Assembly: GCF_015207255.1 (NCBI RefSeq)
Contig: NZ_JADEXG010000046.1
Coordinates: 1-43,922, forward strand
Source: Vasconcelosia minhoensis LEGE 07310
GTDB taxonomy: Bacteria > Cyanobacteriota > Cyanobacteriia > Phormidesmidales > Phormidesmidaceae
Direction of reading: 5' to 3'
DNA: 43,922 nucleotides
Under the pieces are notes generated by a model. It had not been told where the DNA came from and did no database searches. It saw only the letters and a list, made by a program, of their open reading frames with translations. Position 1 is the first letter of the stretch. The number at the start of each line of letters is the position of its first letter. The position numbers were made by a program, and so were the translations under genes. This document shows positions 1 through 43,922 of this stretch, piece after piece.

Positions 1-9
1 CAAGTTGAA

Positions 10-3000
10 CTATTTCAACACAGACTCAACGACGACCCGATTGCTCTTTCTCAACGCCTTTGGGTCTCGACTCAGCTCGACCCTGTTGTCGAAAAACTCC
101 GGGTCTCTTCCTAGACGCGGTTTAAACACCTTCATGACTTCGTCGCCGAGGTGATTGATCACCTTGACGGCGATGCGGCCTGACTTTGGCTTATCAAACG
201 GGCGAGAGGTCTCACTGTATAAGCTTTCCCAAGCTTCGTGGTCGATCTCAGCTTTGAGGGTGGTTTTTAGGGACTTGTAGGGGTCGTTCGCGCCGAGGAA
301 GTAGGCGTGACGGACGAAGAAGCTTTCTTCATTGTAGTCGGTGTCGATGAACCAGCAGGCTATAGCATCCGTATCGCTGGCCCGCACCTCACCGGACTGG
401 GGATGAAAGACATCAACGCCGTGGATGGTGACCTGAATCTTGTCGTCCTCGACTTCGTCGATGTCAATGTCGGGTTCGCCGAAGATGACAAAGAGGTTGC
501 CTGCGCCAGTGTTCTTAAGGGTGTCGGCCATGTGGAGATCGGCATTCATGCGGGCTTTGAGAATTTGGATGCGGCCCAGATTTTTGAATTCTGAGGAGTG
601 GGCGTCGTAGTTGAAGGCGCAGGCGATGACGACATCAAACCCGGCATCCCCGGCTTCTTTGGCGGCATCTACCAAATCAAGGCGGGAGACGGTGCCAAAT
701 TCGGGGCCAATGAAGATGCCCGCGCGTTTTTCGGTGTCGCTGTCGCCTTCGATGTATCGTCCCTCGGCGCAGATGTAGTCACCGGGCCAGCCGGTGAGGG
801 TGGTAAAGCTGATTTTGTCGCTTTTGTCGGTCTGCTGAACGCCAGCTACCTTGAGGGTTTCGAGGATGACGCTGGCGAAGTCGGCTTCTTCGCTGCTGCG
901 GTCTGGATTGGTGACGTTGGGGTCAATCAGCTCGTCGTCTTGGTCTACGGCGAGGACGCGGTGGGGGGAGAGGCTTTCGACGGTGAAGGGGCCAGCGACG
1001 CGAACAATGGATTTATCTTCGTAGGGTTTGTCGTAGAGAAATTCCTGGTCGGCGCTGGCGGCGATGGAGGCATCGATCTCTTTTTGGCGGGCAATGCGGG
1101 CTTGCAAGAAGGCGGAATGGGGGGTGTGAGTGGCTGGTGGCCAGTGGCTAGGGATCTCGCGGGGGACTTCCCATTCCAGCAGGGCGTTGGCGGGGGCGTC
1201 TTCGCCGGAGGGCAGCTTGACCGTGCCGCTGGCGGTGAAGTCGATTTTTTTGCCTTCTCTGCCGCCGGTGGTGACGGGGTAGGGTTTGCTGTGGCCCAAA
1301 AGGGCGGCGTTGAGGTCGGCTAAGGCTTGCTCAACCTGGGGCTGATATTGCTCCCAAATCACGTCGATTTCGGCGTTGTTGGCAATGGCTTTAAGGGTGA
1401 TGTGGGGGACGCGATCGTAGACAAAGCCTTGGCGAATGGAGTTGTGGGTTGGTGGCTGGTGGTTTGTGGGTTGCGATTGGTCTCCAGACAAGCCACTAGC
1501 CACTAACAACTTGCCACCCTTCAACTCTGCTTCTTTCTCCTGCCCAGCCGGGGAGTCCTTAAGCAGGTAGTAGGGATAGCGGGCACCCATGATGCGGGCA
1601 CGGGCGAGGGCGAGGGCAACGCGAGAGGTGTCGATGGTGATCCAGCGGCGTCCCCATTGTTCAGCGACGTAGGCACTGGTGCCAGAACCACACATTGGAT
1701 CAAGCACAAGATCTCCAGGATCGGTAGCCATTAAAAGACATCTCTGAACAACTTTTGTGGCAGTTTGAACCACATATATTTTCTGCTCAGAGAAGCCACC
1801 TGCTGTCTCTGTCCATACGTTTGTTAGTTGGCTGACTGGATAGTCATCTAAAAATGATTTGAATCGAATCCCTTTCCCCAATTTTAGGACCCTATTGGCT
1901 AGTAATACGCGATTCATTCCGGATTCATTCGTTTTCCAGCTTCTCCTTGTAGGATTAAATATTTCGCCATGAAAATGTATTGGATAGTCACTGCTGCTAG
2001 CATAACCGGTAGCCATCAAGTCCATTCTTTGAAAGACTCTGGCCTCACGATTGTTAACCAGCTTTTCCTCTTTCGAGATTCTCCTATGGGTTCCGTCTGA
2101 AAATTGCAAAAGACTAAACTCATTGCTGTCTTCTGTCTCTTTTTCTAGATATATCTGTCGATACTTTAAACAGTCAATAGACTTTGAAAACCATAGTATA
2201 TAATCATTGACACCCATTAAAAACTTGCTTCCGAGTGGAATTTTTGTGTTGAATGATATCTGAGATACAAAATTCTGTTCGCCAAATACTTCATTAAGAA
2301 TGCAACGGACAGAATGTACATTGTCATCACCAATCTGCACAAAAATCGATCCACTATCACTCAACAAATCCCTCGCCACCATCAACCGATCGCGCAGATA
2401 GGTCAAATACGAGTGAATCCCATCCCGCCAGGTATCCCGAAACGCCTTCACCTGCTCCGGTTCCCGCGTAATGTGATCCGTCTTACCGTCCTTCACATCC
2501 CGGCTCGTCGTTGACCACTGAAAATTCGAGTTGAACTTAATCCCATAGGGCGGGTCGAGATAAATACACTGCACCTTCCCCCGCAGCCCTTCCCGTTCCG
2601 CCAAGCTCGCCATCACCTGCAAGCTATCGCCCAAAATCATCCGGTTCGTCCAGTGGGCATCGTGCTGGTAAAACTCCGTCCCCTGTGCCTCATCGGGGAT
2701 ACCGTTGAAATCGGCAAACAGGTCAAGCTGGGCATCCTGCCGCGACTCCGTGCGCTGCATCAGGTCATCGATCAGCACCTTCGGATGCACCTTCTCCTGG
2801 ATGTAGAGCGGCGGCGCACTCACCACCAGATCACTCCAGTCCTGCTCATCCTTGCCGCGCCACACCAGCTGCGGGTCGAGGTCGCGGTTGCGGCGTTCAT
2901 AGGCCACCTGGATTGGGCTGCGCTCATCCGCCGCCATCACCGACTGATACTCCGCCGTGGGAATGTTCTTGCGGGTGGCATCGTCGTGCTTGAGGGTTTT

Positions 3001-3042
3001 GACTTGCTTCGGTGATGCTGCCTTGGATTTTTTGGGTGCCAT
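10..3042 (-). CDS. Type III-like DNA methyltransferase (Mod), beta class
   Basis: This is a 1010-residue site-specific DNA methyltransferase, predicted to methylate an exocyclic amino group (N6-adenine or N4-cytosine) using S-adenosylmethionine. The catalytic motif DPPY lies near residues 163-166. The AdoMet-binding motif DPMCGSGT follows at about 448-455. That order, motif IV before motif I with the target-recognition region between, defines the beta class typical of type III Mod subunits. The long C-terminal part (about 470-1010) is characteristic of large Mod proteins paired with a helicase-nuclease subunit, and such a subunit is encoded upstream on the same strand. Residues about 235-440 are encoded by visibly AT-rich DNA unlike the rest of the gene. 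A low-complexity linker at about 510-535 contains heptamer-like repeats. The ATG start has an AGG seven bases upstream. The gene is intact, so it could still act as an orphan methylase if the nuclease is dead. Confidence 0.9.
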   Translation of the reverse strand: MAPKKSKAASPKQVKTLKHDDATRKNIPTAEYQSVMAADERSPIQVAYERRNRDLDPQLVWRGKDEQDWSDLVVSAPPLYIQEKVHPKVLIDDLMQRTESRQDAQLDLFADFNGIPDEAQGTEFYQHDAHWTNRMILGDSLQVMASLAEREGLRGKVQCIYLDPPYGIKFNSNFQWSTTSRDVKDGKTDHITREPEQVKAFRDTWRDGIHSYLTYLRDRLMVARDLLSDSGSIFVQIGDDNVHSVRCILNEVFGEQNFVSQISFNTKIPLGSKFLMGVNDYILWFSKSIDCLKYRQIYLEKETEDSNEFSLLQFSDGTHRRISKEEKLVNNREARVFQRMDLMATGYASSSDYPIHFHGEIFNPTRRSWKTNESGMNRVLLANRVLKLGKGIRFKSFLDDYPVSQLTNVWTETAGGFSEQKIYVVQTATKVVQRCLLMATDPGDLVLDPMCGSGTSAYVAEQWGRRWITIDTSRVALALARARIMGARYPYYLLKDSPAGQEKEAELKGGKLLVASGLSGDQSQPTNHQPPTHNSIRQGFVYDRVPHITLKAIANNAEIDVIWEQYQPQVEQALADLNAALLGHSKPYPVTTGGREGKKIDFTASGTVKLPSGEDAPANALLEWEVPREIPSHWPPATHTPHSAFLQARIARQKEIDASIAASADQEFLYDKPYEDKSIVRVAGPFTVESLSPHRVLAVDQDDELIDPNVTNPDRSSEEADFASVILETLKVAGVQQTDKSDKISFTTLTGWPGDYICAEGRYIEGDSDTEKRAGIFIGPEFGTVSRLDLVDAAKEAGDAGFDVVIACAFNYDAHSSEFKNLGRIQILKARMNADLHMADTLKNTGAGNLFVIFGEPDIDIDEVEDDKIQVTIHGVDVFHPQSGEVRASDTDAIACWFIDTDYNEESFFVRHAYFLGANDPYKSLKTTLKAEIDHEAWESLYSETSRPFDKPKSGRIAVKVINHLGDEVMKVFKPRLGRDPEFFDNRVELSRDPKALRKSNRVVVESVLK

Positions 3043-3088
3043 AACGGTGCCTATGGTGGTCTAGAAAACTTGGGTGAAAGCTGGGGGA

Positions 3089-3165
3089 GATCCCCCTAAA
3101 TCCCCCTTAAGAAGGGGGACTTTGAGCTCCGGTTCCCCCCTTCCCAAGGGGGGCTAGGGGGGATC
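3089..3165. repeat. GC-rich palindromic intergenic repeat
   Basis: This 77-bp element has about 20-bp imperfect inverted ends. The left end begins GATCCCCCTAAATCCCCC and the right end is its near complement, with runs of C and G separated by a TTTGAGCTCC core. It lies in the leader of the methyltransferase gene and would fold into a strong hairpin on either strand. Similar C-run/G-run palindromes are dispersed in many cyanobacterial genomes. Copy number in this genome cannot be judged from one window. Confidence 0.6.
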
Positions 3166-3475
3166 CTCTACGGTCGGGAGATGCTTTCGGGCAGCATCAT
3201 TGTGTTTGAGGTTTTCTTAGGCATAGTTTTAGCAATTTAAAGCTTCAGGGCAGTGGAGCAGACAGGTTGAGGTCGTCAGCAATGTATCAACCATAATTGG
3301 CATCTGGGTCCTCCGGCGACGTGGAATATCCTCAATTTCAGGCTCGGAACCCCCTAACTGAGCAAGTGCCAGAGCGGCCTGTTTAGCTTTAAACAGATGC
3401 TCTGATTCTGGGGTTGTTTCTTCTAGCACAGTGACGATCACCCGCGCAGTTTTGAGTTCGTGATCTTCAGTGAGC

Positions 3476-3484
3476 CATTTGAAC
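3476..3484. repeat. 9-bp target-site duplication, left copy
   Basis: CATTTGAAC directly abuts the left terminal repeat of the 164-bp element and is identical to 3649-3657 at the other end. Confidence 0.85.
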
Positions 3485-3648
3485 CAGTAATTCCAAATTC
3501 CAGACTAAGGACATCCGAAACCCTTGATTTATCGTTCGCCTCAAATCATGGTCAAATCGGGCTAGCGAGTCTGAATAGCTGGAACCCAGTAACCTCGTTC
3601 CCAATTGGGGCAAAATGTATGTCTGCAAGTTGGAATTTGGAATTGCTG
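3485..3648. mobile_element. 164-bp MITE-like element with 18-bp inverted repeats
   Basis: The ends are CAGTAATTCCAAATTCCA (3485-3502) and the complement of 3631-3648, which reads CAGCAATTCCAAATTCCA: 17 of 18 positions match, with weaker similarity running further inward. Immediately outside both ends is the same 9-mer CATTTGAAC (3476-3484 and 3649-3657), a target-site duplication. The interior is too short for a transposase. It is therefore a non-autonomous element moved in trans. An 18-bp terminal repeat with a 9-bp duplication is seen in, for example, IS903-like members of the IS5 family; the parent here is unknown. It inserted into the antitoxin-like gene. Confidence 0.85.
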
Positions 3649-3657
3649 CATTTGAAC
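3649..3657. repeat. 9-bp target-site duplication, right copy
   Basis: CATTTGAAC directly abuts the right terminal repeat of the 164-bp element and matches 3476-3484 exactly. Confidence 0.85.
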
Positions 3658-3748
3658 TGACCTTTTCGTAGATGGCTTCGTAGCTTTTTAGCATGGTTTT
3701 GAGTGGGTAATGTTGAGTGGGGGAGGGAATGGTAAGCAAGAAAGCGCG

Positions 3749-3961
3749 TTACGAAAACTGGATATCGGCTTGTTTCTCGATAGCTTTGAGAGTGCCGATG
3801 GGAATAACTTTTTTGCTATGGACTGGCACGATGGCGGTACGTCGGGTTTCAGCATTGAATAGCTTGAGATGGGCGCCCGTTTGGGAGGCTTCGACAAATC
3901 CGGCAACCTTGAGTTGCTTGATCGCTTGTTTAGCCGTTAGTCGAGGGGTTTTAGAAGACAT
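3749..3961 (-). CDS. hicA: HicA-like toxin (mRNA interferase)
   Basis: This 70-residue protein matches the HicA/YcfA double-stranded RNA-binding fold family, which cleaves mRNA. Visible hallmarks are an N-terminal AIKQLKVAGFVEASQTGAH segment, in which the conserved histidine follows a glycine (GAH in place of the usual GSH), then KLF, a VPVHSKK stretch and the closing GTLKAIEKQA helix. It starts 10 bases after the hicB-like gene on the same strand, the antitoxin-first order seen in many hic loci. The full family length is present and no lesion is visible. Its position inside a restriction-modification locus suggests a stabilising or abortive-infection role, but that is inference. Confidence 0.85.
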   Translation of the reverse strand: MSSKTPRLTAKQAIKQLKVAGFVEASQTGAHLKLFNAETRRTAIVPVHSKKVIPIGTLKAIEKQADIQFS

Positions 3962-3971
3962 GCAAACTCCA

Positions 3972-4181
3972 TTACAGTGCCAGTTCGATCACTTCCTTTG
4001 AACTGTTGCCCTCTAAAAATTCATCAGGAATCGGCTTTAGCAGTAACTGGATAGCGTCTTTGAGATTGGCGATGGCGTCATCTTTGGTATCACCAAAGGA
4101 AGATACAAAATTCAGTTCTGGGCAGGTAGCAGAGTAGGTTTGGGATTCTTCATCCCACTCGATTACGGCTCGAATAATCAT
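3972..4181 (-). CDS. hicB: HicB-like antitoxin
   Basis: This is a 69-residue HicB/UPF0150-type antitoxin. The sequence MIIRAVIEWDEESQTYSATC followed by PELNFVSSFGDTKDDAIANLKDAI shows the usual partially degraded RNase H-like fold of HicB. It should neutralise the HicA product encoded immediately downstream. No C-terminal ribbon-helix-helix or HTH DNA-binding domain is present, so this is a short, single-domain form. The ATG at 4181 is preferred over an in-frame GTG at 4196 because a GAGG ribosome-binding site lies about seven bases upstream of the ATG. The pair is co-directional with the restriction genes on both sides. Confidence 0.85.
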   Translation of the reverse strand: MIIRAVIEWDEESQTYSATCPELNFVSSFGDTKDDAIANLKDAIQLLLKPIPDEFLEGNSSKEVIELAL

Positions 4182-4227
4182 GGCGCTTTTCCTCACTCTT
4201 TATATGGATTATTCTATTCACTAATTA

Positions 4228-7200
4228 CTACCCACCACCCACCGCTGCTTCGACCACCTGATTAAATTCTGACTCAATCTCAAACACCGCCTGAAATTCG
4301 GCAAAGTCCCAGCGGCCATAGCTGCCCAGGTTATTGACACCCGGAATCCAGTAGCTCTGCATCGTGCTGGCCTTATCTTTAGCATCTTCGCCCCGATAGC
4401 CCTTGATCTCCACAATCAGGTTTAGCGGATCGGGGCGGCCATCCTCTACCTGGACGATGAAGTCTGGCAGATACTTCCTGGGCGTAGAGCCGTAGAGATA
4501 GGGCACCTCCAGCCCCAGATTGTGATTCTTCACATAGGCTCGCACGCGCGGATGCGCTTCCGCCACGCGGCAAAACTCTGATTCCCAGTCGCTGTCCAGC
4601 ACCACCCAGTTCACATGGCAGCGACGCGGGTCCGTCTTCCAGCGGGCCTGCTTCGACGTATTGAAATTCACATGGACCGTAGAGCCGACGGGGTTATAGG
4701 CATCCAGAATCGCCTTAATTGGCTTATCGCCGACGATTGCTTCGGTAATGGCTTTGCGGATGCGATCGCAGGCCATATCAGCAATCTCCTGATAAAGCAC
4801 CTGAGCTGGATAGGTGCCGCCGGTGCAGCGCAGGTAGCCCTTCATCCACTGGTGGGCAATCCGCTTGAGCTGACCAAACAGGTGCATCTTCGGCTCCTCA
4901 CCGGGATCGCGATACTTGGTGTAGATCAACCGCTTGGTCAGGTGAAACAGGATGGTCGATTTCCGCATCTTCTCCAGATGTTCAATGTTGAGATCCACGC
5001 CTTCACCGATGATGCCCTCGTTGCGAGTAATTGAAGGCCCTACTAGATTGGGCGTTAGCTCCAGCAGCGCGTCTTCACCAAACTCAGCCGTCAGGCGCGT
5101 ATCCGGCAGCTCCACCCGATAGCCCTCGACCCTAGGAAAAGTGATTTCCAGCGAGTCGCGATCGGGCCGCACGGCGCAGACATGGATGGTTTTAGCCGGA
5201 GGCTGAATTTTAGCAATGACCGGCTTAGCGGTGAAGTCAAAGGGGATGCCCAGCACATCAGCATACTCCACATTGAATTTGCCTTCTTCGTTGACCTCGT
5301 AGGACTGTCGCCGCAGAGCGCGACCAATCACCTGCTCACACAGCAGCTGGGTCCCAAAGGCGCGCACGCCCAGCACATGGGTGACGGTATTGGCATCCCA
5401 GCCCTCAGTGAGCATCGACACCGACACCACACAGCGAATGGATTCGCCTAGCTTGCCTACTTTACCCACGGTGTTCATCACCTCCCGCAGCAGGTCCTGG
5501 TCAGAAAGCGTTTCCATCGCCGCTGCCCCCTCCCGCTGGCCGATTTCATAGCGGAAGCGGTCAATCTCATCCGCAGCGGCTGCCCGAAAGTTTTTATCGA
5601 GGGAATCGCCCGACTCCAGCTGCTCGCTGTCAATCAGCAGGGTGCGGGGCCGCGCTAACGGGTTGCCATAGTCGTCGGTATTGCAAAACAGGGCGAGGCG
5701 ACCCTTTTGGGGAATCACTTTGCCGTCATCGCTCACCTGGTCAAAACCAGAGATGAAGTCGTACACCAGCTTTGACGTAGAGGTGTTGTTGCACACCACA
5801 ATGAATACCGGCGGCACCTCAATGGCCTGTGCTTGCCACAGCTCGAAGGTCTTTTGGTAGTGGCCATAGAGGGCTTCGAGGGCTGTTTGTAGTTCCGCAG
5901 GCAGGCTCAGAGGTCTAGCGTCTTGGCCTTGCCGCGCCCCTTCTTCGGCATCCGCGTTCGAATGTGCTCCCACAAATTGCGGAACTTGGGCATCTCGCCC
6001 CCTGGCAAGTTGTCCGCTACGGGCACGCGCGGCAGCTTGACAATGCCGCACTCGATCGCATCCATCAGAGAAAAGTCGCTCACCGTCCAGGGAAACAAAG
6101 TCCCCTCAACATAGCCCGACCCGCGCAAAAAGAACGGCGTTGCGGAGAGATCATAGACCTTCTGCACCCCCAGCTTGCGCTTCACCACCTCAATGCCAGA
6201 AATCCAGAGACGGGCCGCTTCGTTATTTTTCTTAGCCTCGTCCTTATCGTCGCCCTTGAGGTCAGACACATCGTCCGTATCTGGCTTCTCCCGATAGCAG
6301 TGATGGGCCTCATCATTCAGCACCAGAATATTTTTCATCCCCATTAGCTCCGGCATTACCCGCTGAAGCATCTGGCCCTCGGTTTCTAGCGTGTCCAGCT
6401 CTGGTCCTCGGCCCTGCACCAGCTTTCTGGTACCGGTAGCCAGCTGCATCCGCTCCCGCAGCTTAAAGGCGTGATAGTTGGTGATGACGATCTTGGCCTT
6501 CTGCAAATCGGCCAGCAGGTCGCTGGGCACCAGTTCACGACTGGCGTAGTAGCTGTCTGGGTCATTGGGCTGGAGAACGCGGAGGCGATCGCGAATGGTA
6601 ATCCCCGGCGTCACGACCAGAAAGCCTCGGGTAAATCGACTGCTCTGGGGATGGCGCACCGCATTCACCGTCTGCCAGGCGATCAGCATTGCCATCACCG
6701 TAGTTTTTCCTGCGCCAGTCGCCAGCTTCAGCGCCGTCCGCAGCAGGGCGGGGTTCGCCTCCTCGTTTACGCTGGCAATGTGCTCTAGGAAGGCTCGCTC
6801 CTTCTGACTACTTTTAGGCGCGACCTCCGCCAGCCAGATCGCTGTCTCCACCGCCTCAATCTGACAGAAAAAGGGCCGAATCGACTGAAACCCATGGTGC
6901 CGCCAGTGCTGAAGCAGCCGAGCCGTCTCAGGCGTCACCTTCCAATTCTGCGGGTTAGGCAGCTGCCGCCAGGCATTGACCTTCTCCCGCACGCTGTTGA
7001 TGAACATCGACAGATCGTAGGTCTGGGACTCGTCAGAAATGCCCACCGTGTCAAACAGCGCCAGCGCCTGCTGCTCCGCCTGAGACTGCTTCCGCTTCTT
7101 AGGCTTGGGGATTGTCGTAATAAACTCAGCCGGGCGCCGGCTGGCTACGATTCGATTGGTCGGCTGACCCTCCGCATCTAGCTCCCAACGCTGCGAAGGG

Positions 7201-7247
7201 TATTCGTAAGGGGAATTGAGAATCGGCTTGTCAAAGAATTGAGACAT
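4228..7247 (-). pseudogene. Type III-like restriction subunit (Res helicase-nuclease), frameshifted
   Basis: Two overlapping reading frames together encode one superfamily 2 helicase-nuclease of about 1006 residues. The upstream frame (5907-7247, 446 codons) has Walker A ATGAGKTT (about 176-183), the DEAH box NDEAHHC (about 312) and the SAT motif (about 368). The downstream frame (4228 to about 5911) has helicase motif VI QVIGRALRR and a C-terminal PD-(D/E)XK nuclease signature (LPDFIV then LIVEIKG). The first frame stops with TGA at 5907-5909. Restoring one C in the CC pair at 5912-5913 would read straight into LSLPAELQTALEALYGHYQ. No ribosome-binding site was noted for the second half. The overall architecture resembles the BPTD_3080 restriction family. 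Either the nuclease is inactivated or this is a base-call error. Confidence 0.8.
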
Positions 7248-7523
7248 AAATTTATGCTATCAGTACCCTCGAAATTGCCTAAACATAGGCTAACTTACCC
7301 CCAAAGGAAGATTCCATAACAGTCAATTTGCATTCTCATCAGAAGGTAGAAAAGCCAGCTCAATGCAGGAAGATAAGTGAATTTCTAGCTCGCCAAAATC
7401 CTTTGTATCAAAGCTCGAAGTCCTAATTATCTGTTGATATGCTACCTATACGGCTTACGTCTACAGATCAGAAAAACGCCTATTATGGTTTGTCTGCTTG
7501 ACAGCAATTAGTCGTTACTCAAT

Positions 7524-7985
7524 TCACCTCCGGTGGACCCGTCTGACAATCCAATAGCTGATGGAGAGGGAGAGAATCGCGATCGCGAGTCCAATCAAAC
7601 TCACCCCAGACACTTTTTCTAAATCCAGAATAATAATCTTCCGCGCCACCGCCGTCAGTGAAGTGACGACCACCAGCTCGACCTGCACCACATGCTGCTT
7701 CAGGTAGGCGGTAATATTCTCTAAAATCTCTAGGGCAATTAGAACGCTGAGAAACAGGCCGAAAATCTCGCTCAGGGTCGTACTAAAAAAGCCAGCAGGA
7801 CTGGGGTTAAACAGCGATGTCGAGAGAAACAAAATCAAATCGACAATGGTCACCATCACCACGACCACCATGGCAATAGAGAGAATTTTGGCCGTGAGTT
7901 CCTCAAACTTGCCCAGTCCTTTGACAAAACCGCGATCGCTGAGCTGCCAGCGGACCCGCCGCACCAGTTTTTGGAACCCGCTCAT
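7524..7985 (-). CDS. PsiE-like small membrane protein
   Basis: This 153-residue integral membrane protein resembles the phosphate-starvation-inducible PsiE family, whose function is not established. About four hydrophobic segments are visible: roughly residues 33-53, 65-88, 100-118 and 128-147. A basic N-terminus precedes the first. The conserved central region includes SEIFGLFLSVLIALEILENI and a following QHVVQVELVVVTSLTAVARK stretch, typical of this family. The gene stands alone between the restriction locus and narB on the same strand. No Pho-box-like repeats were seen upstream, so phosphate control is not supported here. Confidence 0.75.
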   Translation of the reverse strand: MSGFQKLVRRVRWQLSDRGFVKGLGKFEELTAKILSIAMVVVVMVTIVDLILFLSTSLFNPSPAGFFSTTLSEIFGLFLSVLIALEILENITAYLKQHVVQVELVVVTSLTAVARKIIILDLEKVSGVSLIGLAIAILSLSISYWIVRRVHRR

Positions 7986-8130
7986 AACTGCCTGCTCTAG
8001 AACGATGGTCTAAGCCTAGAGCATCACCAGGACCGGTTCAATAGGTAGCAAATCCGATTGGATTTAGGACGCCTCCAAAAAATCCGGGCGCTAACCCCAC
8101 TACCCCATCACTCCCCTACCCCATCGCTTT

Positions 8131-10353
8131 CTAGGGCGCATTCACCGTCTGTAAATTCGGCAGGGTATGCGGCACCGTCTGGCTCTCGTCCGCATCCTCC
8201 GGTTTCTGAATGGCCGTCAGCTGCACAGCGCAGGCCTTGAGCTCAGGCTGTAGCGACATCGGACAGACCTCTGGGTGGGTGAGGGCATTGACCTCGGCCT
8301 GATTGGCCCAGAGAAAGCCCCAGTGCATCGGCATAAAAACCGTACCGCGAGCAATATTCTGGGTGACCAAAACCGGCAGCCGGGCATAGCCTCGGCGCGA
8401 TCGCACTTCAACCCACTCCTCTGACTGAATTTTCAGCTTCTGGGCATCGCGGGGATTGATTTCTAAAACCGGATGGGGATGCATCTCAGCCGTTTTCTCA
8501 ATTCGCCCGGTGCGGGTTTGAGTATGCCAGTGACCATAGAGCCGCCCCGTTGTCAGTACAAAGGGATAGCTAGGGTCAGGGGGTTCAGCCAGCCCTTTAG
8601 CATGGAAGGGATGAAACCGGGCACGGCCGTCCTCAGTGGCAAATCGCAAATCGGTATAGAGCCGCTTGTCAAACTTATCGGCCGCGGTCTCAGCGCAGGT
8701 TGTCGCTGGGTAGGGCCACTGAACCGGGCCTTTGGCGAGCTGGTCATGGCTGAGCCCAGTCATATCGCAGAGCTGCCCCGCCGTCAGCGAAACAAATTCC
8801 CGGTACACCTGGGCTGCGTCCTGAAAGTCAAACTGGGGGCCAAAACCAAGCCGCCGTCCCACCTCGGCAAAGATTTCCCAGTCTGCCTTGGCCTCCCCAG
8901 GCGGCTGCCGAAAGGCCGGGCAGAGGGTGACCACCCGCTCAGAATTGGTCATCGTGCCGGTCTTTTCACCCCATTGGGCAGCGGGCAGCAGCAGATGGGC
9001 ATAGGCTGCCGTCTCAGTCGGGTAGTAAGCGTCCTGGCAGATGGTAAAGGGCGACCGGCTGAGGGCAGCCTTAGTTCGCTCAATGTCGGGCATACTCACC
9101 GCCGGATTGGTTGCAGCTACCCAGAACAGACCCACTTCGCCGCGCTCTAACGCCAGCATCATATCCCAGGCCGCCAGTCCCGGCTGTGGTGCAATACTGC
9201 CTTCAGGCAGCTGCCAGCCCTGCTCAATCGCCCGCCGATGCTTGGCATTTTTGATCACCCGGTAGCCCGGTAGAATATGGCACAGTCCCCCAGCTTCGCG
9301 CCCACCCATGGCGTTGGGCTGGCCGGTCAGCGAAAAGGGTCCCGCTCCAGGCTTACCAATATTCCCCGTCATCAGGTGCAGGTTAATCAGCGAGCACACT
9401 TTGGCAGTACCATCGATCGACTGATTCATCCCCATCGACCAGAGTGAAAGCACGTGCTTGGACTGGCCCCACCAGTCCGCCGCCGTTTCCAGCTCCTGGA
9501 CGGAGATGTCGCAGATTTCTGCGGTGCGCTCCGGCGGGTAATGCTGTACCAGTTCGGCATAGTCGCTAAAGCCGGTTGTGCAGTCATCAATCAGGGCGGC
9601 ATCGAGGCGGCCCCGTTGAAGCAGCAGATGAGCGATGCCGTTGAGCAAAGCCACGTCGCTGCCGGGTCGAATTGCCAGATGCAGATCGGCTTCCTTAGCC
9701 GTATCGGTCCGGCGCGGATCGACGACGATCAGCTTTACCTTACGCTTATTTTTTTTGTGGTACTTGCGCAGCCGGTTGAAGATAATTGGATGGCAGTCTG
9801 CCGTATTGGTGCCAATCAGAAAGGCACAGTCGGTTTTCTCCAGGTCGTCGTAGCAGGGGGGCGGGCCGTCAGAGCCAAAGCTCTTGATATAGCCTGCCAC
9901 GGCAGAAGCCATGCAGAGGCGCGAATTCGCGTCAAAATTGTTAGTCCCCAGGCAGCCCTTCAGCAGCTTTTGGGCAACGTAATAATCCTCGGTCTGAAAC
10001 TGCCCCGAACCGTACATGCAGATGGCTTCGGGGCCGCGCTCAGCTCGGACCTGCTGAATTTCCTGCACAATCCGGCTAAATGCCGTTTCCCAAGTCACCT
10101 GTTTAAACGGCTGGTCGAGGGACTCTCGCAGCATCGGGTATTTCAACCGATCCCGGTCGAGCGACTCGCCCACCGTCGCGCCTTTCACACAGACCTTGCC
10201 TTTGCTAGAAGGATGGTCGCGATCTCCCCTGGCCTGCCAAATGGGATTGCCCTCGCCGTCGCGATTCACCGGGCGTCCGGGCCGAGCTGGCGGCAGCACT
10301 TCTAGACCACAGCCGACACCACAGTAGGGGCAAAGCGTTTTAGCAGGTTTCAT
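8131..10353 (-). CDS. narB: Ferredoxin-nitrate reductase
   Basis: This 740-residue molybdenum bis-MGD enzyme reduces nitrate to nitrite in the cytoplasm with electrons from ferredoxin, the first step of nitrate assimilation. The N-terminal CPYCGVGC motif (cysteines about 8, 11 and 15), with a fourth cysteine in GKVCVKG, should bind one [4Fe-4S] cluster. SRLCMAS near residue 146 carries the expected molybdenum-ligand cysteine. The C-terminal molydopterin dinucleotide-binding domain includes [18 protein letters not shown]. Length is normal for cyanobacterial NarB. It is the last gene of nirA-nrtP-narB. A hairpin with a T run lies in the gap from nrtP, so narB expression may be tuned by partial termination. 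Confidence 0.96.
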
Positions 10354-10379
10354 AGCGGTACTTCACTTGTAGTCAATCT

Positions 10380-10421
10380 AAAAAAACAAAGCAGAGTGGG
10401 TAACGCTTCGGCGCTACCCAC
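10380..10421 (-). terminator. Hairpin with T run between nrtP and narB
   Basis: Bases 10396-10421 form GTGGGTA/TACCCAC arms extended by CGC/GCG around a TTCG tetraloop, with one A-C mismatch. On the minus strand the stem is followed, after about nine bases, by seven T residues (10386-10380). It lies between the nrtP stop and the narB start. It may act as a leaky terminator or an RNA-stabilising structure inside the operon. Confidence 0.5.
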
Positions 10422-10461
10422 CCCACTGGGTTCAACGATTCAGGTAGGCTCGCCTATCCGT

Positions 10462-12039
10462 TTAATAGAGCGGCGCCGACTGGTCGTCTGCCACGGGTGC
10501 CGGATGGCCAATAGCGCCGGGGGCCTCTTCGCCCTCATGCATTTCTGCAAAGGACCCTTTGGGTTCTTCCAGAATGAAGAAGCAGAGGAAAGCCACAACT
10601 AGCCCCGCTACGCCTAGCGTCTGGAAGAAAATTTGGTTACCCGCGTCGCCGTCTGGGAGCAAGCTGTACAGCGTCAGGTAGGCGACTGCACCAACGTTTC
10701 CATAGGCACCGACGTTACCCGCCACCTGACCCGTAACCCGACGCTTCACCAGCGGCACCAGCGCAAAGGTCGATCCCTCACCCGCCTGGACAAAGAAGGA
10801 GCAGACCATCGTCATCACCACCGCCAGGGCAATCATGAAGCCGCCGCTGCCGCCGAGGGAATCGCGAACCGCCGGAATTGTGCCCATGACCAGGTAGCCA
10901 ACGCCCATACAGAGGGTGAGAATCGCCATCGTCGTTTTACGGCTGCCCAGCTTATCGGAAATCAGACCGCCGCTGGGACGGGCGACCAGATTCATAAAGG
11001 CATAGCTGGCGGCAAGCATCCCCGCGAATTCCTTACTCAGGCCGAAGGTACCTTCAAAAAAGGCGGGCAGCATCGACACCACTGCCAGCTCAGAGCCGAA
11101 GTTGACGATATAGGTCAGCTCTAGAATAGCTACCTGCTTGAACTTGTATCGGTCCTCTGCCGGATAGCGCTTGCGACCCGCCAGCAGGTCTTTATTCACA
11201 ACCCAGCAATTGTAAGCCTGGAACAGGTAGAGACCCAATAGGGCTATCAGCGCGATGATGAAAGCAGTGGGGGAAAAGAAACCGACGTTAGACAAGCGCC
11301 AGGCCAGCAGCATCAGAACAAGCGTCAGCGGCGCATTCATAATCATCAGAAACCAGAAATCGCGAATCGTCGTAACTTCTAAACCTCTGGCGCTGGTCGG
11401 CCGCTGATAGACCTTACCCGGCGGCGTATCTTCCACGCTAGCGTAGTATAAAATTCCATATAAGGCCGCAATCACGCCGGTGAGCGCGATTGCCATGCGC
11501 CAGTTTAGCAAGGGGCCGTCTGCAACTTGCAAAGAACCCGGGAAAAAGCTTAGAGCCGTTGCAACAGTCACTAGGGTAAACGCTGAAAACGCCGAGCCAA
11601 AATTACCCCAGCCGCCATAAATGCCTTCGGCTAAACCAATCTCCTTGGGTGGAAACCACTCAGCGACCATCCGAATGCCAATCACAAATCCCGCCCCAAC
11701 GATACTAAGGGCTAAGCGGCTGATGACTAGCTGTCCAAAGGTCTGGGCTGAGGCAAAAGCAATACAGGGAATTGCCGCGTAGATCAGCAGCAGCGAAAAG
11801 GTTAGACGAGGACCATATCGGTCCAACAGCATGCCGATCATGATCCGGGCGGGAACGGTTAGCGCCACGTTGCAGATCGCCAGGGTACGAATCTGCGCCA
11901 CCTCTAAGCCAAAATCTTCCTGGAGTGCGGTCGCAAGCGGAGCTAGGTTAAACCAGACCACAAACGTGAGGAAAAAGGCAAACCAGGTCATGTGAAGGAT
12001 CTTGTAGCGTCCCGAAAAGGACCATATTTCTCCAAGCAT
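10462..12039 (-). CDS. nrtP: NrtP-type nitrate/nitrite permease (MFS)
   Basis: This 525-residue major facilitator protein of the nitrate/nitrite porter family imports nitrate or nitrite across the plasma membrane. Twelve hydrophobic segments are apparent. MFS motif A appears as GMLLDRYGPR. The two family nitrate signatures are visible as GIYGGWGNFGSAFSAF and GNVGAYGNVGAVAYLTLYSL, and a second loop motif appears as SGGLISDKLGSRK. It sits between nirA and narB, where freshwater strains often carry the nrtABCD ABC transporter instead. The ATG start has GGGAGA nearby as a ribosome-binding site. The function is strongly supported by both sequence and neighbours. Confidence 0.95.
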   Translation of the reverse strand: MLGEIWSFSGRYKILHMTWFAFFLTFVVWFNLAPLATALQEDFGLEVAQIRTLAICNVALTVPARIMIGMLLDRYGPRLTFSLLLIYAAIPCIAFASAQTFGQLVISRLALSIVGAGFVIGIRMVAEWFPPKEIGLAEGIYGGWGNFGSAFSAFTLVTVATALSFFPGSLQVADGPLLNWRMAIALTGVIAALYGILYYASVEDTPPGKVYQRPTSARGLEVTTIRDFWFLMIMNAPLTLVLMLLAWRLSNVGFFSPTAFIIALIALLGLYLFQAYNCWVVNKDLLAGRKRYPAEDRYKFKQVAILELTYIVNFGSELAVVSMLPAFFEGTFGLSKEFAGMLAASYAFMNLVARPSGGLISDKLGSRKTTMAILTLCMGVGYLVMGTIPAVRDSLGGSGGFMIALAVVMTMVCSFFVQAGEGSTFALVPLVKRRVTGQVAGNVGAYGNVGAVAYLTLYSLLPDGDAGNQIFFQTLGVAGLVVAFLCFFILEEPKGSFAEMHEGEEAPGAIGHPAPVADDQSAPLY

Positions 12040-12081
12040 TTATGTTAATCTCCCAGATAGGTAAACATTTCTTGATTTGAG

Positions 12082-12110
12082 AGCCCGTGTTCCAGCACGG
12101 GCTTTTTTTT
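12082..12110 (+). terminator. Intrinsic terminator facing plus strand, in nirA-nrtP gap
   Basis: An AGCCCGTG stem (12082-12089) pairs with CACGGGCT (12096-12103) over a six-base loop, followed by eight T residues (12103-12110) on the plus strand. The flanking genes are transcribed on the minus strand, where the hairpin has no T tail. It could stop antisense transcription or stabilise processed nirA mRNA. Confidence 0.6.
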
Positions 12111-12152
12111 CGCCCCAGGCGACTGGGACGACGCTAGAAATCGGCCAGATCT

Positions 12153-13730
12153 CTAGACGGACTGAACCGAGCCATTCCGCTGGGGAGCGGCGCTGGGTTT
12201 GGCGCCAAAATTCTCCGTCAGCAGATCCTTCAGCACCCCGGGCAGGTCCTCGCAGGCGATCCCCTTCATGACTCGACTGCCCAGCTCGGCGTCTTTGCCG
12301 ACTTTGCCACCCATATAGACATCGACCGCCTCGACCACGTCGCCACTTTTGCGGGTTTTGGTGCCCAGCAGGCCAATATCGGCCACCTGGGGCTGGCCGC
12401 AGGAGTTGGGGCAGCCCGTCCAGTGAATTCTCACCGGCTCGGGCAGGTCGAGTTCGGCATCAAGCTGCTGCGCGATCGCGAGTGCCCGCTGCTTGGTCTC
12501 GATGATGGCAAAGTTGCAGAACCGGGAGCCGGTGCAGGATACCAGTTTCCGCACCAGGGGCGTTGGCTCGATTGAGAACTTCTGGACCAGCGGCTCTTCC
12601 AGAAACGCCGCCAGCCGGGAGTCGGGGATGTTGGGGATAATGGCGTTTTGCTCGACCGTCAGCCGAATTTCGCCATTGCCGTAAACCTCCGCCAGGCGAG
12701 CCAGGTCAAACATATCTTCGGCCTGGAGGCGGCCCACCGGCACCAGTAGGCCCACATAGTTGAGTCCCGGCTGCTTTTGAGGATAAACGCCGATGTGGTC
12801 GCGCTTCGCTTCTTGGGTAATCTCATCCTCCGGCGCGGCAGGGGCCAAGGATTTACCAAACTCGGCCTCGACCGCCTCGCGGAACTTATCCATGCCCCAT
12901 TCTTCAATCAGCCACATCATCCGCGACTTCTGTCGATTGGCCCGCAGCCCGTGGTCTCGGTAAACAGTGAGAATAGCCCGACTGAGCTCCACCACGTCTT
13001 CATTCGGGGGCACCCAGGCATCGAGCGGTACCGCTGCGGCACAGCGCTTGGATGAAAAGAATCCGCCGACCAGCACGTTGAAGCCAATCTCGCCGTCTCG
13101 ATAGGCCGGAATAAAGGCGATGTCGTTGATCTCGGCGTGGATTGAATTGTCCCGACTGCCTTCGAGGGCAATGTTGAACTTGCGCGGCAGGTTAGTAAAC
13201 TCATAGTTGCCCTTGCCATTGCCGGTGATCATGTCCTGCACCATGATCCCCAGACCCTGGGTGTCGATCAGCTCTTCGGCATCGATCCCGGCGACGGGCG
13301 AGCCGGTAATGTTACGCACGTTATCCATGCCGGACTGCACCGAAGTCATCCCCGCCTGCTCTAGCCGTTCAAATATATCGGGTACGTCCTCTAGTCGCAC
13401 GCCGCGCAGCTGGATATTCTGGCGGGTGGTGATGTCGCCACTGCCGTCATCGCCGTAGCGCTGCACAATTCCGGCTAGAACTCGCATCTTATGGCTGGAA
13501 AGCACGCCGTTGGGCATCCGCATTCGCAGCATAAACTTGCCTGGCGTAACCGGGCGAAAAAAGACACCTAGCCATTTCAGCCGCTGGGTTAGGTCAGTCT
13601 CGTCAACCGCCTCCCAGCCCATCTCGGCAAACTTTTCAAGCTCGTCTCTAACGGCTAAACCGTCTTTTTCGTCCTTAAACCTTTCATACTTATTCTTTTT
13701 AGTTTTCGTATCGGTTGATGAACTAGCCAC
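12153..13730 (-). CDS. nirA: Ferredoxin-nitrite reductase
   Basis: This siroheme and [4Fe-4S] enzyme reduces nitrite to ammonium with six electrons from ferredoxin. The cluster/siroheme ligands are seen as CTGSRFC (C-x5-C, near residue 400) and CPNSC (C-x3-C, near 440). The nitrite/sulfite reductase ferredoxin-like repeats include GKFMLRMRMPNGVLSSHKMR and a QKQPGLNYVGLLVPVGRLQ stretch. An open frame begins at a TTG at 13745, but a GTG at 13730 with an AGG seven bases upstream is the more likely start, giving 525 residues. It heads the nirA-nrtP-narB cluster. A perfect NtcA site with a correctly spaced -10 box lies about 330 bases upstream, pointing toward it. Confidence 0.95.
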   Translation of the reverse strand: MASSSTDTKTKKNKYERFKDEKDGLAVRDELEKFAEMGWEAVDETDLTQRLKWLGVFFRPVTPGKFMLRMRMPNGVLSSHKMRVLAGIVQRYGDDGSGDITTRQNIQLRGVRLEDVPDIFERLEQAGMTSVQSGMDNVRNITGSPVAGIDAEELIDTQGLGIMVQDMITGNGKGNYEFTNLPRKFNIALEGSRDNSIHAEINDIAFIPAYRDGEIGFNVLVGGFFSSKRCAAAVPLDAWVPPNEDVVELSRAILTVYRDHGLRANRQKSRMMWLIEEWGMDKFREAVEAEFGKSLAPAAPEDEITQEAKRDHIGVYPQKQPGLNYVGLLVPVGRLQAEDMFDLARLAEVYGNGEIRLTVEQNAIIPNIPDSRLAAFLEEPLVQKFSIEPTPLVRKLVSCTGSRFCNFAIIETKQRALAIAQQLDAELDLPEPVRIHWTGCPNSCGQPQVADIGLLGTKTRKSGDVVEAVDVYMGGKVGKDAELGSRVMKGIACEDLPGVLKDLLTENFGAKPSAAPQRNGSVQSV

Positions 13731-13920
13731 AGCCTTACCTATCAAAATTTGACATTAACTAAAACTATAAAGCGATGCTTATTTTTTGCAATGCTCAATC
13801 TCTCTAAAAACAAGTTTTTATATTATTTGACAAAAACTAAATGACTCAACTAAACAACTGACAAAAGAAATTAAGACGTTAACTATTTTTGGTTTACTGA
13901 CGCTCAGCTTATTCAGCTTT

Positions 13921-13965
13921 AAAAAGAGGTAGGTGCAAACTTAAAAACATCCCTTTGCACCTACC
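13921..13965 (-). terminator. Terminator-like hairpin upstream of nirA
   Basis: Stem arms 13928-13939 and 13954-13965 are perfectly complementary over 12 bp. On the minus strand the stem is followed by CTC and five T residues (13925-13921). It faces the nirA direction and lies about 100 nt after a predicted NtcA-dependent start. Confidence 0.6.
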
Positions 13966-14022
13966 AAACACACCTATAAGGAACCGCTTCAGGAGTTTCT
14001 CAAACTCGCTTGCTGTCGAGTT
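13921..14022 (-). ncRNA. Predicted NtcA-driven small RNA or attenuated nirA leader
   Basis: The predicted transcript starts about seven bases after the TAATCT -10 box and runs about 100 nt. Its 5' half can form AACTCG-loop-CGAGTT or alternatively GAGTTT-GAG-AAACTC, which share bases and could be mutually exclusive. Its 3' end is the perfect 12-bp stem GGTAGGTGCAAA/TTTGCACCTACC with a 14-base loop, followed by CTCTTTTT on the minus strand. That fits either a free small RNA or a conditional terminator in a roughly 290-nt nirA leader. No match to a known RNA family is claimed. Confidence 0.45.
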
Positions 14023-14028
14023 GTGCCT

Positions 14029-14070
14029 AGATTAGGCAAGAATGCCAAGATGATTTGTATGCGTTGATAC
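14029..14070 (-). promoter_or_regulatory. NtcA-activated class II promoter
   Basis: GTA-N8-TAC is perfect at 14057-14070. On the minus strand exactly 22 bases separate it from TAATCT (14034-14029), matching the cyanobacterial NtcA class II layout of GTAN8TAC, 22-23 bases and TAN3T. Transcription should begin near 14022 and run toward nirA. The site itself is palindromic, but no equally good -10 box was found at that spacing on the plus strand. Confidence 0.8.
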
Positions 14071-14111
14071 GTTTTTTTGCCTTCGATACGTTTTTTGCAT
14101 AAATCCTATGC
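14066..14111. promoter_or_regulatory. Tandem repeats and dyad, possible NtcB operator
   Basis: GATACGTTTTTTTGC (14066-14080) is repeated as GATACGTTTTTTGC 19 bases on (14085-14098). It is followed by GCATA-AATCC-TATGC (14097-14111), a 5-bp dyad of the type LysR-family regulators often bind. The first repeat overlaps the NtcA half-site. NtcB, a LysR regulator of nirA, is encoded nearby. Binding by NtcB is inferred, not shown. Confidence 0.35.
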
Positions 14112-14346
14112 GTATATTGGTGACAAGGTTGGATTGGACGTTCGCAACCTTTGCACATTCGATATTCGCCTGGTCGATGGCGAGCTAATTTTTCAAGCCC
14201 GTAGAGCCACTCTATATGCTCTTACTGCATGGAACAGACTGATTATTTGCATCGATCGATCGGCGGTTGGTGATAAACGATAAAGTTAATGAATAAACTA
14301 TTGTCCAGAAGTTATTGACCTGCTGTCTCCGGAGCTAGATTTTTCT

Positions 14347-15621
14347 ATGCGGCCCTCTACCCATTGTTCTGCCCAAGATTCTGCGCCAGCTGCGATCGCG
14401 TCGTTCCAGGCCATCACTACAGCCGAGTTTGACGCTTTGTTTGAACAACTGGTCGCCGGAGATTTTCAAGCCCGTTGGGATCTGGCTAAGCAGTTCCCCG
14501 ACCTGGGAAAAGTCGCGATCGCGCCCCTGATCTGGCAGCTGCACTATGGCGACTTAGACACCGAGGCTCGCTGGTTTATCATTCGCATCTTGGGCAAGTT
14601 CAACCAGCCGGCCGTCGTTGCCGCGATTGCTAAGCTCATGGTGCAGACAGACGAAACCGAGCTAAGCGAGATTGCGGCCAGTACCCTGGCGGAAATGGGA
14701 CCAACCGCCGTTGCCGCCCTCACCGATCTGCTCGACCAGCCTGAGCAGCGCCCCTTAGCCGCTAGAGCCCTAGCCAAAATTCGCAGCGTGAGTACGATAG
14801 AGCCGCTGCTGAAGATCGCCGTTGACCCCGAGCCTGCCCTGCGTAGTCTGGCGATTGAAGCGCTAGGCAGCTTTCACGACCCGCGGGTGACGCCAATTTT
14901 GCTAGGCGCGCTGGCCGACCCCGATAGTCAACCGCAGCGGGAAGCGGTGGCCGCCCTGGGTCGCCGACCCGATCTGCTGCCGCGCTATGACCTGCTAGCG
15001 GCGCTTACCCCCTGTTTAGCCAATCCCAACCTTCCGGTCAGTACTGCAGCCGCTGTCTCGATTGGGCGGCTGGGCAGTCGAGACAGCAGTCAAACCGGCA
15101 GTAAAGCCGCGGTTCAGGTGTTGGGTGAGAGCCTCCTACACCCAGCTCGGTCGGAGTCGCTTCAGGTCGCGGCGGTTCGGGCGCTGGGTTGGATAGAGCA
15201 CAGCCTGGCGCTGGACTACCTGAGTCGGGTTTTGACCAAGGATCTGGATCTGGCGGAGAGCGCGATCGCGGTTCGCTGTGAGGCCGTCGGAGCGCTCAGC
15301 CAGTTTACCCAGCCCGAGCTGCAGGCGGCGGCGGCGGCAGACCTGCTGAACTACCTTGAGCAGCCCGCCTTTCGGGAGCAGCCGCTAGTGCTGAAGCAGG
15401 CGGTTGTTCTAGGATTGGCCCGTCTGAATGCGACCCAGGCTGCCGACAGTTTAATCAGGCATCTAGACGAGACCGAGCCCAGACTGCGGCTGCATATCAT
15501 CGCCGCCTTGCGTCAGCTCGTTCCGCAAACGGCGCCCCAGCGCCTGCGGCAGCAGCTTCAGCAGCCTGACCTGTCAGCAAAACTAAAAGCTGGGCTAGAG
15601 GACGGCCTCAAGTTTTGGTAG
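14347..15621 (+). CDS. HEAT-repeat protein of the nitrate assimilation cluster (nirB-position)
   Basis: This 424-residue soluble alpha-helical solenoid has PBS-lyase-like HEAT repeats. Recurrent units such as AASTLAEMGPTAVAALTDLL, ALRSLAIEALGSFHDPRVTP and AVAALGRRPDLLP are spaced about 30 residues apart for most of the length. Such proteins act as protein-binding scaffolds, and some cyanobacterial members are phycobilin lyases or phycobilisome-associated. Here it diverges from nirA and precedes ntcB and a cnaT-like gene. That is the position occupied in other cyanobacteria by nirB, a gene needed for full nitrite reductase activity. Whether this is the nirB homologue cannot be confirmed without alignment, so no symbol is given. 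No catalytic motif was seen. Confidence 0.75.
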   Translation: MRPSTHCSAQDSAPAAIASFQAITTAEFDALFEQLVAGDFQARWDLAKQFPDLGKVAIAPLIWQLHYGDLDTEARWFIIRILGKFNQPAVVAAIAKLMVQTDETELSEIAASTLAEMGPTAVAALTDLLDQPEQRPLAARALAKIRSVSTIEPLLKIAVDPEPALRSLAIEALGSFHDPRVTPILLGALADPDSQPQREAVAALGRRPDLLPRYDLLAALTPCLANPNLPVSTAAAVSIGRLGSRDSSQTGSKAAVQVLGESLLHPARSESLQVAAVRALGWIEHSLALDYLSRVLTKDLDLAESAIAVRCEAVGALSQFTQPELQAAAAADLLNYLEQPAFREQPLVLKQAVVLGLARLNATQAADSLIRHLDETEPRLRLHIIAALRQLVPQTAPQRLRQQLQQPDLSAKLKAGLEDGLKFW

Positions 15622-15673
15622 GCGTAGATCTCCCAAAGCGATTGGCCAAGGCAATCGCCCGAAGCCGTTGCCG

Positions 15674-15716
15674 GTATCAAACCTTACCAAAAGGGGCCTT
15701 GCAATTAGCGTAAACT
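15674..15716 (+). promoter_or_regulatory. NtcA-activated promoter of ntcB
   Basis: A perfect GTA-N8-TAC (15674-15687) is followed after 23 bases by TAAACT (15711-15716), a TAN3T -10 box. The predicted start, about 15723, lies roughly 57 bases before the ntcB ATG. This is the canonical NtcA class II geometry and implies nitrogen-limitation control of ntcB and probably of the adjoining cnaT-like gene. Confidence 0.8.
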
Positions 15717-15779
15717 CAATCAGTTTAATAAATTTTGTCCGGTTGAGCCCTCGGCATTCACAACCCTACGAACAACACT

Positions 15780-16718
15780 ATGCGATTAGAGCAGCTGCAG
15801 GCATTTCTAGCGGTATCGGAAACGGGTAGCTTCCAGGCGGCGGCACGGCGCTGTGGGGTGACTCAGTCCACGGTCAGCCGGCAGATTCAGGGCTTAGAAG
15901 AAGAGCTGGGGACGGTCGTTTTTCATCGGACGGCCCAGGCTAAACTGACGGTGGGCGGTGAGCGGCTGCTGCCCCGGGCGCGGCGAATTTGCATGGAGTG
16001 GCAGCAGGCTAACCAAGAAATTTCTGATTTGGTGGCGGGTAAACAGCCCGAGCTTTGTATCGCTGGCATTCACTCGGTATGCTCACACTTTCTACCGCCC
16101 ATTATCACTCAGTTCTGTGAGAGCTACCCCAACGTGCAGCTGCGGGTGACGGCTCTAGGCAGCGATCGCTCCCTCAAGGTGCTGCGCGATGGCCTAGTCG
16201 ATGTGGCGATTGTGATGCACAATCCGCTGCTCACCAGCAATCAGGAAATGGTCGTAATCCCGCTCTATGAAGAGCCGGTGGAGGTGCTGATGGCGGCTAA
16301 CCATCCGCTCACCCAGTACCAGGCTGTGCCCTGGGCCGCGATCGCGCAGTATCCCCAGGTCGTCTTCAAGGATGGCTATGGGATGCAGCGACTGGTGCAA
16401 AAGCAGTTTCAGGACAGCGGTGCCGAGCTCAAGGCCGCGCTGGAACTGAATACCCTAGACGCCTTTCGCGGGATTGTCCGCCAGGGCGACATGGTGGCCC
16501 TGCTGCCGCAGTCGGCGCTGACGGAGAGCTACCTCGACTCGGGGCTAGCCGTGCGCCGAACGGCCGACCCCTTGCTGCTGCGCAAGGTCGTGCTGGTCAC
16601 GACCCACGACCGGCTGAGCATTCCCCCCATCCGCAAATTCTGCGATCTGGTGCAGGAGCTGGTAGAAGAAGGCTTTCAGCAGTTTAACAGCACGCCTGTG
16701 CTGCTGGCGGCGAGCTGA
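15780..16718 (+). CDS. ntcB: LysR-type nitrite-responsive regulator NtcB
   Basis: This 312-residue LysR-family transcription factor has an N-terminal winged helix-turn-helix (about residues 1-60; AVSETGSFQAAARRCGVTQS then TVSRQIQGLEEELG). A C-terminal effector-binding domain follows, containing LRVTALGSDRSLKVLRDGLV and RQGDMVALLPQSAL. Within a nirA-nrtP-narB neighbourhood, the LysR gene next to a cnaT-like gene is NtcB, which enhances nitrate assimilation transcription in response to nitrite. It has its own perfect NtcA-type promoter upstream. The cnaT-like gene begins nine bases after its stop, so they are probably co-transcribed. Identification rests on domain and synteny. Confidence 0.88.
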   Translation: MRLEQLQAFLAVSETGSFQAAARRCGVTQSTVSRQIQGLEEELGTVVFHRTAQAKLTVGGERLLPRARRICMEWQQANQEISDLVAGKQPELCIAGIHSVCSHFLPPIITQFCESYPNVQLRVTALGSDRSLKVLRDGLVDVAIVMHNPLLTSNQEMVVIPLYEEPVEVLMAANHPLTQYQAVPWAAIAQYPQVVFKDGYGMQRLVQKQFQDSGAELKAALELNTLDAFRGIVRQGDMVALLPQSALTESYLDSGLAVRRTADPLLLRKVVLVTTHDRLSIPPIRKFCDLVQELVEEGFQQFNSTPVLLAAS

Positions 16719-16727
16719 GGCGGGCGG

Positions 16728-17822
16728 ATGAGCAGGGTTTTCCGAGATCTGTTAAAAAAGGTCGGCAGCGGCAGCCATACCTCGACCGATCTCAGCCGTG
16801 AGGAAGCCGCGATCGCGACTCGCATGATGCTCAAGGAAGAAGCCACCCCGGTTCAGATTGGTGCCTTCATGATTGCCCATCGGATCAAGCGTCCTACCCC
16901 CGTGGAGCTGGCCGGCATGCTGGACTGCTACGACAGCCTGGGACCGCAGCTGGCCCTGATTACGGCTGACTATCCGGTGACAATTTTCAATTCGCCCTAC
17001 GACGGGCGGACGCGCACCGCTCCGGTCAGCCCGATCACGGCGCTAACGCTTGCAGCGGCAGGCGCGCCCGCCATTTTGCACGGCGGCGATCGGATGCCGA
17101 CCAAGCTGGGACTGCCGCTGATTGAGGTCTGGCAAGGGCTGGGCCTAGCCTGGGAGCGGCTGACCTTAACGCAGGTACAGCAGGTGCTGGAGACCACCGG
17201 GCTGGGGTTTGTCTACCTGCCCCATCACTTTCCTACGGCCCAGGCCATGGTGCCCTACCGTGACCAGATTGGCAAGCGCCCCCCCTTTGCTACCGTTGAG
17301 CTGATGTGGTCGCCCTACCCCAGCAGTGCCCATAACAGCCATTTGGTCAGCGGCTTTGTCCATCCGCCGACGGAAGACCGGACGCAGATCACCTTTCAGC
17401 TGCGTCAGACGCCCTTCTTCACCACGGTCAAGGGCTTAGAGGGCAGCTGCGATCTGGCCCGCAGCCGCACAGCCATCATCGGACTCGGTCAGCTCCGAAA
17501 CGGCGAACTCAATTTTGAGCGTCTGCTCTTGCATCCCCGAGACTACGGCTTTGAAGGAGCCGATCCCGATTTACTGTCGCTGCCGGAGCTGACAGATACC
17601 TTTCAGGTCATCCTTCAGGGCAAGCCGGGGCCGCTAATGACTTCCGTGGTCTGGAATGCGGGCTTCTACCTCTGGCGCTGCGGCGCGACGCCGACGATCG
17701 AAGCTGGTTTCAAACAGGCCGAGAACCTGCTCCAGGCGGGTGCGGTGCGGGCCAAGCTGGCCGAGGTCAGGGGCGCGATCGCAGACTGCGCCCCTCAAAC
17801 CGATTTGCTTACCGCTCACTGA
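16728..17822 (+). CDS. cnaT: CnaT-like protein (anthranilate phosphoribosyltransferase family)
   Basis: This 364-residue protein has the nucleoside phosphorylase/TrpD fold. The helical N-terminal domain shows REEAAIATRMMLKEEATPVQ and IGAFMIAHRIKRPTPVELAG, followed by the alpha/beta domain. The gene is directly behind ntcB. In Anabaena the corresponding gene after ntcB is cnaT, required for nir operon expression. The usual TrpD PRPP-binding GTGGD motif is replaced by SPYDGRTRTAP, and the KHGN(R) motif is changed to LHGGDR. Anthranilate phosphoribosyl transfer is therefore unlikely and a regulatory or different transferase role fits better. Its 3' end overlaps the convergent lysozyme-like gene by seven bases. 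Confidence 0.85.
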   Translation: MSRVFRDLLKKVGSGSHTSTDLSREEAAIATRMMLKEEATPVQIGAFMIAHRIKRPTPVELAGMLDCYDSLGPQLALITADYPVTIFNSPYDGRTRTAPVSPITALTLAAAGAPAILHGGDRMPTKLGLPLIEVWQGLGLAWERLTLTQVQQVLETTGLGFVYLPHHFPTAQAMVPYRDQIGKRPPFATVELMWSPYPSSAHNSHLVSGFVHPPTEDRTQITFQLRQTPFFTTVKGLEGSCDLARSRTAIIGLGQLRNGELNFERLLLHPRDYGFEGADPDLLSLPELTDTFQVILQGKPGPLMTSVVWNAGFYLWRCGATPTIEAGFKQAENLLQAGAVRAKLAEVRGAIADCAPQTDLLTAH

Positions 17823-18526
17823 GCTAATTCTTGCCCCAGCTCTTCGGCCAGCATGTCGGCATAGATCTTCGGCAAATAGGCCGACATGCTGTTAGATTCG
17901 ATTCCATAGCCCAGACTGGTCCAGGTGCCAGACAGTATTGCTAACACCGTCTCTAGCTGTCCCTGTCGCAGCTGCTGCGACAGGTCTGTGCCCCAGGCTG
18001 ACTTATCTATCAGCCAGTAGTAGACGACCTCATCCTGATACTCCGGCGAAAAGTCGTAGTCGCCCCAAATCGCGTACCATCCAGGCGGGTGGGGATGATA
18101 TTTTGCTGCCTTGTCATGCCAGGTGGTCGATAAAAACTGATATCGCCCCGCCGCCGTTGTACAGTCCCCCAGGTTGGGGCCGGTGACGATTTCAACGCAG
18201 TCGTCGGGATGGTGGCTGAGGTCCTGGACTCGCGCCCCGCCGTAGAGCAGATAGTAGGGATTAGCCGTATTCGACTCTGCCGCAGAGATGGTCCGCATCA
18301 GAGCGCGAATGTAGGGATCGCCTCCGGTCATGACGAGCGGCACTGGCGAGTCTACCCAGTCCGGATTTTCCGGCCCTCGTCCCCTGGGGTCAGACGACCA
18401 GCGGTACAAAATTATCACAACCATCAGGAACATCAGCGCCGTCAGCAGCAGCGGACCGTGATCCTCGCGACCGCCAGCGCGAACACCCTTCGATCGATCC
18501 GCAGCTGACTTTGGGGATGATTCCAC
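17816..18526 (-). CDS. Membrane-anchored phage-lysozyme-like glycoside hydrolase
   Basis: This 236-residue protein has a short cytoplasmic N-terminus, one membrane segment (about residues 26-43, LLLTALMFLMVVIILY) and an outer domain resembling lambda-type endolysin (glycoside hydrolase family 104/muramidase). Conserved features are the glutamate in ISAAESN (candidate acid catalyst), YYLLYGGARVQDLSHHP, and TTAAGRYQFLSTTWHDKA, followed by DFSPEYQDEVVYYWLI. It probably cuts peptidoglycan in the periplasm. No holin or phage genes adjoin it, so a domesticated cell-wall role is likely. Translation is assigned to a GTG; no strong ribosome-binding site was seen. The gene is convergent with the cnaT-like gene, overlapping by seven bases. 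Confidence 0.75.
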   Translation of the reverse strand: MESSPKSAADRSKGVRAGGREDHGPLLLTALMFLMVVIILYRWSSDPRGRGPENPDWVDSPVPLVMTGGDPYIRALMRTISAAESNTANPYYLLYGGARVQDLSHHPDDCVEIVTGPNLGDCTTAAGRYQFLSTTWHDKAAKYHPHPPGWYAIWGDYDFSPEYQDEVVYYWLIDKSAWGTDLSQQLRQGQLETVLAILSGTWTSLGYGIESNSMSAYLPKIYADMLAEELGQELAQ

Positions 18527-18714
18527 AGAAAACGCCGTCCGCTTGAAGCTGTTCAGATTTTAACCAGACTGTTCCCGATCTGCCCAGGGGGTCGGGCTAC
18601 CCCTATGAAAAAGCGGTGGGAGTTTCGTAAACTCAGCCAACCCGGGCAGAATGCGCTGTAGATTAGAAATAGCGACGGGCCGTCCATGTCCGTTTCTGTG
18701 TAAGAGGTTGCACC

Positions 18715-19473
18715 ATGTCGTCAGGTGAAGAAAATCGGTCTAGCATCCCTAGTGCCGCGCCCGAATCGGCGTCCAAAACGGCCATTCTGAAAACTCTGGC
18801 AATTGATATTGGCGGTAGCGGGGTCAAGGCGATTGTCCTCGACCCGGCGGGTCAGCCGCTGACTGAGCGAGGGCGGGCGAAAACCCCCAGTCCTGCTACC
18901 CCAAAGGCAATGCTAGCCGCGATCGCAGGCCTGACGTCCCAGCAGGGCAGCTTCGACCGAGTCTCCGTCGGGTTTCCTGGCGTGGTCCGGCGCGGCGTCA
19001 TTTTTACCGCCGTCAACCTCGATTCAAGCTGGGTTGAATTTGACCTTGGCGCGGCCTTGGCCCGTCAGCTTGGCTGTCCTGTGCGGGTTGCCAATGATGC
19101 CGACATGCAGGGCATGGGCGCGGTAACCGGACAGGGGGTGGAGCTGGTAGTGACCCTGGGAACGGGATTTGGTTCGGCCCTATTTACCGAGGGGCGGCTG
19201 GTGCCGAATTTGGAGATGGCTCACCATCGCTTTCGCAAGGGAGAGACCTACGAGGCCCAGCTGGGCCGGGCGGCGCTTGAAAAAATAGGCGCTAAACGCT
19301 GGTCGCAGCGTTTGCTGAAAGCGATCGCTGCGCTCGAAAAGCTGTTCAACTACGACCATCTCTACATTGGCGGCGGCGAAGCCAGTAAGATTCAGGTCGA
19401 TTTGCCCGAGCAGGTGACTGTGGTACCCAACATTTTAGGACTGCTTGGGGGAATTGCCCTCTGGCGGGACTAG
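18715..19473 (+). CDS. ROK-family sugar kinase, polyphosphate glucokinase-like
   Basis: This 252-residue ASKHA-fold kinase has the phosphate-binding loop LAIDIGGSGVKAIVLDPAG near residue 27, VRVANDADMQGMGA with the catalytic aspartate, and VTLGTGFGSALF. It ends with the C-terminal glycine loop DHLYIGGGEASKI. The compact size, the LEMAHH segment and the absence of the CxCGxxGC zinc motif of other ROK proteins point to the polyphosphate-glucose phosphotransferase branch, which phosphorylates glucose from polyphosphate. Substrate is inferred. An AGAGG ribosome-binding site precedes the ATG by eight bases. A strong palindrome follows the stop, separating it from the convergent rpoC2. Confidence 0.8.
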   Translation: MSSGEENRSSIPSAAPESASKTAILKTLAIDIGGSGVKAIVLDPAGQPLTERGRAKTPSPATPKAMLAAIAGLTSQQGSFDRVSVGFPGVVRRGVIFTAVNLDSSWVEFDLGAALARQLGCPVRVANDADMQGMGAVTGQGVELVVTLGTGFGSALFTEGRLVPNLEMAHHRFRKGETYEAQLGRAALEKIGAKRWSQRLLKAIAALEKLFNYDHLYIGGGEASKIQVDLPEQVTVVPNILGLLGGIALWRD

Positions 19474-19489
19474 CCTGACAGGGTATGTC

Positions 19490-19524
19490 ATAGAGCCCCG
19501 TCGTCAGTGACGACGGGGCTCTAT
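19490..19524. terminator. 35-bp perfect palindrome between convergent genes
   Basis: ATAGAGCCCCGTCGTCA and its exact complement flank a single central G. The 17-bp arms would give a very stable hairpin on either strand. It lies between the ROK kinase stop and the rpoC2 stop and suits a bidirectional terminator, though no T run follows on either strand. Confidence 0.65.
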
Positions 19525-19559
19525 GGTGAGCTTAGATGAGACGGAAAGCGGCGCGAGAG

Positions 19560-22500
19560 CTAAGGAGCCGAGCTGTCATCATCGATCAGCGCATCGTCGC
19601 TAATCATGGACGGCAGGCCCGAGTCAGCCCCGCTCTCGTCCTCCGCACTACCGACCATGCCGTTACCCGAGAGCATTTCCAGACCGCCTTCGCGATCGTA
19701 GGCGCGGGCCGTGCGATCGTCTAGCACCATGTCCTGGAGAGATAGGTCGTTGTCTAAGAAAGTGCCGTCAAAGGAGGTATCGACCTCTGGCGACGACGGT
19801 TCTTCATAGGCATTAAAGCCCGTCCCGGCCGGGATCAGGCGGCCAATGATGACGTTTTCCTTCAGCCCGCGCAGCCAGTCGGACTTACCCTCGATTGCCG
19901 CTTCGGTCAGGACGCGAGTCGTTTCCTGAAAGCTGGCCGCCGAGATAAAGCTGTCGGTATTCAGCGATGCCTTGGTAATCCCCAGCAGGACCGGCGTATA
20001 GTCCGCCGGGGCACCGCCGGTAATTGACATGGCCTCATTCACCTGCTCAATCTGACGAATTTCGACTAGCTCACCAGGCAACATAGTGGTATCGCCGCCG
20101 TCTTCGACCCGCGCCTTGGAGGTCATCTGACGCACAATCACCTCGATATGCTTGTCAGAGATATCAATCCCCTGGGACTGATACACCGACTGCACCTCGT
20201 TCACCAGGAAGTTTTGCACCTGCTGCAGGCTGACCATCGCCGCTCCGTGAGCGCCCTGGCTTTCGCGGTGGTACTTAAAGAAGGACTCCAGAATCTGGTG
20301 CGGGTTAGCCGGGCCGTCGGTCAGCGCTTCAGAAACGGCCACCTGCTGACCGTCAGACACAATTACGTTTTGCCCTGGTCCGATCGGATAGTCCGTTGTC
20401 ACGCCGTCAGCCTCGACCACCTTGACCTCAACGGTTTCGTCGTCGCCGTAAACCACCTGGGCAACGCCGGGGCGCTCTGCGAGCACGCAGGCTTCCTTAG
20501 GCTTGCGGGCCTCCAGCAGCTCTTCGATTCGCGGCAGGCCCTGGATGATGTCCCCGGTCTTGGCTCGCTCAAATACCAGCAGCACCAGGTTGTCCCCCCG
20601 CTGCACCAGATCCCCATCTTCAATATGCAGGACCGCCCCGGTTGAGATCCGGTAGGGACGGGCTACTCGCAGCACGATTTGACCCTCGCGGGCTGCCACC
20701 ACCCGGCCTGACTCAGGCGAGCTGATACCGGCCGCCACCTCAGTTTCATCGACGATAAAGTCGCCCACGGCAACCTGGGTCGGCTGCCCTTGGGTATCAA
20801 TGATCAGCCGGTCGGCATCGCGCACCACCAAAATTCGCCGAATCGCCTCGGTTCCTTCGCGGATACCGCGAACTTCGCCCGCCTCTTTGCTCTGAATTTC
20901 GGTGCGAGCAACGACTGCACCGGGCTCAATTGTCTGGCCATCCTCGACCAGCAGCCGGGTCTGGGTGCGGCCCTGGGTCTGGTCGGCAGACACGTCACGG
21001 CGGACCGTCAGCGTCTCTAAAATCACCAGCTGTAGCCGCATCAGCTCATCGTCGGTTTCGTCAGGCATGAGCTCGATATCCGCTGCCAGCTGGGTCGCCT
21101 CATCGTCGATTTCCAGGACCAGCTGGGTGCGTAAAATCTCCAGCCCCTCGACCGATTTGACCCGCTCACCGTCTTTGTAGACAATGCGCTGTAGCGCCCT
21201 CAGCCGAATCGAGTTGTCACCGCTATCGCTGACCGAGTCCTGACTGGGCACCGCTGGCTCATCGGGGACAACAAACTCCTGCACGGGCCGCAGCAGCAGC
21301 GCTGCCCCCTCAGGCGTTTCGACATATTCGACATAGCGTAGGTCAGCCGCTACGACGCCCGGCATCACCTCTTCACCCGCACTAACCAGCGATTCGTGCT
21401 TGCTTTCGCCCTCTTCCGGTACGTCCACCATGTGAATGTCGCCCGGCTTAATCACAATTTCCCGCAGGATGTCGTTTTTCTGGGTCACCTCAACCACGCC
21501 GTTCGTCTGGCAGAAGATGTCTTTGACGACTTCGGTGCCCGCTTCGACATACTGACCGTCTTCAACCAGCAGCAGCGAAATGTCTTTGTTGATTTCGTGG
21601 GCCTCTTCAGGAATCCAAAGCAGCGTGCCGCCTTTAGTTACCTCATAGCCCTGCTTAGCCTTGCCGCGCTTGGCGACCTCAACCCCAGAGAACTTAATAA
21701 TGCCGCCGGTCTGGGTGCGATAGCGATCGTCTACCAGCTCAGCGACTACCTGGCCATTAGCGACTTTGGTCCCCGGCGTCGCAATCAGCGAAAAGCGCTG
21801 GCCGCCGGAGGTTTCCACGAAGTAATGCTCCCGACCCTGGCCGCTCTCCATCCTGACCTGGGCCTGGTCGAGCAGCACCGACGCGGTGATGATTTCGACC
21901 TCGCGGCCGCCCTTGCTGTCCGTGCTCCCTTCGGGTAGCCGGACTACGCCGCCCCGTTCGGTGACCAGCTTGGTTTCGGCTAAGATGCCGTCAGCGGCGA
22001 TCGCGTCGCCGTTCTTGACCACCGGTTCAGCGCCAGGCGGTAGGTTATAGACCTCGCCCGAGAGCACCCACAGCAGCCCGCCCCGCTGGGCCAGGCGAGT
22101 CGTATTGCCCTGCCGGTCTTTCTTCTCTTCCTGTACCAGGCCGGCAAAGACCACTTCTCCAGAGAGGTCGGAGGTGACGTCCTTGCTGGCCTTTTCAGTG
22201 ATCTTACGCATCCGACTCATGCTCGGCAGCTCGGCGATTAGGTCGCCTTTCTGGACAGTGTCGCCATCCAGGGAGAATAGGATTGCGCCCTGGGGAATCG
22301 ACACAGAGTGGTCTTTGCCGTTGGCCGCGATCGCGATCTTGCCGTTAGCTTCAATCACCAGTGCATCTTCCCCGTGGCGGGTGCGGAAGGCACGGCTGCG
22401 CAGCTGCGGCGGCAGCTTGATCTGGCCGTCCCGAGGGGCTCGAATCTGGCGGGCCACTTCGCCCGTAAAGGTGCCGCCCGTGTGAAAGGTCCGCATGGTC

Positions 22501-23519
22501 AGCTGAGTGCCGGGCTCGCCAATCGACTGAGCCGCAATAATCCCCACGGCCTCACCCAGATCGACCAGGTGGGAGTGGGCCAGACTCCAGCCATAGCAGT
22601 GCTGACAGACTGAACGAGCTGCCTCGCAGGTGAGCGCAGAGCGCACCATCACCTCTTTAATGCCGCTCTCATAGACGGCCGTCGCCATATCGTCAGACAG
22701 GGGCTGGTTGCGCGGCACCACCACTTCTCCAGTCTGGGGATGAACGGCATCTTCAGCCAGCACCCGGCCCAGCAGCCGATCCGAGAGGGGAATCAGCACC
22801 CGCTCACCGTCGGTCATGCTGGTTAGCGGGATGCTGCGATCGGTGCCGCAGTCAAACTCCCGGATAATCACATCCTGAGAGACATCGACCAGCCGCCGGG
22901 TTAGGTAGCCTGAGTCCGCCGTTCGCAGGGCGGTATCAACTAGCCCTTTACGAGCGCCGTAGGACGAAATCACATATTCCGTTACCGTCAGCCCTTCGCG
23001 GAAGTTGGTTTTAATTGGCTGGTCAATAATCGCGCCTTGGGGGTCAGCCATCAGGCCGCGCATACCCACCAGCTGGCGCACCTGGGAAATATTGCCGCGA
23101 GCCCCCGAAAAGGCCATCATATAGACCGAATTGAGCGGGTTATTTTCCTTGAAGTTGCGAATGACTTCGTCCTTCAGCTCCTCGCTGGTGCCATTCCAGG
23201 TATCAATTACCTTTTGGAAGCGCTCAACTTCGGTGATCTCACCTCGGGTATAGCGCTCCTGGGTAGCCCGAATCTCATCCTCAGCCGACTCCAGCAGCTG
23301 TCGCTTGGTCGGCGGCACCCGTAGGTCTTCGATGCTGATGGAAACCCCAGCCCGAGTCGCATACTCAAAGCCTAAGCCTTTGAGCTCATCAGCCATCTGG
23401 GCTGTCCGGGCCGTTCCATAATGTTCAAACGACCAGGAAACCAGCTTCTTAAGCTGCTTTTTGTCGATCACCCGGTTGATAAAAACAACGGGATTGGTTT
23501 GTTCGGCTTGCTCTGCCAT
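19560..23519 (-). CDS. rpoC2: RNA polymerase subunit beta-prime (RpoC2)
   Basis: This 1319-residue C-terminal part of the largest RNA polymerase subunit is encoded separately from RpoC1, as in cyanobacteria and plastids. The N-terminus ([20 protein letters not shown]) and the trigger-loop region [18 protein letters not shown] (about residues 325-345) are clear. They are followed by the very long insertion of sandwich-barrel hybrid motifs typical of cyanobacterial RpoC2. A catalytic-core C-terminal part ([20 protein letters not shown]) closes the protein. Conserved cysteines around residues 300-310 ([13 protein letters not shown]) likely bind zinc. It is the last gene of the rpsT-tatD-rpoB-rpoC1-rpoC2 array, 104 bases after rpoC1. 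Confidence 0.98.
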
Positions 23520-23623
23520 GCTGTCTCTTCGCCCTCAATTTCTGTTCGGTGTCGGTCGGTGTCGGTCAATAGCGGCTGAACGATGGTTTCAGCTTGCCTG
23601 CTCGGCTCAGAACTGCGGCTCGC

Positions 23624-25498
23624 CTAGTCCGCCAGTGCCGTATGAACGGTGTTGTTATAGATAATTCGGCCCGGTGTCGTCTCAATATACTGAGAAATGA
23701 GCTGACCCTCGCTGTCTTCTCGTACCCGCCGGAACTTGTAGAGCTTAGTGACTACGCCGTCTTCGCCCTGCTGCACCTCAACCGGCTCGTGGTCGGGTTC
23801 ATCCGTCTCCACTTCTCCGTCGAATCTCAGCCAGACTTTGGCATGCAGCGCGACCATACCCTGCTCATAGGCCATGATGGCATCGTTCATGCTCGCGAAG
23901 TAGCGACCTGAGCCGTCCTGCTGCGTGGGGTTCTCCGCGGTTAGATAGTAGCAACCTAAAACCATATCCTGGCTTGGCGTGATAATCGGCCGCCCGGTCG
24001 CCGGGGATAGAATATTGTTCGACGCTAGCATCAGCAGCCGGGCTTCCGACTGAGCTTCCAGCGATAGCGGCACATGCACCGCCATCTGATCCCCATCGAA
24101 GTCGGCGTTAAAGGCTGGACAGACCAGCGGATGTAGCTGAATCGCGCGGCCCTCAACCAAGATTGGCTCAAACGCCTGAATCCCTAAACGGTGCAAGGTG
24201 GGCGCCCGATTGAGCATCACCGGATGGCTCTCAATCACCTCTTCGAGCACCTCCCAAACGCTGGGATCGTTCCGCTGGATTAGCTTCTTAGCCGCTTTAA
24301 TATTATTCACTAAGCCCTGCCGAATTAGCCGATGAATCACAAACGGCTGGAACAGCTCGATGCCCATCTCCCGCGGTAGCCCGCACTGATGAATTTTGAG
24401 CTTTGGCCCAACCACAATCACCGAGCGACCAGAGTAGTCAACCCGCTTACCCAGCAGGTTTTGCCGAAAGCGTCCCTGTTTGCCTTCGATGATGTCCGAC
24501 AGCGACTTCAGCGGGCGGTTATTGGCCCCGACTACCGTCCGACCCCGCCGACCGTTGTCAATTAGCGCATCGACGGCCTCTTGCAGCATCCGTTTCTCGT
24601 TGCGGACGATGATTTCCGGTGCCAGAATTTCTTGCAAACGCGCCAGTCGGTTATTCCGGTTGATGACCCGCCGGTAGAGATCGTTCAGGTCAGAGGTGGC
24701 AAACCGGCCGCCGTCGAGCTGAACCATCGGTCGCAGGTCGGGCGGAATCACCGGGATCACGTCCAACACCATCCAGTCGGGCTTGGAGCCGGTGGCAATA
24801 AAGTTGTCGATTACCCGCAGCCGCTTAATCAGCTTGGCTCGCTTTTGCCCCTTGGCGTTAGCAATGTCTTCCCGCAGCTGCTCCGCCGTCGACTCTAGCT
24901 CCAGGTCTTCCAGCAGTCGCTGCAGCGCTTCTGCCCCAATCCCGACCTCAATCCCCGAGAGCTGAGACTCCTCATCGTAGAGCTGGTCTTCAATCTCGAT
25001 CCACTGATCTTCGGTCAGCAGCTGCTTGTAGGAGAGGTTGTCGGCATTGCCCGGGTCGAGTACAACATAGGCATTGAAATAGACAATCTGCTCGACGTCG
25101 CGCAGGGGCATATCCAGCAAAATCGCGATATAGCTGGGAATCCCCTTGAGATACCAGACATGGGCCACAGGTGCCGCTAGCTTGATAAAGCCCATGCGGT
25201 GACGGCGCACCCGCGACTCGGTCACCTCGACGCCGCAGCGCTCGCAGACAATTCCGCGGTGGCGCACCCGCTTGTATTTACCGCAGTGGCATTCCCAGTC
25301 TTTGGCCGGACCAAAAATGCGCTCGCAAAACAAGCCGTCCATCTCTGGCTTAAGGGTTCTGTAATTAATCGTCTCCGGCTTGGTCACTTCACCCACCACC
25401 GTGCCGTTGGGCAGGGTGCGTTCGCCCCACTGACGAATCCGCTCAGGGGAGGCTAAACCAATTTTGACGTAGTCAAACCGCTGTTCTAACTTTGGCAT
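23624..25498 (-). CDS. rpoC1: RNA polymerase subunit gamma (RpoC1)
   Basis: This 624-residue N-terminal part of the beta-prime subunit contains the catalytic magnesium-binding motif [12 protein letters not shown] near residue 465. The N-terminal zinc site [20 protein letters not shown] is near residue 70. The frame is open to 25549, but the ATG at 25498 ([20 protein letters not shown]) matches the conserved cyanobacterial start and normal length, so the first 17 codons of the open frame are not included. It lies just after rpoB on the same strand. Together with RpoC2 it replaces the single RpoC of other bacteria. Confidence 0.98.
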
Positions 25499-25570
25499 CA
25501 CGCGCTTCCTTATCAATAGCTGGATATAAAGAGGGGGCTCCCGGTTCACCCAGGAGCAAAAGCAGAACGG

Positions 25571-28500
25571 CTATTCTTCAACCGTCTCAAACTCATCCCT
25601 CGAAATCGACTCATAGGTCGGTCGAGACGGCGTCCGGCGGTTGCCCACATCCGCCATCAGATTGACCTCTGTATCGCGGCTGGTGCCGTCTTCCTGGGTA
25701 TCGAGCTTATGTACCGCAATATCGAGACAGAGCGACTGGAGCTCGCGCATCAGCACCTTGAACGACTCTGGCGTCCCCGGGCGGGGAATCGCCTTACCCT
25801 TAACGATCGCGTTTAGAGCCTCATTGCGGCCTTGCATATCATCGGACTTGACCGTCAGCAGCTCTTGCAGCGTATAGGCCGCGCCAAACGCCTCCAGCGC
25901 CCAAACTTCCATTTCTCCAAAGCGCTGGCCGCCCTGCTGTGCCTTACCCCCCAACGGCTGCTGGGTCACCAGGGAATAGGGACCCGTCGAGCGGGCATGG
26001 ATTTTGTCATCAACCAGGTGCACCAGCTTCAGCATGTAGGCCTGACCCACCGTTACCGGCCGGTCAAAGGGCTCACCGGTCCGACCGTCATAAAGCTGGA
26101 TCTTGCCCGGATCGTCGGGGTTGAAGACCCAGTCCTGACCAGACATTTCCCGGGCTTCCTGGAGCTTACCGTGGGTGGTGTTTTTAGAGGCTTCTTGGCC
26201 GTACATCTCATCGAAGGGCGTCACCTTAAACCGGGCATTCAGGTTCTGCCCAGCCCAGCCCAGCAGACATTCAAACACCTGGCCCACGTTCATCCGGGAA
26301 GGCACCCCCAGCGGATTGAGCACGATGTCAATGGGCGTACCGTCGGGCAGATAGGGCATGTCATGCACCGGCAGAATCCGGGAAATGATGCCCTTATTAC
26401 CGTGGCGACCCGCCATCTTATCGCCGACCTGGATCTTGCGCTTTTGAGCCACATAGACCCGCACCACCATATTGGCCCCAGGCGGCAGCTCGTCCCCCTG
26501 CTCGCGGGTAAACTGTCGGACATCGACGACCCGGCCCTTTTCTCCGTTAGGCACCCGCAGCGAGTTGTCGCGGACATCCCGCGCCTTCTCGCCAAAAATG
26601 GCCCGCAGCAGCTTTTCCTCGGGCGGCTGGTCTGACTCTCCCTTGGGAGTCACCTTACCGACTAAGATATCGCCCGCTTCTACCCAGGCGCCGATGCGAA
26701 TAATGCCGTCTTGGTCAAGCTGACGCAGCGCATCTTCCCCGACGTTGGGAATCTCTCGGGTAATTTCCTCAGGGCCAAGCTTAGTCTGACGGGCCTCAAT
26801 CTCATACTTCTCAATGTGAATTGAGGTGTAGACATCGTCAAAGACCAGCCGCTCACTAATCAAGATGGCGTCTTCGTAGTTGTAGCCTTCCCAGGGCATA
26901 TAGGTGATCAGCACGTTCTGCCCCAGGGCGATTTCGCCCCCCTCGGTGGCAGAGCCGTCGGCTAGCACCTGACCGGCAACCACCTGGTCACCCTGGTAGA
27001 TCAGGGGGCGCTGGTTGAGGCAGGTATCCTGGTTAGAGCGCTGATACTTTTGCAGCTCGTACCAGTGGTCTGTGCCTTCGGGCGATCGCACCCGGATTTG
27101 GTTGGCGTCAACGTAGGTCACCTCGCCATCGGTGCGGCTAATGATCACCATGCCCGAGTCCCGAGCCGCCTGGGCTTCTAGCCCGGTTCCCACCAGAGGA
27201 CGCTCTGGGCGCAGTAGCGGTACCGCCTGCCGCTGCATGTTAGAACCCATCAGAGCGCGGTTGGCGTCGTCGTGCTCCAGGAAGGGAATTAGCGACGTCG
27301 CTACCGAGATAATCTGTACCGGCGAAACCGCAACATGGTCCACCTCGCTGGGCGTGGCGCTAATAAAGTCTTGACGATAGCGCACCGTCACTGTCTCACC
27401 CAGAATATTGTGCTCCAGGTCGATTGGGATATCACCCGCCGCCACTCGCAGGTCGTCTTCCTCATCTGCCGTCATATAGACCGGCTGCTCTTCTTTAACA
27501 ATCCGGCCATTGTCTACTCGATAGAACGGTGTCTCAATAAAGCCGAAAGAGTTCACCCGCGCATGGGTAGCCAAAGAGCCAATCAGACCGGCATTCGGGC
27601 CTTCTGGCGTCTCGATCGGACAGATCCGGCCGTAGTGGGAGGGATGAATGTCGCGCACCGCAAACCCAGCCCGCTCCCGAGTTAGACCACCGGGACCGAG
27701 GGCGCTCAGCCGACGCTTGTGGGTCAGCTCCGCCAGCGGATTCGTCTGATCCATAAACTGGGAGAGCTGGCTGGAGCCAAAGAACTCCTTAATGGCTGCC
27801 ACCAGCGGCTTGGGGTTAACCAGCGAAGCCGGGGTAAGGGAATCGGCGTCAGATACCGTCATCCGCTCGCGAATGATTCGCTCTAACCGGTTGAGCCCCA
27901 CCCGCACCTGATTTTGCAGCAGTTCGCCTACAGAGCGCACGCGCCGGTTGCCCAGATGGTCAATGTCGTCGGGGTTCCCAATATCAAATTCCAGGTTGAT
28001 CAGGTAGTCCACCGCCGAGAGAATATCCTGCGGCGTCAGTACCCGGGTGCTGTCGGGAATATTCAGCCGCAGCTTGCGATTGAGCTTGTAGCGCCCGACC
28101 CGACCCAGGTCGTAGCGCTTGGGATCGAAAAAGCGGGAGTCGAGCAGCTGCTGGCCGCCGTTAACCGTTGGCGGCTCACCCGGTCGCAGCTTACGGTATA
28201 GCTCCAACAGCGCTTCTTCTTCACTAAACTGGCCCTCTTTTTCAATCGTTTTCTGAAAATATTCGGGATGGCGCAGCGAGTCAAAAATCTCGTTGTCCGT
28301 CAGCCCCAGGGCCTTGAGCAGAACCTGAGCCGACAGCTTGCGCGTTTTGTCAATCCGCACCCAGACCAGATCGTTTTTATCGGTCTCAAATTTTAGCCAA
28401 GCGCCCCGGTTAGGAATCAGGCTGGCGTTGTAGGTACGGCGACCGTTTTTATCGGTTTCAGCTTTGTAATATACGCCAGGACTGCGGACGATCTGGTTGA

Positions 28501-28879
28501 CAATAACGCGCTCGGCCCCGTTGATGATGAAGGTGCCGCGGTCGGTCATCAACGGCAGGTCGCCAATGAATACCTCCTGCTCATTGATTTCCCCGGTCTC
28601 TTTACTGATCAGTCGAGTCGGTACATACATCTGTACCGAGTAGGTACTGTCTCGACGCTTGGCCTCATCGACGCTGTATTTTGGGCTCTTGAGCCGATAG
28701 TCGCGGCCCAGGAAGTGAAGCTCTAGCTTGCCGGTATAGTCGGTGATGGGCGAAAAGCTCTCCAGCTCTTCGACCAGCCCTTCCGCTAGAAACCAGCGAA
28801 AGCTAGCCCGCTGAATTTCAACCAGATCGGGCATCAGGTAGGAAGCGGGAGGGGTTGTCGGGGTGGTTAGGTCAGTCAT
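25571..28879 (-). CDS. rpoB: RNA polymerase subunit beta
   Basis: This 1102-residue beta subunit forms the active-site cleft with RpoC1 and RpoC2. Visible family segments include [20 protein letters not shown] near residue 140, the rifampicin-pocket region [20 protein letters not shown] followed by [11 protein letters not shown] (about 380-400), and [19 protein letters not shown] (about 825-845). Length is normal for cyanobacteria. About 220 bases separate it from tatD upstream. That leader holds a small AGGGCC/GGCCCT hairpin, so part of the expression may start or be tuned there. Confidence 0.98.
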
Positions 28880-28961
28880 GCATCTCCTCGAGCAGGTTAC
28901 GCCCCGGGCAAAGCGAACGGTGGGTCAGCATTTGCCTGGATTTAGTTACTTGGCCTTAAAC

Positions 28962-28980
28962 AGGGCCGTTGAAAGGCCCT
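28962..28980. other. Small hairpin in rpoB leader
   Basis: AGGGCC (28962-28967) and GGCCCT (28975-28980) can pair over a seven-base loop between tatD and rpoB. On the minus strand it is followed by GTTT only, so it is a weak terminator at best and may be an attenuating or processing structure before rpoB. Confidence 0.35.
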
Positions 28981-29099
28981 TGATGAAAGAAAAGGCCGGT
29001 GAAAAATCAGATTTTTAGATTTGGACTCAGCAGGGTGGGGGTCAGAGAACGGAGTTTGGCCAGGGCTGTCAAAGCACCGCCTAGAGAGCGACTAGAGGG

Positions 29100-29903
29100 T
29101 TAAGCTGGGCTTTCAAACGAGGCTGCGGGCAGCTTGAATAAGCGACGCGCGTTGTCGGTTGTTTGCGCCGCCAGGGTCTCAAGCGAGACGTTTCTCAGCT
29201 CGGCCACGTGCTCGGCCACATGCCGAACAAAGGCAGGCTGATTGCGCTTTTCTTTGCGCTTAGGCACCGGCGAGAGAAACGGGCAGTCGGTCTCGACGAG
29301 AAGACGATCGCGCGGGACCCGCTGCGCCGATGCCTTGACCTGGGCAGCATTCTTAAACGTGACAATGCCGCTGAAGCTGATAAAAAAGCCCAGATCGAGA
29401 AACCGCTGGGTTTCCGCCGGGTCTCCCGTCCAGCAGTGCATCACTCCGGCCACGGGCCCCTGAACTTGCCAGAACGCCTCTAATAGCTCAGCCATCTCGG
29501 CCGCCGCCTCCCGACAGTGAATAATCACCGGCAGGCCTAAGCGTTGGGCCACGGCTAGCTGAGCTTGAAAGGCAGCTTTTTGCAGCTCGGCGTCATCCGA
29601 TTTAAAGAAGTCCAGACCAATCTCGCCAATCGCAACCACTCGCCCGTCGGACTGAGCGAGTCGGTGAATCCGGTCGGGCAGCTGGTCTGACCACTGGTCC
29701 ATATCCAGAGGGTGCAGCCCCACCGCAAAGGAAATTTCGGGGTAGCGGTTTGCGATCGCCTGAATCTGGTCAAAGTCAGCCGGAGTCACGCAGGAGTGAA
29801 CTAAATGCACAATCCCAGCCTGTCTCCAGGCCTGGGCAACCGCATCTAAATCGGCGTCAAACGATTCAAAATTTAAATGGACGTGGGTATCAACAAGCTG
29901 CAT
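29100..29903 (-). CDS. tatD: TatD-family metal-dependent hydrolase
   Basis: This 267-residue TIM-barrel hydrolase of the TatD deoxyribonuclease family has the metal ligands in place: DTHVHLNF at residues 4-11, the bridging glutamate in [10 protein letters not shown], histidine in VIIHCREA, and aspartate in [14 protein letters not shown]. Family members have 3' to 5' exonuclease activity on DNA; the physiological role here is unknown. The gene sits between rpsT and rpoB, an arrangement common in cyanobacteria. A CCCCTGCTGC/GCAG-AGGGG-type hairpin in the 74-base gap after rpsT may modulate read-through. Confidence 0.92.
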
Positions 29904-29939
29904 CAGACCTAGCCTAACGCTTCAGTAAAGAATCATGTA

Positions 29940-29966
29940 CCCCTAACTGCGAGTAAGCAGCAGGGG
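29940..29966. other. Hairpin in rpsT-tatD gap
   Basis: CCCCT-A-ACTGC and GCAGC-AGGGG arms around a short loop can form an imperfect stem just after the rpsT stop. No T run follows on the minus strand. This suggests mRNA processing or stability control rather than a simple terminator. Confidence 0.4.
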
Positions 29967-29977
29967 ATGTATGGCCC

Positions 29978-30277
29978 TTACGAAGCAGCAGACTGGGACC
30001 GAGCCTTAAGCGCCTTAGCCAATCGAGATTTGCGTCTGGCCGCAGCGTTGGGATGGATGACCCCCCGCTTGACGGCCTTGTCGATCTTGCTGTATGCCTC
30101 TGAGAGGTTCTGATTTACCGTCTTCTGAACCTCTTCGGAAGGATTGGCTGCATAGTCTTCAAGTACGCTGTGGTACCGCTTGGTTAGCGTTTTAACCGCC
30201 GACCGATAAGATTTATTGCGCAAACGATTCCGCTCTGCAATTTGAATGCGCTTAAGTGCGGATTTGGAATTTGCCAC
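29978..30277 (-). CDS. rpsT: Ribosomal protein S20
   Basis: This 99-residue, strongly basic 30S subunit protein binds 16S rRNA and assists early subunit assembly. The N-terminus [20 protein letters not shown] and the later [19 protein letters not shown] stretch are characteristic of S20. The length fits. It is the first gene of the rpsT-tatD-rpoB-rpoC1-rpoC2 cluster and diverges from hisD. An AT-rich TATTATTATATAT segment about 25-40 bases upstream could supply the -10 region. Confidence 0.97.
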
Positions 30278-30456
30278 GGTTCGCCCTAGTAGTTAAGATT
30301 GCCGGATATATAATAATAGCACTAAAATTTCATTTATACTCAGCAGATCTTTAATGAAGATATCCAACCCCTCCGAATTTCCACGCTAAGCTTATAGGGA
30401 ACCGGATAGGTGTATTCGGGCATCAGGCCGTCTCTGTCTCTATTTCTAACGCTGCA

Positions 30457-31770
30457 ATGCTGCGAATTATTCATCAGCTAAGCGACGCTCAAACAGAGCT
30501 ACAACGCGTTTGCGCGCGCACCCACGATGAGCAGGTCTTCCATAAAGAGGCAACGGTGCGCGAGGTGCTGCAGACGGTGCAGCGGCAGGGAGATGAGGCG
30601 CTGTTACGCTACACGGCCGAGTTTGACCACCAGACCCTGACGGCAGAAGAGCTGCGGGTCAGCGGGGCCGACTTAGATGCGGCCTATCAGCAAATCTCGC
30701 AGCCGCTGCTGGAGGCGATTCGCTTGGCCTGTCGAAACATTGAGACGTTTCACCGGCAGCGGCTGCCGCAGAACTGGGTGCAGTTTGAGCCCGACGGCGT
30801 TGTTTTGGGCAAGCGCTACAGCCCGGTCGATCGGGCCGGAATCTATGTCCCTGGTGGGCAGGCGTCCTACCCCAGTACAGTGATGATGAACGCCATTCCC
30901 GCTCGCGTCGCGGGCGTACCGCGGATCGTGATGGTGACGCCGCCCGGCGGTAGCAGCGGCATTAGTCCAGCGGTGCTGGTTGCGGCGCAAGAGGCAGGCA
31001 TTCACGAGATCTATCGAGTGGGTGGGGCGCAGGCGATCGCGGCCCTGGCCTACGGGACGAAAACGGTTCCCCACGTCGATGTGATCACCGGTCCCGGCAA
31101 CATCTACGTCACCTTGGCGAAGAAGCTGGTCTACGGCACAGTCGGTATAGACTCCTTAGCGGGTCCTTCGGAGGTGCTGATTATCGCCGACGCCACCGCT
31201 AACCCAGCGCATGTGGCTGCCGATCTGCTGGCCCAGGCGGAGCATGATGCCATGGCCGCTGCGGTGCTGATTACTCCCGACAAGGCCCTGGCTGAAGCGG
31301 TCGTGGCAGAGGTTTCTCGCCAGCTGCTCGACCATCCTCGCCAAACCCTAACCGAAAAGGCGATCGCCCACTACGGTCTGGCCATTGTGGTCGATTCGCT
31401 AGCGACCGCCGTCCAGCTGTCGAACCAGTTTGCGCCGGAGCACCTGGAACTCGAAGTCGAAGAGCCTTGGGAGCTGCTTGAGCAAGTTCGCCATGCCGGG
31501 GCGATTTTCCTCGGCCATTCCACCCCAGAGGCGGTCGGCGACTATCTGGCAGGCCCCAATCACACCCTGCCGACGTCGGGCGCGGCTCGCTACGCTTCGC
31601 CGCTGAGTACTGAAACCTTTATGAAGCACTCCAGCCTAATTCAATATTCGCCCGAGGCCCTACAACAGGTTGCCGGGGCAATTGATGCCCTGACCGCAGC
31701 CGAGGGCCTGCCCTCCCACGGGGATTCGGTGCGGCTGCGCTGCGATCGCGCTTCCGATCGCACCCACTAG
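30457..31770 (+). CDS. hisD: Histidinol dehydrogenase
   Basis: This 437-residue zinc enzyme catalyses the last two NAD-dependent oxidations of histidine synthesis, histidinol to histidinal to histidine. Diagnostic segments are VDRAGIYVPGGQASYPSTVM, the IYRVGGAQAIAALAYGTKTV region, DVITGPGNIYVTLAKKLVYG, QAEHDAMAAAVLIT with zinc-site residues, and FAPEHLELEVEE. The HisD family signature beginning at IDSLAGPSEVLII is intact. The gene stands alone, divergent from rpsT. Its last four bases overlap the convergent small gene at 31767. Confidence 0.97.
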   Translation: MLRIIHQLSDAQTELQRVCARTHDEQVFHKEATVREVLQTVQRQGDEALLRYTAEFDHQTLTAEELRVSGADLDAAYQQISQPLLEAIRLACRNIETFHRQRLPQNWVQFEPDGVVLGKRYSPVDRAGIYVPGGQASYPSTVMMNAIPARVAGVPRIVMVTPPGGSSGISPAVLVAAQEAGIHEIYRVGGAQAIAALAYGTKTVPHVDVITGPGNIYVTLAKKLVYGTVGIDSLAGPSEVLIIADATANPAHVAADLLAQAEHDAMAAAVLITPDKALAEAVVAEVSRQLLDHPRQTLTEKAIAHYGLAIVVDSLATAVQLSNQFAPEHLELEVEEPWELLEQVRHAGAIFLGHSTPEAVGDYLAGPNHTLPTSGAARYASPLSTETFMKHSSLIQYSPEALQQVAGAIDALTAAEGLPSHGDSVRLRCDRASDRTH

Positions 31771-32168
31771 GACTGCGCTAGGCCTGCCCCCGCTGGACTG
31801 CCGACGAGAAACTGTCGCAGCCGCAGCAGCCCCAGGGTCTGACTGAGGTTGAGCGGTAGCAGTGAAACCCCTTCGAGCCGTGATTGCACCCAGCCATCGC
31901 CCCAATGCCAGGCATGGAACCCATCAATCCCCCCGCTGAGTAGCAGGCAGATACTCTGCGGGGTCAACGCTTCGACTCGATGCTGGATGACGATGAGCCC
32001 TAGCCGACTTTCAAAGCGTTTGCCAACGGTGAGCGGCCCAGTGGCGCTAAGCTGCTGCGGCCAGAGCCACCGCTGTAGCTGCTCGGCCTGGGTGAGGCTG
32101 TTGCTAATCTGCCCGGCGGTCGCGTCAACTTCAATCCGCAGGGTGCTGTGCTGATAGGTGCCAAACAT
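31767..32168 (-). CDS. Conserved small protein, possible SRPBCC-fold
   Basis: This 133-residue soluble protein is not assigned to a characterised family. Its pattern is a beta-rich start (STLRIEVDATAGQISNSL), a TQAEQLQRWLWPQ segment, alternating strands and a closing long helix. That loosely resembles START/SRPBCC ligand-binding proteins, such as AHSA1-like domains that open with a strand and a W-containing segment. This is tentative. The frame opens with a TTG at 32177; the ATG at 32168 is preferred. It converges on hisD with a four-base overlap. Confidence 0.65.
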   Translation of the reverse strand: MFGTYQHSTLRIEVDATAGQISNSLTQAEQLQRWLWPQQLSATGPLTVGKRFESRLGLIVIQHRVEALTPQSICLLLSGGIDGFHAWHWGDGWVQSRLEGVSLLPLNLSQTLGLLRLRQFLVGSPAGAGLAQS

Positions 32169-32344
32169 AGATGCCAAAGAGAGGCCAGCGAGAAGCTAGC
32201 GAAAACAAAGATGCTGCTACCAGTATGACAAATTGCTCTAAAAGGATGTACGCGCTTTGTCGGGATGTCTGCCGTCAGCTGAGATCAACCCTTCTACAAT
32301 AAGTAACGAGCAGATAGAACGTAGAGATAGTCAAGAACGTCCCC

Positions 32345-33250
32345 ATGGCAGATCAGTTAATTAGGGCAATCGCAGCAAACGGTGGCATTCGGGTGGTTGG
32401 AGTCACGACAACTCGACTGGTAGAGGTTGCAAAGCAGCGGCATCAGCTCTCCTATGTTGCGACGGCGGCCCTGGGTCGCACCCTGACCGCTGGGCTGCTG
32501 CTGGCGTCGAGTATGAAACGTCCTGAATCGAGGGTCAATATTCGAGTCAAGGGGGACGGTCCGCTGCGGGGTATTCTGGTCGATGCCGGACTAGACGGCA
32601 CCGCTCGCGGCTACGTCGATAACCCCCAGGTTGAGCTACCGCCCAACGCTGAAAGTAAGCTGGACGTGGGCGCTGCGGTCGGTCAGAAGGGCTATCTCTA
32701 CGTGGTGCGCGATGTTGGCTATGGCTACCCCTACTCCAGCACGGTAGAGCTGGTTTCCGGTGAAATTGGCGACGACCTGACTCACTATTTAATGAATTCT
32801 GAACAGACGCCATCGGCGCTGGTGCTAGGCGTTTTTGTCGGCGCGGATGGGGTCGAGGCTGCCGGGGGCTTGCTGCTCCAGGTATTGCCCAAGGCTGCGC
32901 AGGACGAGGCGCTGGTCTCGACGCTGGAGGCGCGCCTATCAACGCTGACCGGCTTCACTCCCCTACTGCGGGCGGGGAAGACGCTGCCCCAAATTTTTGA
33001 GGAACTCGTGGGTGATATGGGGCTCGAAATTCTACCGGGCACTCAGCTCGTCCGGTTTAACTGCCCCTGTACCTATGAGCGCATGCTGGGAGCGCTGAAG
33101 CTGCTGGGTCAGGACGAGCTCCAGGATATGATCGAGACCGACGACGGGGCCGAAGCGATCTGTCACTTCTGCAATGAAGTTTATATCGCCAATAGCCAGC
33201 AGCTGGCCGACCTGATTACAGAGCTGAAGCAGGAACAGGCTCAGTCCTGA
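32345..33250 (+). CDS. hslO: Hsp33 redox-regulated chaperonin
   Basis: This 301-residue cytoplasmic holdase is activated by oxidative stress. The C-terminal redox switch has the zinc-binding cysteines CPC (in FNCPCTYERML) and CHFC (in ICHFCNEVY). These release zinc and form disulfides when oxidised. The N-terminal substrate-binding domain shows RVNIRVKGDGPLRGILVDA and the conserved GEIGDDLTHYL region. Length matches the family. It is a single-gene unit between a small uncharacterised gene and a convergent sugar kinase-like gene, with short TAGGGGTCG repeats in the gap. Confidence 0.95.
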   Translation: MADQLIRAIAANGGIRVVGVTTTRLVEVAKQRHQLSYVATAALGRTLTAGLLLASSMKRPESRVNIRVKGDGPLRGILVDAGLDGTARGYVDNPQVELPPNAESKLDVGAAVGQKGYLYVVRDVGYGYPYSSTVELVSGEIGDDLTHYLMNSEQTPSALVLGVFVGADGVEAAGGLLLQVLPKAAQDEALVSTLEARLSTLTGFTPLLRAGKTLPQIFEELVGDMGLEILPGTQLVRFNCPCTYERMLGALKLLGQDELQDMIETDDGAEAICHFCNEVYIANSQQLADLITELKQEQAQS

Positions 33251-33328
33251 TCTCCTCACCTAGGGTCCTAGCGGCATACTAGGGGTCGTTTTAGGGGTCG
33301 TGCTGTTGCTATTCCTACTGGGCTACAT

Positions 33329-34654
33329 CTAGCGGGCGTGAGTACTCAGGCGCTGACAGACGGTCGCGATCGCGCCTTCCCCCCCGACATTCCCCGGAAA
33401 TAGCACCACCGGTAAATTGGGAAACTGGGGATGGTCGGCGGGCGTTCTCACCACCGACACCCCAGGCAAAACCTGCCCCAACAGCCGGGCTGAGGTCAGC
33501 GCCAGCCCCCGGCTGAGGGTGTCGTTAGACGTAATTCCGCCTTTGCTGATCAGAAAAGCGATATCCGCAGGCAGCCCCCGCACAATGTCCATCAGCAGGG
33601 TTGAAACCGCCGCCCCAAAGGCCAGGCGAGTCTCCTTATCCCCAAACGTCAGCTCCTGACGGCTGGTGTAAATGGCAGGCGTCTGGCCCTGGTCATAGGC
33701 CGTATTCACAGCCGCCAATACCTGCTCCAAAATATCGGCATGGGCCTGAGCATCGGCCTTGAGCCGCACGACGTCTACTTCAATGCCGACCACATGAGGC
33801 AGCTGGAGCAGCTGTTTGAGCTGCTGAGTGGTTTTCTGCACGTGAGAGCCGACCAAGATCGCGCCCGGATGCGTGCCGCGAGCATACTGACCCATATCTG
33901 CCGCCGCGACCGGCTGCGGCGGCAGATTGGCCAGGGAGGTCAGCAAGCTGGCGGCGCTACGAAAGAGAAAGCGCTGGCCCCGGGCAGCAGCGGTGAGCAG
34001 ATCCTGGGCAAAGCGGTCCATATCCTGCTGGGTTTCGGCATCGACGGCGACGCAGACATTGTCCTGAAGCTGCATTAGCCGCTCCAAGGTGCCCTGGCGA
34101 ATGTCCTCCAGCCGAAACTGCTCGACCTGCTCGGCGGCAATCTTACCCTGGGTCTTTTCGGCCACATAGTCGGGCAGGTAGCTGTGGTGGTAGCCAAAGA
34201 CCGAATCCTGCGCAAACTCGGTCTCATGGACCGGCGTCCGGCGATCGCCCGATTGAATGTAGTGCGTACTGTCAACGGTCACCCGCCCGCCCTCAAAGAA
34301 GGCCGGGGTCATAAAGTGAGCGTCGAAGGGGCCGAGCTCGGCGGCAATTACGTCGGTTTCAATCGGGTAGTGCCCCCGCAGGGTAGAGTCCGAGCGGCTG
34401 ACCAAGAGAAATTCTGTGGTGTGAGTATTTTTGAGCGCCTGCTGGAGATTCTGACAGACAGCGCGGGTGACCGCTGCCGCCTCGCCCGGCGGCAGCGCGC
34501 GGGTGTTGGTCAGCACAAAGAAAATCGGCGATTCGTCTTGCAGCCCCAGCTCCAGCGTATCTACCTCCCACTTCAGCAGCAGCAGACAGCTGTGGACGGT
34601 CTGAGAGCCGGTCGGATCGTCGTCGAGCACAATAATCTTGGGCTGATCGGTCAT
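33329..34654 (-). CDS. Four-carbon acid sugar kinase-family protein
   Basis: This 441-residue protein belongs to the DUF1537/OtnK-like family, ATP-dependent kinases of four-carbon sugar acids such as erythronate or threonate. The N-terminal substrate domain starts with KIIVLDDDPTGSQTVHSCLL. The C-terminal nucleotide-binding domain contains ISKGGITSNDTLSRGLALTS and a closing LFPGNVGGEGAI. The open frame begins at a GTG at 34666, but the ATG at 34654, with GAGG six bases upstream, is a better start. The natural substrate in cyanobacteria is unknown, and no sugar-acid catabolic neighbour is present. Confidence 0.8.
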   Translation of the reverse strand: MTDQPKIIVLDDDPTGSQTVHSCLLLLKWEVDTLELGLQDESPIFFVLTNTRALPPGEAAAVTRAVCQNLQQALKNTHTTEFLLVSRSDSTLRGHYPIETDVIAAELGPFDAHFMTPAFFEGGRVTVDSTHYIQSGDRRTPVHETEFAQDSVFGYHHSYLPDYVAEKTQGKIAAEQVEQFRLEDIRQGTLERLMQLQDNVCVAVDAETQQDMDRFAQDLLTAAARGQRFLFRSAASLLTSLANLPPQPVAAADMGQYARGTHPGAILVGSHVQKTTQQLKQLLQLPHVVGIEVDVVRLKADAQAHADILEQVLAAVNTAYDQGQTPAIYTSRQELTFGDKETRLAFGAAVSTLLMDIVRGLPADIAFLISKGGITSNDTLSRGLALTSARLLGQVLPGVSVVRTPADHPQFPNLPVVLFPGNVGGEGAIATVCQRLSTHAR

Positions 34655-34760
34655 CAGACGCCTCACGCTAAAATGTCACCTTATTACAGAGTACCTGCTC
34701 AGGGATCGGCGAGAGGGCTGGGAGGGATGATGACAGGGATGTAAATGAATAGTGGCCGGG

Positions 34761-35054
34761 CTAACGCTTTGGCGGCGAGATCGCGTTTTCATCCAGCAGG
34801 TCTTTATTTTCGCCGACCCATTTCACAATCGCTTTGGCAATAGAGGCTTTCATCTTGATTGCCCGCACGGCGCGATCGGGGTCAATTTGGTTCAGCGTTT
34901 CGGGATGGGACAGATCAAACATATCGGTGAGGACCAGTTCAATCTGATTGAATTCGGCTTCTAGCTGGGTAAAAACATCTAAAAAATAGAGGGCGGTATC
35001 CCAGTGGGGGGGATTGATTTTTAATTCCTGGCTATTCGTCCAAAGCGTATTCAC
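34761..35054 (-). CDS. Uncharacterised small protein
   Basis: This 97-residue soluble protein appears mainly helical, with an acidic middle (FTQLEAEFNQIELVLTDMFD) and a basic C-terminus. It begins with GTG preceded by AAGGA about ten bases upstream, a reasonable ribosome-binding site. No motif was recognised. Codon use and GC resemble its neighbours, which supports a genuine gene. It lies between the sugar kinase-like gene and pstB, all on the minus strand, but separated from pstB by 256 bases. Confidence 0.65.
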   Translation of the reverse strand: MNTLWTNSQELKINPPHWDTALYFLDVFTQLEAEFNQIELVLTDMFDLSHPETLNQIDPDRAVRAIKMKASIAKAIVKWVGENKDLLDENAISPPKR

Positions 35055-35160
35055 AGAATGAGTTTCCTTGATTCGTTGGGGGCTGCATAGGTCTTCTACC
35101 CTCTATTTGCCCGCAGAAACGCACTCTGCCGCTATAAAATTTTCAAGATTTACGCTTTCT

Positions 35161-35275
35161 AGTCAGTTCGCGGCTGCATGGGTTAAGCCAAGGTAAAGAA
35201 AGATACCGACCCAATCCTTGAAGGGCAGACCTTCAGACCTGCCCCGAATCAGAAATATTTTTATAGACCTGCCCG
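35161..35275. repeat. Short repeats and hairpin downstream of pstB
   Basis: AGACCTGCCC appears twice (about 35234 and 35268), and GGGCAG/CTGCCC arms around 35222-35243 can pair. The region lies just after the pst operon on the minus strand. No T run adjoins, so a terminator function is uncertain. Confidence 0.35.
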
Positions 35276-35310
35276 AAATAGGCCAGAGGGAAAGAGGGGT
35301 TCAGTCAGAT

Positions 35311-36138
35311 TTAGCCAAATCGACCGCTGACGTACCGCTGGGTGGATTCTTCCTGAGGTTGGCTGAAGATCCGCTCGGTGGGGCCGTACTCCACTAGGAA
35401 GCCGTAGCGCTTGCCGTCATCAGACGCCTCGGCGTTGAAGAAAGCCGTTTCATCGGCAACCCGGGTGGCCTGCTGCATATTGTGGGTGACGATGACAATC
35501 GTGTAGTCATTGGTCAATTCCTGGAGCAGGTCTTCCACCTTCAGGGTCGAAATCGGGTCCAGGGATGAGCAAGGCTCATCCATCAGAATCACGTCCGGGG
35601 TAGTCGAAATGGCGCGAGCGATGCAGAGCCGCTGCTGCTGACCGCCAGATAGGGAAAGGCCGTTGGCCCCGAGCTTGTCTTTCACCTCATCCCAAAGAGC
35701 CGCCTGGCGAAGCGATTTTTCGACCAGTTCATCCATATCATCGATCTGCATACCCGTGACCCTAGCCCCGTAGGCTATGTTGTTGTAAATCGACTTGGGA
35801 AAGGGGTTGGGCTGTTGAAAAACCATGCCGATCCGCCGCCGCACCGCGACCGGATCCACATCGTCAGCAAACAGATCCTGGTCGTGATAGTAGGCTTTAC
35901 CCTTTAGATGGAAGCTGGGAATCAGGTCGTTCAGGCGATTAAAGCAGCGCAGCAGGGTGCTCTTGCCGCAGCCAGAAGGCCCGATGAAAGCCGTGATTTT
36001 GCGCGGCTGAATCTCCATGCTCACACCGCGAACGGCGAGAAAATCGCCGTAGTAAATGTTGAGGTCCTCAGTCCGAAAAACCGGTTCTTTAGATTTTTGG
36101 TCCTGGGCGTTAGACTCAGCGGTATGGCTAGAATTCAT
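35311..36138 (-). CDS. pstB: Phosphate ABC transporter ATPase
   Basis: This 275-residue cytoplasmic ATPase energises high-affinity phosphate import. Walker A is GPSGCGKST (about 53-61), the ABC signature is [15 protein letters not shown], and Walker B is [13 protein letters not shown] followed by the switch histidine in [11 protein letters not shown]. The [18 protein letters not shown] segment is typical of PstB. It follows pstA by 68 bases and ends the pstC-pstA-pstB run. No phoU is visible in the window. Confidence 0.97.
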
Positions 36139-36206
36139 GGTCGTTGATCTCTGATAAAAAGGTGTATTGAACGGGGTGAGGGATGTAACAGCAAGATGGA
36201 AGCCCG

Positions 36207-37106
36207 CTAGTAAACCTGCTTGCGGGTGGCCCAGCGAGACAGAATGCTGGTCAGCAGCACGATTAGGACCAGAATCAGGGAAGCGGCCCAGGCTAGCTCC
36301 CGCTGATTTTCGTAGGGCACCGCGGCAAAGTTGTAAACCAGTACGGATAGGGAAGCAATGGGGCTAAGCAGGTCATCGGTCCAATACTGGGCAAACAGCG
36401 CCGTAAAGATGAGAGGCGCCGTTTCCCCCGCCGCCCGGGCGACAGCTAGGGTCAGGCCGGTTGCGATCGCGGGCAGGGCCGCCGGTAGCACCACCCGCAG
36501 CACCGTCTGAAACTTCGATGCACCCATCCCCAGCGACGCCCAACGGACGGACTGGGGCACAATTTGCAGCGACTCATCGGTCGTGCGGACGATAATCGGC
36601 AGCATCAGTACCGCCAGGGCGGCACCGCCCGCGATCGCGGAAAAGCCAAAGAACGGCAGCACCAGCAGACCGTAGATAAATACCCCCATCAGAATCGAAG
36701 GGACGCCGCTTAGCACGTTGGTCGCGAACCGAATCCAGCGGGGTATCTGCCCGGAGCTGAATTCGGCCAGATAAATGGCTGCTAGAACGCCAAAGGGGAC
36801 GCTAATCAAAGCCCCAATGGCAACCATGATCAGCGTTCCGGCTAGGGCATTGGCAAAGCCCCCCTCATTTGCCGAAAGGGGCGGCGGTGGTAGTCGGGTA
36901 AAGGCTGCAACATCGAGCCGGGAAAATCCTTGGACCAGGACGTAGGCGATAACTAGAAAGAGGGGGACGAGCGCCGTGAGCAGACAAAGCCCCGCCACAA
37001 CGGTCCAGGCTGTCTCGCCAAGCGATTGGCGAGAGCCTTTTTTTCGGGTGATGTTCTTGGCATTCTGATCGGGCTGCCGGGAGTCGGCCTGAGAATGGGA
37101 AGTCAT
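36207..37106 (-). CDS. pstA: Phosphate ABC transporter permease PstA
   Basis: This 299-residue inner-membrane permease has about six transmembrane segments. The ABC permease coupling loop appears as [20 protein letters not shown]. The hydrophilic N-terminus (about 30 residues) precedes the first helix. It pairs with PstC to form the phosphate channel and is energised by PstB. It lies between pstC and pstB on the same strand. Confidence 0.95.
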
Positions 37107-37171
37107 AGGTTTTGGTGAGGCAGTTTAGCGAGACGGGCGTAGAGGATTAATCCAAAAGCATAGGCAGCAGC

Positions 37172-38128
37172 TTAATAGGGCTTGAGCTTCCGAATGATCA
37201 GCTCAGCCAGCACATTCACAATCAGCGTCATCAAGAATAGGACCAGCCCGGCATACATCAGCGCGGCCACCTGGAGGCCGCTGGCTTCAGCAAACTGATT
37301 TGCCATCAGAGACGCGATCGTATTGGCTGGAGCCAAAATCGAAATATTGAAGTTATTCGAGTTGCCAATCAGCAGGGTCACCGCCATGGTTTCTCCTAAG
37401 GCTCGGCCTAGGGCCAGCATGGTGCCGCCGATGATGCCAGAGATGCCCGCCGGAATCAGCACCCGAAAAATGGTCGTCCAGCGGGTCGCACCCATGCCCA
37501 TCGACGCCTGCCTGAGGCTGGGCGGCAGGGAAGTCAGAGAATCGCGAGAAATTGCCGTAATCACCGGCAAAATCATCACGGTGAGGATAATCCCCGCCGG
37601 CAGCATCCCAGGGCCAATGTAATCTGTCCTAAAGAGCGGAAACCAGCCCAGGGTATCGTGCAGCCAGCCGCCAATGGGCTTCAGGAAAGGAATGAGCACG
37701 TAGATTCCCCAAAGGCCATAGACCACGCTGGGAATCGCTGCCAGCAGCTCGACCATAAAGGCCAGCGGGGTACGAATCTTAGCGGGCAGAAAATCTTCGC
37801 TGAGAAAAATAGCTGTACCGACCCCCAACGGAAACGCCAGCAGCAGTGCGATGAAAGAGCTCACCAGCGTCCCGTAGATCATCGGCAGCGCGCCGTAGAC
37901 GCTCTCTACTGGGTTCCAAGCGCTTGTATAGATAAAGCTCAGCCCAAATTCGCGAATTGCTGGCCAAGCATTGATTGTGACCTGAATGCCAATAATCACT
38001 AGGACAGCTGCTACCGCTAGCGCAAAGCCCTGGGTCACTATCCGAAAACCCCGATCGAGCCACTTGGATTGACCCGATCGAGCGGGGATAGCGGCTTGAG
38101 AACTATCGTTGTAAGCGGGTGCGGTCAT
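37172..38128 (-). CDS. pstC: Phosphate ABC transporter permease PstC
   Basis: This 318-residue permease has about six membrane helices. The coupling loop reads RQASMGMGATRWTTIFRVLI, and the helix-rich GGTMLALGRALGETMAVTLL region is diagnostic. It partners with PstA in phosphate transport. It is the first gene of the pstCAB run. Three Pho-box-like repeats lie 82-111 bases upstream, and the last overlaps a TATAAT -10 box, so it is probably under SphS-SphR phosphate control. Confidence 0.95.
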   Translation of the reverse strand: MTAPAYNDSSQAAIPARSGQSKWLDRGFRIVTQGFALAVAAVLVIIGIQVTINAWPAIREFGLSFIYTSAWNPVESVYGALPMIYGTLVSSFIALLLAFPLGVGTAIFLSEDFLPAKIRTPLAFMVELLAAIPSVVYGLWGIYVLIPFLKPIGGWLHDTLGWFPLFRTDYIGPGMLPAGIILTVMILPVITAISRDSLTSLPPSLRQASMGMGATRWTTIFRVLIPAGISGIIGGTMLALGRALGETMAVTLLIGNSNNFNISILAPANTIASLMANQFAEASGLQVAALMYAGLVLFLMTLIVNVLAELIIRKLKPY

Positions 38129-38209
38129 GCCGGGATACCAATCGGATTGGGAGGGGGACAGGGCAAACTAGGTCAGAAGATTCAGATCAGCTAATTGGCC
38201 TACAGGATT

Positions 38210-38239
38210 ATAGGAAATCAAGGTAAAGAGAACATTAAC
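38210..38239 (-). promoter_or_regulatory. Pho-box-like triple repeat upstream of pstC
   Basis: On the minus strand three 8-mers, GTTAATGT, CTTTACCT and TTTCCTAT, start at exact 11-base intervals (plus-strand blocks 38232-38239, 38221-38228 and 38210-38217). This matches the spaced direct-repeat form of cyanobacterial SphR/PhoB boxes. The last repeat runs into TATAAT. Confidence 0.65.
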
Positions 38240-38545
38240 AGCGGAAGGGCTATGTTTTCTGCTGTTCTGGCCTGAAAGCGCTTTTACGCATTCCTTCTCG
38301 ACAGCTTCTACTTCACAGACAACTGTCTTGGAGGGTATGGAGTCGGGTCACCTCCATCAACAGCCGTATCGCTTGTGCTTATGGAATTGAGCGCTGACAT
38401 CGTCATTCGCTCCAACCGGTGATCAGCGATTATGTTCCTTATGAAAAAAACATCTACCGAGAGCAAGATTATTGTTCGGAACTCAAGCGACGAAGGATAG
38501 AAACGCTATAAGCTTTCCTAATACTGACTGGGCAGGCTGGGTTTT

Positions 38546-38578
38546 GTTAACCTTCTCTTTACGATACCCACCTATGAT
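38546..38578 (+). promoter_or_regulatory. Pho-box-like triple repeat upstream of pstS
   Basis: GTTAACCT (38546-38553), CTTTACGA (38557-38564) and CCACCTAT (38568-38575) are spaced by 11 bases and mirror the pstC-side repeats. The third merges with a possible -10 TATGAT (38573-38578). The rest of the 484-base pst gap (about 38240-38545) showed no further feature. Confidence 0.65.
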
Positions 38579-38612
38579 TGCTACGAAATAGTTAAGGAAC
38601 GCAAACTCAGAC

Positions 38613-39737
38613 ATGGTACTGCTTAAAAAGTTTGACCCCAAACAAAAAATGCTCTTTGCCGCCTTCGCGGCGCTAGCGCTCGGCACCGCTGGCTGCGCTA
38701 CCGATACGTCGGAAGCGCCAGCCCCTTCAGAGGACGCCGGAGCGGCCGGTGAAACTACCTCAGACTCCGGTGGACAAGAGTTTGATATGACGCTGAACGG
38801 TGCGGGTGCCTCTTTCCCGGCGCCGCTCTATCAGAGCTGGTTCTCTAAAATTCAGCAGGACGTCTATCCGGGGCTGAAGATCAACTATCAGTCCGTTGGT
38901 AGTGGTGCTGGGGTTGAGCAGTATCTGGCCGGAACCGTTGACTTTGGCGCTAGCGATGCGCCGCTGACGGACGAAGAAAAGTCACAGTTCAGCAGTCAGT
39001 ATGGGGCAGACCCGATTCAGGTACCGATGACGGGCGGTCTAGTGGTCTTTGCCTACAATCTGTCGGGCGTTGACAATCTACAGCTCAGCCGCGAAGACTA
39101 CTGCGGCATTGTGAGCGGTGACATTACGAGCTGGGACGACCCGGCGATTGTCGAAGCGAATCCCGATGCCGAGTTGCCCAGCGAACCGATTAATTTTGTC
39201 CACCGCTCTGACGGCAGCGGTACCACCTTCCTATTTACGAATCACATTCAAGCCGCCTGCCCCAATTGGACTGCGGGAGCGGCAAAGACCGTAGACTGGC
39301 CCGTGGGCGTCGGCGCTAAGGGTAATGAAGGCATTGCCGCTCAGATCCAGCAAACCAATGGCTCTATCGGCTACGTTGAGTATACCTACGCCAACGAAAA
39401 TAATATTTCGATGGCAAGCCTGGAGAATCAGGCAGGTAACTACATCGAGCCGTCGCCTGAAGCGGGTGCAGCCGTTTTAGAGGGGCAGGAAATTCCTGAC
39501 GATTTTGCCTTGACCGTTCCCGACCCGGAAGGCGATCAGGCTTATCCGATTGTCGGCCTGACTTGGATGCTGCTCTACCCGGAGTATGACGACCCTCAAA
39601 AAGCCGAGGCGATCAATGCCATGGTTGAATGGGCTCTGCAAGAGGGAGACGAGCAGGCAACGGAACTGGGCTATATTCCTCTGACCGAAGGCGTGCAGGA
39701 AAGCGTCGTGAGCACCGTCAAGGAGCAGGTTAAGTAG
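38613..39737 (+). CDS. pstS: Periplasmic phosphate-binding lipoprotein
   Basis: This 374-residue solute-binding protein delivers phosphate to PstCA. An N-terminal signal peptide with a lipobox (LGTAGC, cysteine near residue 28) indicates membrane lipid anchoring. It is followed by a low-complexity acidic/alanine linker. Phosphate-binding family segments are LNGAGASFPAPLYQSWFSKI, GTVDFGASDAPLTDEEKSQF and NFVHRSDGSGTTFLFTNHI. It diverges from pstCAB and carries its own Pho-box-like repeats, allowing separate, higher expression of the binding protein. Confidence 0.96.
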   Translation: MVLLKKFDPKQKMLFAAFAALALGTAGCATDTSEAPAPSEDAGAAGETTSDSGGQEFDMTLNGAGASFPAPLYQSWFSKIQQDVYPGLKINYQSVGSGAGVEQYLAGTVDFGASDAPLTDEEKSQFSSQYGADPIQVPMTGGLVVFAYNLSGVDNLQLSREDYCGIVSGDITSWDDPAIVEANPDAELPSEPINFVHRSDGSGTTFLFTNHIQAACPNWTAGAAKTVDWPVGVGAKGNEGIAAQIQQTNGSIGYVEYTYANENNISMASLENQAGNYIEPSPEAGAAVLEGQEIPDDFALTVPDPEGDQAYPIVGLTWMLLYPEYDDPQKAEAINAMVEWALQEGDEQATELGYIPLTEGVQESVVSTVKEQVK

Positions 39738-39883
39738 GTCAAATTGGCCCAAGCTATCTTCACATTGCCTACGGGCGAATGATTCAGCTCAACTTCTGGG
39801 GTTGCCTTTTGGGGCAGCCCTTTTGTCTGTTGGGCCAGTCAGGGACTATAGTACGGTTGTCCAGAGCTGGGCTTGAGCAGGCG

Positions 39884-42649
39884 ATGCAGATCCTTTCGGT
39901 TACGCTGACCAATTTCAAGACTCACCGCGATCGCCATTTTGAATTTCAGCCTGGTACAAACGCCATCTGCGGCGAAAACGGCGCGGGCAAGTCCAGCATT
40001 CTAGAAGCGATCGCCTGGACCCTGTTTAACTACCAGGGCAGCTACCGGCAGGAAGACCTGATCCGCAACGGCAGCAGCAGCGCCCAGGTGAGGATTGCCT
40101 TTGTTTCTAGCCGCGATGGTCGCACCTACGACGTGCAGCGCAGCACCGGTAAGGGCTATGTCCTATTTGACCCGCAGCTCAATCAGCGGCTGCCCTACAC
40201 CCACTATAAAGAGGACGTTGCCCCCTGGCTGCGGCAGCATCTGGGCGTCCCCCCCGGCACCGATCTGAGCCAGCTGTTTGCCAATACCATCGGCGTCCCC
40301 CAGGGCACCTTCACCGTTGACTTTTTGCTCAGCCCGGAAAAGCGCAAGCCAATTTTTGACACCGTGCTCAAGGTAGAGGAATACCGGGCCGTATTTACCC
40401 AGACCAACGGCCTGCGCAAATACGCCGAGGCCCAGTCGCAGCGGCTGAAGGATCTGATCGCCCAGTACGAAGAACGCCTGGAGTCCTGGGAGGGCTTGCA
40501 GACCCGCCATCAGGCCATGCAGCAGGCGATCGCGCAGGCCGAAACCCAGCTCCAGCAGCTGCAAACCCAGCTCCAGCAGCTGCAAACCCAAAGGCAGCAG
40601 CTCCAGGCCCAGCAGGCCCAGCTTCAGCAGGTGCAGCAGCAGCTCCAGACCTTGATGAACCAGGCCGAAGCCCAGCGGCAGCGGCAGCAGATGCTCGACC
40701 AGGCCCGGACGCGATCGCAGCAGGCCCTCACCCTCTGCCAGACCCATCAGCCTGCCCACGATGCCTTTCGCGCCGCCGAAGCCCAGCTTCAGGTATTGGC
40801 CCAGCAGCAGCAGCAGCAAAAAGCTTTGCTCACCCAGCAGCAGCAGCAGCAAAAAGCTCTGACTCAGCGGCAGGACGACCTCACCCGGTTTCAGCTCCAG
40901 CTAGAGCAGTTTGAGCAGACCGAGGTCGAGCTGCAGGGGCTGGCCGCTGCCGTTCAGCAGCAGCAGCAGCTCGAAGCCCAGCAGCAGCAGGTGACGCAGC
41001 AGCAGCAGGCACTAGCCCAGGTGCGTTTGCAGCAGCAGCAGGCGACGGCCCAGCAACAGAATCTAATTCAGGAAATCGACCAGATTGACCAGAAAATCCA
41101 GCAGCTCCAGGCGCTGAGCCCAGCGGTGGAGCCGATTCCCGAGTGGGAGCAGCAGCGCGATCGCGTCCAGCGGCAGCTCAGCCGCATCGCCGCCGCCCAG
41201 CAGTTTGCCGCCGACCTAGAAACGCTCTTGGCCAGCGGCCAGCAGCAGCAGCAGGACTATCAGCAGCAGGTTTCGGTCGCTTTACAGCAGCTAGAAGCCC
41301 TACCGGCGGAGGGAGCAAGTGCGGCTGCGGTAATTGAGTCGGTACGCAGCGTGATCGCCACCGGCCAGCGGCTGACCCAAGCTAGCCTCAACGGCATTCA
41401 GGAAATTTTGCAAGACCTGACCGGCCAGGTTGATCAGGCTCGTTTAAATCAGCAGCTAACGGACTTGCAAACCCGTTTGCAGCAGGGCTACCGCCAGCGA
41501 GCCGAGCTGTCCACCCTGGCAGACCGACAGGCCCAGCGATCGCAGCGATCGCAGCAGCAGCGGCAGCTAGAAACTGAGCTGGCTGAACTGGCCCAGACCC
41601 TGACGGCAGAGCCCGAGCTCAAAGCTCAGCAGGCCGAGCTGTCCCAAAGCCTCCAGCAGCTGAATAATCCCCAGGGCCGCAGCCGTCTACTGCAAGACCA
41701 GCTGAAGCAGCAGCCTAAAGTGCGGCAGCAGTACAGCCAGATGCAGAAAACCCAGACCGACTTAGAGCAGCGGCTGAAAGCGCTAGAAATAGAACTACAG
41801 GCGTTTGCAACGCTTGACGCCGAAGTTCAGCAGCAGCAGCAGCACCGACAGACCCACCAGGCCGGGTATCTGCTTTATATCCAAAATCAGCAAACGGCAG
41901 AACAGCTGCCCCAGAATGAGGCCGACTTTCAGGGCGCGATCGCGACACTCACCCAGCTCCAAACCCAAATCGACGCCCTCCAAAACCGCCATCAAACCCT
42001 CTCCGACGGCTTTGACCCGCAGGCTCTGGCCCAGCTAGAGCAGCAGTGTAGCGAACTCAAGTCCCAGGCCGACCAGCTCAGCGGCGGCCTACCCCAGCAG
42101 CGTCAGCTCGAACAGGAGCTGGCTAGCCAGATTGCGGCCCTGCAGGCGACCGCCGAGAAACGCGATCAGGCTCAGGCCGACCTGAAGCAGCGCGATCGCA
42201 CCAAGCGCTTTATCAACTTTGCCCGTAAGGTTTACAAAACTGCCGGACCCCGGATTACCGAACGCTACGTACAGAACGTCTCCCGCGAAGCTGACCGGCT
42301 GTTTCGCGACCTGCTCAACCGGCCCAATGTCGCCCTCACCTGGACCCGGGACTACGAAATCATCGTGCAGGAAGGCGAGCACCGCCGCCGCTTTGTGAAT
42401 CTATCCGGCGGCGAGCAAATGTGTGCGGCCCTAGCGGTGCGCCTGGCCTTACTGAAGGTGCTAGCCGATATTGACGTGGCCTTCTTTGACGAGCCAACCA
42501 CGAATATGGATCGGCAGAGGCGCGAAAGCCTGGCCGAAGCGATCGGACGCATCCGCGCCTTCAAGCAGCTCTTCGTCATCAGCCACGATGACACCTTTGA
42601 AAAAGTCACCGAAAACGTCATCATCGTAGAGCGAGACGGCGATGCCTAA
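39884..42649 (+). CDS. SbcC/Rad50-like ATPase with glutamine-rich coiled coil
   Basis: This 921-residue SMC-like ATPase has the N-terminal Walker A GENGAGKSS (about 29-37), the C-terminal signature LSGGEQMCAAL (about 840) and Walker B VAFFDEPTTN (about 865). Two coiled-coil arms lie between. SbcC/Rad50 proteins work with an SbcD/Mre11 nuclease in double-strand break processing; no such partner is in the window. The arms are unusually rich in glutamine encoded by CAG tracts, with a duplicated QQQQQKALLTQQQQQQKAL unit near 40805-40860. No CxxC zinc hook is present. The open frame begins at 39779, but the ATG at 39884 aligns with the conserved MQILSVTLTNFKTHRDR start. Confidence 0.85.
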   Translation: MQILSVTLTNFKTHRDRHFEFQPGTNAICGENGAGKSSILEAIAWTLFNYQGSYRQEDLIRNGSSSAQVRIAFVSSRDGRTYDVQRSTGKGYVLFDPQLNQRLPYTHYKEDVAPWLRQHLGVPPGTDLSQLFANTIGVPQGTFTVDFLLSPEKRKPIFDTVLKVEEYRAVFTQTNGLRKYAEAQSQRLKDLIAQYEERLESWEGLQTRHQAMQQAIAQAETQLQQLQTQLQQLQTQRQQLQAQQAQLQQVQQQLQTLMNQAEAQRQRQQMLDQARTRSQQALTLCQTHQPAHDAFRAAEAQLQVLAQQQQQQKALLTQQQQQQKALTQRQDDLTRFQLQLEQFEQTEVELQGLAAAVQQQQQLEAQQQQVTQQQQALAQVRLQQQQATAQQQNLIQEIDQIDQKIQQLQALSPAVEPIPEWEQQRDRVQRQLSRIAAAQQFAADLETLLASGQQQQQDYQQQVSVALQQLEALPAEGASAAAVIESVRSVIATGQRLTQASLNGIQEILQDLTGQVDQARLNQQLTDLQTRLQQGYRQRAELSTLADRQAQRSQRSQQQRQLETELAELAQTLTAEPELKAQQAELSQSLQQLNNPQGRSRLLQDQLKQQPKVRQQYSQMQKTQTDLEQRLKALEIELQAFATLDAEVQQQQQHRQTHQAGYLLYIQNQQTAEQLPQNEADFQGAIATLTQLQTQIDALQNRHQTLSDGFDPQALAQLEQQCSELKSQADQLSGGLPQQRQLEQELASQIAALQATAEKRDQAQADLKQRDRTKRFINFARKVYKTAGPRITERYVQNVSREADRLFRDLLNRPNVALTWTRDYEIIVQEGEHRRRFVNLSGGEQMCAALAVRLALLKVLADIDVAFFDEPTTNMDRQRRESLAEAIGRIRAFKQLFVISHDDTFEKVTENVIIVERDGDA

Positions 42650-42676
42650 ACTCGGCTGACTTTTACGGAATAGGCC

Positions 42677-43705
42677 ATGGCACTATTATTCTGGTCTGGG
42701 GTACTGCTCGTCTCGGTGTGGGCGGCCCACTGGGGCTCAGACAAGCTAGCGGTGCCGTTGGAAAAGCTGCAGCGGCAGTGGGGTTTGAGTGAGGCAGCGG
42801 GAGCCGCCTTTGTCGCCTTGGCCACGGCCAGTCCCGAGATCGGCACCAATACGGCCAGCGCGGTGCAGGGACTGTCGGACATTGGCCTGGGCAATCTGCT
42901 GGGCAGCAACATTATTTCTGTCCCCGCGATTGTCACCGTGGCTTTCCTGGCGTCGCGCACCGAAGGCAGCGGGCAGAAACAGCGGCCCGAGCTACAGGTT
43001 AAAGTGGAGGCGCTGACGATACAGGCGCTGCCCTATATCGCCATCATTATTCTGGCCGCCATTCTGACTGTACCGCCTGCCTGGCGCGGGCTTCAGCCTG
43101 TAGACGGCTGGATTATGCTGGCAGCCTATGCGGTCTACGTGGCTCAGGCCATTTTGCGACAGCGACAGCGGGGGCAGCGGGTGCGGTGGGGTCGGAGGGA
43201 AATTGCGATCGCCCTCCTCGGTGTCCTCGTCCTCGCTTTGGGCGCCTATTTTGTAGTGACGGCAACCGAGAAAATCGTCTCGATCCTGGGCATTTCCGAA
43301 CTGATCGGCGGCCTGTTCATCACCTCTACCCTCAGCATTGCGCCGGAAGTTTTCGCCACCTGGAGCGTCGCCCGCAGCGGTCAGGTGACGGCGGCCACCG
43401 CCAGCGTGATTGCTGACAATACGGCGACGATGACCCTGGCCTTCTTTCCCCTAGCGCTGGTGACCCTGCCGATTGAGAATATGCTTCTGTATAGCGTCAA
43501 CCTGGCCTTTGTCGCCATCTTTGCCCTGCTGTACGCCGCCTTTATCCAATGGGGAAAGCTGGCCCACAGCTTTGAGCGTTGGGAAGTGCTGACGCTGATT
43601 GCTGTTTATCTCATTTATTTAGCAGTCATTGTGTTCGGCGTATTCAGGGATTTGTTGCATGAATTGAGAAAGGGACAGGGGTTTCCCATCTCGGTCGTTT
43701 TCTAG
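42677..43705 (+). CDS. Sodium/calcium exchanger-family membrane protein
   Basis: This 342-residue protein has about nine to ten hydrophobic segments and the two inverted alpha repeats of the cation/calcium antiporter superfamily. The first is LATASPEIGTNTASAVQGLS leading to LGNLLGSNIISVPAIV. The second, FITSTLSIAPEVFATWSVAR followed by SVIADNTATMTLAF, keeps the PE acid but lacks the GSN end. It probably exchanges calcium or another cation for sodium or protons; specificity is unknown. The final residues (HELRKGQGFPISVVF) run four bases into the convergent transposase gene, so the natural C-terminus may have been altered by the insertion. Confidence 0.8.
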   Translation: MALLFWSGVLLVSVWAAHWGSDKLAVPLEKLQRQWGLSEAAGAAFVALATASPEIGTNTASAVQGLSDIGLGNLLGSNIISVPAIVTVAFLASRTEGSGQKQRPELQVKVEALTIQALPYIAIIILAAILTVPPAWRGLQPVDGWIMLAAYAVYVAQAILRQRQRGQRVRWGRREIAIALLGVLVLALGAYFVVTATEKIVSILGISELIGGLFITSTLSIAPEVFATWSVARSGQVTAATASVIADNTATMTLAFFPLALVTLPIENMLLYSVNLAFVAIFALLYAAFIQWGKLAHSFERWEVLTLIAVYLIYLAVIVFGVFRDLLHELRKGQGFPISVVF

Positions 43706-43922
43706 GCTGCAACGCGGTAGCTATCAGGCATTCCGAGCTGCGTCATCCGGTTGAGCGCCTTACATTCAATCATCAACTCGGTGGTTTGAGCTGCTATCTT
43801 TCTGGCACACACCTCACCTGTGAAAACGGTTTTGAGTCGGTACATCCCCGTCTCGCTGAGCGAACGGCGGTGATAGTTGACTTCTTCTTTCCAAGCTGAG
43901 CGATCCACTTTGCGGATGCGTC
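43702..43922 (-). CDS. IS5-like transposase, C-terminal part (runs off window)
   Basis: The frame is open to the window edge and ends at 43702. It reads RIRKVDRSAWKEEVNYHRRS and then LSETGMYRLKTVFTGEVCA before ALNRMTQLGMPDSYR. That is the C-terminal pattern of IS5-type DDE transposases, with the last catalytic glutamate in the ETGMYR segment. Only about 72 residues are visible. It is convergent with the exchanger gene and overlaps its stop by four bases, so the insertion sequence end should lie inside or just at the exchanger 3' end. The start and left end are outside the window. Confidence 0.8.
   Translation of the reverse strand, partial: RIRKVDRSAWKEEVNYHRRSLSETGMYRLKTVFTGEVCARKIAAQTTELMIECKALNRMTQLGMPDSYRVAA

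Follow-up and report, generated by a model that had tools for sequence, protein, structure and literature searches.

The nitrite reductase gene nirA of Vasconcelosia minhoensis LEGE 07310 is very probably preceded by a conserved leader RNA that is driven by NtcA and terminated ahead of the gene. In the 43,922-nt stretch of DNA analysed here (the window), a single NtcA-type promoter precedes both a predicted RNA of ~102 nt and nirA (Table 1). What can be read from the sequence itself is the promoter consensus, the conservation of an RNA core, a terminator whose position is kept while its sequence changes, and the linkage to nirA. The earlier note on this DNA had proposed a unit under nitrogen control in which a terminated RNA of about 100 nt precedes nirA; the same NtcA-type unit is predicted here, and its core was also found in three other genera of the family. 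The evidence does not separate a small RNA from factor-controlled attenuation, and we lean towards a small RNA with read-through into nirA.

Table 1. Features of the nirA leader and of nirA, with positions in the window.
Feature	Position	Strand	Remark
NtcA-type box GTATCAACGCATAC	14057-14070	minus	exact GTAN8TAC; putative NtcA-binding site
-10 element TAATCT	14029-14034	minus	exactly 22 bases past the NtcA box
Start of transcription	~14022	minus	predicted from promoter spacing
Predicted short RNA, ~102 nt	13921-14022	minus	from the predicted start to the end of the T tract
Hairpin P1, AACTCG-N8-CGAGTT	14003-14022	minus	paired in 89.3% of alignment cells, 14 distinct relatives
Alternative 5' hairpin GAGTTT-GAG-AAACTC, bases shared with P1	13993-14007	minus	complete only in the window and L003
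Hairpin P2, GCGGUU-CCUUAU-AGGUGU	13970-13987	minus	70/70 cells paired; internal purine-purine mismatch
Terminator hairpin GGTAGGTGCAAA-N14-TTTGCACCTACC, 12 bp perfect, loop of 14	13928-13965	minus	-18.0 kcal/mol
Terminator T tract TCTTTTT	13921-13927	minus	directly 3' of the hairpin
Rest of the nirA leader	13731-13920	minus	transcribed only via read-through if no other promoter is used
nirA, ferredoxin-nitrite reductase	12153-13730	minus	NF007125, 886.5 bits (cut-off 594); GTG start at 13730 by alignment

Control of nirA by NtcA is established. The elements on which the earlier note had built its proposal, namely a GTAN8TAC box, a 22-base gap, TAATCT and a perfect 12-bp hairpin with a T run, are all present on the minus strand and in the places described. 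Taken by itself, GTAN8TAC is common and no better than chance (4 in the window, 2.31 expected), and the full form GTAN8TAC-N22-TAN3T is rarely reached by shuffled sequences. The full form was found in 112 of 160 nirA upstream regions, with a one-departure form in 39 more and no box in 9; among 800 mononucleotide shuffles, 3 contained the full form and 42 had at most one departure from it. All 16 carriers of the core described below have the full form, and none of them has an NtcA-type box between the terminator and nirA. The two sigma-70-like matches in 13731-13920 of the window are at chance level, and promoters of other types may lie there.

The minus strand of the window also encodes a NarK-type nitrate/nitrite transporter (TIGR00886, above the cut-off) and a molybdopterin enzyme similar to nitrate reductases, which stays below the cut-off of every named model. 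Divergent from nirA, on the plus strand, a HEAT-repeat protein (PF13646, 14347-15621) lies ahead of a LysR regulator and a glycosyl-transferase-3 protein, and from their context the latter two are probably the NtcB and CnaT partners of nirA. The motif TGCAN5TGCA, presumably of the NtcB type, stands no more than 80 bases ahead of the NtcA box in 21 of the 58 nirA regions of the family and in 16 of the 92 others (1 of 1160 and 2 of 1840 in the respective shuffle controls). All that the window shows there is a looser inverted repeat, GCATAGGATTTATGC, at 14066-14110 of the minus strand, read by eye. A direct repeat, GATACGTTTTTT, occurs twice, 19 bases apart, and overlaps the NtcA box of the window.

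Protein searches with nirA gave matches in all 63 genomes of the order, which belong to one family (f1). From these, 60 nirA loci were used; G010, whose gene lies at a contig start, G030, with a fragment, and G051, with a distant homologue only, were dropped. The outside control consisted of 100 genomes with nirA matches, those left out being mostly the lowest-scoring picocyanobacteria. In locus L060 nirA is broken and the distances are off, and L005 has just 248 bases upstream. Directly after the promoter, 16 loci have in common a 57-nt core, composed of hairpin P1 followed by GCGGUUCCUUAURRGYGU, with 31 of 68 alignment columns invariant. A covariance search in related genomes, which the earlier note had suggested as a check, gave strong matches with the core model (R1) in 16 of the 63 order genomes, one per genome and each upstream of nirA, at 68.9-90.3 bits with the next best at 20.7, scores that are not independent of the model since the same 16 sequences were used to build it. 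No further strong copy was found by R1 in the 63 genomes, 47 of which have no strong match, although the search filters may lose weak copies. The carriers are the window's own genome (genus g1), all eight genomes of g7, six of the seven of g11 and the one of g13, with none in the other ten genera.

Over 386 genomes drawn across the phylum, with three members of the window's family among those listed, only the window's own copy scored strongly (81.5 bits); a wider spread was discarded, the further matches being weak (24.2 bits at most). An exact search for the 18-base core pattern over species genomes returned 27 stretches, of which the 13 cyanobacterial ones all have nirA directly downstream on the same strand. 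Their carriers include Leptolyngbya sp. PCC 7375, Leptolyngbya sp. Heron Island J, Adonisia turfae, Leptothoe kymatousa and Phormidesmis priestleyi. The 14 matches in other bacteria are scattered, none beside nirA, and lie within the chance level estimated for 257 billion bases.

The degree of conservation peaks in the core. Among the eight g7 genomes, its mean pairwise identity is 100%. In the same genomes nirA (first 900 aligned bases) reaches 81.3%, the stretch between box and start 75.4%, the terminator region 82.3%, the stretch between terminator and nirA 60.7%, and the DNA ahead of the box 36.9%. In six g11 genomes the values are 88.9% for the core, 72.4% for nirA and 40.5% for the terminator, and over all 16 carriers they are 80.8% for the core and 70.4% for nirA. 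A search with R1 over 44 other loci of the family gave one weak P1-like match (14 bits), which lies in L017 beyond the other end of nirA and was taken as chance. The motif TTCCT/TCCCTT was seen in 11 of the 42 other leaders of the family and in 7 of 93 outside it. Given its shortness it was not counted, although it seems plausible in genus g9 (L011, L030, L060).

Counted from the first base of TTCCTTAT, the terminator stem starts 16-20 nt downstream in 15 of the 16 carriers; in L022 the predicted stem extends back into the core (7 nt). Its sequence varies, being GGTAGGTGCAAA in the window, CGGGGCAGAG in g7 and GGTAGGCGTA or GGCAAGGGCA in g11, while the position is kept. The T-rich tract that follows has eight T in g7 and is interrupted by C in g11 (e.g., ACTTTCTT) and g13, which makes termination less certain in g11. 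With the terminator defined as a hairpin of -15 kcal/mol or lower with a T run ending at +85 to +116, in leaders of at least 120 nt, it was detected in 17 of 49 family leaders versus 0 of 42 outside. L004 (g6) and L011 (g9), neither of them matched by the core model, are among these 17; L055 is not, its terminator having been placed by hand since its loop was too long for the scan. The simple terminator scan likewise missed the hairpin of the window, the loop of 14 being above its limit. Overall, the carriers have a stable stem and a T tract at a conserved position, as is typical of an intrinsic terminator. A terminator-like hairpin with the common loop CAACCCCTTA and no core-model match is present at a similar place in the nirA leaders L004 and L007 of g6, with a mismatched stem in L007. 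Six g7 leaders (L018, L021, L026, L031, L034 and L042) have a second hairpin with T-rich sequence just before nirA, at ~+118 to +173, with -9.2 to -13.2 kcal/mol.

Ahead of the terminator hairpin, the leader of the window reads AACTCGACAGCAAGCGAGTT from 14022 on the minus strand. When the first 135 bases of the leader were put through dinucleotide shuffles, 1 of 200 gave a hairpin and T run as strong as those of the window, and the same test in five other leaders gave 1, 6, 1, 2 and 2 of 200. The whole 105-nt fold is only mildly better than its shuffles, 16 of 200 of which equal it (z -1.67), and for this reason the argument rests on the terminator and the conservation. No short reading frame common to the relatives was found, and a small protein encoded by the short RNA was rejected on that ground. 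Rfam 15 at the gathering cut-off gave 0 matches for the window and seven relatives (L003, L004, L011, L018, L030, L038 and L058). Membership of a known RNA family was discarded on this result. A permissive scan of the window leader produced two hits below the threshold, one to a snoRNA family and one to a microRNA family, both taken as chance.

Within the core, the innermost pair of P1 is GC or AU among the relatives. P2 (also in the form GCGGUU-CCUUAU-AAGUGU) is paired in every cell; four of its five pairs vary on one side and none on both, so that a shuffle control cannot discriminate for this hairpin. One pair outside P2, between alignment columns 42 and 66, differs on both sides in 6 of 16 rows. 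A rival pairing inside the core, of columns 35-38 with 47-50, is also well kept (88.9% of cells), which means that more than one core fold is possible. The earlier note had regarded two 5' hairpins that share bases as the hallmark of a switching RNA. Both do exist in the window, but pairing of the second extends to 64.6% of cells and is complete, with six pairs, in the window and L003 alone, whereas P2, which had not been listed, is paired in 70 of 70 cells. The argument for a switching RNA is not supported, and the base-sharing 5' switch was rejected as not conserved.

The reading which we favour, and to which we give about an even chance, is that of an actuaton, a small RNA induced by NtcA with the mRNA of nirA produced by read-through; its start, termination and function are predicted from sequence. 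NtcA, presumably bound at the box, would turn on the nirA promoter when nitrogen is limiting. The leader would begin at ~14022 and reach the intrinsic terminator some 100 nt on, where many transcripts would end as a ~102-nt RNA carrying P1 at the 5' end and the terminator at the 3' end, with the CCUUAU loop of P2 exposed. Transcripts passing the terminator would become the nirA mRNA. The short RNA would be the conserved product, its core UUCCUUAURRGYGUG pairing with the ribosome-binding regions of other mRNAs, and one promoter would thereby yield both nirA and a small RNA, presumably stable and acting in trans.

Read-through is suggested by a natural deletion in a g11 relative (G053, locus L050, one draft genome). 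There, the promoter and the first core bases are kept, the rest of the core and the terminator are gone, and nirA follows directly; R1 found no core copy elsewhere in this genome. As the deletion leaves the promoter and then nirA, the gene seems to use the NtcA promoter, and this arrangement, together with the lack of an NtcA-type box past the terminator, indicates that nirA is probably reached by read-through in the carriers. A core identical throughout g7, above the identity of nirA, is more like an RNA which pairs with or is read by its sequence than a structure-only aptamer, and a CCUUAU loop that does not vary, next to UAAGYGUG, would suit a small RNA binding to ribosome sites. Together with the lack of an alternative pairing (see below), the identity favours action in trans. 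The strict linkage to nirA without any free-standing copy favours cis and fits a cis role equally well or better, and the 47 genomes without a strong match count against the small RNA.

Searches for targets gave a lead at most. Exact 12-base complements of the core occur at 20 places in the 63 genomes, 14 being the element itself and 6 lying beyond it, and 13-base complements with one mismatch at 33 places in 9 genomes (9 being the element) versus 78 for the reversed control; trans targets defined in either way were discarded, with no enrichment over the reversed control. One such one-mismatch complement, CTTATAGGGAACC, lies at 30391-30403 on the plus strand of the window, 54 bases before a 437-aa frame, probably by chance. 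A possible target is a gene of the homocysteine S-methyltransferase family (PF02574) in g7 (L278-L284), a lead that was picked post hoc among related homologues. In G016 this gene has CACACTTATAAGGAGCC just before its start, with a duplex with the core of -30.1, and the duplexes of the six other g7 homologues are -23.0, -23.0, -20.1, -15.0 (the weak one of L282), -17.7 and -20.1. In the g11 homologue the pairing is absent (-7.6). The background, from 2,995 random windows, has a median of -12.4 and a first percentile of -20.3. The window's genome gave no match for this gene. The pairing of the core with the start of nirA itself exceeds that of shuffles by more than one SD in 6 of 8 rows of g7; in the window, in L003 and in g11 it lies within one SD of them or is weaker.

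Attenuation in cis is the strongest competitor, possible and somewhat less probable. Here, a protein or small molecule that reports nitrate, nitrite or ammonium would bind P1/P2 and set the passage through the terminator, the short RNA being an aborted product. Such a role agrees with a core that is always placed before nirA, with the fixed 16-20-nt distance of the terminator in 15 of 16 carriers, with the stretch free of NtcA-type boxes from terminator to nirA, and with g11 terminator stems that can extend towards the 3' arm of P2 (L016, L022). It is opposed by the lack of an alternative pairing: the leader pairs with the 5' arm of its own terminator at -7.32 and with swapped arms at -7.09, and the corresponding values for the 3' arm are -6.66 and -6.3. 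The cognate arms being hardly better than swapped ones, an attenuator with a mutually exclusive antiterminator pairing was discarded. The base-sharing 5' hairpin, not being conserved, also tells against attenuation. Moreover, ANTAR-domain proteins reached the cut-off in 0 of 63 genomes, with one sub-threshold match in G052; the control genomes were silent too (0 of 14), which limits the weight of this null result. ANTAR control of the leader was set aside on this result. A more specific proposal, that the P1-P2 core is a new sensing RNA, dependent on a small molecule or on a protein other than ANTAR, which sets nirA read-through by nitrate, nitrite or ammonium, appears rather unlikely.

Still less probable is a mechanical element, in which the terminator trims basal nirA transcription or shields the gene from upstream and the core is a structure for RNA stability or ribosome standby, with neither signal nor targets. 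The relative G053 keeps nirA without core and terminator, and most genera of the family as well as the outside leaders lack them, in line with such a role; 57 nt identical in eight genomes, above both gene and promoter, are hard to explain in this way. A chance hairpin in a single leader, which 1-6 of 200 shuffles can match in strength, is highly improbable and is contradicted by the recurrence of core and terminator at the same place in four genera.

The nirA leader unit has counterparts among known systems. The nas-type leaders likewise place hairpins and a terminator before nitrate-assimilation genes, and antitermination there is exerted by the ANTAR proteins NasR or NasT. In contrast, the window's family has no ANTAR protein over the cut-off in 63 genomes (controls 0/14). 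ANTAR-bound hairpins have an A1/G4 hexaloop pattern, which is lacking in the P2 loop CCUUAU. The cyanobacterial glutamine riboswitch families (glnA and Downstream-peptide) are leader RNAs of nitrogen assimilation as well; they gave no match at the gathering score in the window and seven relatives, and none below it in the permissive scan of the window leader. In the actuatons of Synechocystis (such as Yfr2b/c, CsiR1 and SyR9), as described in the main text of PMC5386190, a small RNA gene is followed by a sense protein gene without its own start, whose mRNA arises by read-through. The nirA leader unit would have the same arrangement, but that main text does not include nirA, the core matches no Rfam family, and the RNA is a predicted one. 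NsiR4 is an NtcA-activated nitrogen-stress small RNA that acts on nitrogen metabolism through pairing with mRNAs (PMC9196836) and shares with the nirA leader unit a short RNA under an NtcA-type promoter. The passages on it in that paper do not put it ahead of nirA, and 'nirA' occurs 0 times in them. No report of an RNA layer in the nirA leader was found among the titles and abstract beginnings of the open-licence literature; PMC4734099 has no word that starts with 'nir', and passages of PMC10907346 have nothing on the nirA leader, with the words leader and UTR absent. The nirA leader RNA is probably a working regulatory RNA, so far undescribed, and a new RNA family of a known kind.

With its conserved core and its natural deletion in one relative, the system lends itself to direct tests in cultured strains, Leptolyngbya sp. 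PCC 7375 among them. A sensing core, if true, would give cyanobacteria a nitrogen switch at the RNA level on top of NtcA. If the leader RNA is real, a single promoter would provide nitrite reductase and, with it, either a small RNA for nitrogen stress or a valve acting on nirA, and this could help to explain how cells avoid the build-up of nitrite and couple the use of nitrate to other pathways.
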